DNA of 64,000 bases, from contig NZ_CP035282.1 in the NCBI RefSeq assembly GCF_004103715.1, forward strand, positions 3,372,501-3,436,500, read 5' to 3'. This DNA comes from Acidilutibacter cellobiosedens (GTDB lineage Bacteria > Bacillota > Clostridia > Tissierellales > Acidilutibacteraceae). Below the pieces are notes generated by a model. The model searched no databases, had not been told where the DNA came from, and worked only from the letters and a program-made list of their open reading frames with translations. This document shows, piece by piece, positions 1-64,000 of this stretch (the first letter of the stretch is position 1; each line of letters opens with the position of its first letter). Position numbers and translations under genes: made by a program.

Positions 1-1
1 A

Positions 2-502
2 GATAAAATAGATGATATTAAAGCATGGCTATTTTCAGCGGGAGAGAGTGACTTAATATTTAGCTCCCAAGATGATAAAAAGTATAGAGCACAAGTGGTT
101 AATAGTATTGATTTTTCTCAGGTAGTTAAGATTTTCTCGGAATTTATAATAATATTTAATTGTAGGCCCTTTAAATATGCAACTTATAATAATATATTTA
201 CAATTGTAGAGTCAGGCTCATCCATAATAAATGTAGGAAGTATAAAAAGTGAGCCTATAATATCGGTATATGGTGAAGGGAATATTGAATTAACAGTAAA
301 TGAAACTAAGGTTAATTTAATTAATATAAAAGATAAGATTATACTTAATTCAGTAATTCAAGACTCTTATAATGATTTAGGAGAGAATTTAAATAATGAA
401 GTAAAAGGTGAATTTATATATCTAAATCCTGGCTCTAATAGGGTTGAATGGACTGGTAACGTAAGTAAAATTGAAATCCTCCCAAACTGGAGGTGGCTAT
501 AA
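2..502 (+). CDS. Phage distal tail (Dit-type) protein, 5' end missing
   Basis: The frame is open from base 2, so the gene starts outside the window; the GTG at 95 is internal. The readable part has the pattern of siphovirus distal tail proteins: a stretch reading IKAWLFSAGESDLIFSS, then a KYRAQVVNSIDF segment and an FNCRPFKYA turn, followed by a beta-rich C-terminal half. In this family the protein forms the ring joining the tail tube to the baseplate. Its stop codon overlaps the start of the next tail gene by one base (TAATG), as expected in a phage late operon. Function is by family resemblance and genome position. Confidence 0.75.
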   Translation, partial: DKIDDIKAWLFSAGESDLIFSSQDDKKYRAQVVNSIDFSQVVKIFSEFIIIFNCRPFKYATYNNIFTIVESGSSIINVGSIKSEPIISVYGEGNIELTVNETKVNLINIKDKIILNSVIQDSYNDLGENLNNEVKGEFIYLNPGSNRVEWTGNVSKIEILPNWRWL

Positions 503-2403
503 TGATTACTATTTATGATAAGAAAACAGGGAAAGGAAACTTTGAAAATAACGGACTTTGTGTTTTAGATGAATGCATAATGGCTGAAATTACTCATGAA
601 TTAAATGGAGAATACAGTTTGGAAATTGAGTATCCAGTAGTGTCTCATAAGGCTCAATACTTGGAGGAATTAAATATTATTAAAGCTGATGGCCAGCTTT
701 TTAGAATATATAAGGTTGAAAGAATTCAAGATAAGATAAGTAAAATTAAAGTGTGGGCAAGACATATTTTTTATGATCTTGCCTATTATTTTATAGAATC
801 TGTAAGGATATTAAATGCTAATACTAAGGAAGCTTTAGAAGGAACAATCCCCCCTGAACTTCAAGCTGTATATGACTTTACAGCACCTGAAGGTGGTATT
901 GCACCTTTTATTGCAAAGGAAATTAATGCAGCAGATGCAATGTATAGGCTAATTGAAGTTTATGGTGGCGAGATATACAGAGATAATTATAAGGCACATA
1001 TTAAAGATAAGGTAGGCACTGATAAAGGAATATTAATTAAATATGGTAAAAACATTAGAGGAATGAAGGTCATAGAAGATACCAGTGAAATGGCTACAAA
1101 AATATATCCAGTTGGTGCAAATGGGCTATTACTTTCTGAAAGATATATTGAAGTTTCAGGAGATAAGGCTGATATTTTACCTTTTCCTATAGTTAAGAAA
1201 GTTGAATTTAAAGAATGTAAGGATGTTGACACACTAAGAGTTAAAGCAAAGGAATATGCTGAAAAAGTATCTCTTCCTAAGATATTTATTACTATTGATT
1301 TTTTAGAATTAAGTAAGATAGAAGAATATAAGGATTTTAAGTGCCTTACAGAAGTAGATGTTGGAGATATTGTAAAGGTAAAAAACGAAAGGCTAGGATT
1401 TACTACAGAACTTAGAGTAATAAAAAAGAAAGTAGATTTAATAAATCCTATAAACACTAAAATAGAATTAGGAGACCCACTAAATACTATAATAGAAAAA
1501 ATAGATACATCTAGACTATTAGATGAAATTAATAGTGCCATAACTGGAACCTTAAGCAGCATGATAATTAAGAAAAATACTGAAGTTATAAATGTTACTA
1601 CAACTAAATTTGCTGCCATGGTGTTTGGAATTACTGCAAAAGCAGATACAAATTTAAACTGTAATATTACTATGACAGGCAAGGCAAGTGAGGATTGCTC
1701 CATAAAGATATTATTTTCTCTTGATGGAGTATATTATGATTTTAAGCCTATTCAAAAATTAGCTAAGGGTGACAATGTTATAGGACTTCCCCTTCCTATG
1801 CCACAGGTTACTGCAGGAGATCATACCTTTATGGTGGAGTTAGAAGTAACTAATGGAAGTTTTGTTATTGAAAAGGGAAATCTTCAAGTAACTGTTGAAG
1901 GTAGAGACTTAGAAGGTGGACTTAGTGCTAGTATTCCTAGAGCAGAAGTAATTTATAGTTTCTTATATAATTTGTTTTATATAAAGTTTTCTAAATATAA
2001 GTATAATGAAAACTATTTATTTAAAAGTTTAGAGCCAGATAAAAAAGATTTTATAATAAGCTACACTGAAGATGATTTTAGTCAAATCTTTAATAGCTAT
2101 ACAAGAACTATGGACTTAAATATTGATATAGAAGTAGTAGGAATAATTGAAGGGTTTTCACCAGATAACAGTAGTAAATATTTGTATGATAATGAGTGGA
2201 TAGCATGGAGTGCTGATTTTGATAAAAACAAAGACGGAACTTATGATTATTATAATAAAGTCAGCATATCAGAGCCTAAACTAATAGAAGAAGGAGCATT
2301 TGACTCAAGATTAGAAAAAGGAGTTTTATATACGGCTACATTACCTAATAGAAACTTATACAATAACTTACTATCTATCAGCTGGGAATTGGAGGAGATA
2401 TGA
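502..2403 (+). CDS. Phage tail-associated (Tal-type) minor structural protein
   Basis: The ATG at 502 is preferred over the in-frame GTG at 493 because GGAGGT at 489-494 sits 7 bases upstream; the GTG lies inside that RBS. The roughly 630-residue product has the N-terminal layout of prophage tail endopeptidase/minor structural proteins: an early ITIYDKKTGKG strand, LNGEYSLEIEYP, a VWARHIFYDL segment, and a domain ending VGDIVKVKNERLGF near residue 290. Residues after about 330 form a beta-rich, low-similarity C-terminal region. Position directly after the distal tail gene supports a baseplate hub or tail-tip role. No endopeptidase active site could be picked out by eye. Confidence 0.75.
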   Translation: MITIYDKKTGKGNFENNGLCVLDECIMAEITHELNGEYSLEIEYPVVSHKAQYLEELNIIKADGQLFRIYKVERIQDKISKIKVWARHIFYDLAYYFIESVRILNANTKEALEGTIPPELQAVYDFTAPEGGIAPFIAKEINAADAMYRLIEVYGGEIYRDNYKAHIKDKVGTDKGILIKYGKNIRGMKVIEDTSEMATKIYPVGANGLLLSERYIEVSGDKADILPFPIVKKVEFKECKDVDTLRVKAKEYAEKVSLPKIFITIDFLELSKIEEYKDFKCLTEVDVGDIVKVKNERLGFTTELRVIKKKVDLINPINTKIELGDPLNTIIEKIDTSRLLDEINSAITGTLSSMIIKKNTEVINVTTTKFAAMVFGITAKADTNLNCNITMTGKASEDCSIKILFSLDGVYYDFKPIQKLAKGDNVIGLPLPMPQVTAGDHTFMVELEVTNGSFVIEKGNLQVTVEGRDLEGGLSASIPRAEVIYSFLYNLFYIKFSKYKYNENYLFKSLEPDKKDFIISYTEDDFSQIFNSYTRTMDLNIDIEVVGIIEGFSPDNSSKYLYDNEWIAWSADFDKNKDGTYDYYNKVSISEPKLIEEGAFDSRLEKGVLYTATLPNRNLYNNLLSISWELEEI

Positions 2404-2404
2404 T

Positions 2405-3574
2405 ATGGGAGTAAGACCTATAATGGCAAACCCAAAAGGAAGTTCTGGAATGACTCTTTATGGTACAAGAAATGATGATTCTACAGTAACTTTACCTGAC
2501 ATGGGATTTGACTTTATGTACAATGGAGATTTAATTAGAACAATTTATACAAGTGGTAACTCGTGGATAGGTATTGGTTCATCTTCAGAGCATATTAAAA
2601 TTAATAGAAGGGATACAAGTTATAATAATTTATATTACTCATCAGAAGAGGAAAATGGATATAAATTATTTAGGGTAAGGTTTGAAGGAAATAGTACCTA
2701 TAATGGCTGGGGAAATAATAATTTAGTTTGGGAAGTTTCTTTTTATGAAACAGGTGTTATTCAAATAGTTATAGAAAAGACTCCGAATACTGGCACAGAT
2801 AGCTTTGTAAATCCTGGAATAGGAACTCAAAGTATAACATTAGAAACTGGCAAATCCTATGTCTTAATTTCTGATAGTAAAGATGGGAAGAACTATAAGG
2901 TAACAGAAGGCTTATATTTTCCCGATAAAGAAAGATTTTTAATAATTGATGATGAAGGAATAAAGAACTTTCAAGAAGTGGAAAGTATTCCTAAATGGGT
3001 TAAGGTTTCTGATATGCCAATAACTGAAGAAATATTATTAAATTATGGGAATGATATTTTACCTTCATCTTTGGAAGGTATAGTAGGAGATTCACCAAAG
3101 GTTTATTATTATACAGATAACCCCGATGTAGTAGAAAGACAAGAAAAATTTAAATTTAGAATAAAAATAATAGCAACAAGTCTTCCTAAAGTCATAGAAC
3201 AAAAGGAAGATTTTTTTATTCCTAGTGAGAAGTTGATATCAAATATAATAGCAGAAGTATCTACAGATATAATAAATAATAGTGGAAATATAACTAAGAC
3301 CAATGGAATAGTAAGGATAGCTTTTAGTGTGGACAGTGGAGAGACTTATCTTACCTTTAATATAAATGAAAATGATTATAGGGAAGTAGATATTAAGAAT
3401 TCTTTAGAATTTCTAGATAAGGGAATAAATCCAGAAAACCTAAACTTAATAAATTATGAAAGATTAAATGAACTGATAGAACTAAATAGAAAGATTAGAT
3501 TTGCCTATATATTAGAAAAACCTACTCTTTCAGATGTATGTAAGATTAAGAAACTTAAAATTTTCTATAGTTGA
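2405..3574 (+). CDS. Phage tail/baseplate protein of unknown function
   Basis: Starts one base after the preceding stop, with GGAGGAG about 8 bases upstream of the ATG. The first 170 residues are rich in Gly, Ser, Asn and aromatic residues (for example GMTLYGTRNDDSTVTLPDMG and YNGWGNNNLVWEVSFYETG) and look like a beta-sandwich, as in surface-exposed tail proteins. The second half is different, Lys/Ile-rich, and may pack on the baseplate. I do not recognise a named family. Its place between the tail-tip and putative fibre genes makes a receptor-binding or baseplate accessory role likely, but this is inferred from context only. Confidence 0.6.
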   Translation: MGVRPIMANPKGSSGMTLYGTRNDDSTVTLPDMGFDFMYNGDLIRTIYTSGNSWIGIGSSSEHIKINRRDTSYNNLYYSSEEENGYKLFRVRFEGNSTYNGWGNNNLVWEVSFYETGVIQIVIEKTPNTGTDSFVNPGIGTQSITLETGKSYVLISDSKDGKNYKVTEGLYFPDKERFLIIDDEGIKNFQEVESIPKWVKVSDMPITEEILLNYGNDILPSSLEGIVGDSPKVYYYTDNPDVVERQEKFKFRIKIIATSLPKVIEQKEDFFIPSEKLISNIIAEVSTDIINNSGNITKTNGIVRIAFSVDSGETYLTFNINENDYREVDIKNSLEFLDKGINPENLNLINYERLNELIELNRKIRFAYILEKPTLSDVCKIKKLKIFYS

Positions 3575-3583
3575 GGTGTTTAT

Positions 3584-5257
3584 ATGGTAGATGAAAATTT
3601 AAGGGAATGTATTTCATATAATAAAGATTTCATAAATGGGAGTATTATTACTAGTAAAAAATATAAAGAAAATCAAGGTATTAAAGGAAAGGTGCTTCTA
3701 GAACTCTTTGATGCAAAAACTAACAAAAAATTAAAAGAAGCATATACTGAAAATTTAATTCCAGACCTATACTTCAAAGATACATTCTTAGAACTTTTTG
3801 TACAAGGAATTATGGGTGCTGGGAATACAAGAAGATGTGAAAATTATACATGGTTTAATTATCTTTACTTAACCGACAGCGACAAACCTGAGAATATAAA
3901 TGAACAAAGGGTTATGGGAAATGTTATCGGTTTTGCAGGGAGAAACGAACCCTATTCAGGCAATGATCCAATAAGAGGAACTGTCAATAGGTCTGAGACT
4001 AAATTTGAGGTAACAGATAATAAAATAAAGATTAACTTTGTATTTGACTTTCCAACTCATGCTGCAAATGGAAGAATAGAAAGTATTTATTGGGCAGATA
4101 GTGACCCTGAAAATAAGGATTATTTTTATAGAGGTGCTGCATTGTATGGGAGAGAATATGAGGATAATAGTTATTATATTAATAGTGAAATCAATCCAAG
4201 AAGATATTATGCAATTAATAGGTTGTTTTCCTATGCAAAAACTATAAAATTCATAAGTCCTACAAAAGGATGGCTTTTAGCAGATGGGAAGAATACAAGT
4301 ATAACTCAATCAAGTTATTTACAATTTCCAGAGAGCCTTAAAGGACATTGGCTAATGATACCTTTCGATATTAATACTAATGACATAATTATATGGGATC
4401 AAGTAACAAGATTATTAAACTATGAGGGAAATGCTCTTGTATCAGATAGTAGTCATGCTATTAAGAAATATGATGGGCTATATCAAGCTTGCCCATATAT
4501 ACAACCAGATGGTGAAATGGTTTTTATAGGATTTTATAATTATTCGTATTCAGGAGATAATTATTTAAGAATTTATAAATGGAGTAAAGTAGGAGTACAA
4601 CTAAGTTTTGTAGACATAAACATGAGCCAAGATTTTAAGGATAAAGATTATAATGTATCATTTAATTATAAGCAAATAAATACTGATGGAGTATTTCTTG
4701 ATGGCTGTATTGATATTATAGGCTATACTACAAGAATGGATGACCAATTTAATGAAAAAGTATATACTAGTAGATGGCTAAGGGTTGATGCTTTAGGTAA
4801 TAAAGTTCAAGATATGAATATTAAACCTAAAATAGGGAACTCAACTTGGTTTGAAACAAGGGGGCTTGATAGTGGAAATATTGAAAGAAGATGTTATGTT
4901 TACGATTTTTATAGAAGTGCAAATCGAATATATTTATACTATACAAACACTCAAGGGGGAACTAGCTTTTATCAAGTAATAAATAAGCAAGGGAATTTAT
5001 TAGAACCGTATAAGAAGAATTTTTCTATAAATAGTAGTTATTATGGTTATTATAACATACTTGGTACAGACAGATGGATAAGTAGGTATTATGGGTCAAG
5101 TAGTAATAGTTTATTGATACAAGCACTTCTTACTAGTAAGCCTATAGGAGCACATACAAAACTTGCACAGCCAGTTGAGAAAACAGAAGCAAATACAATG
5201 AAAATACAATATATGTTTGAAATAGACTTAGTTAATTATGGAGAAGATTATTATTAA
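3584..5257 (+). CDS. Putative phage tail fibre/receptor-binding protein
   Basis: ATG at 3584 has GAGGTG upstream and follows the previous gene by 9 bases. The 557-residue product has an N-terminal region of about 170 residues ending near NGRIESIYWADSDPENKD, then a long region of repeated short beta strands rich in Tyr, Asn and Gly. Each strand ends in patterns such as KGWLLADGKNTS or DGEMVFIGFYNYS, which suggests a propeller or beta-solenoid. It is the last structural gene before the lysis cassette, the usual place of host-recognition fibres in siphoviruses. No enzymatic motif was recognised; the role is inferred from position and composition. Confidence 0.6.
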   Translation: MVDENLRECISYNKDFINGSIITSKKYKENQGIKGKVLLELFDAKTNKKLKEAYTENLIPDLYFKDTFLELFVQGIMGAGNTRRCENYTWFNYLYLTDSDKPENINEQRVMGNVIGFAGRNEPYSGNDPIRGTVNRSETKFEVTDNKIKINFVFDFPTHAANGRIESIYWADSDPENKDYFYRGAALYGREYEDNSYYINSEINPRRYYAINRLFSYAKTIKFISPTKGWLLADGKNTSITQSSYLQFPESLKGHWLMIPFDINTNDIIIWDQVTRLLNYEGNALVSDSSHAIKKYDGLYQACPYIQPDGEMVFIGFYNYSYSGDNYLRIYKWSKVGVQLSFVDINMSQDFKDKDYNVSFNYKQINTDGVFLDGCIDIIGYTTRMDDQFNEKVYTSRWLRVDALGNKVQDMNIKPKIGNSTWFETRGLDSGNIERRCYVYDFYRSANRIYLYYTNTQGGTSFYQVINKQGNLLEPYKKNFSINSSYYGYYNILGTDRWISRYYGSSSNSLLIQALLTSKPIGAHTKLAQPVEKTEANTMKIQYMFEIDLVNYGEDYY

Positions 5258-5272
5258 ATGGGAGGGATTTGA

Positions 5273-5674
5273 TTGAAAGATATATTAAACTTAATAAAGG
5301 GAATTTTCACAGCTATCGGAGGATACTTAGGCTATGTACTAGGTGGACACGATAGCTTTTTATATGCCCTTATAGCCTTTGTGGTTATTGACTATTTAAC
5401 AGGTGTAATGCTTGCAATAATTAAAAAGGAAGTTTCGAGTGAAATTGGTTTCAAGGGAATATTTAAAAAAGTAATGATATTTTTAATGGTAGCCATAGGA
5501 CATACCGTAGATGCATATTTAATAAAAAACGGTGGAGCAATAAGAACAGCGGTAATATTTTTCTATATATCAAATGAAGGAATAAGTATCTTAGAAAACT
5601 CTGCTAATATTGGACTGCCTATTCCTGAAAAGTTAAAGGATGTGTTGATTCAATTAAAAGATGGTGATGAATAA
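5273..5674 (+). CDS. Phage holin (toxin-secretion/phage-lysis holin family)
   Basis: TTG start at 5273 with GGGAGGG at 5260-5266. The 133-residue protein has three or four hydrophobic segments (about residues 10-25, 30-50, 65-85 and 90-110) and the family signature of a DYLTGVMLAIIKKE stretch followed by SSEIGFKGIFKKVMIFLMV. Holins of this family form the membrane lesion that releases or activates the endolysin at the end of the lytic cycle. The gene overlaps the amidase gene by three bases, giving a classical holin-endolysin pair. Identification by motif and context is strong. Confidence 0.88.
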   Translation: MKDILNLIKGIFTAIGGYLGYVLGGHDSFLYALIAFVVIDYLTGVMLAIIKKEVSSEIGFKGIFKKVMIFLMVAIGHTVDAYLIKNGGAIRTAVIFFYISNEGISILENSANIGLPIPEKLKDVLIQLKDGDE

Positions 5675-6381
5675 TGAATTTACAGAAATTGATACTTGTA
5701 AATAATGAATGCTATAAAACTGGAAAGACCATAGTTCCTAAAGGGATTATGGTTCACTCTACTGGTGCTAATAACCCTAACCTTAAAAGATATGTAGGTC
5801 CAGATGATGGACTCCTTGGAAAGAATCAATATAACAACCATTGGAATCAGCCCTGTCCAGATGGTAGGCGGACTTGTGTCCATGCTTTTATAGGAAAACT
5901 TGCTGATGGGTCTATTGCTACCTACCAAACTCTACCTTGGAATCATAGGGGTTGGCACGCTGGTGGAAAAGCAAATGATACCCATATAGGCTTTGAAATC
6001 TGTGAAGATAATCTTAGGGATACCCCCTATTTCAATAAAGTTTATAATGAGGCTGTAGAGCTTTGTATTCACCTTTGTAAAACTTATAATCTTACTGAAA
6101 AAAATATTATTGGCCATTATGAGGGCTATAAACTAGGAATAGCTAGTAATCATGGCGATCCTAGAAACTGGTTTCTAAGGCATCAGAAAAGCATGGATAC
6201 CTTTAGAGCAGATGTAAAAAAGGCTCTCACCTCTCCCCCACTCTCCCCTACCCCACCTCAAACCACTAATAAATTATATAGAGTTCAAGTAGGTGCCTAT
6301 TCTGTAAAAGCTAATGCAGATGCAATGCTCAAAAAAGTTAAGGCAGCTGGTTTTACTGATGCCTTTATAAAATACGATTAA
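5674..6381 (+). CDS. N-acetylmuramoyl-L-alanine amidase endolysin with SPOR-like tail
   Basis: Residues about 15-170 form an Amidase_2-type zinc amidase: GIMVHSTGANN carries the first zinc-binding His (His28), the middle has HIGFEICEDN, and IIGHYEG with SNHGDPRNWF supplies later ligand and catalytic positions. The enzyme would cut the bond between muramic acid and L-Ala in peptidoglycan. A Pro/Ser/Thr linker leads to about 35 residues reading YRVQVGAYSVKANADAMLKK, which is the first half of a SPOR peptidoglycan-binding repeat; a full SPOR domain is about 70 residues, so this wall-binding module is short. The ATG overlaps the holin stop (TAATG). Confidence 0.9.
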   Translation: MNLQKLILVNNECYKTGKTIVPKGIMVHSTGANNPNLKRYVGPDDGLLGKNQYNNHWNQPCPDGRRTCVHAFIGKLADGSIATYQTLPWNHRGWHAGGKANDTHIGFEICEDNLRDTPYFNKVYNEAVELCIHLCKTYNLTEKNIIGHYEGYKLGIASNHGDPRNWFLRHQKSMDTFRADVKKALTSPPLSPTPPQTTNKLYRVQVGAYSVKANADAMLKKVKAAGFTDAFIKYD

Positions 6382-6403
6382 TTAAAATTTACTACGGATT
6401 TCT

Positions 6404-6442
6404 CCCCTCACTGTCCTTTAGATAGTGAGGGGTTTTTCTTTT
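6404..6442 (+). terminator. Rho-independent terminator of the phage late operon
   Basis: Perfect 9-bp stem CCCCTCACT (6404-6412) and AGTGAGGGG (6424-6432) with an 11-base loop, followed by TTTTTCTTTT. It separates the lysis cassette from the recombinase module. Confidence 0.9.
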
Positions 6443-6464
6443 GCCTCTTAGGGGGAGGTAAACC

Positions 6465-6878
6465 ATGAATGAATTACAAAAGCAACAAATTATAGAACTT
6501 AGAAACCAAGGTATTAGTTATTCAAAAATTGCCGATGCTCTAGGTATTTCAATAAATACTATTAAATCTTTCTGTAGAAGAAATAATTTAAGTGGTCATA
6601 TTGGCAAAGAAAGTAAACAAATTAATAAAACATTTTGCAAAGAATGTGGAAAAGAACTAAAACAAACTCCAGGTAAAAAACCATTAAAGTTTTGTAGTGA
6701 CAAATGTCGTGTTAAATGGTGGAATGCTCATCCAGAGCTTGTAAATAGAAAAGCCATTTATTCCTTTATATGTACCCACTGCGGCGAGCCTTTTACTGCA
6801 TACGGTAATTCCAAAAGAAAATACTGCTCCCACTCCTGCTATATCAACCATAGATTTGGAGGTGATATTCATGAGTGA
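6465..6878 (+). CDS. Sigma-like HTH protein with two zinc-ribbon motifs
   Basis: ATG with GGGGGAGG upstream. Residues 1-40 form a helix-turn-helix of sigma-70 region 4/resolvase type (QIIELRNQGISYSKIADALG, then INTIKSFCRRN). Two Cys clusters follow: FCKECGKEL with KFCSDKCRVKWW, and FICTHCGEPF with KYCSHSCYINH, each able to bind one zinc. Such proteins often precede SHOCT-like and paired serine recombinase genes at the ends of clostridial prophages, which is the arrangement here. A DNA-binding role controlling or assisting recombination is inferred. The end overlaps the next gene by 8 bases. Confidence 0.7.
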   Translation: MNELQKQQIIELRNQGISYSKIADALGISINTIKSFCRRNNLSGHIGKESKQINKTFCKECGKELKQTPGKKPLKFCSDKCRVKWWNAHPELVNRKAIYSFICTHCGEPFTAYGNSKRKYCSHSCYINHRFGGDIHE

Positions 6879-7041
6879 AGAAATGTTTAATACCGAAAAA
6901 GACTATGGAATCACTATGGCTATCGCCAAGTCTATGCTAGAAAAAGGTCTAATTACAATTAGTGAATATGACCAATTTAATGAAGAAATGATGCAAAAAT
7001 ACAAGCCTAAATTAGCTTCTTTATTTGCTATACTTCCTTGA
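6871..7041 (+). CDS. Small SHOCT-like protein
   Basis: The ATG at 6871 is chosen over the upstream TTG at 6856 because GGAGGTG (6858-6864) precedes it at the right distance. The 56-residue product has the helical pattern AKSMLEKGLITISEYDQFNEEMMQKYKP, which matches the short SHOCT-type helical hairpin (short C-terminal oligomerisation motif). It overlaps the zinc-ribbon HTH gene and lies 48 bases before the first recombinase, so it is probably co-transcribed with both. A partner or oligomerisation role in the recombination module is an inference. Confidence 0.65.
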   Translation: MSEEMFNTEKDYGITMAIAKSMLEKGLITISEYDQFNEEMMQKYKPKLASLFAILP

Positions 7042-7089
7042 CTTTATGGGCTTTATAAGTGATGTATAGTAAGGAAAGGAAGTGATTAA

Positions 7090-8448
7090 ATGAAGACTAT
7101 TAGGAAGATAGAGGCCACTCTACCTAATCTTCCAAAAAGAAAAAAGGTAGCTGCTTATGCTAGAGTTTCAGAAGAAAAAGGTCGTACCTTCCACTCTATG
7201 TCTGCACAGATAAGCCACTATAGTTCCTACATCCAAAAAAATAAAGAATGGATATATGCAGGAGTTTATGCAGATGAAGGTATTTCAGGAACAACAGACA
7301 ATCGAGCTGCATTTCAAAGAATGATTGAGGATTGTAAAAAAGGTAAAATCGACATTATCTTAACTAAATCAATTTCAAGATTTGCTCGTAACACCATAGA
7401 CTTATTGGAAACTGTAAGATATTTAAAAGATCTTGGAATTGAAGTTCGATTTGAAAGCGAGAATATTAGCTCCCTAAGCGATGATGGGGAACTTATGCTG
7501 ACCCTTCTAGCCTCTTTTGCTCAAGAGGAAAGTCGCTCAATTAGTGAAAATGTCAAATGGGGTATTCGTAAAGGATTTCAAAAAGGAATAGTAAATTCTT
7601 TCTGCATCTATGGATATAGGTGGGATGGTGAAAAGTTTAATATTGTTCCAGAGGAAGCTGAAGTAATAAAACTTATTTTTGATAATTTCCTTAATGGTCT
7701 CTCCGCTGAGCAAACAGAAAAGCAACTCAAAGAAATGGGCATTAAATCTTATACTGGTGGACACTTTTCAAATACTTCTATAAGGGCCATCCTAAGGCAG
7801 GAAAAATATACTGGGAACTCCCTCCTTCAAAAAACTTATGTTGAAAATCATATAACACAAAAGACAAAGTTAAACAAAGGTGAGCTTCCTACGTATTATG
7901 CTGAAGATACCCACCCTGTTATTATTGAAAAAGAAATCTTTGATAAAGTTCAAACTGAAATAGCAAGAAGGCGTGAGCTTGGAGTATTTGCTAATAAGGC
8001 TATAAAGACCACCTGTTTCACAAGTAAAATTCAGTGCGATAATTGTGGCAAAAATTATAGACGAAGTGGCAAAAGGCAAAGAAAAGACCCTAACGAAATC
8101 TATTATATTAGAATTTGCATAACTAAAAGTGAAAAGGGGATCTCCCACTGCCATGCTAAAGATGTACCAGAAAAAGTTCTTGAAAAATATTCTGCTATGG
8201 TTCTTGGACTTGAAGAATTTGATGAAGATATATTCCTAGAAGAAATAGAAAAAATCGTAGTTAAAGGTCAAGATGAATTAATATTTCATTTTTACGATGG
8301 ACAGATAGTTCATCAAAAATGGGAATCAACTGCCAGAACTGATGCATGGACCGAAGAAAGACGTGAAGCTTGGGCTGAATACCAAAAAGGCAATAACCAT
8401 GCTGCTGGGCATAAAGGTAGGTGGCATAAAAATGACAAGGACAGTTAG
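7090..8448 (+). CDS. Large serine recombinase, first of a tandem pair
   Basis: Residues about 18-155 form the resolvase/invertase catalytic domain: AAYARVSEEKG with nucleophile Ser27, DEGISGTT, the SRFARNTIDLLE arginine helix and AQEESRSISENVK. A Recombinase domain follows (about 165-280), then a zinc ribbon beginning CDNCGKNYRRSGKRQRK. At 452 residues it is short for the family and lacks the long coiled-coil arm that controls directionality in typical large serine integrases. Its last 17 bases overlap the start of the second recombinase. It would catalyse prophage integration or excision, alone or with its neighbour. Confidence 0.85.
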   Translation: MKTIRKIEATLPNLPKRKKVAAYARVSEEKGRTFHSMSAQISHYSSYIQKNKEWIYAGVYADEGISGTTDNRAAFQRMIEDCKKGKIDIILTKSISRFARNTIDLLETVRYLKDLGIEVRFESENISSLSDDGELMLTLLASFAQEESRSISENVKWGIRKGFQKGIVNSFCIYGYRWDGEKFNIVPEEAEVIKLIFDNFLNGLSAEQTEKQLKEMGIKSYTGGHFSNTSIRAILRQEKYTGNSLLQKTYVENHITQKTKLNKGELPTYYAEDTHPVIIEKEIFDKVQTEIARRRELGVFANKAIKTTCFTSKIQCDNCGKNYRRSGKRQRKDPNEIYYIRICITKSEKGISHCHAKDVPEKVLEKYSAMVLGLEEFDEDIFLEEIEKIVVKGQDELIFHFYDGQIVHQKWESTARTDAWTEERREAWAEYQKGNNHAAGHKGRWHKNDKDS

Positions 8449-10012
8449 AAATGTAACAACCATACCCGCTACTATTAGCAGGTTCACATCTACCCCTATT
8501 AATGAGCAAAGAAAAAGAAGAACTGCTGCTTATGCCCGTGTTTCTACCGACAGCGAAGAACAAGCTACAAGCTATGAGGCTCAAGTTGATTATTATACTA
8601 GCTACATCAAAAGCAGAGATGATTGGGAATTTGTAGATGTCTACACTGATGATGGTATTTCTGCCACCAATACAAAACATCGTGAAGGCTTTAAACGAAT
8701 GATTGCTGATGCTCTTGACGGTAAAATAGATTTAATAGTTACTAAATCCGTCAGTAGGTTTGCTAGAAATACAGTAGATAGCCTTACAACGGTTAGACAG
8801 CTTAAGGAAAAAGGAATTGAAATATACTTTGAAAAAGAAAATATCTGGACATTAGATTCCAAGGGTGAATTATTAATTACCATTATGTCCTCCCTTGCTC
8901 AAGAAGAAAGCCGTAGCATTTCAGAGAATGTTACTTGGGGACAAAGAAAGAGATTTGCAGATGGTAAAGTTACCGTACCTTTTAGAAGGTTTTTAGGCTA
9001 TGACAAAGGTGAAGATGGCAACCTAGTATTAAATGAAAAAGAAGCTATCATAGTAAAGCGAATATATGGAATGTTTCTACAAGGCATGACCCCTTATGGA
9101 ATTGCAAAAGAATTAACTAAAGATGGCATCCTCACTCCAGGCAAAAAGGAAAAATGGAGTGCTGGTACAGTAAAAAGTATACTAATGAATGAAAAATATA
9201 AAGGCGATGCTCTCCTACAAAAGAGCTATACAGTAGATTTTCTAACTAAGAAAAAGAAAGTAAATGAGGGAGAAATTCCTCAATACTATGTAGAAAATAA
9301 CCACGAAGCTATTATTGACCCTGCAGTATTTGACATGGTGCAACGAGAACTTGAGGCTAGACAAGCAGGTAAAAATAGGCATAGTGGAACACATATATTT
9401 GCAGGAAAGATTAAATGCGGTGAATGCGGGAGTTGGTATGGCCCTAAAGTCTGGCACTCTAACAGCAAATACCGCCGCACAATTTGGCAATGCAACCATA
9501 AATTTGATGGAGATGAAAAATGCAAAACATCCCACCTTGATGAAGATACAATTAAAGATATATTTATAAAAGCTACAAATGAATTACTAGCCAATAAGGA
9601 TGAGATTATAGCAAACTTTGAAACTATTAAAGCAACCTTATTTGATACTAAAGATTTGGAAAACAAAAAGACTGAGCTTCAAAACGAACTAGAAATTGCA
9701 GCTGAAATGATTCAAGATATTATTAATCAGAATGCCCATACAGCTTTAGACCAAGAAGAATATAAAAGGAGATACGAAAGCCTCGTAGAAAAGTTTGATA
9801 CCACTAAGGCTAACCTAGAGCTTACAACTGAGCAGATTAAGGATAAAATAACTAGGCATAAAAACTTGGAAATCTTCCTAGATGAGTTGCAAAAACAAGA
9901 TGGATTAATTTCAGAATTTGACCCACTTTTATGGAATAGTCTAGTAGATTACTTGACAGTTTATGAGAAAGATAAAATTCAAGTGAGTTTTAAGAATGGT
10001 ATAAAAATATAA
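8432..10012 (+). CDS. Large serine recombinase, second of a tandem pair
   Basis: The ATG at 8432 (MTRTVRNVTT) is preferred over 8342 because GGTAGGTGG lies just upstream and the longer reading frame would overlap the first recombinase by over 100 bases. Features in order: catalytic domain with AAYARVSTDSEEQ (Ser38), DDGISATN, SRFARNTVDSLT; Recombinase domain to about residue 270; zinc ribbon starting CGECGSWYGPK and ending with WQCNHKFDGDEKC; then a Glu/Lys-rich coiled coil of about 120 residues typical of phage integrases. It is diverged from its neighbour rather than a recent duplicate. It is the likelier integrase of the two because it keeps the coiled coil. Confidence 0.87.
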   Translation: MTRTVRNVTTIPATISRFTSTPINEQRKRRTAAYARVSTDSEEQATSYEAQVDYYTSYIKSRDDWEFVDVYTDDGISATNTKHREGFKRMIADALDGKIDLIVTKSVSRFARNTVDSLTTVRQLKEKGIEIYFEKENIWTLDSKGELLITIMSSLAQEESRSISENVTWGQRKRFADGKVTVPFRRFLGYDKGEDGNLVLNEKEAIIVKRIYGMFLQGMTPYGIAKELTKDGILTPGKKEKWSAGTVKSILMNEKYKGDALLQKSYTVDFLTKKKKVNEGEIPQYYVENNHEAIIDPAVFDMVQRELEARQAGKNRHSGTHIFAGKIKCGECGSWYGPKVWHSNSKYRRTIWQCNHKFDGDEKCKTSHLDEDTIKDIFIKATNELLANKDEIIANFETIKATLFDTKDLENKKTELQNELEIAAEMIQDIINQNAHTALDQEEYKRRYESLVEKFDTTKANLELTTEQIKDKITRHKNLEIFLDELQKQDGLISEFDPLLWNSLVDYLTVYEKDKIQVSFKNGIKI

Positions 10013-10026
10013 GTAGGATGAAATCC

Positions 10027-10047
10027 AAAAAAAACACTCGCCTTGTC
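10027..10047 (+). terminator. Left half of a terminator hairpin split by IS3
   Basis: An A-run and the arm ACACTCGC (10034-10041) pair with GCGGGTGT (13749-13756) on the other side of the IS, with one G-T pair. GTC at 10045-10047 is the target duplication. Removing the IS restores a bidirectional intrinsic terminator with a 12-base loop between the convergent recombinase and the minus-strand gene at 13789. Confidence 0.75.
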
Positions 10048-10112
10048 TGATATGCTCCCCTTAAGGTTGACAGTTGAAATAATAAAACTGTTAATCTTAG
10101 GGGGAGTTTTCT

Positions 10113-10793
10113 ATGTCAAAAAGGTCAAAATATACTGGTGAACAAAAGCTTCTGATCTTGCAAGAAGTGGAAAATGGAGGTATTAGCTTAAATAATGCCT
10201 CAGAAAAGTACGATATTAATGAGTCAACTATTAGAGATTGGGCATTAAAATATGAAAGTCTAGGAATTGATGGTTTAGAAGAATCTCGAAGTCTGAGCCA
10301 CTACACATCAGAGTTAAAAAAAATGGCTGTTGAATCCTACTTAAACCACGAAGGATCCCATCGGGATATCTGCATGAAATATGGTTTAAGAGATACTAAG
10401 ACTCTACGTTCTTGGATAATAAGGTATAATACTGGTAAGAGTTTAAATAATACGCCAGGAGGTACTTTAAGAGTGGATAAGGGAAGAAAAACTACCTTCG
10501 AAGAAAGAATAGAAATCGTAAATCATTGTCTAAATACTAAAACAAATTACCGGGAAACGGCGGAAATTTATGGTGTCAGTTATCAACAAGTATATTCTTG
10601 GGTCAAAAAGTTTGAAAATGGTGGAGAAAAAGCACTTATTGACCGCAGAGGGAAGGCAAAAGAAGAGAATCAACTGACTGAATTGGATAAACTAAAGATT
10701 GAAAATCGTAAACTGAAAAAAATTAATGAAGAGCTAGAAACGGAGAATGAACTGTTAAAAAAATTGGAGGAACTCGAGAAGCGATATCGCTAG
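10113..10793 (+). CDS. IS3-family transposase OrfA
   Basis: ATG 10113 follows an AGGGGGAG RBS. The 226-residue protein carries three helix-turn-helix repeats (about residues 5-55, 65-110 and 125-170) and ends in a leucine-zipper-like helix from about residue 185 (LDKLKIENRKLKKINEELE). OrfA of IS3 elements binds the terminal inverted repeats and supplies the N-terminal part of the OrfAB transposase. A run of seven A (10757-10763) just before the stop is a typical -1 slippery site; shifting there enters the orfB frame. Confidence 0.9.
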   Translation: MSKRSKYTGEQKLLILQEVENGGISLNNASEKYDINESTIRDWALKYESLGIDGLEESRSLSHYTSELKKMAVESYLNHEGSHRDICMKYGLRDTKTLRSWIIRYNTGKSLNNTPGGTLRVDKGRKTTFEERIEIVNHCLNTKTNYRETAEIYGVSYQQVYSWVKKFENGGEKALIDRRGKAKEENQLTELDKLKIENRKLKKINEELETENELLKKLEELEKRYR

Positions 10794-11677
10794 GCCTAGT
10801 TCCATCCTTCGTACTTCACACTGCTATTGAAGAACTGCGCAAAGAAGGCCATTCTATCTCGTCTCTATGCAGAACAGCAGGAATATCTAGACAAGCCCAT
10901 TATCAGTATATGAAAGTAGATCACACAGCACAACAACAGACAGATGAAGAAATCTGCAAACAAATTGCTAGAATTTATGACGATGTCGAAGGTATTTATG
11001 GTTACCGGCAAATGACATTAGCCATGAACAGAAAGCATAAAACTAGATATAATCATAAACGCATTTATCGCTGGATGCGAATAATGGGGCTAAAATCCGT
11101 CACCCGCATCAAGAAAAATACCTATAAAAAGATACCAGCTGACCATGTCGCTGAAAATATTTTGAATAGAGAATTCATAGCTAAGAAGCCAAACCAAAAA
11201 TGGCTCACCGATGTCACTGAATTTAAAACTAATGAAGGAAAAGTCTATCTCAGTGCCTTCTTTGATTTACATAGCAATCGAGTAGTCTCTTGGAAGTTTG
11301 GTGCCAGCAACAACAATCAGCTTGTCTTTAGTAATTTAAGAGAAGCCTTAGAAGAGAACCCATACGTAACACCGATGATTCATAGCGATCGTGGCTACCA
11401 ATATACTTCCTATGGTTTCAGAAAGATAATAGAATCCAGAGGACTTACTCAAAGTATGAGTCGCGTAGGTAAATGCATAGATAATGGCCCTATGGAAGGT
11501 TTTTGGGGCAAGATAAAATCTGAACGGTACCATCTTCATAGAAAAAAAGCTGTATATAAAACAAGGCAAGAATTAATAGATGATATTGATAGATATATTA
11601 GATTTTACAATAATGAACGACCACAAAAGGGTCTGGAAGGAGCAACTCCTCAAGAATACTACTTACTAGCTGCCTAA
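10760..11677 (+). CDS. IS3-family transposase OrfB (DDE catalytic part, via -1 frameshift)
   Basis: In the -1 frame from the A7 run (10757-10763) the sequence stays open through 11677, so the natural product is probably the OrfAB fusion; the ATG at 10910 is internal and has no clear RBS. The region after the shift reads IEELRKEGHSISSLCRTAGI (HTH_21-type), then the rve integrase core: WLTDVTEF (first Asp), HSDRGYQYTS (second Asp) and NGPMEGFWGKIKSE (catalytic Glu). No stop or frameshift breaks the DDE domain, so this transposase may be active. Confidence 0.88.
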   Translation, partial: KIGGTREAISLGLVPSFVLHTAIEELRKEGHSISSLCRTAGISRQAHYQYMKVDHTAQQQTDEEICKQIARIYDDVEGIYGYRQMTLAMNRKHKTRYNHKRIYRWMRIMGLKSVTRIKKNTYKKIPADHVAENILNREFIAKKPNQKWLTDVTEFKTNEGKVYLSAFFDLHSNRVVSWKFGASNNNQLVFSNLREALEENPYVTPMIHSDRGYQYTSYGFRKIIESRGLTQSMSRVGKCIDNGPMEGFWGKIKSERYHLHRKKAVYKTRQELIDDIDRYIRFYNNERPQKGLEGATPQEYYLLAA

Positions 11678-11825
11678 AACCTAATAAAAGTATTTCATTA
11701 TGTAAGTTTATTTAACTCAGATTGCTAGCATTAACACGGTATGTAAAAAAATCTTGTGAATGCAACAGTCTAAGACTTATTAGATTATAATCTAATGTAA
11801 TGTTCTATGAAAGTAGGTTAGTAAA

Positions 11826-13658
11826 ATCGAGTAGGGGAAATTTAATTTCCCCTCTCACACCACCGTACGTACGGTTCCGTATACGGCGGTTCAATTAAAT
11901 CTAACATTACGCCTGTGTTCATAGTAGTCTAAAGGACTTACTAAACCTCTTTTGGTTAAAATCTCCTTTGAGATTGCTCTTGATACACAGGTTTTTGTCG
12001 CTACAAAATAGTACCTATCTCCACAGTATGAGGTCAATCTTGCTAAGTCTTTACTAATCCCTAACTTTTGTAATCCCCATTGTCTTTTTGATGGTACTTT
12101 CCACATCTTCCAGATTATCATTCTAAGTCTTGTTCTAAGTCTTGAGTCTATTTCTGTAAGTGTCCCTTTCATGGAACCTATCAGGAAATAGTTTATCCAT
12201 CCTCTTATCACTTGATTTAATTTCTTTAGTCGTTCTGTAAAGCTAATAGACCATTTCCTTTGCGTCAGATTTTTAAGTTTATTTTTAAAACTTTTAATGG
12301 AATCTTGATGAGGTCGTGCTTTCCATTGCTTAACTCTTCCATCTTTCCAAAATCCAAAGCCTAGATATTTCAGATTAGTTGGTCTTGTTATTCTACTTTT
12401 TGATGAATTAACTTTTAGACCTAATTTTCTTTCAATCCAACTGGTAACAGAATCCATTACTCTTTTTGCTGATGCCTTGCTTTTTACTGTTATGATACAA
12501 TCATCTGCGTAACGGACAAAGTTTAGTCCACGGCTTTCTAGTTCTTTATCAAGTTCATTTAGCATAATGTTGCTAAGAAGGGGTGATAAATTTCCTCCCT
12601 GTGGTGTTCCTCTTTTTGATGGCTGATATTCACCTTTATCCATTATTCCCGCTTGAAGGAACTTTCGAATTAGTGACTCGGTATCGGGGTCGTCTATGAT
12701 ACTGTGTACTAGACTCATTAGTTTGTCTTGTGGAACTGTATCAAAGAACTTTTCCAAATCAATGTCTACAACCCAGAGGTATCCATCATTAAAATATTCC
12801 AGTAGTTTTACTACAGCCATTTCACAGTTTCTACTCGGTCTAAATCCATAGCTGAATTCTGAGAATTCCTTATCTACTATAGGGCTTAATACCTGTACTA
12901 TTGCCTGTTGTATTATTCTATCCATGACTGTAGGTATTCCTAGCTTTCTAGTGCCACCATTAGGTTTTGGAATTTCTACTCTTAAGACTGGTTGTGGTTT
13001 GTAACTTCTTTCTTCTATCTCAACTTTAATCCTTGACCAACTTTCTCTAATGTATCCATCAATTCCATCGATGGTTATCCCATCAATTCCACTTGCCCCT
13101 TTATTTGAGCTTACGCTTTTAAGTGCTTGATACATATTTTGTCGGTCTAGAATTTTGTCTAGTAATTTTGTCATAATGTGCATTCTACTCCTTTTCGCTT
13201 ACTTGGAAATATCTTAATTTCGTGACCTTGGGCTCCTTTTACGTTTTCACCTGTATCAATCAGACTATTCAAGCTACATCCATTTTGTATTGTGCTCTTT
13301 AATTGTTCAGTCCTTCACTAAAAAAAAACTTAGCTACTATGACCTCTGCTGACTTCTCATGATTAGTTGTTACTATTGTAGCGCTCATGAGACCTCACGG
13401 GTTAAGCCATATATCTTTCCTCGTTTACTTGCAGGATTTACGCATTAGGATTACGATTACCTTTTGGACTTCGTTGTCTTTAGCCAACTTATCCACCTAA
13501 CTCGCCTTGTATCCTGTTTCTGTTCGTCAAGCCACGATTTCGCTATTGCTTCCTCTCTCCCACACCTCACGATGTGAAACTTGCAAGTTGCTATCGGGTT
13601 CGTCGGTAACTACGCCCCTTAGGACTTTCACCTTAGACATATGACATGCCCGTCAAAC
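11826..13658 (-). mobile_element. Group IIC intron, full length
   Basis: Read on the minus strand, the intron starts GTTTGACGGGCATGTC at 13658 and ends ...CTACTCGAT at 11826, about 1833 bases. Domain V is visible as a 34-base hairpin (minus strand 11889-11850, GAACCGCCG ... GGTGG), followed by domain VI with a GGGGAAA/TTTCCCC stem. The start of domain I has GGTGAAAGTCC as in other IIC introns. The ends are set by comparison with the second copy, whose empty site exists at 56068/56071. It lies directly after a hairpin with a T-run (13666-13689, minus strand reading CCAGCTAG...CTAGCTGG then T7), the known target of IIC introns. Confidence 0.88.
11891..13183 (-). CDS. ltrA: Group II intron reverse transcriptase/maturase
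   Basis: ATG at 13183 has AAAAGGAG upstream. The 430-residue protein has the RT fingers and palm (RKLGIPTVMDRIIQQAI, GFRPSRNCEMAV, DIDLEKFFDTV, GTPQGGNLSPLLSNI, FVRYADDCIITV with the catalytic YADD), then the maturase/thumb domain X (about residues 290-370, including LNQVIRGWINYF). No HNH endonuclease domain follows, as is normal for class C introns. The protein assists splicing of the intron and its spread by target-primed reverse transcription. It is intact and could also serve the deleted intron at 56369-57674 in trans. Confidence 0.92.
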   Translation of the reverse strand: MHIMTKLLDKILDRQNMYQALKSVSSNKGASGIDGITIDGIDGYIRESWSRIKVEIEERSYKPQPVLRVEIPKPNGGTRKLGIPTVMDRIIQQAIVQVLSPIVDKEFSEFSYGFRPSRNCEMAVVKLLEYFNDGYLWVVDIDLEKFFDTVPQDKLMSLVHSIIDDPDTESLIRKFLQAGIMDKGEYQPSKRGTPQGGNLSPLLSNIMLNELDKELESRGLNFVRYADDCIITVKSKASAKRVMDSVTSWIERKLGLKVNSSKSRITRPTNLKYLGFGFWKDGRVKQWKARPHQDSIKSFKNKLKNLTQRKWSISFTERLKKLNQVIRGWINYFLIGSMKGTLTEIDSRLRTRLRMIIWKMWKVPSKRQWGLQKLGISKDLARLTSYCGDRYYFVATKTCVSRAISKEILTKRGLVSPLDYYEHRRNVRFN

Positions 13659-13739
13659 GAAAAAAACCAGCTAGACATTAGCCTAGCTGGAATAAAATTA
13701 TTTTTTATTTCATCTGTCAACTTGACAGGGTGCACCTCA
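13659..13739 (+). other. IS3 right end with hairpin and right inverted repeat
   Basis: Contains the stem CCAGCTAG (13666-13673) / CTAGCTGG (13682-13689), with an A-run before it so that it is a terminator on the minus strand, and the right inverted repeat CTGTCAACTTGACAGGG near 13714-13730. It is the IS outer end, displaced from the rest of the IS by the intron. Confidence 0.75.
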
Positions 13740-13764
13740 GTCCAAACTGCGGGTGTTTTTTTTA
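13740..13764 (+). terminator. Right half of the terminator hairpin split by IS3
   Basis: GTC (13740-13742) is the second target-duplication copy. GCGGGTGT (13749-13756) is the partner of ACACTCGC at 10034-10041 and is followed by a T-run. On the minus strand it would terminate the gene ending at 13789. Confidence 0.75.
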
Positions 13765-13788
13765 TAAGACAAATCCCCAAAATCAATG

Positions 13789-14316
13789 CTATGGTAAATT
13801 TATACCCTTTGATAATAAAAACATCCTAATTGCATTGTATATAACTGGTGCTCCTGCGGTAATACCCGCTACAGCCACATCTCCTCCTTTATCTTTTAGA
13901 AAGTCCCATAGCGGATGATTTGAATCGATTTGTTCTTGGATAAGTTTCAAAATTTCCTGTTCAACAGCGACACCATCTTCTGTAGATGAAAAAATATTTT
14001 TAAGAATTGCTAATTGCTGTTCATTTAATTCTAGCTGCTTGTTTTGTAAATCAATTTGTTCTTTTAATATTGTTATATAATCATTTTGGTTTACTATAAC
14101 ATTTTGTAAATGCACATTGGTTTCACTAGTATTTATTGCTGTTTGTTCAATTGCTTCCTGCGTCTTTTGTCTATTCTCATAGTTCTTCGCTAATGCTTTT
14201 TCTAATTCTTTATTTTGTTCTGGCGCTTTAACTTGGAAACCTGTTACAAAATTTTGAGTATGAGATAGTATATCATACTCAAGCGGTTTTGAAAATTCCC
14301 ATTTTTTCTTATCCAT
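13789..14316 (-). CDS. Unknown coiled-coil protein with a C-terminal membrane-like segment
   Basis: ATG 14316 is preferred over the upstream TTG (14331) because AAAGGAG lies between them. I do not recognise the family. Residues about 35-125 are Gln/Glu/Asn-rich and strongly helical (EQIDLQNKQLELNEQQLAIL), giving a coiled coil. Residues about 145-170 (VAVAGITAGAPVIYNAIRMF) are apolar enough to insert in a membrane. It is the last gene of a minus-strand run with a small unknown gene 28 bases upstream. A coiled coil plus membrane segment is a layout seen in some phage-defence effectors, but that is only a suggestion. Confidence 0.55.
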   Translation of the reverse strand: MDKKKWEFSKPLEYDILSHTQNFVTGFQVKAPEQNKELEKALAKNYENRQKTQEAIEQTAINTSETNVHLQNVIVNQNDYITILKEQIDLQNKQLELNEQQLAILKNIFSSTEDGVAVEQEILKLIQEQIDSNHPLWDFLKDKGGDVAVAGITAGAPVIYNAIRMFLLSKGINLP

Positions 14317-14343
14317 ACTTTCTCCTTTCAAAATAGTAAGTTT

Positions 14344-14652
14344 TTAGAGTAATTCAAGCATTTTTTTTATAATAGGTGTGACTTGTCCTTGCTCATACCT
14401 TATTTCAAATTCTCCATTGGAGAAGTGATCCTCTCTTAAAAGCATAGTTAATAATGCTGTACATAAATCATAATTAGCTCCTACTAGACGCTTTAATTCG
14501 GTATTAACATCTATAGGTGCGGTTGTCATATAATCTATATAATTAGTTTTAAGATCACCTATTTGTTCTAAAGTAAAATAATAGCTTTCCACTAACCCTG
14601 TATTCGTCTTTAACAATTCAAGTAATGCTTTTTTCTTTTCTGCATTGATCAT
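14344..14652 (-). CDS. Unknown 102-residue protein
   Basis: ATG 14652 has GGGGGTAGG upstream. The product is acidic-helical with a LLELLKTNTGLVESYYFTLE start and ends TPIIKKMLELL; there are no Cys clusters, signal peptide or membrane segments. The family is not recognised. It lies 17 bases after the GIY-YIG gene and 28 bases before the coiled-coil gene, so the three are probably one operon. Confidence 0.5.
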   Translation of the reverse strand: MINAEKKKALLELLKTNTGLVESYYFTLEQIGDLKTNYIDYMTTAPIDVNTELKRLVGANYDLCTALLTMLLREDHFSNGEFEIRYEQGQVTPIIKKMLELL

Positions 14653-14669
14653 TGACCTACCCCCTAATC

Positions 14670-15524
14670 CTAGTTCTTGTTATATCCAAATATTCTAGTC
14701 TGCAATATTTCTTTCCACCAAGATTCTCTTTCTAATATAACAAGATCATCTACCTTTGCATTATAATTTTCAAGAATAGAATAATGGAAGTTTACTTTTA
14801 TATAATCAAAACCTTTCATATTTACTAATTCTACTAACTCTTTGTTTCCACCATGACCATTTTCAATATAGCTTCTCCATCGCTGTAGTAGCATTCCATA
14901 ATCACTTGTGGCGGAACCAACATACATCTTCCCATTAGTCTTATCTGTCAATAAGTATACTGCCTTTTGATTTTCTAGGGCTGCGATCCAATCATTTTTT
15001 CCGTATTTAATTATGGTTTCCAATTGCTTATATGATAATCTAACCTTATCATATCCAGGAAAGTCTTCACCGCCGTATAAATCTGGTAAAATTGTTTTTA
15101 TGCTACTGTCTTCTATATACTTCGAAAGATTAAAAGTATACCGAGCAAAAGTGTTCCCCTTAACAAGTTGAATAACTAACCTCCCAAAATAAGGCTTATA
15201 CTTATCAATGATTTTTACTTTTGCAAATGTATTTTCTGGTACTTCAATAATCTCTGCTGCTGAAGTAAAGAGCCATTCATCATCTCTTAATCTTACAAAG
15301 CTAAATACCCATTGACCTGGTCTAAAATTTCTTTGATTACCATACCATCCCCAATAACCACATTCAGGGCAGGTCCCATTTCTTTTATCCATTTCATCAC
15401 AACAGAGCCAAAGATCAATATATGCCTCTCCACCTACTCCAGCTTGCATATTAAGTTCTATTTTGCTATTATTAATCTCTTCAGTGTTTAAACCTAGAAT
15501 ATCATTTAGTTTTATATGGTTCAT
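14670..15524 (-). CDS. GIY-YIG family nuclease with an unrecognised N-terminal domain
   Basis: ATG 15524 with GGGGGTAAT upstream. Residues about 187-284 form a GIY-YIG domain: AVYLLTDKTNGKMYVGSATS gives the two signature strands (VYLL ... MYVGSA), with the Arg helix LLQRWRSYIENG and the metal-binding Glu probably in VILERESWWKE. The first 185 residues are a separate domain with a CPECGYWGWYGN zinc-knuckle-like patch and FRPGQWVFSFVRLRDDEWLF, which I cannot name. GIY-YIG enzymes cut DNA in repair, homing or restriction; the setting next to restriction genes makes a restriction or defence role more likely. Homing is less likely because no intron surrounds it. Confidence 0.7.
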   Translation of the reverse strand: MNHIKLNDILGLNTEEINNSKIELNMQAGVGGEAYIDLWLCCDEMDKRNGTCPECGYWGWYGNQRNFRPGQWVFSFVRLRDDEWLFTSAAEIIEVPENTFAKVKIIDKYKPYFGRLVIQLVKGNTFARYTFNLSKYIEDSSIKTILPDLYGGEDFPGYDKVRLSYKQLETIIKYGKNDWIAALENQKAVYLLTDKTNGKMYVGSATSDYGMLLQRWRSYIENGHGGNKELVELVNMKGFDYIKVNFHYSILENYNAKVDDLVILERESWWKEILQTRIFGYNKN

Positions 15525-15613
15525 AACTTATTACCCCCTTTCCCCTATCATATAACGTCATTTATACAATTTGCCTGTTCTCTTATTATTCTAATGTTTT
15601 CTTAAATACTTAA

Positions 15614-16426
15614 TTAAACCATCAACTCAGGCATATCTTCCCAATAATCACTTAATTCTAAAATCTGTTTTTTAGCAGCATATATCATTTGGATAGCAAA
15701 ATATGTTACTGGGGTTAAGCCTAATCCATCCCTATTATTAAGTGTTTCAATAAGAATTGAATGAGCGACATCAATATGAGCCCCTCGTTTATCGGACATA
15801 TGTTTAATAAAATTATATAGATTTAAGGAGTTGTACCCAATTTTATCTAACATCTCAAATATTTCTATATTTATTAAACTGTTATCTGGATCCTTTTTAG
15901 TATAAATAATTATCTTCTCACCCTTAAATTGCACTTCTTCTTTTTGATAAAATGAATCTAATTTTGCCCTATTTTTCCTATCTAGTTTATTTTTTATATA
16001 TTCATATGTGAAATCAGGAAACATTTTGCCTATGGTTTCAGGTGTTCTGTTAAAGCTAGATATACTCTGTTCTAACCATTCTTTAACAGGCATCCAATCC
16101 TGCATCGATGAAATTTTATATGGTGGCAAAATAACTTTATGTCCTTCAGACAATTCCGATTCAACACCTATTAATTTTGGCATTAAAAAGTCTGGACAAA
16201 TTTTTATTAGCACAGAATTTTTTTCACAAAGCAATTTTCTTATTGGCATTATTATAATTCTATCAAACACAGGTGCGTATTGTTCTTGTGATTTATTTTG
16301 TTCTGCCAAACAATATCTAACTATATCGAACTCTGTTTTAATTTCTTTAACCATACCATTTCTTGATAGTTCAAATTGGTCCACAAAATTCAACTCTGTT
16401 TCATATGTATCATCAACACATCTCAT
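15614..16426 (-). CDS. Unknown 270-residue protein in the defence-like cluster
   Basis: ATG 16426 with AAGGAGG upstream. The protein is soluble, mixed alpha/beta, with an internal stretch IKHMSDKRGAHIDVAHS and no known catalytic motif. That SDKRGAHID segment resembles a pattern found in many uncharacterised proteins near mobile genes, but I cannot assign a family. An 89-base gap precedes the GIY-YIG gene downstream, so it may be a separate unit in the same cluster. Confidence 0.5.
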   Translation of the reverse strand: MRCVDDTYETELNFVDQFELSRNGMVKEIKTEFDIVRYCLAEQNKSQEQYAPVFDRIIIMPIRKLLCEKNSVLIKICPDFLMPKLIGVESELSEGHKVILPPYKISSMQDWMPVKEWLEQSISSFNRTPETIGKMFPDFTYEYIKNKLDRKNRAKLDSFYQKEEVQFKGEKIIIYTKKDPDNSLINIEIFEMLDKIGYNSLNLYNFIKHMSDKRGAHIDVAHSILIETLNNRDGLGLTPVTYFAIQMIYAAKKQILELSDYWEDMPELMV

Positions 16427-16451
16427 ATGATTTCCTCCTTATAATTCAAAA

Positions 16452-16500
16452 TAACCGAGTTTCCTCGACTTCTGACTTGCACACCCCTTTATGACCCCTT
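16452..16500 (-). terminator. Terminator with TGCACACCCCT repeat, copy B
   Basis: On the minus strand GTCGAGGAAACTCGG forms a short stem followed by TTATTTTG. It is preceded by the repeat TGCACACCCCT (plus strand 16478-16488) and ACTTCTG spacing that recur at 17600-17619. It ends the gene 16581-17483. Confidence 0.6.
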
Positions 16501-16580
16501 TTGTTAATTACAGATTGAAATTTGTCACTTATTCCTTTCTACTCAAAAAATATAGGGAATAAATAAAACTATTTTAAATG

Positions 16581-17483
16581 CTATTCCAAAACAATGGTTT
16601 CCACATTAGAGGCACTCAACGCAGTAAGCAATACTGTGTTTTCAAGTGTTCCATTCCCTTTTGCTATATCAACTAAATCCACAAGATCGATGTCTCCATT
16701 TATCAGACCATAAACAATAGGGTAATAGTCTTTTACCTCTTCAAAAGCATCATAATCATATGCTCTAATATCCACCAGATCTTCTCCTACACGAATGCCT
16801 CGATAATCACCAGTTTCAGTATCAAGAACATAAGCTCTCTGGTCTTTTACAAGCCGATCAATTACTTGCTCGAAATCATTATTGATTGGGAAGTACACCA
16901 TTGGAACTTCGTATCTATTACTAGTCAAATCGTTAACCATATATCCAATCCCATACAGGCTAACTTTTACTTGAAGCCCAGCTTCTATACCAGCCATTGC
17001 AGAACTACCAGACATTAAAGCAGGAATTCCTTCATCGTCAACCCAAATAATATCTCGCTGTGTATCCGAAGGATTATATCTTTTGGGGAAAATTCTCTGT
17101 GTAGTTTTTAAACCAGTACCAATCGCCTTGAATCGTCTGGCAGTAACTCCCCATGCATTTTTACGCCTCGAAAGTTGAAACAACTGTCTATTCAGATGTT
17201 CATCTTCTTGGCAACGTCTTACAAGGACAGCCTCTGCAATTTTTCCAAGCAAAGTCATGGCTGTAATATTTACATTGGAAACGAAGATCTGTTTTAAAAC
17301 TAAACGATTATTTTGGTATGAAATATTTCCAATATCATCCTGTAAAATCTGTATTAATCCCCCACCTCGCACAGGAATAAGAATATCTGTAGAACGGCGT
17401 CCATATTGAAATTCATTATAAGGTTGCGATGATATCAGATTACCATTCCCATCTACTAGCCCAACAATTAAACTACTCTGCAT
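16581..17483 (-). CDS. Possible PD-(D/E)XK nuclease-fold protein, unknown family
   Basis: ATG 17483 is chosen (AGGGGGAAT upstream) over the adjacent TTG. The 300-residue product has an N-terminal beta-rich part (LIVGLVDGNGNLIS, DILIPVRGGGLIQILQDD). A central region follows with a plausible restriction-endonuclease arrangement: helix LLGKIAEAVLVRRC, then RDIIWVDDEG, then AGLQVKVS, matching the Glu ... Asp ... Q-x-K order of that fold. The C-terminal 90 residues are acidic. No database family comes to mind. Flanked on both sides by copies of the same terminator-associated repeat, it may have been inserted as a unit beside the broken hsdM. Confidence 0.5.
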   Translation of the reverse strand: MQSSLIVGLVDGNGNLISSQPYNEFQYGRRSTDILIPVRGGGLIQILQDDIGNISYQNNRLVLKQIFVSNVNITAMTLLGKIAEAVLVRRCQEDEHLNRQLFQLSRRKNAWGVTARRFKAIGTGLKTTQRIFPKRYNPSDTQRDIIWVDDEGIPALMSGSSAMAGIEAGLQVKVSLYGIGYMVNDLTSNRYEVPMVYFPINNDFEQVIDRLVKDQRAYVLDTETGDYRGIRVGEDLVDIRAYDYDAFEEVKDYYPIVYGLINGDIDLVDLVDIAKGNGTLENTVLLTALSASNVETIVLE

Positions 17484-17574
17484 CAAATTCCCCCTCTCCT
17501 GGATATGAAGATAAAAATTCTTATTTGTCTGTTTAAATTATACCTTATAAAGGATATGTAAAACCACCCTTAAA

Positions 17575-17640
17575 TAAAAAATAGCCGAGATTTTCTCGAC
17601 TTCTGCCCTGCACACCCCTTTTTAAGTTTGCACACCCCTA
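17575..17640 (-). terminator. Terminator with two TGCACACCCCT repeats, copy A
   Basis: Minus-strand stem GTCGAG ... CTCGG followed by CTATTTTTTATTT ends the hsdM remnant. TGCACACCCCT occurs at 17609-17619 and again at 17629-17639, and once more in copy B at 16478-16488. Confidence 0.6.
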
Positions 17641-18282
17641 GGCACAATAACTTTTAGGGTAATTAAATTGTATCAATCTCTGTAAGATTATATCCAATAC
17701 TATCCCTTGAGTTGGCTCAATTATATTCACAATCATCTTTACTAAAGATTTAGGTGTAAAGAAAACTCCATCATCCGATGCGATAGCTGAAGCAAACTTA
17801 TTTAAGAAATACTCATAAATACGACCGAGGATATCATCGTTGATTTCGTTTAATGCACTATTGTTAAAAATACGCAATAATTCTTTCAACAAATCATTTC
17901 TAAAAGAAGTATATGTTTTAGGTAATATTCCTTTCAATTGAGTACTCTCTGCCTCAATTAACTCCATAGCCTCATTGACTGCCTTCCCACAATCAGCATC
18001 GTCTGGCAAATTGAGCAGATAATCATATCGTGCCTTCTCAGGTAAAAAGATAGCACTTTTCTGCTTAAAATCACTTGACTCAACAGGAAGTACGCGACCA
18101 TTACGTACAGGACGGTCTTTTAGAATTTCAGCTTCCACGTATTTAAACCGACTATATGCATAACGCAAAAAGATTAAACCAAGAACCGGCATGCAATATT
18201 CTTGAGAACTTAATTTAGAACCTTGACGTAAGAGATCTGCTGATTCCCATAATTCTGATTCTAATTTTCTTATATTTATCAT
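17638..18282 (-). pseudogene. hsdM: Truncated type I restriction methyltransferase subunit HsdM
   Basis: ATG 18282 follows GGAGG; the in-frame ATG at 18297 lies upstream of that RBS. The first 190 residues are a good HsdM N-terminal domain (LWESADLLRQGSKLSSQEYC, LGLIFLRYAYSRF, INDDILGRIYEYFLNKFA), leading to FFTPKSLVKMIV and EPTQGIVLD. An intact HsdM would continue into the SAM-binding DPACGSGG motif, but here the frame runs into about 17 unrelated residues and stops. The methyltransferase, specificity and restriction genes are absent downstream. So this is a remnant of a type I R-M locus, cut at a TGCACACCCCT repeat. Confidence 0.82.
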
Positions 18283-18324
18283 TAAACAAGCCTCCATTTG
18301 ATTGATATTTCACAATAATAAATA

Positions 18325-18534
18325 CTAATTCCGTTTGGTATCCATTTCCATGATATCACAGACGTCACATTCCAACGCTATACAGATTTTTTGTATTATT
18401 TCTGTACTAACATTTTCGTTTTTACCAAGCTTTGTGATCGTAGCAGAACTAATGCCCGCGAGCTTTTGCAGGTCTTTCTTTTTCATGTCTCTATCAATAA
18501 GAAGCTTCCAAAGCTTTTTATAACTAATTGCCAT
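18325..18534 (-). CDS. XRE-family (Cro/CI-type) HTH regulator
   Basis: The start is set at 18534 (MAISYKKLWK) because GAGGTG precedes it; the longer frame to 18633 has no RBS. The 69-residue protein is essentially one HTH domain: LLIDRDMKKKDLQKLAGISS, ATITKLGKNENVSTEIIQKI, ALECDVCDIME. Such single-domain regulators commonly sit just upstream of hsdM in clostridial type I R-M loci, 43 bases away here, and probably controlled it. The coding sequence is undamaged although the R-M genes are not. Confidence 0.8.
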   Translation of the reverse strand: MAISYKKLWKLLIDRDMKKKDLQKLAGISSATITKLGKNENVSTEIIQKICIALECDVCDIMEMDTKRN

Positions 18535-18658
18535 TCTAATCACCTCTATGTATGTATAAGTACATGATATCATTAGCATCATTATATTGCAAACATTTTC
18601 TTTACGTCCGCATGATTTTTGATTTGTATTCAATAATTCTTATTCCAAATCCTTCTAA

Positions 18659-18694
18659 ATCCTATCCTATATCCTATCCTATATCCTATCCTAT
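18659..18694. repeat. Three perfect tandem copies of a 12-mer
   Basis: Unit ATCCTATCCTAT repeated three times without mismatch, followed by ATT. Itself built from ATCCT-type 5-mers. It lies upstream of the XRE gene and could be a slippage-prone promoter-distal tract. Confidence 0.85.
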
Positions 18695-18798
18695 ATTGTC
18701 AGGTGTATAGAATGTTACATCCATCCTGTCTCCTCAACCCTACTAATTTATCTATTCTGTCCACTCACCCCTATCTAATTTCAGACTCATTTTTACCA

Positions 18799-18842
18799 CA
18801 AAAAAACACCCTCGATATGTTTCCACGTACACATATCGAGGG
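18799..18842 (-). terminator. Terminator of rlmD
   Basis: Stem CCCTCGATATGT (18809-18820) / ACATATCGAGGG (18831-18842), 12 perfect pairs, with an A7 run (18801-18807) giving a U-tract on the minus strand. Confidence 0.9.
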
Positions 18843-18908
18843 CTTAAGTCGAGTAGACAGATTTACTTTCATTTTATAAAACTCAGTATTCTCAAGGCTT
18901 TCCGGACA

Positions 18909-20267
18909 TCACTTTCTAGACATCAATACAACCGTCTCAACGTGCCCCGCTCTCGGGAACATGTCTATAATCTTAACTTTCTTTACCCTATAGTTCCTGT
19001 CTTCAAATATTCTCAAATCTCTTACTAAGGTCACGGGATTACAGGATATGTATATAAATTCTTCGGGATTAAAGTCTATTATCTTGTTAATAGCCTTAGG
19101 GTGTATTCCCTGTCTCGGAGGATCTATTATTATTAAATTCGGCCTCTCATTAAGATTATCTACCTGGTTCAATACGTCCCCACAAATAAATTCCGTATTA
19201 TTTATTTCATTTAGCATCAAATTTTCTTTTGCCATTTCTACGGCTTCTTCTTCTATTTCAATTCCTACAACCTTTTTTGCTGAAGAAGACATAATGATGG
19301 AAATAGTTCCTGTTCCACAATATAGATCAAATATTGTCTTATCTCTTAAGTCTCCCGCAAATTCTCTTGCCGTTGTATAAAGCCTTTCTGCACCAAAAGT
19401 ATTGGTCTGAAAAAAAGAAAAAGGAGATATTTTAAATTTATATCCTAAAAGTTCTTCTGTTATATAATCTCTTCCATATATGATTTCTACCTTCTCCGGA
19501 ATTATGGAATCAGAAACACGGTCATTAGTCGTGTGAAGAAATCCCACTATATGGCCATCCAGCTTTATATTTTTCAATTTTTCTGCAAAGCCGTTCAATT
19601 CCAATTCCTGTTGAGAACTGGTCACCAAGTTCACCAATATCTCTCCTGTAGAAAGAGCTTTTCTGATTGCAAGATGTCTTAATACTCCAATATGGTTTTT
19701 CTTCTTATAATGGGGAATATTCATTTCTCTGAAATATTTCGATGTTTCTTGAAGAATTGTAGTGAAATCTTTATCGGCAATAGTACAATTCTCCACTTCC
19801 GATATTTCATAAAACCTTCCTCTTTTATGGAGGCCCAAAACCAAATCCCCATCTTTAAAAGCATCGCCAAAGGTATACTCCATTTTGTTTTTATATCCCT
19901 TTATTTGAGGGCTTTCTTCTATTCCAAGAAATTCTCCCATTTCAATATTGGAAGAATCAAACAAATCCTTGACTCCTTCAGTCTTTATCTTAAGTTCATC
20001 CTCATAGCTTAGAGTTTGATAGTAGCAGCCTCCACATTCCTTAAAATGAGGACATTTGGCTTCCTTTTCAATTGGGGCCCTTTCAACTACCCCCAATATA
20101 TTCCCATCAATATGGCTTTTTCTCTTTCGTTTAACCAGTACTCTTACCTGCTGGCCTTCTATTCCGCCCTTAACAACTACTTTTCTCCCGTTATAATTTC
20201 CTATCCCTTTATTGGGAAATATAACTTTATCTATATTTATCTCTATAATCTCTTTTTTTCTTTTCAC
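18909..20267 (-). CDS. rlmD: 23S rRNA (uracil-5-)-methyltransferase, RlmD/RumA family
   Basis: An N-terminal TRAM domain (IEINIDKVIFPNKGIGNYNG, ends near residue 60) is followed by a 4Fe-4S site (CPHFKECGGC plus a later Cys in VENCTIADK), the SAM-binding motif IFDLYCGTGTISI, and the catalytic IYISCNPVTLVRDL. These mark the TrmA/RlmD family, which places m5U in 23S rRNA using SAM. The GTG at 20267 puts the TRAM domain at the usual distance from the N-terminus; the frame is open to a TTG at 20390 and an ATG at 20345, but those give an unusual 26-41 residue extension. A fragment of a homologous gene lies at 25064-25118. Confidence 0.88.
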   Translation of the reverse strand: MKRKKEIIEINIDKVIFPNKGIGNYNGRKVVVKGGIEGQQVRVLVKRKRKSHIDGNILGVVERAPIEKEAKCPHFKECGGCYYQTLSYEDELKIKTEGVKDLFDSSNIEMGEFLGIEESPQIKGYKNKMEYTFGDAFKDGDLVLGLHKRGRFYEISEVENCTIADKDFTTILQETSKYFREMNIPHYKKKNHIGVLRHLAIRKALSTGEILVNLVTSSQQELELNGFAEKLKNIKLDGHIVGFLHTTNDRVSDSIIPEKVEIIYGRDYITEELLGYKFKISPFSFFQTNTFGAERLYTTAREFAGDLRDKTIFDLYCGTGTISIIMSSSAKKVVGIEIEEEAVEMAKENLMLNEINNTEFICGDVLNQVDNLNERPNLIIIDPPRQGIHPKAINKIIDFNPEEFIYISCNPVTLVRDLRIFEDRNYRVKKVKIIDMFPRAGHVETVVLMSRK

Positions 20268-20799
20268 TTTACCACCCGTTCTAATAATTCTTTTTAGTAT
20301 GAAGTATCCAACATAATGTAGAATTCTGATCTTAATAATTTTCATAAGCCTTTCTTTATAATTAGAATTCGGTTTGAATAAATCCTCCAAAGTATAAAAC
20401 TCTTCTGTATTTAAGTCTATTATGTATAAAATTATTATATAATTATAAAAATTTTATATCAAGTTAAAAATAAGTGGAGTTCTTGATACTATCAAATAAT
20501 ATTTTTTATTGAGTTTTCTGCTGAAATACTAAAAGATCTCGTCTTTTAAGGATATTCAGGTAATAACAAAGTAAGAACATTAAAAAAGGCTGCTACCAAT
20601 ATACATAACTATTGCAGCGGGTGAAAAACTTTTAAAAAATATCTACAAAACGACATTATTAAAATTAAGTGAAAATCTTTATATAGGCCAATCTAAACGT
20701 GGAGATTTAGCTGGTATTTATGGAGCCAATGTAAAATATAACAGAAACACAACCATTTATTTCAATTTCTCTAACATTATTAAACTCATTATTTCCTTC
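20268..20799. other. Long spacer with a decayed reading frame
   Basis: No gene with start and RBS. A plus-strand frame from 20584 reads without stops into the next gene (for example KLSENLYIGQSKRGDLAGIY at about 20656-20715) but lacks a start codon; it looks like a coding relic of unknown origin. The rest is AT-rich with no clear hairpin. Confidence 0.4.
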
Positions 20800-21222
20800 T
20801 TATCCAAGTGTTTCAAGTATCCTATCTGCCGCTTTACGATATTTTTCTATTCTTTTATAATCCTTTTTAGTAGGATTTGCAATTCTAGTTAAATCCATAT
20901 TATCGGACAAATCAGCTAACTTAACATAACAAGCTATCTTATTTCTCAAAATCCTATCAATAAATTCATCATAAGTTTCATTCTCTCTCCTTGTTAGTGC
21001 ATCCAAAGCAGATAATATATCTTCAGAAAAGCCTTCATTTTTTAAGTAATCTAATGTAATATTAGTATCTTCAATTACATCATGAAGTACTGCACAGATT
21101 CTTTCTGTTTCAGTTCTTCTTGTAAACATTACTCTAAGAGGATGCAAAATATATGGTTCACCTGCCTTATCTATCTGACCTTGATGTGCTGTTGAAGCTA
21201 CTAAAATTGCTTTATCGAGCAT
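20800..21222 (-). CDS. Small HD-domain phosphohydrolase (SpoT/MESH1-like)
   Basis: ATG 21222 with GGAGGGG upstream. The 140-residue protein is a single HD domain: STAHQGQIDKAGEPYILHPL holds the first His positions, and CAVLHDVIEDT the HD pair, with VKLADLSDNMDL as the later Asp motif. This matches stand-alone hydrolase domains related to SpoT and metazoan MESH1, which can hydrolyse (p)ppGpp or related nucleotides. There is no synthetase, TGS or ACT domain. It is followed by GNAT and McrBC genes on the same strand but with large gaps, so co-transcription is uncertain. Confidence 0.8.
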   Translation of the reverse strand: MLDKAILVASTAHQGQIDKAGEPYILHPLRVMFTRRTETERICAVLHDVIEDTNITLDYLKNEGFSEDILSALDALTRRENETYDEFIDRILRNKIACYVKLADLSDNMDLTRIANPTKKDYKRIEKYRKAADRILETLG

Positions 21223-21329
21223 ACAACCCCTCCTCCATTTTTAAGTTATAAAATCACTTTATACGATTATTAATCGGAAACCTATCTTAAAACATTAATA
21301 AATTTTAGATAACCACAAACATATTATAC

Positions 21330-21899
21330 TTATGCAATTTCGACGTCCGACCTTAACCTCGAAAATAAGATTAAATCAACAAGGCCTTTTCCTTTCCAAA
21401 TATAACCCTGCCGAATGGTTCCTTCTTTTATATAGTTATTTCTTATCAATACATTTTGGGATTTGATGTTTTCTGGCATAACAAGAGCTTGTATCCGGTT
21501 AATACCGATATTGGAAAATAAATACTCAGTCATAGCCCTAACTGTTTTTGTAGCAATTCCTTTACCCCAAAATTGATCGTTTAATCTATATCCTATTGTT
21601 ATCATATTTACATCCCGATGGTAGTCAAATATTTCAGCTACGCCTACAATATTATTAAGATTACTATTTAAGCATATTCCAAGAAATATTGCTTTTCTTT
21701 TAAGAAAATCCCTTTCAAAATGCCCTATCATATTTGCAACCGTATTTTTATTCTTTTTCAACATCACAGGCGAATATTGAAACAGTTTTTCGTTACTGTA
21801 TATTGCATAAAGGTTGTCAAGGTCAGACTCGACAATTTTCCTAAGTGTAACTTCATTTGATACAATATGAGGAAATTGTTCATATGGATTCTTATTCAT
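21330..21899 (-). CDS. GNAT family N-acetyltransferase (RimJ-like)
   Basis: ATG 21899 with AAAGGAGG upstream. The 189-residue product has GNAT order: VTLRKIVESDLDNLYAIY, a beta strand pair around IFLGICLN and IVGVAEIF, the acetyl-CoA loop LNDQFWGKGIATKTVRAM, and LVMPENIKSQNVLIRNNYIK near the end. This pattern fits the RimJ/RimL subgroup that acetylates protein N-termini or small amines. Substrate cannot be told from sequence. Confidence 0.85.
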   Translation of the reverse strand: MNKNPYEQFPHIVSNEVTLRKIVESDLDNLYAIYSNEKLFQYSPVMLKKNKNTVANMIGHFERDFLKRKAIFLGICLNSNLNNIVGVAEIFDYHRDVNMITIGYRLNDQFWGKGIATKTVRAMTEYLFSNIGINRIQALVMPENIKSQNVLIRNNYIKEGTIRQGYIWKGKGLVDLILFSRLRSDVEIA

Positions 21900-21988
21900 A
21901 ATTTTGATATCCTCCTTTTATAATAAAATTAGCTTATGTAGGAATTATTGAAATCTTAAATTACTGTTTTAGCAAAGAGTTTCATAAT

Positions 21989-23038
21989 TTATAATACCAA
22001 CGATAGTAATCTATCTGATATATCTTTCCATTCTGTATTAAGATTTAGTGTTCTTATTTCTATCCTTTTTCCCAGTATCGGAAAATTTGCATTAATCTCT
22101 TTCTCTATGGTTGGATATAATAACATTCCTTTTATATCACCTGTAAAATTGCTATTGTTTACATATGCTAATATTTGAAACAAATGGGCAGTGCGAACCT
22201 TTTCAATCTCTGTCCAGTTACTCGAAACCAGTGTCTGTGAATAATATTTGGTATCAATTATTAACTGGGTGTTTTTAAACTTGTTTTCAATTACTATATC
22301 AGTTCTCATTTCCGGAAGCAGTGATAAATCTTTTTCATTAATTTTCTCGTCTAAATTCCATTTTAATTTAGGAGAATGAACATTATAAATTGTTCCATCC
22401 AAATGAACCCTATAAAAATTTAATACAAATCTTTCATAAAGTTTTGCCATCTGATTGTCCCTTATAAAATCCGAAAATGAAAATTCATTATCATCCTCAT
22501 TAGTAATTAAACCGTAATAGATTAATTCACTAATATTTATTAACATTCGGTAGTGATAATTATTTCTATTATATCTAAGGGAAGAAAAGAGCGCCTTAGA
22601 AAGTTTAATATCCCGAATATCCGAAAAATGTAATCTTGTTTTTAATAGTTTTTTTCTTAAATTAACGTCTAACTGGGGTGATTTTATTAATATATTAATT
22701 GTAGCTTTTATAATCTGATTTAACTTAATATCCTCTGAAAAATCATCAAACTGACATATCATACTTCCATTGTAAAAAATATGTGTTTTTATCGAATCTG
22801 ATATATTTATCTTCCCTTTAAGTGTTGATGTTACTTCGTTTTCATGTATATAGTATCGACTAAATCCTCTCTTAATCAAACTGCTTGTCCCATTAATATA
22901 GATTCTTGCAAATAAGTTATATATATTATCAAATTTTTCACTGCCTAAAAAAATATTATCTGATTGTTCAAGCACATTCCATGCATAACATAGCATATAA
23001 TATATGTTTTTTATTGGTATTTTAGGGCTACCGTTCAT
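21989..23038 (-). CDS. mcrC: McrC, nuclease subunit of McrBC restriction system
   Basis: ATG 23038 has AAGGTG at the right distance; the GTG at 23047 overlaps the mcrB stop and has a poor RBS. The start IPIKNIYYMLCYAWNVLEQ is characteristic of McrC. The C-terminal half has the PD-(D/E)XK nuclease core: PEMRTDIVIENK and LIIDTKYY, with a downstream HLFQILAYV helix. In the known system McrC binds the McrB ring and cuts DNA between two recognition sites after GTP-driven translocation. At 350 residues it is of normal length and looks intact. Confidence 0.88.
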   Translation of the reverse strand: MNGSPKIPIKNIYYMLCYAWNVLEQSDNIFLGSEKFDNIYNLFARIYINGTSSLIKRGFSRYYIHENEVTSTLKGKINISDSIKTHIFYNGSMICQFDDFSEDIKLNQIIKATINILIKSPQLDVNLRKKLLKTRLHFSDIRDIKLSKALFSSLRYNRNNYHYRMLINISELIYYGLITNEDDNEFSFSDFIRDNQMAKLYERFVLNFYRVHLDGTIYNVHSPKLKWNLDEKINEKDLSLLPEMRTDIVIENKFKNTQLIIDTKYYSQTLVSSNWTEIEKVRTAHLFQILAYVNNSNFTGDIKGMLLYPTIEKEINANFPILGKRIEIRTLNLNTEWKDISDRLLSLVL

Positions 23039-23043
23039 ATCAA

Positions 23044-25029
23044 TCACCTTAATAGCTCTTTAACATAGTTTTTAGTTTTTTCTTCTTCGTCAAACCAATA
23101 TTCTTTAATAAGTGGTTCAATTTCATATTTTATTATCTCTTCATACCATTTATCTGTATCTATATAATCACAGAAATAGCTATGCCCAATTTTAAAATCT
23201 TTACCCAAATTGGTATCCTTTTTAATCTCTAAATTAAGACTTCCCATTCTCATCTTTATTTTATTTATTAATTCTTCACTAGCTCCTTGTGACAGGAGAC
23301 AGTTTTTAAATGCTTCTGTTTCAAATGCAGGTTCTAATTCAACAAAACAGAATCTCCTTCTTAAGGCATAATCTATTATTGCTAAGCTTCTATCAGCAGT
23401 ATTCATCGTACCAATAATATATATATTTTCCGGCACATAAAAAGACTCATTTGAATAGGTGAGTATTATCTCCTCTCCACGTTTATCGCTTTCTATTAAC
23501 ATCATTAATTCTCCAAAAATTTTACTCATATTACCACGGTTAATCTCATCAATAATGAAATAATAATCATTATCCGGATTCTCTGATGCCAATTTACAGA
23601 ATTGATAGAACGGTCCCTTTTTTAGTTCAAATCCTGTACCATTAGGCTTGTATCCCATAATAAAATCTTCATATGCATAACTTTGATGAAACTGGAGTAT
23701 TTTTATTCTTGATTCATCTTTTTCTCCTATCAAAGAATAGGCTAATCTCTTGGCTGCATATGTTTTACCTACCCCCGGGGGACCTTGTAAAATTAAATTC
23801 TTTTTTCTCATTAGTAATGATTTTATTGTTTCATATTTTTCTTCACTAATAAATACATCCGATAAAAAATCTTGTTTTGTATAAGATTCCCGGATTGTTT
23901 CATCTGGTACAGAACCGTCTTCATTTATTATCTCATATAATTCATAACAAAAATCATCAAAGTCAGTGATATTTGTCAATGTCTTGGTTGCAAATTCATT
24001 TTCTAATATCCATTTCCCAGCTTTTATCCATTTTACTTTTCTAATATGTTTATATTCATCACGATCATCATATTCATAATCTGAAATTACTTCTCCAACA
24101 CCTAAAAGCGTTTTACTTCCCGCTTTAGCAAATATCCTATCTCCTACCTGTATTTCATGGCAGAATTGCCATAATGCAAGGCCATCATTTGTAGGTCTAT
24201 TATCAGGTTCATATAATTTATTTAATTGATCGATAATGTCGATTTTTGTTTTGTATTTTCGTAAATCTCCCATTTCATCCCATCCAATAGCCATAATGCC
24301 TTGTATTCTAAATTCATCCCATTTATAGCCATTTTTACCAGGAGTATAAGACCAAATTTTTTGTCCGCTTGTTCTCTCTGTAGTTATAGTTGAATCCCAA
24401 ATTTCCCTGATGCCTTTTTGATAAAAAATTTCAGAATATAGGAATCCATCATTCATAGAGTTCTTGCACCTTATCCCAATATCTCTCATGCTATCAATAA
24501 TGCTTTCATATTGACCGTCAAAAAATGTTCGAGAAATAGCTTGTCTGTGTGCTTCCTTAAAAGTAGTCAGTTCTCTTAAAGGATTTTGAATATATTTGAA
24601 CGCATTTCTTATCATTTCCGGTAAATTTTCTAACGAGTTATCCAATTTATGGCTTAATAAATTTTGTACCCAAACATTTTGCCTAACAAAGGTTAATGCC
24701 ATTGTACGTTTATCCTCGTATTGATTTAATTCGTTTTTCATAGCAGCATTTTGATCAATATAACTAATTAACTCACCAATTATTAATAATACTTTGTGTT
24801 CTATTGAATCTATATTATATTCTTTCAATAATTTTTTATAAGAAAAAGGTTTACTTTTTGTTTTATTTATTAATATATTCAAAATAGACTTATTTATTTC
24901 AAGATTTATGTATTCATTATATTTATCAATTGCCTTCTCAAAATAAAACTCTTCACTTTTTCTAATTCGTTTTACTTTTGGTACATCTAAAAAAGAAAGT
25001 AATTGTTCCTTATATTTTATTAAATTCAC
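23044..25029 (-). CDS. mcrB: McrB-like AAA+ GTPase with an EVE-like recognition domain
   Basis: GTG 25029 with GGGGGTAAA upstream. Residues about 1-215 are helical and unrecognised. Residues about 225-365 look like an EVE/PUA-type domain (FRIQGIMAIGWDEMGDLRKY, LWQFCHEIQVGDRIFAKAG, LLGVGEVISDYEYD), a fold that reads modified bases. The AAA+ motor follows: Walker A LILQGPPGVGKTYAAKRL, IIDEINRGNMSKIFGELM (Walker B) and IIGTMNTADRSLAIIDYALR. Together with mcrC it should restrict foreign modified DNA. Modification specificity cannot be predicted. Both genes are intact and translationally coupled. Confidence 0.9.
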   Translation of the reverse strand: MNLIKYKEQLLSFLDVPKVKRIRKSEEFYFEKAIDKYNEYINLEINKSILNILINKTKSKPFSYKKLLKEYNIDSIEHKVLLIIGELISYIDQNAAMKNELNQYEDKRTMALTFVRQNVWVQNLLSHKLDNSLENLPEMIRNAFKYIQNPLRELTTFKEAHRQAISRTFFDGQYESIIDSMRDIGIRCKNSMNDGFLYSEIFYQKGIREIWDSTITTERTSGQKIWSYTPGKNGYKWDEFRIQGIMAIGWDEMGDLRKYKTKIDIIDQLNKLYEPDNRPTNDGLALWQFCHEIQVGDRIFAKAGSKTLLGVGEVISDYEYDDRDEYKHIRKVKWIKAGKWILENEFATKTLTNITDFDDFCYELYEIINEDGSVPDETIRESYTKQDFLSDVFISEEKYETIKSLLMRKKNLILQGPPGVGKTYAAKRLAYSLIGEKDESRIKILQFHQSYAYEDFIMGYKPNGTGFELKKGPFYQFCKLASENPDNDYYFIIDEINRGNMSKIFGELMMLIESDKRGEEIILTYSNESFYVPENIYIIGTMNTADRSLAIIDYALRRRFCFVELEPAFETEAFKNCLLSQGASEELINKIKMRMGSLNLEIKKDTNLGKDFKIGHSYFCDYIDTDKWYEEIIKYEIEPLIKEYWFDEEEKTKNYVKELLR

Positions 25030-25063
25030 AATATTTACCCCCTCATATCACTTGGCATTATTA

Positions 25064-25118
25064 TCAGGTATTATGAAATCAGAAACATTGTCATCAGTCA
25101 TGTGAAGAAATCCTAACA
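25064..25118 (-). pseudogene. About 50-bp relic of an rlmD-like gene
   Basis: Reads on the minus strand as GFLHMTDDNVSDFIIP, against GFLHTTNDRVSDSIIP inside the intact rlmD (plus strand 19501-19550). About 43 of 50 bases match. It has no start or stop and lies between mcrB and the adenine methyltransferase. Confidence 0.8.
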
Positions 25119-25135
25119 GCATTATAAAAATGATA

Positions 25136-26158
25136 TCACTTACATTTAACAATAAAAAGTCTTTCCTTATGATTTTCTATTCTTCTTTTACCGCTTGTAT
25201 AATATTTAAAATTCTTTTCTTTGATGGAAACCTGTCCTTTTTCATTTAATATCTCCAGTATCTCTTCATCCGAAATTTTTGCATTAGATCTGCTGTGACC
25301 TTTCTTCCCCATATTATTATAAGATACAATGATATATCTTGCTTGAATATCTTTTATTAACTCTCTGAAAGCTTTCGGCGCTTCTGCAGTACAGTATTTG
25401 CTTCTTCCCATAAATTTATTTACAGCTTTTCTGGCCACACCTTCAACCTTTGGCTTGTCCCACTTCGATATGTTTTCAAGAAGATGGTATGTATCCGAAT
25501 ATTGTCTGGAATTATACGGTGTATCCACATATACAATATCGCTCTTTATATTTTTTACCAACAAATTTGCATCCATATTAAATATATCATTATTCTTATT
25601 TCTTTCATCATTTATAGCAGGTACCTTCAATGATAACGGAGGATTGATAGATTTACTCCTTCTGAATGTATCATAATGTCCGCAGGTATTCGCCGTCCTG
25701 TCCATCCCATACAGAAGTGAAGTTATCAATATCGCTTTTTCTCTAAAATTTATACGTGAAGAAATATTATCTATTTCTTCACGTATAGTACCTATCTTTT
25801 TGGCATCCTCAACAGAGAAATAATTTCCTCCAAAATTTTGAGATACATAATTATCTCTCTCGCATTTTATATGATTAAATTCTCTGATTAATCCTTCAAT
25901 TTTTTTCCTATCATATGCTTCATTCCCCAACCAGGTAACATAAGCAAGATAATTGGAATAGAGAATATCATTTATAATAATCTTGTTATCGGCTTTATTT
26001 AAAGAATGAGCTACTATTCCGGTTCCTGCAAAAATATCGGCAAATGTATTAAAATTTCCACATTCTTCATATATAACTTCATTTATAAAGGGAATCAATT
26101 TATTTTTGTTCCCCAAATATCTTCTGTTTTCTATATACAATTTGTTTTTATCAAACAT
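25136..26158 (-). CDS. D12-class DNA adenine methyltransferase
   Basis: ATG 26158 with AAGGAG upstream. The N-terminus has YLGNKNKLIPFINEVI and the SAM motif FADIFAGTGIVAHSL; the catalytic motif is DTPYNSRQYSDTYH, a DTPY variant of DPPY, placing it in the Dam/M.EcoRV N6-adenine class. Length (340 residues) is typical. There is no restriction enzyme gene directly adjacent except McrBC (minus strand, downstream), so it may be a solitary methylase or the remnant of a type II system. Confidence 0.85.
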   Translation of the reverse strand: MFDKNKLYIENRRYLGNKNKLIPFINEVIYEECGNFNTFADIFAGTGIVAHSLNKADNKIIINDILYSNYLAYVTWLGNEAYDRKKIEGLIREFNHIKCERDNYVSQNFGGNYFSVEDAKKIGTIREEIDNISSRINFREKAILITSLLYGMDRTANTCGHYDTFRRSKSINPPLSLKVPAINDERNKNNDIFNMDANLLVKNIKSDIVYVDTPYNSRQYSDTYHLLENISKWDKPKVEGVARKAVNKFMGRSKYCTAEAPKAFRELIKDIQARYIIVSYNNMGKKGHSRSNAKISDEEILEILNEKGQVSIKEKNFKYYTSGKRRIENHKERLFIVKCK

Positions 26159-26210
26159 AAAAAATCTCCTTTGTCTATCTTCTTTAGTAGGGTAAGGTAT
26201 ATTTTTATAA

Positions 26211-26447
26211 TTACTTATGCATTTTTTCTTCGCCTATTACATCATATCGTATTTCCCTGCTGTATTTAATCATTCCTCTTGATTCTCCGCGCATTTCTGA
26301 TAAGAGCTTTAGTTCTCTCCCGGTAATCCTTATTTCTTCATCACTTATCTTTTTCCCTTTTCCATTGTACTTATAACAGATATAATTCTTATCATCTTTT
26401 AGCTCATTAGTTCTAATATTCAGGCTTCTCAATTTTTTCTCAAACAT
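26211..26447 (-). CDS. Unknown 78-residue basic protein
   Basis: ATG with GGGGATGG upstream. Highly charged sequence with LKDDKNYICYKYNGKGKKIS and no membrane segment or known motif. It precedes the adenine methyltransferase by 52 bases on the same strand, which suggests co-transcription. Family not recognised. Confidence 0.5.
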   Translation of the reverse strand: MFEKKLRSLNIRTNELKDDKNYICYKYNGKGKKISDEEIRITGRELKLLSEMRGESRGMIKYSREIRYDVIGEEKMHK

Positions 26448-26511
26448 TATACCATCCCCTTATTACTTTTAATAATATTATACTATATTGGAAAATTAAT
26501 TATATTATTAA

Positions 26512-26553
26512 AAAAAGATTTCCGAATATAAAATTATATGCGGAAATCTTTTT
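26512..26553 (-). terminator. Terminator after the 44-residue ORF
   Basis: Perfect stem AAAAAGATTTCCG (26512-26524) / CGGAAATCTTTTT (26541-26553). On the minus strand it follows the 26558 stop and is followed by a U-run. Confidence 0.88.
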
Positions 26554-26557
26554 GCTT

Positions 26558-26692
26558 CTATCTATAATATTCATTTATAAATTCAGCTGGAATATTTGAA
26601 TATTTTTTGTATTCTATTTTTAAATATTCATTTAGGCAATATTTATTACCCAATTTTAACTTTCCTAATAAGTATTTAAAAAATACTTCCAT
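26558..26692 (-). CDS. Tiny ORF, 44 residues, unknown
   Basis: ATG 26692 is preceded by GGAGGTG at ideal spacing. The product starts MEVFFKYLLGKLKLGNKYC and ends AEFINEYYR; it has one Cys, an apolar N-terminus and a basic middle. It is directly followed by its own terminator, so it is likely a real transcription unit. Not long enough to name; possibilities include a signalling or regulatory peptide. Confidence 0.55.
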   Translation of the reverse strand: MEVFFKYLLGKLKLGNKYCLNEYLKIEYKKYSNIPAEFINEYYR

Positions 26693-26748
26693 TTAATAAC
26701 ACCTCCATACATAAAAATAATGTTGTTCATCCTCTTCAGAATTATCAC
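26665..26748 (-). CDS. Tiny overlapping ORF, 27 residues, possible leader peptide
   Basis: GTG 26748 is preceded by AAAGGAGG. The 27-residue reading frame overlaps the start of the 44-residue ORF in another frame and contains that ORF's RBS, a layout used for translational coupling or leader-peptide control. No function is known. Confidence 0.35.
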   Translation of the reverse strand: MIILKRMNNIIFMYGGVIKWKYFLNTY

Positions 26749-26774
26749 TTTTTTTCCTCCTTTCTTGATATATA

Positions 26775-26841
26775 AAAAACCGCAGAAAAATCCTGCGGTT
26801 TTTAGGCACAAAAAAAGTCACAGCTCTACTGTGACATTTTT
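26775..26841 (-). terminator. Two back-to-back terminator hairpins
   Basis: First hairpin on the minus strand: GTCACAG (26817-26823) / CTGTGAC (26829-26835) with a U7 run. Second: AAAAACCGCAG (26775-26785) / CTGCGGTTTTT (26793-26803). They follow the 27-residue ORF at 26872-26955. Confidence 0.82.
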
Positions 26842-26871
26842 ACATATATATTTTAAATAATATTTAAAAAG

Positions 26872-26955
26872 CTACATAAACATAACCCCAGGGGCATTCA
26901 TCATATTTAATACATTAAATTTTCTTAAATAAGCCATATCTATTAAATTCAACAT
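26872..26955 (-). CDS. Tiny ORF, 27 residues, unknown
   Basis: ATG 26955 has GAAAGGGG 10 bases upstream. The peptide begins MLNLIDMAYLRKFNVLNMM and ends NAPGVMFM; it is hydrophobic, Met-rich and has no Cys. A double terminator follows within 30 bases. Real expression is plausible but unproven. Confidence 0.4.
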   Translation of the reverse strand: MLNLIDMAYLRKFNVLNMMNAPGVMFM

Positions 26956-27041
26956 TGATTCATTTCCCCTTTCTTAAATATTATTATCCAACACTAAAAA
27001 ATTTTACCACTTTTCACATCACATGTCAAGAAAAATATAAA

Positions 27042-29384
27042 TCATATTTTCTCAGAATTCCAGAACTCGTTTAAAACAAATTTCAACTTCTCCTTGCTGC
27101 TTACTCTTTTAAAATGTTTCCACTCATGGGGAAATAACTCCATATACTCAGGCGTTAAGAATCTGTCATCAATAAGAAGTACCATTCCTCTGTCTTTTTC
27201 TGTTCTTATAACCCTTCCTGCCGCTTGAAGAACCTTATTCATTCCGGGATACATATATGCATATTCAAATCCCAAGCCATTTTTATCTTGAAAGTAATCC
27301 TTTATAATATTTCTCTCCAAGCATATCTGAGGAAGTCCGACCCCTACATTTATAGCTCCTATAAGCTTATTTCCTATCAGATCGATTCCTTCGGAAAACA
27401 TTCCTCCCGTCACTGCAAAAGCCAGCTTTGTTTCTTCGACGTCAGTAAATTCCTGTAGAAATTCTTCTCTTTCTTTTTCGTTCATAGAAGGTTTTTGAAT
27501 AAAAACATATATATCACCGTTTCTCTCAATAAATTTCTCATAGACCATCATCATATACTCATAGGAAGGAAAAAATATAAAATAATTTCCTCTTTTTCTC
27601 TTAGTAGCTTCCTCTATATACTTTACTATATCAATAAGGGAATTGTTTCTGTTTTTATATCTCGTCGATATATTGCCTGCAATGACCAAGCATAAGTTTT
27701 GCCTGTCAAAAGGTGAAGGAAGCTTCATTGCATAATCCTCTTCTCTTCCTCCGAGAATCTCCTTAAAATATTTTAGAGGAGTTAAAGTTCCCGAAAAAAA
27801 TACGGCACTTCTTCCCCATTTTAATGTCTCACTCAGTACATGAGAAGGGTCCAAACAAAATATCTTTATGCTCACATCCTTCTCATTGCTTTCAGCATAG
27901 GTCACAAATTTTTCATCATAGTATTCCGCTATTCTTAAATATCCTAAAAGCTCAAAATACATATCAAGTACTTCCTCATAGAAAACCTCCGCTTTGTTTT
28001 CAATTAGCCAATTTTCCAGATATTTAATCACTCCTCTGATTAAAGGATATATATCACTTATTTCATCTTGCTGAACATAATACCCTTTATCATTACATAG
28101 CTTCTTTAAATCCAGCATAAAACTATTTAGTTTACCGAACCCCTTGAAAATTTTCTCATCCTTACCTTTAAACAGCCTTTTCAGATTTAAAAAGGAAGAT
28201 TTTTTCAACTCCGTTGAATACATCTCTCTTCCTCTATCCACAAGATTATGAGCTTCATCAACAAGAAACAAATAATCTTCCTTTATTTCAGTAAAAAATC
28301 TTTTGAGGGCTACTCTCGGGTCAAAAACATAATTATAGTCACATATTATTAAATCGCAAAAAAGGCTTAAGTCTAAAGAAAATTCAAAAGGACATACCAT
28401 GTGTTTCTCAGCATATTTCTCTATAATATCCCTGGTGATAATGTCTTCGTTTTTTATAATCTCCATTATAGCTTGATTCACCCTATTAAAATGACCTTTT
28501 GCATAGGGGCAGTCCTCAGGGTTACATTTGATTTCTTCGTTAGAACATATTTTTTCTTTAGCCGTTATTACTAAGGTTTTCATATTAAGTCCTTTTTTTC
28601 TCATTTTCTTTGCGGCATTTAAAGCAGCTTCTCTTGTAATAGTTTTGGCCGTCAGATAAAATATCTTATTAACCAAACCCTCTCCAACAGCTTTTATTCC
28701 GGGGAAAAGCACGGATATGGTCTTTCCTATTCCCGTGGGGGCCTGAACAAACAAATTTTTTCTGTCCACAATGGCATTATATACTGCTACAGACATTTCT
28801 CTCTGTCCTTTTCTATATTCTCCAAAGGGAAAATCTAACTTTTTAATCGAAAAGTCCCTTCTTCTATCAACATCCAAACTTAGTTCAGCCCACATAATAT
28901 AATCATCAATCAATTTATAAAAAAACTCTTTTAGTTCTTCTAAAGTAAAACTCTTTCTAAATTTCTTTGTTTCTCCTGAGCTTAACTCATAATATGTAAG
29001 ATTTACATCTATATTATCTATATTATTCTCCATAGCATACATATAGGCATAACACTTGCCCTGTGCCCAATGAAGAGGGTTATAGTCCTCTTCTATATCC
29101 TTCAAAGATTTGAGGGTACTCTTTATTTCATCAATAACCGTTACCTCTCCGTCAGCAAATATGCCGTCAGCTCTTCCCTCCAACGTTATGGCAAATCCTT
29201 TATATGAGAAAGAATATCTCAAAAAAACTTCAGCATTATATTCCGAACCATAGGACCCCTGAACGGTTCTATGGGCTTTAGTTCCTTCCAATGCTCTGCT
29301 GTTGCCTATAAACGTAGAATTCAGATCTCCGGATCTCAATACAAACTCAACTAAGTTTCTTACAGATAATTTTATTTCCTTCAT
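27042..29384 (-). CDS. XPD/DinG-type DNA helicase fused to a PD-(D/E)XK nuclease-like domain
   Basis: 780 residues. The first 180 carry a Cas4/RecB-like nuclease pattern: RADGIFADGEVTVIDEIKST. The helicase part has Walker A APTGIGKTISV, a four-Cys iron-sulphur region (CSNEEIKCNPEDCPYA with a later MVCPFEFS), Walker B FLVDEAHNLVDRGREM, FSGTLTPLKYF and the motif VI AAGRVIRTEKDRG. This is the XPD/DinG superfamily of 5'-3' helicases that act on damaged or looped DNA. The fusion is found across Clostridia, so it is not itself new. It stands alone on its strand with a weak RBS. Confidence 0.87.
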   Translation of the reverse strand: MKEIKLSVRNLVEFVLRSGDLNSTFIGNSRALEGTKAHRTVQGSYGSEYNAEVFLRYSFSYKGFAITLEGRADGIFADGEVTVIDEIKSTLKSLKDIEEDYNPLHWAQGKCYAYMYAMENNIDNIDVNLTYYELSSGETKKFRKSFTLEELKEFFYKLIDDYIMWAELSLDVDRRRDFSIKKLDFPFGEYRKGQREMSVAVYNAIVDRKNLFVQAPTGIGKTISVLFPGIKAVGEGLVNKIFYLTAKTITREAALNAAKKMRKKGLNMKTLVITAKEKICSNEEIKCNPEDCPYAKGHFNRVNQAIMEIIKNEDIITRDIIEKYAEKHMVCPFEFSLDLSLFCDLIICDYNYVFDPRVALKRFFTEIKEDYLFLVDEAHNLVDRGREMYSTELKKSSFLNLKRLFKGKDEKIFKGFGKLNSFMLDLKKLCNDKGYYVQQDEISDIYPLIRGVIKYLENWLIENKAEVFYEEVLDMYFELLGYLRIAEYYDEKFVTYAESNEKDVSIKIFCLDPSHVLSETLKWGRSAVFFSGTLTPLKYFKEILGGREEDYAMKLPSPFDRQNLCLVIAGNISTRYKNRNNSLIDIVKYIEEATKRKRGNYFIFFPSYEYMMMVYEKFIERNGDIYVFIQKPSMNEKEREEFLQEFTDVEETKLAFAVTGGMFSEGIDLIGNKLIGAINVGVGLPQICLERNIIKDYFQDKNGLGFEYAYMYPGMNKVLQAAGRVIRTEKDRGMVLLIDDRFLTPEYMELFPHEWKHFKRVSSKEKLKFVLNEFWNSEKI

Positions 29385-29539
29385 TTTTATACTTCACCAA
29401 TCTTATCTATATTTTGCTCTTTGTTTAAGCAATATTTATATAGATATTTCTCCACTATTTTATTATTTCCCTTTAATTTTTCAATTTTTTCTACGCAAAA
29501 TATTTTTTTATTAACAGAAGCCAAAAACATGTAGAAACA

Positions 29540-29568
29540 TTTACAAATAGGGTAATTTAATATAAAAT
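29540..29568 (+). promoter_or_regulatory. SigA-type promoter of the aminopeptidase gene
   Basis: TTTACA (29540-29545), a 17-base spacer and TAAAAT (29563-29568), 26 bases before the ATG at 29595 and just upstream of a GGAGGGG RBS. Confidence 0.6.
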
Positions 29569-29594
29569 ATACGTTAAAGGAGGGGTAATATAAT

Positions 29595-30830
29595 ATGAAA
29601 AGTTTTGAAACAATGCTTAGCGATTATGCTCGTGTTGTAGTAAAGGTAGGATTAAATTTGCAACATGGACAAACCCTTTTTATTAAGGCTCCCATTGAAG
29701 GAGTAGATTTTGTAAGGCAGGTAGCCAAATTTGCTTATGAAGAAAAAGCTAAGGAGGTTTATGTAGATTGGAATGACGATTTTTTAACAAGGATGAAATA
29801 CATAAATTCTCCTATGGAAGTATTTGAAAACTTTCCCAAATGGAAAGCCGATGCAATGGAAAGCTTAGCAAAAGAAGGAGCTGCATTTCTATCTATATCT
29901 TCTTCAGATCCTGAACTTTTAAAGGGAGTAGATCCTGAAAAAATTTCTACCGGAAATAAAGCCGCCGCCATGGCAATGAAAACCTATATGGAATATGCAA
30001 TGAACGATCTCATTACTTGGTGTGTAATTTCAATTCCCACTATAAACTGGGCAAGTAAAGTATTTCCTCACAACTCTCCGGAAGAAGCATATAAAAAATT
30101 ATGGGACAGCATATTTAAAACGATAAGAGTCGATAAAGAAGATCCCATAGAAGCTTGGGAAAACCATATTAAAAATATAAATAACAGAATGGAATTCTTG
30201 AACAAAAATAAACTTCGAAAATTTTATTATACTTCCTCCAACGGTACCGATTTAACTATCGAGTTTCACGAAGATCACTTGTGGTGCGGAGGCGGTGATT
30301 ACAACAAGGACAATACTTTTTTTGTTCCGAATATGCCTACAGAAGAAGTATTTACTCTTCCGTTAAAAACCGGCATAAATGGAATAGTATTTAATACAAA
30401 ACCTTTAAACTACAGTGGAAATGTAATTGATGGGTTTAACCTCACATTCAAAGATGGAAGGGTAGTAGATTTCCATGCAAGAAAAGGAGAAGAAATTCTT
30501 AAAAAACTTTTAAATACAGATGATGGAGCAAAATATATAGGGGAAGTTGCATTAGTTCCATTTTCTTCGCCTATATCAAAGTCTAACATTACCTTTTTAA
30601 ATACTTTATTTGATGAAAATGCCTCCTGTCATTTGGCTCTCGGAAAAGCTTACCCTCCTTGTCTTAAAGGTGGAGACAAAATGAGTGAGAAAGAACTTGA
30701 ACAACATGGAGCTAATGATTCTTTAATCCATGAGGATTTCATGATAGGTTCCCGTGACTTAAATATAATGGGAACGACTTCGGATGGAAAATCCATGGAG
30801 ATATTTAAGGATGGAGAATGGGCATTTTAA
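29595..30830 (+). CDS. M29-family aminopeptidase
   Basis: ATG with AAAGGAGGGG upstream. The 411-residue protein matches thermophilic-type M29 aminopeptidases: early SDYARVVVKVGLNLQHGQTL, a metal-ligand Glu in NMPTEEVFTLPLK, another in YIGEVALVPF, and the later HLALGKAY and NDSLIHEDFMIG stretches with His/Asp ligands. It would trim N-terminal residues from cytosolic peptides with Co/Zn/Mn cofactors. Its stop overlaps the start of the next gene by 13 bases, so both are probably co-expressed. Confidence 0.9.
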   Translation: MKSFETMLSDYARVVVKVGLNLQHGQTLFIKAPIEGVDFVRQVAKFAYEEKAKEVYVDWNDDFLTRMKYINSPMEVFENFPKWKADAMESLAKEGAAFLSISSSDPELLKGVDPEKISTGNKAAAMAMKTYMEYAMNDLITWCVISIPTINWASKVFPHNSPEEAYKKLWDSIFKTIRVDKEDPIEAWENHIKNINNRMEFLNKNKLRKFYYTSSNGTDLTIEFHEDHLWCGGGDYNKDNTFFVPNMPTEEVFTLPLKTGINGIVFNTKPLNYSGNVIDGFNLTFKDGRVVDFHARKGEEILKKLLNTDDGAKYIGEVALVPFSSPISKSNITFLNTLFDENASCHLALGKAYPPCLKGGDKMSEKELEQHGANDSLIHEDFMIGSRDLNIMGTTSDGKSMEIFKDGEWAF

Positions 30831-32215
30831 GAAATAATTTTAAGAAAAGAGTGATCAATACGAAAATAATATTTATTGTGCCTACTTCAGCTATAAGGAG
30901 AAATCCCATATACAGATTCGGAAGTCTAATTTACGGACATTCAAATTCAATTACCGGCCCTTTAATACTCGGCAAAATTTTAAAGGATAAAGGTCATGAC
31001 GTTGAAGTTTATGAAGAGCTTTATAACACATTGGATTTCAACAAATTTTTAGATGCGGATATTATTATGCTCTATACAATGACATCAAATTCTACCCGTG
31101 CTTATGAGATAGGCGATTACTTTAAATCAAAAAACAAAAAAGTTGTAATCGGAGGAATGCACGCATCAGGCGTACCGGAAGAAGCTATTAAACATGCCGA
31201 CCAAGTTGTGGTCGGAGAAGCAGAAAAGGTAATCTCCGATATTGCAGAGGGAAAAATAACAGACAAAATAGTTTATTCTCCCTATGTGGAAAATTTAGAC
31301 GAAATTCCGTTTCCCGATTATACTCTTTTGAAAACACCATGCAGTGCTGCCAACGTAATGACATCCAGAGGGTGCCCTTTCAGCTGTATATTTTGTACAA
31401 CATCGAGAATGTTTCATCCCTATAGAAAGAGGAGTCCGGACAATGTCATAGAAGAACTAAGGCTATATAAGAAGCTGGGATTTAAATATGTAAATTTTGA
31501 AGACGACAATTTTACAGCAGATAAGGACAGGGCCAAGGAAATATTGAGAAAAATGATTGAAAACAATTTAGTATTTAAAGAAACATTTTTCTTCGGAAGA
31601 ACGGATATGGCAAATGATGAAGAACTGTTGGATTTGCTTCATCGCGCTCATTTAAACAGAGTTCTCGTAGGTATAGAATCCTTGAACCAGGAATCTCTGG
31701 ATTATATAAACAAAAAACAAAAGATTTCTGATATTGAAGAATGTGCCGCGGCTCTTTTAAAACACAAAATTAAATTAATAGCAAGTATAGTGTTAGGCCT
31801 TGATACTGACAATCAAGAAGACATCAAAAGAAGCGTTAATTTCTGTAAAAATATAAATGCCTATCAACTTCAGCCTGCAATTTTAACTCCATACCCTAAG
31901 ACTCCCCTGTATGAACAATTAGTTAAAGAGAACCGCATGCTGGATAACGACTGGGAATCATTTGACATGATGGTTGTTAATTTTGTTCCCAAAAAAATGT
32001 CGCCTTGGGATCTTCAAAATGAATTTTTCCATGCAGTAAAATCTTTTTATTCCTTTGCGTCTTCTTTTAAGATTTTTAAATATTTCGGTTTTGATGCAGG
32101 TATGAGAAGACTTGGACTATGGATTGCTTCACTATTAGGAAATTTAGGATTTAAAATAGCTTCCAAAACTCATAACGGAAATATTTACAACAAACTAAAA
32201 GAAATAAGCAATTAA
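30818..32215 (+). CDS. Radical SAM protein with N-terminal B12-binding-like domain
   Basis: ATG 30818 lies inside the aminopeptidase 3' end with GGATGGAG upstream. Residues 1-150 have a Rossmann-like pattern (IIMLYTMTSNST, VVIGGMHASGVPEEAI, DQVVVGEAE) resembling cobalamin-binding domains but without the DxHxxG motif. The radical SAM cluster site is SRGCPFSCIFCTTSRM (three Cys). Then GRTDMANDEELLDLLHR and VLGLDTDNQEDIKR fit the rest of the barrel, and a helical C-terminus follows. The substrate is unknown; close relatives are the B12-type methyltransferases and cyclase enzymes. Confidence 0.8.
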   Translation: MGILRNNFKKRVINTKIIFIVPTSAIRRNPIYRFGSLIYGHSNSITGPLILGKILKDKGHDVEVYEELYNTLDFNKFLDADIIMLYTMTSNSTRAYEIGDYFKSKNKKVVIGGMHASGVPEEAIKHADQVVVGEAEKVISDIAEGKITDKIVYSPYVENLDEIPFPDYTLLKTPCSAANVMTSRGCPFSCIFCTTSRMFHPYRKRSPDNVIEELRLYKKLGFKYVNFEDDNFTADKDRAKEILRKMIENNLVFKETFFFGRTDMANDEELLDLLHRAHLNRVLVGIESLNQESLDYINKKQKISDIEECAAALLKHKIKLIASIVLGLDTDNQEDIKRSVNFCKNINAYQLQPAILTPYPKTPLYEQLVKENRMLDNDWESFDMMVVNFVPKKMSPWDLQNEFFHAVKSFYSFASSFKIFKYFGFDAGMRRLGLWIASLLGNLGFKIASKTHNGNIYNKLKEISN

Positions 32216-32224
32216 AGATTAATA

Positions 32225-32265
32225 AAGAATCGAGAGCCTAACAAATACAAATGCCCTCGATTCTT
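32225..32265. terminator. Bidirectional terminator
   Basis: Stem AAGAATCGAG (32225-32234) / CTCGATTCTT (32256-32265) with A-run upstream and T-run downstream, between convergent genes. Confidence 0.85.
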
Positions 32266-32268
32266 TTA

Positions 32269-32955
32269 TTAACTTGTTCTTCCTGCAGCCCATAGTATTC
32301 CTTGAATAAACATTCTTTGGAGTCCCTCTGTTAATTCAGGGTGAAAACTAAATAAAACGCATTTTCCATATCCATAAGTTGATGAAACAAGCGCTGATGA
32401 ATTTATCATAAGGTTCGATTTGTTATTATTTTGGCCTATCCCGTCAGCAAAAAATGCAAGCTCGTCATAATCTGAAAGATCTAAATAATTTCCTGGTTTT
32501 AATAATGGACCGTTTTCATAATATGCTGTAATTGTTCCATAATAACCATTTATAATAGGATGAGTTGGATCAGTTATTTTAATCTTTACATTTCCCGAAC
32601 CTCTATTCCAATGATCAATATCTATGGCTTGTGCATTTACAATTACCAAATTTGATGTCGATTCATTATATCCTTCAACAGCTAAAAACGCTCCGGCACA
32701 AATTCCTATATAGCCTCCAGAATTTTTAACAAAACTTTCTATCATGGAGCAACCTTTTTCCCCAAGAGCTTTAGCTTGTCCTGTTGCTCTTCCTCCAGGT
32801 ACAATAAGCACATCAAAGTTATTAAGTTCTCCATTTACGACATCCTTTTCAGTAATCCCTTTAACTGATATTCCATATAATTCTATAATATTTATTATTC
32901 TATCATAACTTTTCTGTGATGTTGAATCACTAATATATAAAACAGCAGTTTTCAT
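32269..32955 (-). CDS. BPL_N-type glutamine-amidotransferase-like protein
   Basis: 228 residues of class I amidotransferase/DJ-1 fold: VLIVPGGRATGQAKALGEKG, then nucleophile elbow YIGICAGAFLAVEGY (Cys in GICAGAF), and a late FSFHPELTEG (His, Glu). This is the stand-alone BPL_N domain otherwise found at the N-terminus of yeast biotin-protein ligase; its catalytic role is unproven. As the last gene of the PTS-linked run it may act in substrate processing. Confidence 0.75.
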   Translation of the reverse strand: MKTAVLYISDSTSQKSYDRIINIIELYGISVKGITEKDVVNGELNNFDVLIVPGGRATGQAKALGEKGCSMIESFVKNSGGYIGICAGAFLAVEGYNESTSNLVIVNAQAIDIDHWNRGSGNVKIKITDPTHPIINGYYGTITAYYENGPLLKPGNYLDLSDYDELAFFADGIGQNNNKSNLMINSSALVSSTYGYGKCVLFSFHPELTEGLQRMFIQGILWAAGRTS

Positions 32956-32984
32956 AATATCTTCTTCTTTCTATGCAACAATTT

Positions 32985-33716
32985 CTATAGAATTTTTATC
33001 TTAGATCTGTATTTTTCAATAAGGACTTTATTAAATCTATCTCCTTCGTCAGTATTACTACTCATGAACACTGGCGGTGTAATTCCCAGTGATAATAGTT
33101 TCTCTATAATATTGGTTACTATGATATTAACAATAAGTATACAGGTCATAGATGAAGTAGGTGCAACTCTTTGATCTAAACCTTTAAATTTAATCGCTGC
33201 ATCTCCAGGAATTCCACAATTATCTATTACATAATCAGCTATTTCATAAAGTTTCTTGCCGCTTTTATGCCTTGATGAAACCGTTCTTGAATGTTTTAAG
33301 GATGTAAGTGCTACTGTTGTAATTCCCATCTTTTTTGATTCTATCGCCATTTCTACAACAGCATTATTTCTTCCAGAATTGGACACTAGAAAAAGTATAT
33401 CCCCTTTTGAAATTTTGCTTTCTTGGATTAATATCTTACCAATTCCATCTATCCTTTCAATAAAAGTACTCTTGTATGCACCTTCATGAAGCATAAGTGC
33501 CGGTTCCAATATTGGATATACAGGTATAAGCCCTCCGGCACGATAAAAAGGTTCTTCACATATCATATGAGAATGCCCAGTTCCAAAAAAGAAAAGCATC
33601 CTTTCATTTTTAATTGCTTCCGTACATAGATCTGATACCTTCTCTATTACATCAGACTGAGTTTCTTCTATTTCCTTTGTCAAATTATTAATAACTTCTA
33701 TATATTGTGTATTCAA
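32985..33716 (-). CDS. SIS-domain sugar-phosphate-binding protein
   Basis: TTG 33716 begins right after the upstream gene's stop with GGAGGG 6 bases before it. The 243-residue protein has the SIS fold landmarks FFFGTGHSHMICEEPFYRAG, FLVSNSGRNNAVVEMAIESK and a Ser/Thr-rich phosphosugar loop. SIS domains isomerise or sense sugar phosphates, which fits a role downstream of PTS uptake. The substrate is unknown; a ketose/aldose amino-sugar phosphate is plausible. Confidence 0.82.
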   Translation of the reverse strand: MNTQYIEVINNLTKEIEETQSDVIEKVSDLCTEAIKNERMLFFFGTGHSHMICEEPFYRAGGLIPVYPILEPALMLHEGAYKSTFIERIDGIGKILIQESKISKGDILFLVSNSGRNNAVVEMAIESKKMGITTVALTSLKHSRTVSSRHKSGKKLYEIADYVIDNCGIPGDAAIKFKGLDQRVAPTSSMTCILIVNIIVTNIIEKLLSLGITPPVFMSSNTDEGDRFNKVLIEKYRSKIKIL

Positions 33717-34838
33717 TTAAAGCCCTCCATTCGCAATATTTAATATTATTTGAGATGCAAGTTTGATTCTAAAAGGAATACTATCAACATTTACAAACTC
33801 TTTTTCCGTATGAGAATTTTCTCCTTCAGGTCCTAATCCATCAATTACTGGTATGCCACACATCGCAGCAAAAGAAACATCTCCTCCTCCTCCCGTTTTT
33901 CTTGGCTTTATCTCCTTGCCCAACTTTTCTGCTGTATATTCTGCTATGTCAAATAACTTTTCACACCTTTCATTAGATACTAGAGGCATCCTTTCAGATA
34001 TGATTTCAATATTTGTCCATGTACCTTCAACATGGTTATTATTTATTATATTCTTAATCTTTCTCTTTAAAGATTCTCCATCACCTATATTAAAATACCT
34101 TATTTCAATAAAAGCTTCAGCATGGTCCGCAATAATATTCACCTTTTGTCCCCCGTTAATAGTACCAACATTTACAGTAATATCTTTTTCAATATCAACC
34201 AAATTATATAAATCACAAACTTTATAAGCAATCTCTTTTATTGCACTTTTGCCCATATTATAATTAACTCCTGAATGAGATGATATACCATTCACGCTCA
34301 TTTTAAAACTAATTATTCCCTTTCTCTCAGTAGTAAGGGTTCCTGGTTTTGCTGATTCAAAAGAAAGGCAAGCAATGGATTGTCTTGCATTTTTCAATAT
34401 ATAATCTTTACTATAATTAGAACCTATTTCTTCGTCAGTATTTAAAAATACCAGAAGTTTAGTATTTTTTGGAAGAACATTAATTATATTTTTAATTGCA
34501 AATAAAAGTACTACAATCCCGCCTTTCATATCTAATACACCAGGACCATAAATAAGATCTCCTTTCTTAATAAATGACCTTATCTTTGCAGTTCCAGAAG
34601 AAAATACAGTATCCATGTGTCCTAATAAAAGTATTTGTCTATCTCCTTGCCCTACCCTACACTCAAGAAAATCTCCCACATCTTTCTGAGTTATTCTTGA
34701 TACCGCCATTCCTGCTTTTTTAAACTCATTTTCAACAATTTTTGTAAATTTATCTGTATCCCTTTTATCATAACTTCCGCTATCCATATTTACAAATTCT
34801 TCTAATATTTTTAGAACATCATCAATACATTTTCTCAT
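33717..34838 (-). CDS. M20-family metallopeptidase/amidase
   Basis: ATG 34838 is chosen (GGAGGAC upstream) instead of 34904; it overlaps the preceding gene by 17 bases. Motifs of M20 zinc enzymes: GHMDTVFSSG (His, Asp), GPGVLDMKGG (bridging Asp), LNTDEEIGSNY (Glu pair) and late GEN-HTEKEFV (His). The carboxypeptidase G2/ArgE-type fold hydrolyses peptide or N-acyl amide bonds. Next to a ceramidase-like gene and a PTS, an amide-cleaving role on an N-acylated sugar or amino acid conjugate is plausible. Confidence 0.82.
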   Translation of the reverse strand: MRKCIDDVLKILEEFVNMDSGSYDKRDTDKFTKIVENEFKKAGMAVSRITQKDVGDFLECRVGQGDRQILLLGHMDTVFSSGTAKIRSFIKKGDLIYGPGVLDMKGGIVVLLFAIKNIINVLPKNTKLLVFLNTDEEIGSNYSKDYILKNARQSIACLSFESAKPGTLTTERKGIISFKMSVNGISSHSGVNYNMGKSAIKEIAYKVCDLYNLVDIEKDITVNVGTINGGQKVNIIADHAEAFIEIRYFNIGDGESLKRKIKNIINNNHVEGTWTNIEIISERMPLVSNERCEKLFDIAEYTAEKLGKEIKPRKTGGGGDVSFAAMCGIPVIDGLGPEGENSHTEKEFVNVDSIPFRIKLASQIILNIANGGL

Positions 34839-36114
34839 TTCTGTCCTCCGATAATTTTTCAAGTAATTTGTCTTCAGAATCTCTTTCAAATGGACATGCG
34901 ACAACTTCGTAAGTCATTTGATTGAATTCTTTTGTAGGAGGCATATAACCTCCATATCCTCCACAATAGCCAAATATAAATGTATGGTTAACACCAAACT
35001 TTTTATTTATTATATTTTGAATTTTTATTCCTGTACTATAATATATTTCTAAAGGAATTCCTATATAAGCTAGTTTCCCTATTATCACAAGGGGAATTTT
35101 TATTTTCTTGAAATATTTCCCATTTAATTTTATTACATCAGGAATCACCTCAAACTTTTTATTTGGACGATTTAAAACCATTAATGAAGATTCAATATCC
35201 CTTTTTTGTCTATAATCATCTGTAAGTAAAAGTTTTTTATTTAAAGCGTCTACTCTTGCCTTCTTCTCATCTTCTGTCAGAGCTTCTCTGTATTTTAGTA
35301 ATAGAGCAAATTCTTCTGCAACTATATCTTCCGCATAAACTTCAGATAATCCTTCGTCATCAGTATCCAATATTTGTTCTGCAAGTGATCTGCCCAATCT
35401 TTCCGCCTCATCAAAAGATGATTCTTTTTTATAGTATCTTGTACTTATATCTCCAGCTGCCCCATTCATGAATAAAAATTTATTAATTCCTTTATCATTG
35501 AAAGTTAGTTCCATTCCATATATTAGATCTTTCGAATAATACAAATTATTCTCATCAAGAACTGTCATATGGCAAGGAAAATTTATCAGTAGTATATCTT
35601 CTCCGTTTCTTTTTATTTTGAGAAAATAACACTTTATATATTTATTTTTCTTCTCGATATTAGGTGAATTTCTCTTTAAACCAATACCAGTAATATTTCT
35701 ATATCCAAAAAATACAGCCGATTTCTTAAGGTCGTCCTCAGCATCTAAAAATGCCAGTTTGCATTTTGAAACAATATCATCCACATATTCAATATTATAT
35801 CCATCTCTGTTTAAAAACAGATTTGAAGGCCCACTATGAGTATGAGTTGCACACACAAATATAGCTTTTCTTGTTAACTTTTCATCTATATTTATTAATG
35901 CATCTTTTATTTTATTTGTAAGAGTTTCATCAACTCCTAAAAGATCTAAAGAAATCATTACAACACTATCACCATTTATTTTTATAATAAGACATCTTGC
36001 ATAAAGATCATCATGTACATCTTTTGCCATTTTATGTCTGTTATCATATCCAGACATAGTCATTGGTTTATTTGGAGTAATTATCACCTTTGAATAACCG
36101 ACAATCATATACAT
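34822..36114 (-). CDS. Neutral/alkaline ceramidase-like hydrolase
   Basis: 430 residues with the ceramidase N-terminal domain pattern: VIITPNKPMTMSGYDNRH near residue 10, LDLLGVDETLTN, the zinc-binding FVCATHTHSGPSN, and NGAAGDISTRYYKKE. No signal peptide, so it acts in the cytosol, unlike secreted bacterial ceramidases. In the family a zinc-activated water cleaves an N-acyl bond. The setting beside PTS and M20 genes suggests another N-acyl substrate than ceramide; this is inference. Confidence 0.7.
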   Translation of the reverse strand: MYMIVGYSKVIITPNKPMTMSGYDNRHKMAKDVHDDLYARCLIIKINGDSVVMISLDLLGVDETLTNKIKDALINIDEKLTRKAIFVCATHTHSGPSNLFLNRDGYNIEYVDDIVSKCKLAFLDAEDDLKKSAVFFGYRNITGIGLKRNSPNIEKKNKYIKCYFLKIKRNGEDILLINFPCHMTVLDENNLYYSKDLIYGMELTFNDKGINKFLFMNGAAGDISTRYYKKESSFDEAERLGRSLAEQILDTDDEGLSEVYAEDIVAEEFALLLKYREALTEDEKKARVDALNKKLLLTDDYRQKRDIESSLMVLNRPNKKFEVIPDVIKLNGKYFKKIKIPLVIIGKLAYIGIPLEIYYSTGIKIQNIINKKFGVNHTFIFGYCGGYGGYMPPTKEFNQMTYEVVACPFERDSEDKLLEKLSEDRNEKMY

Positions 36115-36149
36115 ACCACTCTTTTCTTTAATATATTTAAACTTTCTGA

Positions 36150-36181
36150 AAAACAGGGAAATATATATCTTTCCCTGTTTT
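36150..36181 (-). terminator. Intra-operon terminator hairpin between PTS and catabolic genes
   Basis: Perfect 12-bp stem AAAACAGGGAAA (36150-36161) / TTTCCCTGTTTT (36170-36181), A-rich on one side and T-rich on the other. It overlaps the IID stop codon and lies 36 bases after the start of the ceramidase-like gene. It may reduce read-through between the PTS genes (upstream on the minus strand) and the four downstream genes. Confidence 0.75.
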
Positions 36182-36993
36182 TATAATACCTTAACCCATT
36201 TAAGTAAAATTGACAAAACTATTATTGAAAGTAATATCACTACAGATGATTTCTTTCTTTTAATCATGCGATAACATATTAGTGTAACGATCAGCGGTAA
36301 AAGAGATGGCATTATCCCATCCAATATCTTCTGTATAACGATCTTTACCTTATTAACAGTTATTACAGCAGAGATATTAACAATCACCATTTGAGGAATA
36401 AGTCCACCGACAATTACTAAACCTAATATCGTAGCAATTGTAGTCCCTCGTTTAAGAATATCAGAGTTTTTTATCTCGTTTAAAAAAGATGTCCCTTTTT
36501 CGTATCCTAAACTAATACCATAATATTTGGTAATAAGAGTTATTGTTGCAAATAAAAATGGAAAAATCATAAATACCGGATTACCTTGAGATGCAAAAGA
36601 AGCTCCAAGGCTTTTAAATATAGGTGATAGGGTAAGCCAAAAAAGACTATCACCTAATCCTGCAAGCGGTCCCATCAGTCCAACTTTAACAGCTGATATA
36701 GCCTGTCCCATGTTATTTCCACCTTGTTCTTCCATCGCAGCCGTAACACCAAATATTGGACCTGATAGAACTGGATTGGTATTAAAAAATTCCAGATGTC
36801 TCTTCATTGCTTGAATTTTTTCTTCTTTTGTACTATTTTTGTATACTTTTTTCAGAATGGGTTTCATAACAAATAAATAACCCAGGTTTTGCATTCTTTC
36901 ATAATTCCATGAAAGTTGAAATGCTAATAATCTCCAGAACATTTTATTTAAATCTTTTTTATTTATTTTTTCTTTTACTTCGTTCTGATCCAT
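36181..36993 (-). CDS. PTS mannose/fructose/sorbose family IID component
   Basis: 270 residues beginning with charged helix KKDLNKMFWRLLAFQLSWNYERMQN, the family signature, followed by LKRHLEFFNTNPVLSGPIFG, GPLAGLGDSLFWLTLSPIFK and C-terminal membrane segments. IID forms with IIC the membrane channel of mannose-type PTS. ATG overlaps the IIC stop by one base. Confidence 0.9.
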   Translation of the reverse strand: MDQNEVKEKINKKDLNKMFWRLLAFQLSWNYERMQNLGYLFVMKPILKKVYKNSTKEEKIQAMKRHLEFFNTNPVLSGPIFGVTAAMEEQGGNNMGQAISAVKVGLMGPLAGLGDSLFWLTLSPIFKSLGASFASQGNPVFMIFPFLFATITLITKYYGISLGYEKGTSFLNEIKNSDILKRGTTIATILGLVIVGGLIPQMVIVNISAVITVNKVKIVIQKILDGIMPSLLPLIVTLICYRMIKRKKSSVVILLSIIVLSILLKWVKVL

Positions 36994-37760
36994 TATAAGT
37001 CAAGACCCCCTTTCTTAGAAATATCCATATTCCCATTATCTTTGTTTGTAAACATATCATATGCAAAAGCAGCTATTATTCCAATAAGAGCAATACCGAT
37101 AGTCGGTATCTTCAAATATGCATTTGAAATAAATCCCAGTAAGAAAAATATCCATAATTTTTTATTCATCATAAATGAAAGAAGCATTCCAAAACCAAGA
37201 GCGGGCATTATTCCTCCTGCTACACTAAATCCACTTGTAATAACTTTTGGTATTATCGCAAATAACTTTTCAACATATTCAGAGCCAAGATAAACTGCAA
37301 GAAAAACCGGTATGAACATTCCCACTCCAAAAATAACTCCGCCCATCAGATGATATTTATCTATCTTATCAAGGTTACCTTCTTCAGCAACTCTATCTGC
37401 CTTATGGGTCAGTGATATAGTTATTGTACGGAGCAATATGCTAAGCTGTTGGCATACTAATGATATAGGTACTGCCATAGCAACTCCTGCAACTACACCC
37501 TTTCCTGAAATAATCCCAAATGCAGTTCCTAATATTGTACCTGTTATTGTATCAGGCGGTACATAAGCACCAATGGATACGACTCCCATCCACATTAACT
37601 GTAGCGTTGCAGCTATTATCATTCCTTGTTTAAAATCTCCTAATATAAGGCCTGCTAATGAACCTAAAATTAACGAATTACTCATTCCAATTTGTGGACC
37701 ATAGTTGTCTATATAACCTATTGCGCTTAAAAGCCCTAACAAAACCGCTTTCGTTAACAA
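36993..37760 (-). CDS. PTS mannose/fructose/sorbose family IIC component
   Basis: TTG 37760 with GGAGGGGG upstream. About 255 residues of repeated hydrophobic segments with MSNSLILGSLAGLILGDFKQ, MWMGVVSIGAYVPPDTITGT and VAGGIMPALGFGMLLSFMM, typical of EII-Sor permeases. It imports and helps phosphorylate a sugar together with IID, IIB and IIA. The sugar cannot be predicted. Confidence 0.9.
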   Translation of the reverse strand: MLTKAVLLGLLSAIGYIDNYGPQIGMSNSLILGSLAGLILGDFKQGMIIAATLQLMWMGVVSIGAYVPPDTITGTILGTAFGIISGKGVVAGVAMAVPISLVCQQLSILLRTITISLTHKADRVAEEGNLDKIDKYHLMGGVIFGVGMFIPVFLAVYLGSEYVEKLFAIIPKVITSGFSVAGGIMPALGFGMLLSFMMNKKLWIFFLLGFISNAYLKIPTIGIALIGIIAAFAYDMFTNKDNGNMDISKKGGLDL

Positions 37761-37775
37761 TTTTTCCCCCTCCTT

Positions 37776-38249
37776 TTATTTTATCAACTTCTTCATTGAA
37801 ATTTGTTTATCATTAGGTAACATCTGAATTTGTACATCAATCCCCCTTTCCATTATTTTTTTAAATGCATTCTTGTCTGATTCATCAATAGAAACTGCTT
37901 TTGTAATCCAAGTTTTTCCGGATATAAACTTCATTCCTCCTACATTGAGAAAAGGAATCTTAACACCTCCTTCAAGAGTCTTTTCTACATCTGCAGGATT
38001 TGTAAATATAAGCATAGTAGATCTTTTAATTGGATTTGAATTATAGGCATTAATAAATTTTTCTACAGTAAGAGGCACAATTTTTACACCTGTAGGCCCT
38101 GCAAGTTGCATTACGGCCATTTGTACTTGATCCCTAGCTATTAAGTCATTTACTATAATAATCTGTTCAATTCCATATTGTTTAACCCATGTAGTTACTA
38201 CTTGTCCATGAATTAGTCTATCATCAATACGGACAATCTTAATAGACAT
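37776..38249 (-). CDS. PTS mannose/fructose/sorbose family IIB component
   Basis: 157 residues. The phosphorylated His14 lies in RIDDRLIHGQVVTTWVKQY, the family signature. Other features include VNDLIARDQVQMAVMQLA and the LTVEKFINAY helix. It passes phosphate from IIA to the incoming sugar. Spacing to neighbours is short, consistent with one operon. Confidence 0.92.
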   Translation of the reverse strand: MSIKIVRIDDRLIHGQVVTTWVKQYGIEQIIIVNDLIARDQVQMAVMQLAGPTGVKIVPLTVEKFINAYNSNPIKRSTMLIFTNPADVEKTLEGGVKIPFLNVGGMKFISGKTWITKAVSIDESDKNAFKKIMERGIDVQIQMLPNDKQISMKKLIK

Positions 38250-38266
38250 CTTAACACCTCCTCAAA

Positions 38267-38686
38267 TTACTTCAATGAACTTTTTATTTTATTTGTTATA
38301 TCAACAATACCTTGTTTACCAACATTACATATATTTTCAGAAATTTCAGCAATATTTTTATTTCTTGAAGTTAAAATTTCTAAAAGCATAGGCATGTTAA
38401 ATCCTGATATCACTAATATATTATTTAATGATGCAGTTAATATGCTTGATGCATTGGAAGGTGTCCCCCCAATAATATCTGTCATAATAATTGCTCCTGC
38501 ATTTTCTTTCACCTCATTAACTGCCTGTTTTAACTTGTTAACTGTTTCATTTAAATCCATACCTGGTACTACAGATATTGCCTTAATCTTTTCTTGACGT
38601 CCAACAATCATTTCAGCACTTTTTAATGCTTCTCGTGCAAAATAACCATGACTTATCAATATTATTCCAACCATTTCTTTATTCAT
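38267..38686 (-). CDS. PTS mannose family IIA component
   Basis: 139 residues. VGIILISHGYFAREALKS holds the active His13; ITDIIGGTPSNASSIL and VISGFNMPMLLE complete the fold. It is the first gene after the sigma-54 promoter and the first phosphate acceptor from HPr. Confidence 0.92.
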   Translation of the reverse strand: MNKEMVGIILISHGYFAREALKSAEMIVGRQEKIKAISVVPGMDLNETVNKLKQAVNEVKENAGAIIMTDIIGGTPSNASSILTASLNNILVISGFNMPMLLEILTSRNKNIAEISENICNVGKQGIVDITNKIKSSLK

Positions 38687-38731
38687 AGATCTTTCCCACC
38701 TTGTACATTTTTTTATTTACTTTAGAATAAT

Positions 38732-38748
38732 TGCAAAAATTATACCAA
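38732..38748 (-). promoter_or_regulatory. Sigma-54 (-24/-12) promoter of the PTS operon
   Basis: On the minus strand TTGGTATAATTTTTGCA, with GG and GC 12 bases apart as in the -24/-12 consensus. It lies 46 bases upstream of the IIA start. The upstream gene is a LevR-type sigma-54 activator, which supports it. Confidence 0.8.
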
Positions 38749-38762
38749 CTAAAACATTAAAA

Positions 38763-38810
38763 ATAGAGGGCATTAAAAATAGGATAGTAACCTATTCTAA
38801 TACCCTCTAT
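38763..38810 (-). terminator. Terminator of the LevR-type gene
   Basis: Long stem ATAGAGGG...AATAGG (38763-38783) with CCTATT...CCCTCTAT (38791-38810), a few mismatches, followed on the minus strand by TTTTTAATG. Confidence 0.75.
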
Positions 38811-38861
38811 CTTCGATAAATAATGCACATTAATGCTGTTAATGCAGTTTAACCAATGCAG

Positions 38862-41684
38862 TTATACTGCATTCTCATCCTTTAATAATTCCACTATATA
38901 ATAAATTTCATCATCTAAAATATCTAAATTAAATACTTCTTGTATTTTATTGATGGAATCCTTGACAGCTCTCCATAATGACTCATTTTCTATCATGTAT
39001 TCTTTTATATCCACTCCTGCATTAAGATGATCTCTTTTAAAAAGAATCCGCTCTATCATACATGCAATATGAATATATATTCTAACTATAATGCTCTCTT
39101 TTAAATTGGTATATATTTTATTTTCAAGTGTAGAAATAAAATCTCTAACATACGGAAGTACCTTCTCCGCTGATAAAAATTGAAGATATTTTTCTATCAC
39201 CTCGGTTGTTGCCTTCCAAACTATTTCCTTATTTATTTTATGTATGCACTCTTCGTCATTATATAATGAAATATCTGGATTCACAAGTTTAAGAAGTTTT
39301 TTCAATCCATTATTCATTATAATTTCCTGAAGAGAAATAAACGGATATTCTTCTATCATTGGATCAATACTTCCAACAATAGCCACAATATACTTATCCT
39401 TTGCAGTATCGGCAATTACCTCTCTAAATTGTTTATTGTTTGCTAAGCTAAGAGGTATAACTTTTACATTATATATGTGATTTTCAGTTAATATTTTTTT
39501 AATACTATCCTCAAGATAAAATGCCGTGCCCTGTCCAGAAGCACATACAGTATATATTACTTTTTTAATATCCTTGTTGGATTCTTCTTCGATTCTTCTT
39601 CTAAGTCTTTCATTTAATGTCTGATTCATATTTATAAGAGAACTTATTATACTTTCAATATCCAAATTTGGTATCAATGCTTTTCGAGCAGCCTCAATTA
39701 CTGTAAGGGTACTTATATTATCAAGGACACGTACATCAACGCCTGTTTTCTCATGTATTATACTGCTAAAAGTTACGAGAGAACCCATATCTACTAAAAG
39801 TAATACCCCTTTCCCCTGATCTATCTTTTTCACCATATCAATGGCTTTTAATAAAATATCATCTGGTTTTTCATTCAAAGGCATATCTATTGAGTTTACA
39901 ATATTTGTTCCAAGAAGTTCATTGGCTACACCGGCAAAATTTGAAGCAGTCGCCTCCCCATGAACTATGACAAGAATTCCTACATGATTTTCATTTTTAT
40001 TTTCCTTAAGAGAACTTAAAACAATTGTAAGAAAATATTCTTCATATTCAGGGCAGCATATTCCAAACTCCTTTTCAATCTTTTTTATAATCCTTCTTGA
40101 TGTCCTATATTCATCGGAATATTTTATTTTTATCTTCTCATCATTTGGAATACTCATATAATCTATATTTCTTAAGTCATATTTTATAGTATATATAAAA
40201 TGTAAGGCAAGGCTGTAGTATATGCTTCTGCTAAGCGTGACTCCAAGCTCTTCATATATAACATCAGACATCACGTTTACTATATCAATTACATCATCAT
40301 CAATAAAGTCGAAAATTTTATTTGCCGAATACATATCGTGACTAACAATTTGAGTAAAATCTCTAAAGGTTTTCTGTATATTAACTTCGCTATCAAGCTT
40401 CAAGTTCATTTTTTCATAAAAATATTTGATAAAATCATATTTAGGTTCTTGTATGGTGACTTCGGATAATGAATCTGAATTGAAACTATATTGGCTATCA
40501 ACGAGCATTTTGTTAAGACGTAACCTTGTTTCTTTATCAAGACTGAGCAATCCATTTTTTATGTATTCAGGTACAAAATCAATAGTTACAAATACATTAC
40601 TAAGTTTTTTAATACTAAACTCCAGAAAAGCTCTCGCTATTGAAAGCTGAATATCACTTTTGATCTGTCCAACATTTCCTACAGGGTTATAGGTAAGTAA
40701 AGCTTCGAACACATCCTTGTCCACAATAATATTATTATTTAGTCTAACTGCTTCCGCAATAAAAAATCTCTTAATTATTCCAAATCTTTCACTAAGCTTT
40801 CTCTCTCTTAATGGTGGAAGTTCTATGGACATAGGTATTCTTCTCGTAAATGTTTTCAAAAGACTTGAATCTGGATTTTCAGTAGTTGCTGCAATTATCA
40901 ATACCTTTGCAGTTCTTTCATTATTAATTTCACCCATCCTCCTGAATATACCCTTATCTATAAAAGTAAACAACATCTCTTGACCTTCAGGTGGAAGTCT
41001 ATGAACTTCATCCAGTAACAGTACTCCTCCATCTGCAATTTCAATAAGCCCTGGTTTTTCCGTTTCCGCGCCAGTAAAAGAACCCTTACTATATCCAAAA
41101 AGTTGAGATAACAAAAGTTGAGGATTATTTGCATAATCAGCACAATTAAAAACAACAAAAGGAGAATTACTGTTAAATATGCCTTCAGACTTACCATATT
41201 TATACATTGCTTCTGCAAACATGCTTTTTCCTACACCGGTTTCCCCAAATATTATGGTGTGAAGACCTTGGGGCGGATAAAGTATAGCCGCTTTTGCCTG
41301 CTTTATAGCTATAGAAAGGCTTCCCTCACTTCCTATGATATTTTGAAATATATCATTGTATTTCTCTTCTTTAACTTTATGCTTATCATTTATGAACTCA
41401 TTTAAATTTTTACAGCAAAGGCTGTTACCCTGAAGCTTTACACTAAACATTTTTTCAAACGTTTCTCTGTCAAAAAAAAGTACAGGTTTGCCAGAAATCT
41501 TTATTAATTTACCTTCTTTGTAAAGATTGTTTAAATCGGTTGTAATATTATTCCTCTGAGAACCTATTAATTCAGCAATATAGCCTGCAGAGTAACCAAC
41601 ATTTTTTCGATCAAATATATCACTTTTTCTAACTTTTGAGGATAATGTTTTTATTTTTTCACCGACTCTATCAATTCTATTCAT
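38862..41684 (-). CDS. LevR-type sigma-54 activator with PTS regulation domains
   Basis: ATG 41684 (MNRIDRVGEK) has GGGTGATAA upstream. Order in about 940 residues: winged HTH (1-65, NVGYSAGYIAELIGSQRNN), AAA+ sigma-54 activator (100-340, FGETGVGKSMFAEAMYKYGK, GYSKGSFTGAETEKPG, GVLLLDEVHRL), PRD (about 440-540), EIIA-like (570-690, ILVIVHGEATASNFAGV), EIIB-like (near 715, TVCASGQGTAFYLED) and a second PRD (820-930). It should activate the PTS operon at 38748 when sugar is available and PTS phosphorylation drops. The gene ends 114 bases before the sigma-54 promoter. Confidence 0.9.
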   Translation of the reverse strand: MNRIDRVGEKIKTLSSKVRKSDIFDRKNVGYSAGYIAELIGSQRNNITTDLNNLYKEGKLIKISGKPVLFFDRETFEKMFSVKLQGNSLCCKNLNEFINDKHKVKEEKYNDIFQNIIGSEGSLSIAIKQAKAAILYPPQGLHTIIFGETGVGKSMFAEAMYKYGKSEGIFNSNSPFVVFNCADYANNPQLLLSQLFGYSKGSFTGAETEKPGLIEIADGGVLLLDEVHRLPPEGQEMLFTFIDKGIFRRMGEINNERTAKVLIIAATTENPDSSLLKTFTRRIPMSIELPPLRERKLSERFGIIKRFFIAEAVRLNNNIIVDKDVFEALLTYNPVGNVGQIKSDIQLSIARAFLEFSIKKLSNVFVTIDFVPEYIKNGLLSLDKETRLRLNKMLVDSQYSFNSDSLSEVTIQEPKYDFIKYFYEKMNLKLDSEVNIQKTFRDFTQIVSHDMYSANKIFDFIDDDVIDIVNVMSDVIYEELGVTLSRSIYYSLALHFIYTIKYDLRNIDYMSIPNDEKIKIKYSDEYRTSRRIIKKIEKEFGICCPEYEEYFLTIVLSSLKENKNENHVGILVIVHGEATASNFAGVANELLGTNIVNSIDMPLNEKPDDILLKAIDMVKKIDQGKGVLLLVDMGSLVTFSSIIHEKTGVDVRVLDNISTLTVIEAARKALIPNLDIESIISSLINMNQTLNERLRRRIEEESNKDIKKVIYTVCASGQGTAFYLEDSIKKILTENHIYNVKVIPLSLANNKQFREVIADTAKDKYIVAIVGSIDPMIEEYPFISLQEIIMNNGLKKLLKLVNPDISLYNDEECIHKINKEIVWKATTEVIEKYLQFLSAEKVLPYVRDFISTLENKIYTNLKESIIVRIYIHIACMIERILFKRDHLNAGVDIKEYMIENESLWRAVKDSINKIQEVFNLDILDDEIYYIVELLKDENAV

Positions 41685-41998
41685 CGTTATCACCCTTTAA
41701 AGAAAGCATTGTTTATTAAATAGATGGATAACATCCATTCAGGATATCTTGGACTGTTTCATGAAAAAAATCATATCATTTAGTATTAAAATAAAGTCTT
41801 TATATTAGATATAAACCTGATTATATATAAAATTTTTCACATATTTATATAATAAACCCTTTTCCTTGTGTTCTTTCGTCCTTATTATTACCATTATCAC
41901 ATTATTCCTAATAATAAAATTATAACATAATTATTCAGAAAAATTATGTTATTTAGTATAAATAACATAATAAAAAGGAAGAGTAAATATCTCCCTTT
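41685..41998. other. Intergenic region upstream of the LevR-type gene
   Basis: Contains a cluster of TTATGTT/AACATAA half-sites (41924-41971) and the terminator of the ECF gene (41972-42000). The 230 bases nearest levR are AT-rich with no clear ORF. Confidence 0.55.
41924..41971. repeat. Inverted-repeat cluster of TTATGTT half-sites
   Basis: AACATAATT (41924-41932) and AATTATGTT (41942-41950) form a stem; a 13-bp perfect inverted repeat ATTATGTTATTTA (41943-41955) / TAAATAACATAAT (41959-41971) overlaps it. Three half-sites are therefore present. They might be operators or competing hairpins. Confidence 0.7.
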
Positions 41999-42000
41999 TT
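41972..42000 (-). terminator. Terminator of the ECF S-component gene
   Basis: AAAAAGG (41973-41979) pairs with CCTTTTT (41994-42000) through a GA-rich loop region; T-rich on the minus strand. Confidence 0.7.
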
Positions 42001-42505
42001 ATAAATTAAATATCCTCGTTTTTTTCAAAGCGGTTTTAAGTGCTATTGCCAGCACTGCACCTACTACTCCCTGAATCAAGTTGGCAGGCATGGATATGAG
42101 AGCAGCCTTTGCTCCATACATAAATATCTCTGCTATATAGTATCCCAATGCCATCCATATACCACCTATGATCATGGGCAAAAAAGGTAATTTCTTTCCC
42201 GTTTTTGTTTCCAATAATGCCGCACAGAAAAATCCCTCCAATCCCTTTACCACAAAAGTAATTGGAGCATAATAGCTATATCCCAGCAGAATATCGGCGA
42301 GAGCCGATCCCAGTCCGCCAACTACAAATCCTCCCTTTTTCCCAAACATAACAGCCGCCAAAAACACCACCATATCTCCCAAATTTAAATATCCTTTGGT
42401 TCCCAATATAGGAATATGTATAATCATAGTCATAACAACGGTAATAGCAAGCATTACTGCATACCTTGTAATTAAAATAAGTCTGTCATTCTTCACCTCA
42501 TCCAT
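41999..42505 (-). CDS. ECF transporter S component
   Basis: 168 residues, about six membrane segments, with the ECF S-component pattern GYLNLGDMVVFLAAVMFGKK, GGLGSALADILLGYSYYAP and VVKGLEGFFCAALLETKTG. These proteins bind a vitamin or related compound and use a shared energising module encoded elsewhere. No riboswitch was recognised upstream. The start is uncertain: ATG 42505 follows GGGGAG too closely and a GTG at 42496 has better spacing. Substrate unknown. Confidence 0.78.
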   Translation of the reverse strand: MDEVKNDRLILITRYAVMLAITVVMTMIIHIPILGTKGYLNLGDMVVFLAAVMFGKKGGFVVGGLGSALADILLGYSYYAPITFVVKGLEGFFCAALLETKTGKKLPFLPMIIGGIWMALGYYIAEIFMYGAKAALISMPANLIQGVVGAVLAIALKTALKKTRIFNL

Positions 42506-42527
42506 CTCCCCATTTTATTATCAGTAC

Positions 42528-42539
42528 TGTACCGGTACA
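42528..42539. promoter_or_regulatory. 12-bp palindrome TGTACCGGTACA
   Basis: A perfect palindrome 23 bases upstream of the ECF S-component start, in an AT-rich promoter region. It may be an operator; the regulator is unknown. Confidence 0.4.
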
Positions 42540-42641
42540 TTATATAGATTTTTATTATTGTATCTATATACATAATACAACTATAGGTACACTTTTTCAA
42601 GTATATTTTTTTTAATATTTTCCTATGGGTTATAAAAAATA

Positions 42642-42681
42642 CACCTTCAAACATTAGATTTTCGTCTAACATTTGAAGGTG
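42642..42681 (-). terminator. Terminator of the EAL gene
   Basis: CACCTTCAAACATTAGA (42642-42658) pairs with TCTAACATTTGAAGGTG (42665-42681), 15 of 17 pairs, T-run on the minus strand. Confidence 0.85.
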
Positions 42682-42709
42682 CACTTCATATGTCAAAGGT
42701 AGCTATTTT

Positions 42710-44053
42710 TTATATAATAATTTTTTTATCAAACAAGGTATGCAATTCAGTTATAGGTATAGGCTTACTGAATAGATATCCTTGAACTTTTGTACAGCTG
42801 CACTCTTCCAAATATCGAAGCTGGCTTTCTTCTTCTACGCCTTCTACAATGGCATCTAAATTCATCTTTTTAACTAAGGATATAATTGAACTTAAAATAG
42901 ATTTTTTATAATTAACCTCTTCAATTTTGCTTATAAAAGATTTATCTATTTTTACTCCGTCAATAGGCAAGTTCTCAAGATAATTTAAAGATGAATAACC
43001 CGTTCCGAAATCATCAAGAAGAATTCTTATTCCCATATTCTTTAATTCCTTAAGGATATTTAATATATTATCCAGGGAAAGTATAAGAGAACTTTCCGTT
43101 ATCTCTATATACAAACGAGTGGGATCAAATTTCGTTTCTTCCAAATTCTTCTTTACTACGGAAACAAAATCCTCACCTTCAAACTGTACGGCTGAAACAT
43201 TCACCGCTATATCCATGGGATATTCTAAATTTTCACAAATCTTTTTCCCATCTTCCATTGCCCGGTTCAATATCCAATTCCCTAAAGGTTTTATCAATCC
43301 TGTTTTTTCACAGATAGGAATAAATTCTAACGGCGGCATGAATCCGAAGATCGGGCTGTTCCATCTGACTAATGCTTCCAAAGAAGATATTCTTCCTGTT
43401 TTCATATCAACTACCGGCTGATAAAAAAGAACAAATTCCTCATTTTTTATAGCATCTGCAAGGTTTTCTTTAATTTTTAGTTCAAAACTGTCTCCCTCTT
43501 TATATGTTTCAGCAGTCGTAAAGCTCTTAGGTCTTGAACTCCAAGAAAAAAGTTTGTCTTCAATTTTTTCTAATTTTTTTAACTTCGTACTGTTCTTATA
43601 AATATCTATAATAATAGAACTCATATTATCCAATATACATAGTAATAACCTATCGTTCTCTTTTTCAAACAATGCTTCTTTATGATCAGCATAACAAAAA
43701 TAGTTTTCTTTTCCCTTAAGCTGAGCTCTTATTTCCTTCTTTAAATCCTTTACATCAAAAATTCCTGATATAAGAGTGGCAAAATGTTTGTAATTTTCAA
43801 ATAGAGGCAAAACTATTATTGCGTCTTCTTTGTTCTTAAACAAGATACTTACATTTTTTTCTTTTTCCTCATTTATTTTATTCAGATTAAATAAAAGGGC
43901 CTTTTTATAATCTTCGATTACACCTGATCTAACTAATATATTCCCAGATTCATCTACCAATAAAAAAGATTTTTTAAATATATTGCTGTAACAATTGAAC
44001 AAATCATCTAAATTTTTAAAAGGGATTATATACTCCAGCTCATCTTTTGTCAC
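42710..44053 (-). CDS. EAL-domain cyclic di-GMP phosphodiesterase
   Basis: GTG 44053 has GGGGGTGAAGG upstream; the ATG at 44071 precedes that RBS. N-terminal 180 residues form an unassigned sensory region (LDDLFNCYSNIFKKSFLLVD). The EAL domain follows (about 200-445): FYQPVVDMKTG, SLEALVRWNSP, EITESSLI, LLDDFGTGYSSLNYL, IDGVKIDKSF and EGVEEESQLRYL. The metal ligands and catalytic Glu of active phosphodiesterases look conserved. There is no GGDEF domain. It probably lowers c-di-GMP in response to an unknown signal. Confidence 0.88.
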   Translation of the reverse strand: MTKDELEYIIPFKNLDDLFNCYSNIFKKSFLLVDESGNILVRSGVIEDYKKALLFNLNKINEEKEKNVSILFKNKEDAIIVLPLFENYKHFATLISGIFDVKDLKKEIRAQLKGKENYFCYADHKEALFEKENDRLLLCILDNMSSIIIDIYKNSTKLKKLEKIEDKLFSWSSRPKSFTTAETYKEGDSFELKIKENLADAIKNEEFVLFYQPVVDMKTGRISSLEALVRWNSPIFGFMPPLEFIPICEKTGLIKPLGNWILNRAMEDGKKICENLEYPMDIAVNVSAVQFEGEDFVSVVKKNLEETKFDPTRLYIEITESSLILSLDNILNILKELKNMGIRILLDDFGTGYSSLNYLENLPIDGVKIDKSFISKIEEVNYKKSILSSIISLVKKMNLDAIVEGVEEESQLRYLEECSCTKVQGYLFSKPIPITELHTLFDKKIII

Positions 44054-44168
44054 ACCTTCACCCCCGGGCATTTAAACATAAAAATTTTTATCCCTTATAT
44101 ATTTCGACAAACATGCTTTATTTCTTTTTATATTTACAAAATATTATTTAGAATATCTTTTATCTATC

Positions 44169-44840
44169 TTATTTTAAATAACTTATCAATGCCAGCACTC
44201 CTAAATGTACCGGGTAAAATGAATAAAACACATATTTCAAACTATATCCCTTTTCTCCATTATAATAATTTATAAAGATCAAGGAAATTAAACATAATCC
44301 CTGTATAAGCTGATATCCAATCATTGAAGGTGTCATCTTCCCGCCTCTTAAAAACATCACTAAAATAGGAATCCCTAAATAAAGAAGGTTTAACCAGACC
44401 TGGCTGACAGCCATCCTTTTAAAATTATCGTGGAACTTATAAAACAAAAAAATCATGATTATTCCGTATATATTATAATCAGTATTTAAAAAATAAGCCA
44501 ACATTCCTACTCCAAATACTACCCAGTAATTTTTGGTCTGATCATATTTGTAAATAGCATACAGTCCTAAAAATAAAGTGAAAAAAACATTCAAATAAAA
44601 TCCTTCTCTGAAAGCAAAATAAAACGGAATCTGAGAAATAAGTGCAAATATAAAAAGCCTCAACATGTATTTTTTCACATCTTTCGTCTTAAAATAGCCT
44701 TCTGAAATGAGATAAGCAAATATAGGAAAAGCTAATCTTCCTATCATCCTAAGCCATATCATATCGGGAAAAAGCACTGCCCCTATGTGATCAATAAGCA
44801 TAGTTATAATAGCAATAATTTTTAAATAAAATGAATTCAA
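44169..44840 (-). CDS. TraX family membrane protein
   Basis: TTG 44840 with GGGGTGATG upstream. 223 residues, about eight hydrophobic segments, with IIAIITMLIDHIGAVLFPDM and MIGRLAFPIFAYLISEGYFK, the TraX pattern. TraX was named for F-pilin N-acetylation, but chromosomal Firmicute copies have no known pilin partner and none is seen here. A membrane acyltransferase role is likely. Confidence 0.82.
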   Translation of the reverse strand: MNSFYLKIIAIITMLIDHIGAVLFPDMIWLRMIGRLAFPIFAYLISEGYFKTKDVKKYMLRLFIFALISQIPFYFAFREGFYLNVFFTLFLGLYAIYKYDQTKNYWVVFGVGMLAYFLNTDYNIYGIIMIFLFYKFHDNFKRMAVSQVWLNLLYLGIPILVMFLRGGKMTPSMIGYQLIQGLCLISLIFINYYNGEKGYSLKYVFYSFYPVHLGVLALISYLK

Positions 44841-45139
44841 TTCATCACCCCTTACATTTATAAATTAAAATAAACCGTCTGTTTGTTATATCCTCATAAT
44901 CATATAATATTATATTCCTTTGAAAATTTCAATTCGATTATGCTATTTCAGCACAAATCAAGAAAGCCATTTTCAAAACTCATTTTATATTGAAAGTAAT
45001 TAAGATGAAATAGGATATTCCTATGAACTTAATAAAATTTCAGAAGAATAATTTATCTATAAATAAGTTTATTTAAATATAATTTAGGGTATTTATAATT
45101 AGATAAACTTACTTATTCATTTAGATGGGAGGTATAGAA
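44841..45139. other. Intergenic, promoter region for the TIM-barrel-like gene
   Basis: AT-rich. A 9-bp inverted repeat TAAGTTTAT (45064-45072) / ATAAACTTA (45103-45111) lies before the next start codon. Nothing else was identified. Confidence 0.35.
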
Positions 45140-45814
45140 ATGGAAAAATTCATCCCAGAAGTAAAATCAAAACTTAGAAGTAAAATCATTGAAGTTCCTC
45201 CGGTAATATACAAGGCAAGTGGAATTAAAGTATTAGGCACCAGAATAAAGTCTCTTTTATTCTCAACAGATATTGCTATAATCAAAAATACCAATGCTAA
45301 TTCCATAATAGCAGTATATCCATTTACTCCTCAGCTTTCTATCACTCAGGCATTATTAGAGGTTGCTCCGGTACCTGTGTTCGTAGGTGTAGGAGGTGGA
45401 ATTACCACAGGAAAAAGATCCATTGCTATAGCATGGCAGGCAGAGCTGATGGGTGCCTATGGTGTAGTAGTAAATGCTCCTACAAGTATTGAAGTAATAA
45501 GTGCGATGTTCAATACAATAGATATCCCAATAATATGTACCATAGTATCGGAATATGATGATTATAAAAGAAAAATTGAAGCCGGAGCAAGAATATTAAA
45601 TGTTTCCGGCGGTGCTGAAACAGCTAAAATTGTTAAAAAGATCAGAAATGACTATTCAAGAGAACTCCCCATAATTGCTACGGGAGGTCCGACGGAAGAA
45701 TCGATTTTAGAAACCATAGAAGCCGGAGCCAATGCAATTACCTATACTCCACCATCCTGTGGCGAAATATTCGCGGAAATAATGGCAAATTATCGTAAAA
45801 ATACAGAAAAATAG
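45140..45814 (+). CDS. TIM-barrel-like protein of unknown function
   Basis: ATG 45140 with GGGAGGTATAG upstream is preferred over 45125. 224 residues with repeated beta-alpha units: VPVFVGVGGGITTGKRSIAI, AYGVVVNAPTSIEVISAM, IPIICTIVSEYDDYKRKIEA, ARILNVSGGAETAK, ELPIIATGGPTEESILETI, EAGANAITYTPP. The Gly-rich loops would bind phosphate, as in ThiG- or KDPG-aldolase-like barrels, but I cannot name a substrate. Confidence 0.6.
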   Translation: MEKFIPEVKSKLRSKIIEVPPVIYKASGIKVLGTRIKSLLFSTDIAIIKNTNANSIIAVYPFTPQLSITQALLEVAPVPVFVGVGGGITTGKRSIAIAWQAELMGAYGVVVNAPTSIEVISAMFNTIDIPIICTIVSEYDDYKRKIEAGARILNVSGGAETAKIVKKIRNDYSRELPIIATGGPTEESILETIEAGANAITYTPPSCGEIFAEIMANYRKNTEK

Positions 45815-45833
45815 TGGCAATGCCACTATTTTT
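45807..45833. terminator. Bidirectional terminator between convergent genes
   Basis: 12-bp perfect stem AAAAATAGTGGC (45807-45818) / GCCACTATTTTT (45822-45833). It overlaps the 3' ends of both flanking genes. Confidence 0.9.
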
Positions 45834-46716
45834 CCGCAATTTCTTTTCTCAAGAAACTCCATTTAGTTTCCGTTGTAATAACGGAAATCAATATTAATAA
45901 ACATCCTATAAAAAGTCTTACAGAAAGTGCTTCCTTTAAAAATATAATGGAGAATATATTTCCGAATACCGATTCCATACTAAGTATAATAGCGGCATGA
46001 GTAGAAGACGTATATTTCTGAGCCACATTTTGAATCAAAAAACCTATTAATGTACTAAATAATGCTAAATAAACTATCGGAAAAATCATTTCTCCTGTAA
46101 CCGACGAAACCTTCGGCTCAAAAATTAATGCAAAAATTAAAGATAAAATTGCCGTAACTGAAAATTGAAATATTGTAAGAAGTATAGGGTCATGTTTTTT
46201 AGAATAATATCCTACCGATACAATATGGCAGGCATAAAAAAAACCACCTATCAGTGTAAGCAAATCTCCCAAGCCCATAGTTAAATTCGCATCGAGACTC
46301 AGTACCCCTATGCCTACAAAGCATAATATTGCTCCTATAACTTCATAAATATTAGGTTTCTTTCTGCTTGTCAGCCAGTACAAAAATGGAACTATTACCA
46401 CATTGCTTGCAGTAATGAAAGCATTTTTTCCTGCCGTAGTATATTCAATTCCGACAGTTTGAGCCAAAAAAGCCAAAAAAAGAAATATTCCTATTATAAA
46501 TCCTGCCGTTAAATCATCCCTCTTAGTTTTTTTAACTTTCTTGAAAAAAATTAAAATTAATAAAGCAGAGGCAATTATAAATCTAAAAGCAAGCATATAC
46601 AAAGGAGTTATATGATCCAATACATTTTTGGTTACTACAAAACTGCTTCCCCAGATTAGTGCTACAACTATCATTGAAATATCCGCATACAAACTTTTTT
46701 TATTAACTTTCTCCAT
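45826..46716 (-). CDS. EamA/DMT-family transporter
   Basis: ATG 46716 with GGAGG upstream. 296 residues with ten predicted membrane segments in two EamA repeats: ISMIVVALIWGSSFVVTKNV at the start and the second at LLTLIGGFFYACHIVSVGYY. These transporters export or import metabolites such as amino acids or drugs. Substrate unknown. Confidence 0.87.
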   Translation of the reverse strand: MEKVNKKSLYADISMIVVALIWGSSFVVTKNVLDHITPLYMLAFRFIIASALLILIFFKKVKKTKRDDLTAGFIIGIFLFLAFLAQTVGIEYTTAGKNAFITASNVVIVPFLYWLTSRKKPNIYEVIGAILCFVGIGVLSLDANLTMGLGDLLTLIGGFFYACHIVSVGYYSKKHDPILLTIFQFSVTAILSLIFALIFEPKVSSVTGEMIFPIVYLALFSTLIGFLIQNVAQKYTSSTHAAIILSMESVFGNIFSIIFLKEALSVRLFIGCLLILISVITTETKWSFLRKEIAEK

Positions 46717-46817
46717 ATATTTTCCTCCAAGTAAACCTTATATATATTATTTTATCATAAATATTCAATATTTCTATACATATACAGAAATAATTTTACT
46801 CTATCCTTATCACAATT

Positions 46818-46840
46818 AATATTATATTAAATATAATATT
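46818..46840. promoter_or_regulatory. Perfect 11-bp inverted repeat in the divergent intergenic region
   Basis: AATATTATATT, one base, AATATAATATT. It lies 23 bases before the aminotransferase start and may be an operator or an AT-rich promoter element. Confidence 0.4.
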
Positions 46841-46862
46841 ACAGAGAAAAGAAGGTGATATT

Positions 46863-48152
46863 GTGTATAGAAATTTGGTTCATGGGCTAAATGTAAAAAT
46901 TCCTTTAAATAATGACATCTATACTACTCCCATCAATTTTGACAATGCCGCCACTACTCCCCCTTTCCGTTCTGTGATGAAAGAAATCAATAGCTTTTCT
47001 CCTTGGTATTCTTCAATTCATCGAGGTACGGGATACAAATCCGAAATTTCTTCTGAATATTATGATCAAGCAAGAAATGATGTGCTGAATTTTGTTAATG
47101 GGGATAAGGATAATGATACAGTTATATTTTTAAAAAATACTACTGAATGTATAAACAAATTATCTTATAGAATTAAGGAAGAAATAGAAGGCGGAATAGT
47201 CTTAACAACACGTATGGAACATCATTCAAATCTTCTCCCTTGGAGGTTAAAATACCCTACCGAATATGTAGAAACAGATAAATGCGGAAGACTCTCCATA
47301 TATGATTTAAATGAAAAGCTCAAAAGATACAGGGGCAAAATAAAATTAATGGCAATAACGGGAGCATCTAATGTCACAGGGTATACAAATCCTATCCATG
47401 AAATTGCAAGATTAGTACATGATCAAGGAGGAAAAATATTGGTTGACGGAGCACAGCTTGTGCCTCATCACCCTATAGACATGAAAAGTTCTGATTCCTT
47501 AGAACACATTGACTATCTGACCTTTTCTGCCCACAAAATGTATGCTCCTTTTGGAACAGGAGTACTTATTGGTCCGAAAAAATTGTTTGAAAAAGGCAGT
47601 CCGGAATACCCCGGGGGAGGAACAATTTCTTTTGTATCAGATGATTCTGTATTCTGGACAGAGCCTCCAGAAAAAGAAGAAGCAGGCACTCCAAATGTAA
47701 TGGGAGCAGTAGCCTTGTCAAACAGTATAAAAACCCTTGAATCTTTAGGAATGGAGAATATCGATAATTATGAATTAAACCTTACTTACTACTGTATTAC
47801 GAAAATGAAAAATATTCCTCATATAATCCTTTATTGTGACTTAGATTTTAATAATAAAATTTCCATAATACCATTTAACATAGAAGGAATACCTCATGAA
47901 ATCCTTGCGAGAATTTTATCGGAAGAAAGGGGAATATCAGTAAGAAACGGCTGCTTTTGTGCTCAACCTTATGTGCAAAGACTTCTTAATATTTTACCGA
48001 ATTCCTATATTTCCCGACCTGGAATAGTAAGAATAAGTTTTGGGTTATACAATACTTATGAAGAAGTAGATATTCTTATAGATTTTTTAACTGAAATAAG
48101 TTCTAATATACAATACTACAAGGGCAAGTATAAAAACCTCCTTTATTACTAA
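46863..48152 (+). CDS. Class V aminotransferase (cysteine desulfurase-like)
   Basis: GTG 46863 with GAAGGTGAT upstream. PLP enzyme: INFDNAATTPPFRSVMKEIN, THR-like EHHSNLLPW, GGKILVDGAQLVPHHP (Asp, Gln), the PLP-binding Lys in DYLTFSAHKMYAPFG, and NGCFCAQPYVQ near residue 370, where a Cys could accept sulphur. 429 residues, similar in length to group II desulfurases. The downstream DsrE-like gene is a possible sulphur acceptor. Whether it is a desulfurase or an aminotransferase is open. Confidence 0.8.
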   Translation: MYRNLVHGLNVKIPLNNDIYTTPINFDNAATTPPFRSVMKEINSFSPWYSSIHRGTGYKSEISSEYYDQARNDVLNFVNGDKDNDTVIFLKNTTECINKLSYRIKEEIEGGIVLTTRMEHHSNLLPWRLKYPTEYVETDKCGRLSIYDLNEKLKRYRGKIKLMAITGASNVTGYTNPIHEIARLVHDQGGKILVDGAQLVPHHPIDMKSSDSLEHIDYLTFSAHKMYAPFGTGVLIGPKKLFEKGSPEYPGGGTISFVSDDSVFWTEPPEKEEAGTPNVMGAVALSNSIKTLESLGMENIDNYELNLTYYCITKMKNIPHIILYCDLDFNNKISIIPFNIEGIPHEILARILSEERGISVRNGCFCAQPYVQRLLNILPNSYISRPGIVRISFGLYNTYEEVDILIDFLTEISSNIQYYKGKYKNLLYY

Positions 48153-48176
48153 AAATAGTAAAAAGGAGGCTTTTTT
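48137..48176 (+). promoter_or_regulatory. Hairpin that pairs away the RBS of the DsrE-like gene
   Basis: CCTCCTTT (48137-48144) pairs with AAAGGAGG (48162-48169) and TTACT (48146-48150) with AGTAA (48157-48161); a T6 run follows before the ATG at 48177. The right arm contains the Shine-Dalgarno of that gene, and the arm plus U-run also forms an intrinsic terminator. Confidence 0.75.
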
Positions 48177-48653
48177 ATGAACAAAAAAATGAATATCCTT
48201 ATGTTCAGCGGTGAATATGATAAGGCATTAGCAGCTCTTATTCTTGCCAACTCAGGAAAACAAATGGGAATAGATGTAACCATGTTTTTTACATTCTGGG
48301 GGTTATGCCTTGTCAGAGATCCTAAAAAAATAAGCGATGAAGATAAAAGTGCCTATGAAAAGATGTTTGCCAATCTTACTCCCAAAGGAATAGAAGAATC
48401 TCCTTTATCAAAGATGAATTTTGCCGGAGTGGGGAAAAAAATGTTGTTGGAGATGATGGAAGAAAATGATACACCTTCTATCGTCGATTTTTTAAATGGA
48501 GCCATAAAAAAGGGTGTCAAACTATACGGTTGTAAACTTTCCTTAGAGATAATGGGCTTTAAGGAAGATGAACTCTTGAAGGAGGTAAAAATAATCACTG
48601 CCGAAGAATATTTAAAAAATGCTTTGGAATCCGATATACAATTATTTATATAA
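48177..48653 (+). CDS. DsrE/DsrF-like sulphur-relay family protein
   Basis: 158 residues: MNILMFSGEYDKALAALILA, VTMFFTFWGLCLVRDP and a late GVKLYGCKLSLEIMGF containing the Cys typical of this group. Proteins of this family carry sulphur or act as persulfide relays. It sits directly behind the class V aminotransferase, with its RBS in a hairpin. Function inferred from fold and neighbour. Confidence 0.75.
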   Translation: MNKKMNILMFSGEYDKALAALILANSGKQMGIDVTMFFTFWGLCLVRDPKKISDEDKSAYEKMFANLTPKGIEESPLSKMNFAGVGKKMLLEMMEENDTPSIVDFLNGAIKKGVKLYGCKLSLEIMGFKEDELLKEVKIITAEEYLKNALESDIQLFI

Positions 48654-48699
48654 TTTTTGTGGTATTATATAATTATATAGATAAGAAAGGGTGGTAGTG

Positions 48700-50022
48700 A
48701 TGGAAAACAGTATTGAGATTCCAAAGGAATACCTGGAAACCGTTAAAAATATAAAAACTCTTAAGAAGGTACTTTGGATCAATTCTCATAAAAAAAATTT
48801 CAGTGAGATATCAGATGCTTTAGAGATAAAAGAGGAAGAAATAAAAGATGCGGAAGAAAGATTAAAAAGGTTTGCTCCTTATTTAATTAAGGCATTTCCG
48901 GAAACTAAATCAACTAATGGAATCATTGAATCCCCATTAATTGAGATCCCTAAAATGAAAAGCAGAGCGGAAGAGGATATAAAAGAAAAAATATACGGAA
49001 AATTGTATATAAAATGTGACAACCAGCTTCCCATCGCAGGTTCCATAAAAGCAAGGGGCGGGATATACGAAGTACTTAAAAGGGCAGAAGATTTGGCATT
49101 AAAAAACGGGTTAATAAAAAAAGATGATGACTATTCCAAATTCTATAGCGATGAATTCAAAAATTTCTTTTCCGACTACACCATACAGGTGGGAAGTACG
49201 GGAAATCTAGGCCTAAGTATAGGCATAATGAGTGCTCAATTAGGATTTAAGGTAAAAGTTCATATGTCTGCCGATGCAAAACAATGGAAAAAAGAATTAT
49301 TGAGAAGCAAAGGAGTAAATGTAGTGGAATATTCTTCCGACTATTCAAAAGCCGTAGAAGAAGGAAGAAAACTTTCTAATGAAGATCCCAAAAGCATGTT
49401 CATCGATGATGAAAATTCTAAGGACCTTTTCTTAGGATATGCTGTAGGAGCCTTCAGACTAAGAGAACAACTAAAAAAGATGAATATTCCAGTGGATAGA
49501 GATCACCCTTTATTTGTATATCTCCCTTGCGGCGTAGGCGGGGGCCCGGGAGGAATAGCTTACGGATTAAAGCTCATATACAAGGACAATGCTCATCTCT
49601 TCTTTGCAGAACCAACCCATTCTCCGGCGATGCTTTTAGGACTTATTACCGGACTTCATAACCAAATCTCCGTTAAAGATTTCGGATTGGATAATAAAAC
49701 GGAAGCCGATGGATTAGCTGTAGGGAGACCTTCAGGTCTTGTAGGGAAGATAATGGATCCCATATTAGACGGTGAGTTTACCGTTGAAGACAACCAATTA
49801 TATAGATTTTTGGCAGCATTAGCAGAAGAAGAAAAAATATATCTGGAACCTTCTGCTCTGGCCGGATTCCCGGGACCTGCTCTTATATCAAAAGAATATG
49901 GAGAAGAATATCTGAAAAATTCTACTCATATATGTTGGGCAACGGGAGGAAGCCTTGTTCCGGATAATATAATGAAGGGATACTATGAAAAAGGGAAGTT
50001 GCTTAACAACAGAAGAAAATAA
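48700..50022 (+). CDS. dsdA: D-serine ammonia-lyase
   Basis: ATG 48700 follows AAAGGGTGG. 440 residues with fold-type II PLP signatures: [18 protein letters not shown] (PLP Lys), [37 protein letters not shown] and [13 protein letters not shown]. It converts D-serine to pyruvate and ammonia. Length and motifs fit DsdA. A 46-base gap separates it from the DsrE-like gene. Confidence 0.92.
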
Positions 50023-50030
50023 CCATAGGA

Positions 50031-50059
50031 AGTCGTCAAAACATTTAGTTTTGGCGACT
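50031..50059 (+). terminator. Terminator after dsdA
   Basis: AGTCGTCAAAAC (50031-50042) pairs with GTTTTGGCGACT (50048-50059), one G-T pair; followed by CTTCC, so the U-tract is weak. Confidence 0.65.
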
Positions 50060-50066
50060 CTTCCAA

Positions 50067-51023
50067 CTATCCCTCTTTAGTTGAATCAGATAACAACAGT
50101 TGGTATTTTTTTTGATAAGCAGGGATATCAGCAATATCACAATAGACATAATGCCCGGGAATTATTTCACGAAGTTGGCTCGTTTCTGTTTGTACCAAAT
50201 TGTTAAAAACAATACGATTTCGTTGCCGTTCATAATCCGGATCCGGCAGCGGTATAGCCGACAGAAGGCTTTCCGTATACGGATGCAATGGAAATTGATA
50301 GATCTCCTTTGCATTTCCAAGCTCTACAAGTTTACCTTGATACATAACACCTATACGATTACTGATATATTTTACCATAGATAAATCATGAGCTATAAAC
50401 AAATAAGTCAAGTGTTTTTCTTTCTGCAATTTTTTCAGCAGATTTACGATTTGTGCCTGTATTGATACATCCAAAGCCGATATAGGTTCGTCACATATAA
50501 TAAATTTAGGCCGTACCGATAATGCTCTGGCAATTCCTATTCTCTGTCGTTGTCCTCCCGACAATTCATGAGGATATCTATTTGCATGATCAGAATTTAA
50601 GCCAACAGTCATAAGTAATTCATTGACTTGTTCATCGCAGTCATCTTTATTCTTTGATAATCCATGGACTTTAATTCCTTCAGCAATAATATCCCTTACC
50701 TTTTTTCGTGGATTGAGAGATGCGTAAGGGTCCTGATATATCATTTGTACATCACGTCGAAACTGAAGCCAATCTTTCTTGCTATGGATTGTAGAAAGAT
50801 CAACACCGTTAAAATAAATCTTACCGGAGGTCGGTCTATATAATTGTATAATAGTTCTGCCTGTTGTTGATTTTCCACACCCTGATTCCCCGACTAAACC
50901 AAAAGTCTCACCTTCAAATATATTAAAACTAATATTATCCACTGCTTTTACAATATTATTACCATTGGACCTGAAATACTCTTTCAATTTTTCAACTCGT
51001 AAAATTTCATTGTTAGTATTCAT
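50067..51023 (-). CDS. oppF: Oligopeptide ABC transporter ATP-binding protein OppF
   Basis: 318 residues with Walker A GLVGESGCGKSTTG, Q-loop QMIYQDPYASLNPR, signature ELSGGQRQRIGIARAL, Walker B FIICDEPISALDVS and a C-terminal peptide-type extension (HPYTESLLSAIPLPDPD). One of two ATPases of the opp operon, 4 bases after OppD. Confidence 0.92.
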   Translation of the reverse strand: MNTNNEILRVEKLKEYFRSNGNNIVKAVDNISFNIFEGETFGLVGESGCGKSTTGRTIIQLYRPTSGKIYFNGVDLSTIHSKKDWLQFRRDVQMIYQDPYASLNPRKKVRDIIAEGIKVHGLSKNKDDCDEQVNELLMTVGLNSDHANRYPHELSGGQRQRIGIARALSVRPKFIICDEPISALDVSIQAQIVNLLKKLQKEKHLTYLFIAHDLSMVKYISNRIGVMYQGKLVELGNAKEIYQFPLHPYTESLLSAIPLPDPDYERQRNRIVFNNLVQTETSQLREIIPGHYVYCDIADIPAYQKKYQLLLSDSTKEG

Positions 51024-51027
51024 TTTG

Positions 51028-52086
51028 TTAACCCCTCTTATCTTTAAAACTTTGTTTTTTAAATTTAAAATACTGCTGACGAGCTACAATAGATTGAGGA
51101 ATCTTTATTTCAGGAGCCCGTGAATCCAAAAGCCATGTTGAAGCATAATGAGTTTGAGATATTTTAAACATCGGCGGTTCATAATACGCATCAACGGTTA
51201 AAGCATACTGATTTCGCTGCGCAAAAATATCTCCCTGAGGAGGATCCAACAGATCTGGCGGACTTCCAGGAATAGCATACAAGCTATCCTCCTCGTTATC
51301 CAATGTCGGCATTGAACGCAGCAATCCCCAAGTATACGGATGTTGAGGATTATAAAATATTTCATCAACAGTTCCTATTTCCACAATCTTACCTCCATAC
51401 ATTACGGCAACTCTGTCTGCAATATTAGCAACTACCCCTAAATCATGAGTAACAAATATTATTGAAGTCGCTACTTTCTTTTGAATACTCTTCATCAAGT
51501 CTAAAATCTCAGCCTGAATAGTCACATCCAGAGCAGTGGTCGGTTCATCTGCAATTAATATCTTAGGATTGCAAGCTAATGCGATAGCAATTACAATACG
51601 TTGTCGTTGCCCTCCGGAGAACTGATGAGGATAATATTTTAAACGCTTTTCGGGTTCAGGAATATCTACTAACCGAAACAATTCCAATGCTTTTTTCATA
51701 GCTTCCGATTTACTCAATTTTTGATGTAAAATAACAGGCTCTGCTACCTGTTTACCAACAGTCATAGTTGGATTTAAAGAAGTCATCGGGTCTTGAAAAA
51801 CCATTGCTATTTCTTTTCCGCGAATATTCTGCATCTCTTTATTGGTCTTTGATAATAAATCCTTTCCGTCAAAAATTATTTGCCCGCAATCAATACTGCC
51901 ATTTTTTGAAAGCAATCCCATAATGCTTCTGCATGTCACGGATTTTCCCGAACCGGATTCTCCCACAAGAGCCAAAGTTTCTCCTTTATTCAATGTTAAA
52001 GATACCCCTCTTACGGCTTGTACTTTCCCTGCATATGTTTGAAACGAAACATGCAAATTATTAATTTCTAATATTTTTTCACTCAT
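51028..52086 (-). CDS. oppD: Oligopeptide ABC transporter ATP-binding protein OppD
   Basis: 352 residues: Walker A ALVGESGSGKSVTC, AMVFQDPMTSLNPT, signature FSGGQRQRIVIAIAL, ILIADEPTTALDVTIQ and the C-terminal HPYTWGLLRSMPTL extension. ATG has GGAGGGTTAAG upstream. Confidence 0.92.
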   Translation of the reverse strand: MSEKILEINNLHVSFQTYAGKVQAVRGVSLTLNKGETLALVGESGSGKSVTCRSIMGLLSKNGSIDCGQIIFDGKDLLSKTNKEMQNIRGKEIAMVFQDPMTSLNPTMTVGKQVAEPVILHQKLSKSEAMKKALELFRLVDIPEPEKRLKYYPHQFSGGQRQRIVIAIALACNPKILIADEPTTALDVTIQAEILDLMKSIQKKVATSIIFVTHDLGVVANIADRVAVMYGGKIVEIGTVDEIFYNPQHPYTWGLLRSMPTLDNEEDSLYAIPGSPPDLLDPPQGDIFAQRNQYALTVDAYYEPPMFKISQTHYASTWLLDSRAPEIKIPQSIVARQQYFKFKKQSFKDKRG

Positions 52087-52096
52087 CTTAACCCTC

Positions 52097-53152
52097 CTAA
52101 TCTTTCATCCTCGGATCAAATGCATCACGGAGCCCATCCGCCAACAAATTAAATGTAATCATGATTATGCAAATAGCAGCAGCAGGAAACCACATAAGAT
52201 GAGGCAAAAATCTAAATGTCTTATATCCTTCATTTAGCAATGTTCCCAATGATGCATTGGGAGCACGCATTCCAACCCCAATAAAGCTCAGAAAAGCCTC
52301 AAAAAAAATTGCACTGGGAATAGTAAACATTGTCTGAACTATAATAATGCCACTCAAATTCGGCAAAATATGACTGACTGCAATATTTAAATATGATTCC
52401 CCAAGGGTCCTGGCAGCAAGCACAAACTCCTGATCTTTTAATTTCAATGTTTCGGCACGGACAACTCGAGCCATTGTAATCCAGCCTGTTAAACCCATGG
52501 CAACAATAATGGAAGTCACTCCCGGTCTAATAAATAAAAGCATCAGTATCACCACGACCAACGTGGGAATTCCGGAGATTATTTCCAAAATACGCTGCAT
52601 GATTATATCCACACTATCACCTTTCCATCCCGAAACCAATCCATATGTTATTCCTATTAACAAATCAAAAAAAGCCGCAGCTAAAGCGATAAGCAATGAA
52701 ATCCGTGTTCCTGCCAATACCCGGGATAATAAATCTCTGCCAAAAGCATCTGTTCCGAAATAATAATTGACATCATGAGGAACATGGGCAAGTTCATATT
52801 TATCAACCCATTCTCCCGATATCTTGGCCTTCCCGTTAAACCCGTTAATATTAACGTGAGGAATACGGGGAGGTAAATTAGCATGAGGAACATTTTGTAA
52901 ATTGGGATCATGAGGGGTATACCATATAGAAACAATTTCAATTGATATAATCAGCAATAAAATAACCATTGAAACCACAGCCGCTTTATTTTTTCTCAGA
53001 CGTCGCCATCCGTCCTGATAAAACGACAAGGATGGTGCAGCTATACGCTCATTGTCAAAGTGATAAGTTTCATCTAACGGCGTAAAATATGATGACGGAA
53101 TTTCGGAATATAAATTTTTATTTTCATCTTTTTTATCTATTAGTTCATCCAT
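52097..53152 (-). CDS. oppC: Oligopeptide ABC transporter permease OppC
   Basis: 351 residues, N-terminal extension then six membrane segments; the permease motif is LAARTLGESYLNIAVSHILP. ATG overlaps the OppB stop by one base (TAATG). Confidence 0.9.
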   Translation of the reverse strand: MDELIDKKDENKNLYSEIPSSYFTPLDETYHFDNERIAAPSLSFYQDGWRRLRKNKAAVVSMVILLLIISIEIVSIWYTPHDPNLQNVPHANLPPRIPHVNINGFNGKAKISGEWVDKYELAHVPHDVNYYFGTDAFGRDLLSRVLAGTRISLLIALAAAFFDLLIGITYGLVSGWKGDSVDIIMQRILEIISGIPTLVVVILMLLFIRPGVTSIIVAMGLTGWITMARVVRAETLKLKDQEFVLAARTLGESYLNIAVSHILPNLSGIIIVQTMFTIPSAIFFEAFLSFIGVGMRAPNASLGTLLNEGYKTFRFLPHLMWFPAAAICIIMITFNLLADGLRDAFDPRMKD

Positions 53153-54093
53153 TAGTATTCTCCCCCTCCTACTCTGATTCGAGGATCAACAATTCCATAC
53201 AGAATATCCACCAATAAAATTATAGTAACAAGCAATGTGGAATAAAGCATGGTTACCGCCATAATTGTAGAATAATCATTGGTCATAATGGACTTAACAA
53301 ACTGTTCTCCGATGCCCGGAATAGCAAAAATATTTTCAACTACCAACGACCCGGTCATCAAACTTACAGACATAGGTCCCAATATTGTAATCAATGGAAT
53401 TAAGGCATTTCTTAACCCATGTTTGAAGGCAACTCTCCATTCACTCATCCCTTTCGCCCTTGCCAACTCAATATAATCACTATTCAATACTTCAATCATT
53501 TCAGTACGAATAAAACGAGCAGAATCTGCCATCGGTGAAATGGACAAAGCAACAGTCGGCAGAACCGTTGATAAAAATCCTTCGTTCCATAAAGCAATGG
53601 GAAACCACTTTAAATATACGGCAAACAAAAGCTGCAGAAGAACCGCAAATACAAAATTGGGAACAGATCGTCCGATAATAGCCGACAAAGATGCAATCCC
53701 ATCTATAAAGCTGTTTTGAAACATAGCTGCAACCGTCCCTAAAATAATTCCTACGGTAGTTCCCAAAATCATGGCTTGTGCCCCTAATTGAAGTGACGGA
53801 CCAATGCGTTTAGCCAATATGGACTTGACCGGTTGGTCGCCAAACTGTAGCGAAATGCCAAAATCTCCTCGAACCGCACCGGACATATAAATTATATAAC
53901 GTTTCACCAAAGGTTTATTTAATCCATATCTTTTATTCATAATTTCCCGTTGCTTATTTGTTAACTTTGCTTCATTGTTATAGGGAGTTCCCGGCAAAAA
54001 ATTCATCAGCAAAAACGTACACGAACTAATAAGAAAAAGTGTTATCAGCATATAAACTACCCTTTTTAAAATAAATCTGAAAAAATTACTCAT
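53152..54093 (-). CDS. oppB: Oligopeptide ABC transporter permease OppB
   Basis: ATG 54093 (MSNFFRFILKRV) with GAAAGGTG upstream rather than GTG 54105. Six membrane segments; permease motif IELARAKGMSEWRVAFKHGL. Ends in the OppC start. Confidence 0.9.
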   Translation of the reverse strand: MSNFFRFILKRVVYMLITLFLISSCTFLLMNFLPGTPYNNEAKLTNKQREIMNKRYGLNKPLVKRYIIYMSGAVRGDFGISLQFGDQPVKSILAKRIGPSLQLGAQAMILGTTVGIILGTVAAMFQNSFIDGIASLSAIIGRSVPNFVFAVLLQLLFAVYLKWFPIALWNEGFLSTVLPTVALSISPMADSARFIRTEMIEVLNSDYIELARAKGMSEWRVAFKHGLRNALIPLITILGPMSVSLMTGSLVVENIFAIPGIGEQFVKSIMTNDYSTIMAVTMLYSTLLVTIILLVDILYGIVDPRIRVGGGEY

Positions 54094-54140
54094 ATTTATC
54101 TGCACCTTTCTTTTTGTTGTTATTTCATATTTCTAAAGTT

Positions 54141-54173
54141 AGGTAAAGTCTATTTTTAAAATAGACTTTACCT
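54141..54173. promoter_or_regulatory. Perfect 33-base palindrome between oppA and oppB
   Basis: AGGTAAAGTCTATTTT (54141-54156), one base, and AAAATAGACTTTACCT (54158-54173). No U-run follows, so it is probably a processing or stability hairpin that sets oppA above oppBCDF rather than a full terminator. Confidence 0.65.
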
Positions 54174-54197
54174 GATAATCTAAAATTAATTGGTATA

Positions 54198-55870
54198 TTA
54201 TTTAACAATATAAGCATGGGTAATCTCTAATGGAGTACCTAAGTTGTGAGTAACGATTCCTTTAACCTTTGGGTTTATCAAATAACTTGACGCTCCCTGG
54301 TATAAAGGAGCAACAACTGCCTTACTCAAAATATATTTCTGTGCCTCCTGCAAATCCTTCCATCTTTTTTGAGGATCTGTTGAATCATCAGTTTTAATCT
54401 TTGTAATTAGCGCGTCATATTTGGAGTCTTTATACTGCCCGTGATTATGTTCATATGTTGAGAAAAACAGATTCAAGTAACTAACCGGATCAAAATCTCC
54501 GGTCCAACCGCCGAGAGCCAAATCAAAATTATAAGCCATCATCTTTTCAAAACGAACTTTTGCGGGAACATTGCTCAAATTAATAGTCAGTCCCGATAAA
54601 TTAGTCTCTAATTGACTTTGCAAATATTCCCCGTTCTTTTGGCTCCTTCCGTATCACTGGTGATTAACGTCAATTCAACTTTTTCCACTCCCAATTCGCT
54701 TTTAGCCTTTTCCCACAGTTTTTTCGCTTCCTCAACATCCGTTTTTACCAAGACACCTGCTTCATCCGAAAAATCCTTCCCTGTATCTGGATTCGTCGCA
54801 ATTCCTTTAGGAATAATTCCCGTTAAAGGTCTTGAGCCATCGACAAGTATGTTGTTTACCAACTCATCTCTATTGATTGCCAGTGAAATTGCCTTTCTGA
54901 AATTTTCATTTTGCAGAGTGGGGCTTGAACTTATGCCAAATTCAAGATTAGAATCTGTCAGAGTAAGTACCGAAAGAAAGTCATCATTATTTATATACTG
55001 ACTGATATAATCTCCAGATAAAGATGTAGCGTCAATAGCTCCTGATTCGTACAGATTAATTCCAGTTCCCGTTTCTTTAACAACCTGAATATTGATTTTA
55101 TTAAGTTTTATATTATCCTTATCCCAATAATTTTCATTCCTTTGATAATTCCATGTAAGACCTGTACCATCCCAGTCTTTCAGGACAAAGGGGCCATTTC
55201 CTAAAGTATTTTCACTTGTTGTTCCGTATGCTTCCCCCTTAGATGTTGCAAATGCTTCATTCTGAGGAAATAAATTTACAGATGATAATGAAGATGTAAA
55301 ATACGTATCCGGATATTCAAGGGTTACTTTGAGTTCCGTATCACTGACGGCTTCAACTCCTAATTCCGAAGGATCTTTTGTCCCTTCATTAATTGCTTTG
55401 GCATTCTTTATGTTGAAAAATGTACTTGCGCTTTGGGCCGCCGTTTCCGGTGCAAATAACCGTCTCCATGCAAAAACATAGTCTTTAGCGGTCAATGGAT
55501 CTCCGTTTGCCCATTTCAAATTATCCTTAAGTTTAATAGTGTACACCAAACCGTCTTCACTGATTTGAGGATCCCCTTCTGCCTCTACTGGAACGGTTTT
55601 ATTATCTCCGTCAATTTTATATAAACCTTCTGCAAATATTTCAATTTGGGAAGAACTCAATGTATCATAAGATTTAACAGAATCTGCAGTAGGCAATTCA
55701 CTTGAAATAACCCAGTTCAATTCTTGCTTGTCAGCCAATTTTTCAGCAGAATCAGAAGATTTTTCACCGGATTCGGGTACACTTTCTTCCTTTGAAGTTT
55801 CTTTTGAGCAACCTGCAAACATTAAAGCCAATACCAATATCAATAAAATTAATCTTATTCTATTTTTCAT
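54198..55870 (-). pseudogene. oppA: oppA oligopeptide-binding lipoprotein, single frameshift
   Basis: ATG 55870 (GGAGAG upstream) begins MKNRIRLILLILVLALMFAG with the lipobox Cys23, a lipoprotein signal. The SBP_bac_5 domain is clear: DEAF-type LYKIDGDNKTVPVEAEGD, KDNLKWANGDPLTAKDYVFA, ENTLGNGPFVLKDWDGTG. At the CCCC run 54629-54632 (G4 on the coding strand) the frame slips: residues TEGAKRTG are followed by a quick stop at 54608, while the other frame continues from EYLQSQLETNLSGL to the natural end at 54198. One extra G would restore the gene. It may be a real mutation or a homopolymer sequencing error. Confidence 0.85.
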
Positions 55871-56020
55871 GCTTATCTCTCCTTTTATTATTAAATTACT
55901 GTGAATAATTTTTCTTATAATATCGTTACAACATATTTTTATCATCCCCTTTATTAACACGAAAGCACACCTATAAGTCATAGGAAAACTTAATGTAAAC
56001 TTAACCTTAAATAGGTTTTC

Positions 56021-56066
56021 AAAAAAGGCCGCTTCAATTTATTAGTACTTCAATAAAAGCCTTTTT
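56021..56066 (-). promoter_or_regulatory. Second leader hairpin, opp-proximal copy
   Basis: AAAAAAGGC... (56021-56035) with ...GCCTTTTTC (56055-56066), a GC-tipped stem with a T-run on the minus strand. It lies between the proximal riboswitch and oppA. The same hairpin is found at 56318-56363. Confidence 0.6.
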
Positions 56067-56072
56067 CACAAT

Positions 56073-56241
56073 TAAAAACCTACTTTCTTAATAAGAAAGC
56101 AGGTTAATAATCTAACTGGCATGCTTTCTTATCTCTCAAACCATCATGGTTTGCAGGATTTGGCACCTTTAAATAATATACTTTCATATTATTCAGGCTG
56201 CCGGGCTTCATCGGGCCAGTCCCTCTGCCTCTCTCGATAAG
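56073..56241 (-). promoter_or_regulatory. SAM-I riboswitch, oppA-proximal copy
   Basis: On the minus strand P1 runs from CTTATC (56241-56236) to GATAAG (56133-56128). Between them are the SAM-I landmarks GAGGGACTGGCCC, GATGAAGCCCGGCAGCC, AAGGTGCCAAATCC and a GTTTGAGAG P4 end. A terminator follows (AACCTGCTTTCTT / AAGAAAGTAGGTT, 56105-56077) with a U-run, and P1 3' sequence AGAAAGCA can pair with TGCTTTCT as antiterminator. It should shut off opp when SAM is high. Confidence 0.9.
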
Positions 56242-56317
56242 AATCAAAATTAACTTTTCATAACCCATAGGAAAATCCTATTTTACCTTAACGTAAACTT
56301 AACCTTAAATTAGTTTC

Positions 56318-56363
56318 AAAAAAGGCCGCTTCAATTTATTAGTACTTCAATAGAAGCCTTTTT
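56318..56363 (-). promoter_or_regulatory. Second leader hairpin, distal copy
   Basis: AAAAAAGGCCGCTTC (56318-56332) with GAAGCCTTTTT (56353-56363), between the intron end and the proximal riboswitch. Same hairpin as 56021-56066. Confidence 0.6.
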
Positions 56364-56368
56364 CACAA

Positions 56369-57674
56369 ATCGAGTAGGGCAAAATAAATTGCCCTCTCAC
56401 ACCACCGTACATACGGTTCCGTATATGGCGGTTCAATTAAATCTAACATTACGCCTGTGCTCATAGTAATCTAATGGACTGATTAATCCTCTTTGGGTTA
56501 ATATAGCCTTAGAAATTGCTCTTGATACACAAGTTTTTGTTGCTACAAAATAGTACCTGTCTCCGCAATATGAGGTTAATCTTGCTAGGTCCTTGTTAAC
56601 TCCTAACTTTTGTAATCCCCATTGCCTTTTTGATGGCCGATATTCACCTTTGTCCATTATTCCTGCTTGAAGAAACTTTCGGATTAATGACTCAGTGTCA
56701 GGATCATTTATGATATTGTGTACCAAACTCATCAGTTTGTCTTGCGGAACAGTATCAAAAAATTTTTCCAGGTCAATATCTACTACCCATAGATACCCAT
56801 CGTTAAAATATTCCAGTAGTTTTACTACCGCCATTTCACAGTTCCTGCCTGGTCTATATCCATAACTGGTTCCTGAGAATTCTTTTTCTGCAATAGGACT
56901 TAAGACTTGCACTATTGCCTGTTGTATTATCCTATCCATGGCTGTAGGTATTCCTAACTTTCTGGTACCTCCATTAGGTTTTGGAATTTCTACTCTTAAA
57001 ACTGGTTGTGGTCTGTAACTTCTTTCCTCTATCTCGACTTTAATTCTTTGCCAATTTTCTCTAATATATCCGTCAATTTCATTGATAGTTATTCCATCAA
57101 CTCCACTTGCGCCTTTGTTTGAACATACACTTCTAAAGGCTTGATACATATTTTGTCTGTCCAGAATTTTGTCCAGTAAAGTTGTCATAATGTGCATTCT
57201 ACTCCCTTTTCGCTAGCTTGGAAATCGCCTTAATTTATTGACCTTGGATTCCTTTTACGTTTTCACCTGTATCAATCAGACTATCCACGCTACATCCATT
57301 TTGTATTGTGCTTTTTAATTGTTTAGTCCTTCGCCAAAACTTATTTAGCTACTATGACCTCTGCTGACTTCTCATGATTCGTTGTTACTACTGTATCGCT
57401 CGTGAGACCTCACGGGTTAATCCATATATCTTTCCTCGTTTACTTGCAGAATTTACGCTTTAGGGTTACGGTTACCTTTTTGGACTTTATTGTCTTAAGC
57501 CAACTTATCCGCCTTTCACGCCTTATATTCTGTTTCTGTTCGTCAAGCCACGATTTCGCTATTGCTTCCTCTCTCCCACACCTCACGATGTGAAACTTGC
57601 AAGTCGCTATCGGGTTCGTTGGTAACTACGCCCCTTTGGACTTTCACCTTAGATATATGACATGCCCGTCAAAC
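56369..57674 (-). mobile_element. Group IIC intron, internally deleted copy
   Basis: Starts GTTTGACGGGCATG at 57674 and ends CTCGAT at 56369 on the minus strand, 1306 bases. The duplicated leader supplies an empty site (CACAA then TTAAAAACC at 56064-56077), which fixes both ends. Domain V (minus strand 56432-56393) and VI are intact. Relative to 11826-13658 it lacks 528 bases between two TCTTTTTGATGG copies. It sits immediately behind the terminator of the distal riboswitch (57677-57709). Confidence 0.9.
56433..57197 (-). pseudogene. ltrA: Intron reverse transcriptase lacking its catalytic region
   Basis: 254 residues in one frame. It matches the intact copy up to GIMDKGEYRPSKR, then jumps to QWGLQKLGVNKDLARL. 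The missing 176 residues include GTPQGGNLSP, YADD and the maturase domain X. The join is at the 12-bp direct repeat TCTTTTTGATGG seen twice in the full intron (12083-12094 and 12611-12622). The product cannot reverse-transcribe and probably cannot help splicing. Confidence 0.9.
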
Positions 57675-57676
57675 TT

Positions 57677-57844
57677 AAAAAACCTACTTTCTTAATAAGA
57701 AAGTAGGTTAATAATCTAACTGGCATACTTTCTTATCTCTCAAACCATCATGGTTTGCAGGATTTGGCACCTTTAAATAATATATTCTATATTATTCAGG
57801 CTGCCGGGCTTCATCGGGCCAGTCCCTCTGCCTCTCTCGATAAG
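57677..57844 (-). promoter_or_regulatory. SAM-I riboswitch, distal copy
   Basis: Same landmarks as the proximal copy; aptamer 57844-57732 on the minus strand, terminator AACCTACTTTCTT / AAGAAAGTAGGTT (57709-57681) with a U6 run. P1 3' AGAAAGTA pairs with TACTTTCT for antitermination; the proximal copy has AGAAAGCA and TGCTTTCT, a compensatory change. A TTGACA/TATACT promoter lies 45 bases upstream. Confidence 0.92.
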
Positions 57845-57888
57845 AATTGTTTGTAAAACATATAAACTTGATTTTTTATATTGTGTTT

Positions 57889-57917
57889 AGTATACATTGG
57901 AATTAATAAAATGTCAA
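57889..57917 (-). promoter_or_regulatory. SigA promoter of the opp riboswitch leader
   Basis: TTGACA (57917-57912), 17 bases, TATACT (57894-57889) on the minus strand. Full consensus -35; start expected near 57882. Confidence 0.88.
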
Positions 57918-57928
57918 GCAAAATTACT

Positions 57929-58588
57929 TCAAAATTCTCTTTTTAAATATAATTTTTTAGATATAGTTAAAGATATGATATATACTATTACTGAAACAGC
58001 CAGAAATATAAACATGCCCTCATTTGGATCAATTTCGGATATATTCTTTAAAATCGCCGTTCCTTGAAATTTTTTTCCTAACTTTGTTACTATAGACGGC
58101 AATATAAATATGAAAACCCATAAAATCATATTAAATGTCCTCATCCCTTCTCCCATTTTAAAATAAAATGGATAATATAAAGAATAAAACATGAGAATAA
58201 TAATTATTGAGATAGATATATCCCACAAAGCCATGGGCTCTCCTTGAACCCCCGCTACAAATAATTTTATTAAATTAGTAAAAATATACATAATTATCCC
58301 GTTAAAAACCGCAAAGATCAGCGAAGATGCGTATTTACTTTTAACAATATCAACTCTGTCGATAGGTAAACTGTTTAAAATAGCTTCTGTACTGTTTCTG
58401 CCGTCATATCCGTTGACATATATGATTACAGCAAAAGTAATCATACAGATGGACATAATATACAATACATGGACTGCTACACTTATAGGCTGTGTCAATC
58501 CCATAGCCGCCAAAAATAAGACATATATAACGGCAAATATATTAACATTACGAGAAAGCCTTAAATCTTTAATTATCAGATTAATCAT
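57929..58588 (-). CDS. ABC-2 type permease, second copy in operon
   Basis: 219 residues with six hydrophobic segments, N-terminal MINLIIKDLRLSRNVNIF. Follows a similar gene at 58600. Part of the GntR-ABC operon. Substrate unknown. Confidence 0.8.
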   Translation of the reverse strand: MINLIIKDLRLSRNVNIFAVIYVLFLAAMGLTQPISVAVHVLYIMSICMITFAVIIYVNGYDGRNSTEAILNSLPIDRVDIVKSKYASSLIFAVFNGIIMYIFTNLIKLFVAGVQGEPMALWDISISIIIILMFYSLYYPFYFKMGEGMRTFNMILWVFIFILPSIVTKLGKKFQGTAILKNISEIDPNEGMFIFLAVSVIVYIISLTISKKLYLKREF

Positions 58589-58599
58589 ATAATCACCCC

Positions 58600-59226
58600 T
58601 TATAAATCCTTATTTTCATATAATTTGATGGATAAAATCAATGATATAATCCATATTATCAGAGCAATTACAGTTGTACTTATTTCTTTCCCAACTATTA
58701 AATTTGAAAAGAGGCCGTTTCCTCCGGCACTGTTAGAAGCAACAAGAAATATTCCCATATAGACTGCCATGTATGCTATTTGAGCAATTCTTGGTTCGAA
58801 TTTTAAATAAAAGGGAAAAACAACTGCCGTAGAAATCAATAATGTCGGAAAAGCAATCTTAATCATAGAAATATTAAAGTAACCAATATTATACAAGCCC
58901 AACATATTAATTATCCACAAATAAATTCCTACATATATAATTGAAAATATAAAATATATAATCAATTCCATATACCTACATAAGACTACTTCTTTTCTCG
59001 ATACAGGGAGGGAATTAATCATTCTGTCAGTATTCCCCTTTACATCATAGGTAAATGATGTTATACATAAAAGATAAGAATAACTGCTGATTAAAATAAA
59101 ATACAACCATTCTGTCTGGCTGGCTTCAATTACAAAGAGCATCAGCGGTATATAAAATATCAGAAATATCTTTTCCCATGTGCTTGAAAATACAAGCATT
59201 AAATCCTTCTTTATCAATCCCGTCAT
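58600..59226 (-). CDS. ABC-2 type permease
   Basis: 208 residues with about six membrane segments and MTGLIKKDLMLVFSSTWEKI at the start, typical of ABC2_membrane_5 proteins. Partner of the ATPase 4 bases upstream. Confidence 0.82.
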   Translation of the reverse strand: MTGLIKKDLMLVFSSTWEKIFLIFYIPLMLFVIEASQTEWLYFILISSYSYLLCITSFTYDVKGNTDRMINSLPVSRKEVVLCRYMELIIYFIFSIIYVGIYLWIINMLGLYNIGYFNISMIKIAFPTLLISTAVVFPFYLKFEPRIAQIAYMAVYMGIFLVASNSAGGNGLFSNLIVGKEISTTVIALIIWIISLILSIKLYENKDL

Positions 59227-59230
59227 CTTT

Positions 59231-60085
59231 TTACCTCCTTACCGTATAAACCATTATATCTTCAAGACTTGCCTTTTCTACAAGTATGCTGTCTCCGAAT
59301 TTTTGTTTCATCTTTTCAACATTATTGGTCAAAGCCTCGAATCCCACAGATGTTTCACGAATTCCTATAAATTCTTTTCTTATGTCTTTATCAAGGAGAT
59401 CAGTTCCTCCCTTGATCAGGACATAATTTTCCATGACTTCATCCTTTGATTTCGAAAATACTATATTTCCTTTATTTATAAATGTTATATAATCAGCTAT
59501 TTTCTCTAAATCCGTAGTTATATGAGTTGAAAAGAACACACTTCTCTTTTCATTCTGAATTATATTATAAAGGATGTCAAGAATATCTCTTCTGAAAACT
59601 GGATCAAGACCGGAAGTAGGCTCATCCATGAGTATCAGATCCGCATTATGAGACAGAGCTATGGCAAGAGAAAACTTCATCTTCATCCCTTTTGATAATG
59701 TTTTGATTTTGGATTTCGGATTTAAATCAAATTCTTTTAAATAATGCTTAAACTGATTTTCATCCCAATTTTTATAAAAACTTGATACTATATTTTTCAT
59801 CTGATTTATGGTTAAGGTTTCGTAATAATAATTTTCATCATACACAAACCCTATCCTGTTTTTAACTTTTTTCTCATCTTTTATATTATCCATTCCAAAA
59901 ATCTTAATATCTCCTTCGTCTTTCTTAAGCAAATTCATTATAAGCTTTATGGTAGTGCTTTTCCCCGCACCGTTAGGCCCTATAAATCCCATTATATACC
60001 CATATTCCAGTTTAAAACTGATATCATTTAGGGTAAAATTTTTAAAATTTTTCTTTAATTTATTTACCTCTAAAATATAATCCAT
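59231..60085 (-). CDS. ABC transporter ATP-binding protein (YtrB-like)
   Basis: 284 residues: Walker A GFIGPNGAGKSTTIKLIM, signature KTLSKGMKMKFSLAIAL, LILMDEPTSGLDPVF and the H-loop FFSTHITTD. Follows the GntR gene by two bases and precedes two permeases. Confidence 0.9.
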   Translation of the reverse strand: MDYILEVNKLKKNFKNFTLNDISFKLEYGYIMGFIGPNGAGKSTTIKLIMNLLKKDEGDIKIFGMDNIKDEKKVKNRIGFVYDENYYYETLTINQMKNIVSSFYKNWDENQFKHYLKEFDLNPKSKIKTLSKGMKMKFSLAIALSHNADLILMDEPTSGLDPVFRRDILDILYNIIQNEKRSVFFSTHITTDLEKIADYITFINKGNIVFSKSKDEVMENYVLIKGGTDLLDKDIRKEFIGIRETSVGFEALTNNVEKMKQKFGDSILVEKASLEDIMVYTVRR

Positions 60086-60087
60086 AA

Positions 60088-60462
60088 TTATTCCTCCTCA
60101 AACAATATTTTCAGCATTTCTTCAATTTCATCATAACTAATCCCTAAAAGCCTGCTTTCTTTAACTATTTCGGACAACTTTTCTTCTATTATCTGTAATT
60201 TTTTCTCCTTTATAAGTTCCTTGTTTTGTAATGCTACAAAGGAGCCTTTCCCTTGAACGGTTTCTATAAAACCTTCTTTTTCTAATTCCTCATAGGCTCT
60301 TTTGGTAGTAATGACCGATATACTGAGATCCCTCGCCAATCCTCTGATTGAAGGCAAAGCTTCTCCCTCCTTCAGTTCTCCTTTTATTATCATTTCCTTT
60401 ATTTGATTGACAACTTGTTCATATATAGGCTCATTAGACGAATTGGATACTATAATTTTCAT
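60088..60462 (-). CDS. GntR-family regulator of YtrA type
   Basis: 124 residues, winged HTH: NQIKEMIIKGELKEGEALPS, IRGLARDLSISVITTKRAYE, LEKEGFIETVQGKGSFVALQ, then a short C-terminal helix. YtrA-type regulators repress the downstream ABC operon and respond to wall-targeting drugs in relatives. The operator over its own promoter fits autorepression. Confidence 0.88.
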   Translation of the reverse strand: MKIIVSNSSNEPIYEQVVNQIKEMIIKGELKEGEALPSIRGLARDLSISVITTKRAYEELEKEGFIETVQGKGSFVALQNKELIKEKKLQIIEEKLSEIVKESRLLGISYDEIEEMLKILFEEE

Positions 60463-60494
60463 AGAAATCCTCCTAAAATAAACTGTTTATTTTG

Positions 60495-60550
60495 TATATA
60501 CTGTATATATAATATATGTACAGTATATAATTATATAACTTAATTGTCAA
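60495..60550 (-). promoter_or_regulatory. Promoter and operator of the GntR-ABC operon
   Basis: TTGACA (60550-60545), 17 bases, TATACT (60527-60522) on the minus strand. The inverted repeat TATATACTGTA (60495-60505) / TACAGTATATA (60519-60529) overlaps the -10 box and fits a GntR operator. Confidence 0.82.
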
Positions 60551-60581
60551 TATATTTTTAGCAAACTTTTCATGTATTTTA

Positions 60582-60643
60582 TTGACAAAAAATCCATATT
60601 GATTTATTATTAATGTAAACTTATTTTAAAATATTGGTTTACA
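60582..60643 (+). promoter_or_regulatory. bioY promoter with BirA-like operator
   Basis: TTGACA (60582-60587), 17 bases, TATTAT (60605-60610). Just after it TGTAAAC (60614-60620), 16 bases, GTTTACA (60637-60643), the type of interrupted palindrome bound by biotin-loaded BirA. Confidence 0.78.
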
Positions 60644-60654
60644 AAGGAGATGAC

Positions 60655-61215
60655 ATGATGAAGATATCTTCAAAAGAAATAACATTAGTGGCTTTATTTG
60701 CCGGATTAACTGCTATAGGAGCATTTGTCAGTATTCCGTTAGGTGATGTACCTATTACATTACAAACATTGTTTGTTATTCTGTCGGGACTTATTTTAGG
60801 GCCTAAATTAGCTGCTCTTTCCCAAATCATTTATGTAATATTAGGTTTGATCGGTATTCCCATATTCGCCAACTTTACGGGAGGCCCTCAGTCGGTATTA
60901 AAACCCAGCTTCGGATTCTTAATCGGATTTATATTTGCGGCTTTTATAGTAGGCAAAATAGCAAATACGGGAGAAAAAATAAATAAGAAAAGAATTTTGG
61001 CTGCTGCCTTTGCGGGAACCATAGTAATTTATCTATTCGGATTGCCCTATATGGCGTTTATATTGAACAAAATCATGGCAAAAAATCTTCCGACATCGGT
61101 TATTCTTAAAACAGGGTGTATAATATTCCTTCCGGGGGATGCTTTAAAAACCGTAATATCTTCGTTAACAGCTATAAAAGTACTGCCTAAAATAAATAAG
61201 GTACACAGCCATTAG
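60655..61215 (+). CDS. bioY: Biotin transporter substrate-binding component BioY
   Basis: ATG 60655 with AAAGGAG; the ATG at 60658 is also possible. 187 residues, six membrane segments with the BioY signature LGDVPITLQTLFVILSGLIL, GIPIFANFTGGPQSVLKPS and GFLIGFIFAAFIVGK. It imports biotin alone or with a shared ECF module. Its BirA-type operator and the nearby birA gene make a regulated biotin supply circuit. Confidence 0.92.
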   Translation: MMKISSKEITLVALFAGLTAIGAFVSIPLGDVPITLQTLFVILSGLILGPKLAALSQIIYVILGLIGIPIFANFTGGPQSVLKPSFGFLIGFIFAAFIVGKIANTGEKINKKRILAAAFAGTIVIYLFGLPYMAFILNKIMAKNLPTSVILKTGCIIFLPGDALKTVISSLTAIKVLPKINKVHSH

Positions 61216-61226
61216 CCAAAAACAAA

Positions 61227-61252
61227 TTAAAGTCCTGATTAACAGGACTTTA
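61227..61252 (+). terminator. Terminator after bioY
   Basis: TTAAAGTCCT / AGGACTTTAA stem at 61227-61252 with a TAAAAAT end. Confidence 0.75.
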
Positions 61253-61365
61253 AAAATATAAAATACCATAACTTATTTACAAACTGAGCATATTCAATGC
61301 CAGCAATATTATATAGATTATCTGCAACTATTGCTAATTCCTTATTCAATATACAATCAATGAAC

Positions 61366-62865
61366 TCACTCCATCATAGGTCGTGACACTAAATCGTGAG
61401 CACCGCCCTCAACGATACTTGATGGCGAAACTATAGTCAAAAGAGCATTCTTTTGGAAGTCATTTATTGTTTTGGCACCGCAGCTAATCATCGCTGATTT
61501 CAATTTTGCCAGAGTTATCTGCAAATTTTCATCTAGTCCACCCACATATGGAACAAAAGAATCGACACCTTCTTCAAAAATAATATCGGGTCTGCCTGTA
61601 TCTAAATAACGGCTCCAGTTTGCGGAACGTTTTGTCCCTTCACCCCAGTGTTCTTTAACAACTTGATTTCCAATATGCGTTTTTTTGCCTGGGCTTTCAT
61701 CAAATCTTGCAAAATATCTTCCCAGCATTACAAAATCCGCTCCCATTGCAATTGCTAAAGAAATATGATAATCATGGACAATACCGCCGTCAGCACATAT
61801 GGGAATATAAACTCCTGTTCTTTGATATAAGGCATCCCGTTCTCGTGCAATATCAATAATAGCGCTTGCTTGTCCTCTTCCTATCCCTTTCTGTTCGCGA
61901 GTAATACAAATTGAACCACCTCCAATTCCGACTTTTACAAAATCCGCACCCGCCTCCACCAAATAATTAAATGCATCCGGATATACAATATTCCCTCCGC
62001 CAATCTTTATTTTGTCTCCATATTTATTCTTAATCATCTTTATCGCATCAAATTGATATTCACTGTACCCATCTGATGAATCAACGCATAAAATATCAGC
62101 ACCTGCATCAATTAGGGCAGGAACTCGATCCATATAATCCCATGTATTAATAGCTGCGCCTACCATTAAACGCTTTTGAGCATCAACCAGCTGAGAAGTA
62201 TATTTTTTACTTGCATCATAATCTTTTCTGAATGTCAAATACTTCAGCCTTTTATTCCTATCAATAATCGGAAGGCAGTTAAGTTTATGCCTCCAAATTA
62301 TATCATTAGCCTCATGAAGACTGATACCTTCATATGCAACAACTAATTTGTCAATTGGTGTCATGTATTTATCAAGGGAATCATTAGGATCGATTCGACT
62401 TAATCTCAAATCTTTACTCGTCACCAATCCTACAAGAATATCATTGTTACATCCATTTTCAGTAATAGCTATAGTAGAATGTCCTGTCTTTGCACGTAAT
62501 CTCATAGCTGTTGCAACTGTATCTTTGGGTGATAAAGTTGTATCACTTGCTACAAAACCAGCTTTATATAACTTAACACTTCTTACCATTTTACATTGTT
62601 CTTCAATTGACTGTGAACAATATATAAATGATAATCCTCCTTCTTGTGCCAGCGCTATTGCCATTCTTGCATCAGAAACCGACTGCATAGCAGCCGACAC
62701 CATAGGAATGTTTAATCTCATAGCATCAAGATCACATTTATCAGAAACCTTGGTTAGATAAGTAGTTAAAGAAATATTTCCATGTGTACAATCCTTCGTG
62801 GTTAAGCGTGGGATTAACAAAAACTCGTTAAATGTATGACTAACACCATCAATAATATCAGCCAT
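61366..62865 (-). CDS. guaB: IMP dehydrogenase
   Basis: 499 residues. TIM barrel with two CBS domains inserted near 100-220 (MRLRAKTGHSTIAI, DLRLSRIDPNDSL). Motifs: VSAAMQSVSD, GADILCVDSSDGYS, the catalytic GIGGGSICITREQKGIGRG (Cys and loop), PICADGGI and LGRYFARFDESPG. It makes XMP from IMP for guanine nucleotides. Transcribed opposite to bioY. Intact. Confidence 0.9.
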   Translation of the reverse strand: MADIIDGVSHTFNEFLLIPRLTTKDCTHGNISLTTYLTKVSDKCDLDAMRLNIPMVSAAMQSVSDARMAIALAQEGGLSFIYCSQSIEEQCKMVRSVKLYKAGFVASDTTLSPKDTVATAMRLRAKTGHSTIAITENGCNNDILVGLVTSKDLRLSRIDPNDSLDKYMTPIDKLVVAYEGISLHEANDIIWRHKLNCLPIIDRNKRLKYLTFRKDYDASKKYTSQLVDAQKRLMVGAAINTWDYMDRVPALIDAGADILCVDSSDGYSEYQFDAIKMIKNKYGDKIKIGGGNIVYPDAFNYLVEAGADFVKVGIGGGSICITREQKGIGRGQASAIIDIARERDALYQRTGVYIPICADGGIVHDYHISLAIAMGADFVMLGRYFARFDESPGKKTHIGNQVVKEHWGEGTKRSANWSRYLDTGRPDIIFEEGVDSFVPYVGGLDENLQITLAKLKSAMISCGAKTINDFQKNALLTIVSPSSIVEGGAHDLVSRPMME

Positions 62866-63001
62866 TTTATATCACCTCTTATAATATTTTTTAGAAAATA
62901 ACTTAAGCAAAACATTACTCATTTTTCGATATATTTTTTTATTTTCTTTGTAATACCCTAAATTTTAGATAGCCTAATCAAATATTGTTTTTTTAATTCT
63001 A

Positions 63002-63282
63002 CTACCCATTAAGTATAATTTCAGGCAACACTCCTAAACTAGATATTTCATAAAACTTTGTTTTTCCACTGATATTATCATAAGTTTTTCCCTTTCGATT
63101 TATCAAAACCGAATCTAATCCATAATTGGCGGCACCCTCTATATCCTCAATAACATCATCCCCAACCATGATACAGCGTCTTTTCTCCAAAGTCTTATTT
63201 CTAAAGATAAAATTGAAAAATAATTTATTTGGTTTAGATACTCCTATTTCTTCACTAAATATGAAATTTGAAAAAATAAATT
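63002..63282 (-). pseudogene. HAD hydrolase C-terminal fragment after birA
   Basis: In one frame the residues FSEEIGVSKPNKLFFN, then CIMVGDDVIEDIEGAANYGL form motifs III and IV of a HAD phosphatase (YjjG/YfnB-like). The frame runs upstream into the birA stop without any ATG; only a TTG at 63190 lies inside. The N-terminal half with the nucleophile DxD is absent, so it is a truncated copy. Confidence 0.75.
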
Positions 63283-64000
63283 CTATACATATCCTTCCAA
63301 TCCTCTGACGGATACCTCGCCTGAAAATATATTTTCAATGCTTCCGTCTTCAAACATTACAATTAACTGGCCTTCATTGTTTATATCCAAGGCTTTCCCT
63401 GTTTTTGTTTCTCCATCTTTTATTACTCTGACTTTTTTCCCTATCAAGGCAGAATTTTTTTTGCATATTTCTATTACTTCCGAAATTTCATTATCCTCTT
63501 TAAAAGGTATGTAGAATTCTTCAAATCTGTTTAATATGCCGGCCAGTAGTTCTTTTCTGTTAATTTCTTTATTTTGTTCTATTTTCAACGAAGTAGCTTT
63601 ATTTATTAAATTCTCGGAAAAATCCTCTCTATCCATATTGACATTTATTCCAATGCCCATTATAACATAATTTATCATATTCAGTTCGCAGCTCATTTCC
63701 GTAAGAATCCCGCAGACTTTTTTACCGTCTATAACTATATCGTTAGGCCATTTTATTTTAGAGTATATTCCCATATCTTCTAAAGCCTTGTTTACCCCTG
63801 CCGCTCCCAGCAAAGTTATTTTCGCTACTTTCGTAGGTTCCGTTTCGGGTTTTAATATCATGCTCATCCAAATACCCTTTTTGGGGGGAGAAACCCAGTT
63901 TCTATCAAGCCTTCCCTTACCCTTTGCCTGTTCCTCCGATATAACCACTGTCCCTTCCGGATTCTTTAAAGCTATTCTTTTGGCTTCCATATTTGTGGAA
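63283..64000 (-). CDS. birA: Biotin--protein ligase BirA, 5' end missing
   Basis: Continues past 64000: STN precedes MEAKRIALK in frame, and the STNxEAKRIA motif is the start of the ligase domain. Then the biotin-binding VVISEEQAKGKGRLDRNW, KWPNDIVIDGKKVCGILTE and IMGIGINVNMD, and a C-terminal SH3-like part (GKALDINNEGQLIVMFEDG). Any N-terminal HTH lies beyond the window, so repressor ability cannot be judged here. The bioY operator suggests a repressing BirA. Confidence 0.9.
   Translation of the reverse strand, partial: STNMEAKRIALKNPEGTVVISEEQAKGKGRLDRNWVSPPKKGIWMSMILKPETEPTKVAKITLLGAAGVNKALEDMGIYSKIKWPNDIVIDGKKVCGILTEMSCELNMINYVIMGIGINVNMDREDFSENLINKATSLKIEQNKEINRKELLAGILNRFEEFYIPFKEDNEISEVIEICKKNSALIGKKVRVIKDGETKTGKALDINNEGQLIVMFEDGSIENIFSGEVSVRGLEGYV

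Follow-up and report, generated by a model that had tools for sequence, protein, structure and literature searches.

Two SAM-I riboswitches separated by a group II intron upstream of an opp operon in Acidilutibacter cellobiosedens

Layout of the opp leader

The stretch of DNA analysed in this study (hereafter, the window) comprises 64,000 nucleotides of Acidilutibacter cellobiosedens contig NZ_CP035282.1 (positions 3,372,501 to 3,436,500). On its minus strand, a pair of SAM-I riboswitches is located upstream of a peptide-transporter (opp) operon, and a group II intron lies between the two copies. The order of the elements on this strand is promoter, aptamer 1, terminator 1, intron, L1, aptamer 2, terminator 2, L2 and oppA-oppB-oppC-oppD-oppF, where L1 and L2 are copies of a repeat sequence referred to as L. 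The features are listed below in this order, all on the minus strand (-).

57889..57917 (-): putative sigma-70-type promoter (TTGACA, 17-nt spacer, TATACT), 5' of copy 1
57730..57846 (-): SAM-I aptamer copy 1 (RF00162, 97.4 bits, positions 1-108 of 108)
57726..57734 (-): antiterminator 5' arm of copy 1 (AAGAAAGTA; 3' strand of P1 plus an extension)
57697-57705 (-): antiterminator 3' arm of copy 1 (TACTTTCTT; the 5' side of terminator 1)
57681..57709 (-): intrinsic terminator 1 (hairpin, -14.9 kcal/mol)
56369..57674 (-): group IIC-type intron, 1306 nt, 5' GTTTGAC ... 3' CTACTCGAT, recognised by ribozyme matches, flanks and placement
56433..57197 (-): intron-encoded protein, 254 aa, with a large in-frame internal deletion
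56255..56365 (-): L1, a copy of a genome-wide repeat of ~107 bp, with a terminator-like hairpin (ends approximate)
56126..56243 (-): SAM-I aptamer copy 2 (RF00162, 97.1 bits, positions 1-108 of 108)
56122..56130 (-): antiterminator 5' arm of copy 2 (AAGAAAGCA)
56093-56101 (-): antiterminator 3' arm of copy 2 (TGCTTTCTT; the 5' side of terminator 2)
56077..56105 (-): intrinsic terminator 2 (hairpin, -14.9 kcal/mol)
55958..56068 (-): L2, the second repeat copy, 3' of terminator 2 (ends approximate)
54198..55869 (-): gene for an oppA-type substrate-binding protein, with a frameshift near 54,610-54,625
50067..54105 (-): oppB, oppC, oppD and oppF, each an open frame

The original prediction described the interval 56073-57844 as tandem SAM-I riboswitches; most of this interval is occupied by the group II intron (56369-57674), and it also includes the duplicated repeat, neither of which had been mentioned. 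The genome is a single contig of 3.74 Mb and contains five RF00162 matches. The three located outside this leader precede metK, an amidohydrolase gene and a MetN-like gene (MetN is the top-scoring family for this gene, yet scores below the curated cut-off).

A consensus scan identified the sequence upstream of copy 1 (57917-57889) as the highest-scoring promoter of the region and the sole strong one, with 11 of 12 consensus positions matched. A weak match (9/12) was also found just before oppA (55945-55917). The location of promoters bears on the possibility that copy 2 and the opp genes are transcribed from a start within the intron or L1, in which case the two switches would act in parallel rather than in series. 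Group IIC-attC introns were reportedly found in one study to carry outward-facing promoters, and the intron contains one minus-strand match of 9/12 (57224-57196). However, this match sits just 5' of the start codon of the intron protein, promoter-like matches in the region are close in number to chance expectation (11 observed versus 7.5 expected, both strands), and the scan detected no minus-strand match in L1. We therefore regard separate transcription units as very improbable. A transcription start between the two copies, which the original prediction had named as an observation that would speak against it, likewise appears unlikely as judged by the consensus scan alone.

Two SAM-I switches and a compensated base pair

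Both aptamers score far above the gathering cut-off of RF00162 (44.4 bits), and each is followed by its own antiterminator and terminator, the latter consisting in both copies of a 13-bp hairpin and a T-tract. The two riboswitches that had been predicted are thus real, and the antiterminator pairings quoted for them are exact. In both copies, terminator and antiterminator are predicted to be mutually exclusive and to be coupled via P1. One antiterminator pair and a small indel in the P3 loop are the only differences between the copies from the start of the aptamer to the terminator stem; the T-tracts of the two terminators differ by one T.

The difference in the antiterminator is a compensated change from T-A to C-G. 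The terminator hairpin is equally stable after this change, because its 3' side tolerates a G-U pair. According to energy calculations for the two possible intermediates, C against A costs 3.5 kcal/mol and U against G costs nothing, and the order in which the two base changes occurred is therefore constrained. In a random-substitution test, the probability of obtaining a compensated antiterminator pair ranged from 0.0002 (2 substitutions) to 0.003 (6 substitutions), and that of a compensated pair in any helix from 0.0014 (2 substitutions) to 0.021 (6 substitutions). The original prediction had concluded from this covariation that both copies are kept working. The compensated pair in copy 2 is indeed exact, but the covariation consists of one pair in two sequences. 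Because the compensation represents a single event, it supports, without proving, the view that the switch of copy 2 has remained functional.

The pairing energies of the antiterminator arms in the two copies are -12.9 and -14.9 kcal/mol, and none of 300 shuffled sequences paired as well for either copy. When 16 SAM-I leaders were compared in this manner (shuffles preserving base composition only; L155, which is nearly identical to L154, was omitted), the antiterminator pairing was better than that of the shuffles at the 5% level in 13, including both copies in the window. Those failing this level were the metK leader of the same genome (0.43), the upstream copy of L150 (0.10) and L153 (0.053). 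The arm of copy 2 pairs less stably with terminator 1 than with its own terminator (-5.8 versus -9.7 kcal/mol), and that of copy 1 pairs equally with both (-7.7 kcal/mol). The P3 loop of copy 2 (56179-56185, minus strand) contains GAAAGTA, which is identical to seven bases of the copy 1 antiterminator arm and complementary to the 5' side of terminator 1. This heptamer is absent from the P3 loop of copy 1, and its occurrence in copy 2 may be due to chance in AT-rich sequence.

The group II intron, the L repeat and the opp genes

The 5' end of the intron is located 2 nt beyond the T-tract of terminator 1. When the intron flanks are joined, they reproduce the uninterrupted junction of copy 2 except for three one-base differences, which concern the compensated base, a single T in the T-tract and a C/T change. 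The second SAM-I copy thus keeps the empty site, by which both boundaries of the intron are fixed, and the arrangement suggests that the intron may have been inserted after the duplication. Like the two switches, their terminators and the compensated pair, these boundaries and the repeat can be established directly from the DNA. The ribozyme core matched RF02001 and RF01998 of Rfam (118.8 and 56.6 bits). Domain V scored 37.9 bits with RF00029, below the cut-off of 40, and its stem has an A opposite a C at a position where a sibling intron has G-C. The usual 5' end is GUGYG, whereas GTTTG or GTATG is found in the introns described here.

The sibling intron is located in the same window (13658 to 11826, minus strand), is 88% identical to the intron of the leader and encodes a 430-aa reverse transcriptase (11891-13183). 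As in group IIC introns, this protein has the reverse transcriptase (RVT_1) and maturase (GIIM) domains and no endonuclease match. The protein encoded by the intron of the leader differs from those of group IIC introns in its internal deletion: it lacks the YADD stretch, approximately half of RVT_1 and all of GIIM. Judging from its sequence, the intron at 56369-57674 is a deletion derivative. The sibling intron (11826-13658) also directly follows a terminator and is a possible source of a splicing protein acting in trans.

A search with the 5' part of the intron yielded 11 matches, corresponding to nine introns (two here and seven in five relatives) and, since the flanks of L198 and L199 are identical, to eight distinct sites. 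In all nine introns inspected, the 5' end immediately follows a terminator-like hairpin that has a T-rich tail. This placement agrees with the target documented for group IIC (class C) introns, which is the position after intrinsic terminators, as far as described in the available part of the source (PMC4424553). Rfam scans of six other intron sites (L191, L192, L193, L197, L198 and that of the second intron of the window) detected no riboswitch match.

Because aptamer and ribozyme adjoin on one strand, SAM-controlled splicing of the intron by the aptamer may come to mind. We rejected such ligand-controlled splicing as a candidate, because a complete terminator/antiterminator separates the aptamer from the intron. 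In addition, the placement behind a hairpin is shared by 9 of 9 introns, and the six other scanned sites have no riboswitch. A published case in which a SAM-I aptamer adjoins a group IIC intron was explained, in the accessible part of that paper, as a terminator-targeting insertion, a functional partnership being dismissed there because the terminator is intact (PMC9481103). SAM-controlled splicing at the present locus is thus extremely improbable. The locus resembles this published case, as far as it is described in that part, in that the intron has been placed behind an uninterrupted riboswitch terminator via terminator targeting, but differs in that a downstream SAM-I copy preserves the empty site (PMC9481103).

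In one block, the two repeat copies are identical at 54 of 55 nt; L1 and L2 are 86% identical over a further 37 nt and 71 to 74% identical across a 38-nt stretch. The duplicated unit therefore includes L. The repeat is ~107 bp in length and has two hairpins, and no Rfam family reached its cut-off for L in the scan of the window. With a 412-nt query, at least 53 matches were found in the window's genome, of which at least 49 are located at other places in this genome and map to the L part (lower bounds, 40 of 127 first-look candidates having been scored). Several matches form near-identical head-to-tail arrays with a period of ~102 bp, such as G000:C1:672916-673332. L is matched at E <= 0.001 in 14 of the 60 genomes from the order, that of the window included, with many matches being partial. 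The repeat alignment comprised 27 loci, of which about ten were wrongly oriented, and the consensus was read from the rest. The terminator-like hairpins in L1 and L2 have predicted energies of -9.6 and -11.1 kcal/mol. Strong read-through to copy 2 and opp is genuinely hard to reconcile with these hairpins, which, if active as terminators, could disconnect both from the upstream promoter.

The word 'tandem' in the original prediction thus requires qualification. Two complete switches are indeed present in one leader, but they are separated by a 1.3-kb intron and by L1 with its terminator-like hairpin, so that the tandem is present in no transcript other than a long or a spliced one.

The oppA gene consists of two overlapping frames (54608-55981 and 54198-54623). 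The regulated gene may therefore be dead, unless the frameshift is due to a sequencing error; either a real pseudogene or such an error is possible. The nearest OppA relative found (82% identity) is encoded as a single 578-aa frame at L070, on a contig labelled Gorillibacterium timonense. The best OppA match listed among 59 same-order relatives shows 40% identity versus the 82% at L070, which points to possible horizontal transfer.

No Rfam match was obtained by cmscan in the 11-kb L070 locus. SAM-I was likewise found at none of 79 named oppA loci searched up to 5 kb on each side (the distinct loci kept from 237 relatives, some of which have short upstream flanks, only 547 bases in L148), and at none of nine relatives' oppA loci searched 1.5 kb on each side. 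The search model recovered all 14 full aptamers in the window and ten tandem loci, several of which are in its training set. The association of SAM-I with oppA is therefore private to the window's genome, as far as seen.

At L070, the first gene of the operon encodes an amidohydrolase and lies directly 5' of oppA, with cystathionine beta-synthase-like and gamma-synthase/lyase-like genes beside it. The window's genome encodes a homologue of this amidohydrolase (64% identity) downstream of another SAM-I (L160), and the amidohydrolase downstream of a SAM-I tandem in a relative (L149) is 52% identical to this homologue. These links make it plausible that a pathway of peptide uptake and hydrolysis would be under SAM control. 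The amidohydrolase frame at L160 (1709-2623, plus strand) encodes 304 aa, compared with 399 and 412 aa in relatives, and looks cut short. Since oppA and this gene both look shortened, sequencing errors may be behind them.

Several of these features would also fit a decaying locus, in which only copy 1 or neither copy matters, the switch has been uncoupled from opp by the duplication, the intron and the L hairpins, and the compensated pair is a remnant or has arisen by coincidence. The frameshift in oppA, the internal deletion in the intron protein, the mismatch in domain V, the additional terminator-like hairpins in L1 and L2 and the lack of SAM-I at the other oppA loci examined are all consistent with decay. 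However, both aptamers retain full scores, the compensated antiterminator pair would arise by chance with a probability of only 0.0002 to 0.003, and oppB, oppC, oppD and oppF are all open frames. On balance, decay of the locus appears unlikely.

SAM-I pairs in relatives and the proposed origin of the leader

The original prediction had proposed a comparison with tandem copies in relatives. We searched 59 relatives of the same order, none belonging to the same genus or family, and found two RF00162 matches within 300 bases in at least 10 of them (counts of pairs and of the variant loci described below are lower bounds, as stricter filters lose weak matches). Full SAM-I/SAM-I tandems with two terminators are present in two relatives: the L149 tandem precedes the amidohydrolase gene, which is followed by a MetN-like gene, and the L150 tandem precedes a methylenetetrahydrofolate reductase gene.

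In eight other pairs, the upstream member is weak (43.7 to 50.7 bits, one below the cut-off) and lacks the P4 helix. Seven of these pairs precede a metY-like gene (assigned by family match in L151 and L154, and from the start of the coding sequence by eye in the five others), which in L154 is followed by a MetA-like gene; the pair in L153 precedes a MetN-like gene. The core of this SAM-I-like variant reads TTAGGGTAGAGA.TTAGCTC..GACCCTA.ACCAACC..AAGGTGGTTCTGCTAA, and its loci are as follows.

L151 2920-3011 (-): P4-less variant upstream of normal SAM-I
L152 1898-1989: P4-less variant upstream of normal SAM-I
L153 2935-3027 (-): P4-less variant upstream of normal SAM-I
L154 1738-1831: P4-less variant upstream of normal SAM-I
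L155 1613-1706: P4-less variant upstream of normal SAM-I
L156 1781-1870: P4-less variant upstream of normal SAM-I
L157 2441-2529 (-): P4-less variant upstream of normal SAM-I
L158 1827-1919: P4-less variant upstream of normal SAM-I
L184-L189: P4-less variant standing alone

When the first eight variants were used to build a model, it matched at least 14 loci in at least 13 of the 59 relatives at E < 1e-9, those eight included. Eight of the loci are directly 5' of a normal SAM-I and six stand alone, the weakest matches (L188 and L189) scoring about 50 bits. Three of the six lone variants (L185, L187 and L188) precede similar-looking small proteins (MNTSGVIRGYMSKNM-like) of unassigned function. 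The variant model detected no such element in the window's genome. The P4-less variant possibly has an altered ligand; spermidine variants of SAM-I have been published, with 13 examples from other genera in the available part of the source (PMC10853860).

The arrangement in the window has a counterpart in double SAM-I leaders, of which 164 examples have been published and which are predicted to be pseudo-cooperative, according to the accessible part of that work (PMC9481103). As in the leaders described there, two complete OFF switches with separate expression platforms are present in one leader. Unlike those, as far as that part describes them, the copies here are near-identical paralogues whose antiterminators differ by a compensated pair, and a group II intron and a repeat with an additional terminator-like hairpin lie between them (PMC9481103). 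In the open-licence literature searched, we did not find a SAM-I tandem split by a group IIC intron, although the combination follows from known parts and is ordinary in kind.

We consider it likely that the leader consists of two SAM OFF switches in series behind one strong promoter, which originated from a tandem duplication and were later interrupted by a group IIC intron. The unit of aptamer, terminator and L would have been duplicated in tandem, perhaps via whatever amplifies the L arrays, and the intron would then have been inserted just beyond terminator 1. Transcription would start from the single promoter upstream of copy 1. At high SAM, P1 would be held closed, so that terminator 1 would form and the transcript would end before the intron. 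At low SAM, the freed 3' strand of P1 would pair with the 5' side of the terminator, allowing read-through of the intron and L1. Copy 2 would repeat the same decision, and the two would operate as pseudo-cooperative OFF switches. If the intron is spliced out, the two switches would again form an uninterrupted tandem. The parts of this scheme that we infer are SAM binding, termination, splicing, the succession of events and the control of opp. A steeper response, one of the two outcomes proposed in the original prediction, is a possible result of this arrangement.

An extended reading, which we regard as quite improbable, is that expression of the intron is gated by copy 1. With its 5' end 2 nt beyond a terminator under SAM control, the intron would be transcribed, spliced and mobilisable in trans by the protein of the intact sibling only when SAM is low, and splicing would rebuild a two-step switch whose antiterminators are starting to diverge.

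The locus may be regarded as a natural record of the origin of a tandem riboswitch, in which a duplication, the pre-insertion site in the sister copy, a compensated pair and a terminator-seeking intron are all preserved. Since the terminators of riboswitches serve group IIC introns as landing sites, a riboswitch and a ribozyme that lie adjacent need not be functional partners. If control in series is true, the opp leader of A. cellobiosedens would add another example to the pseudo-cooperative SAM-I leaders, its intron being a candidate for SAM-gated expression.
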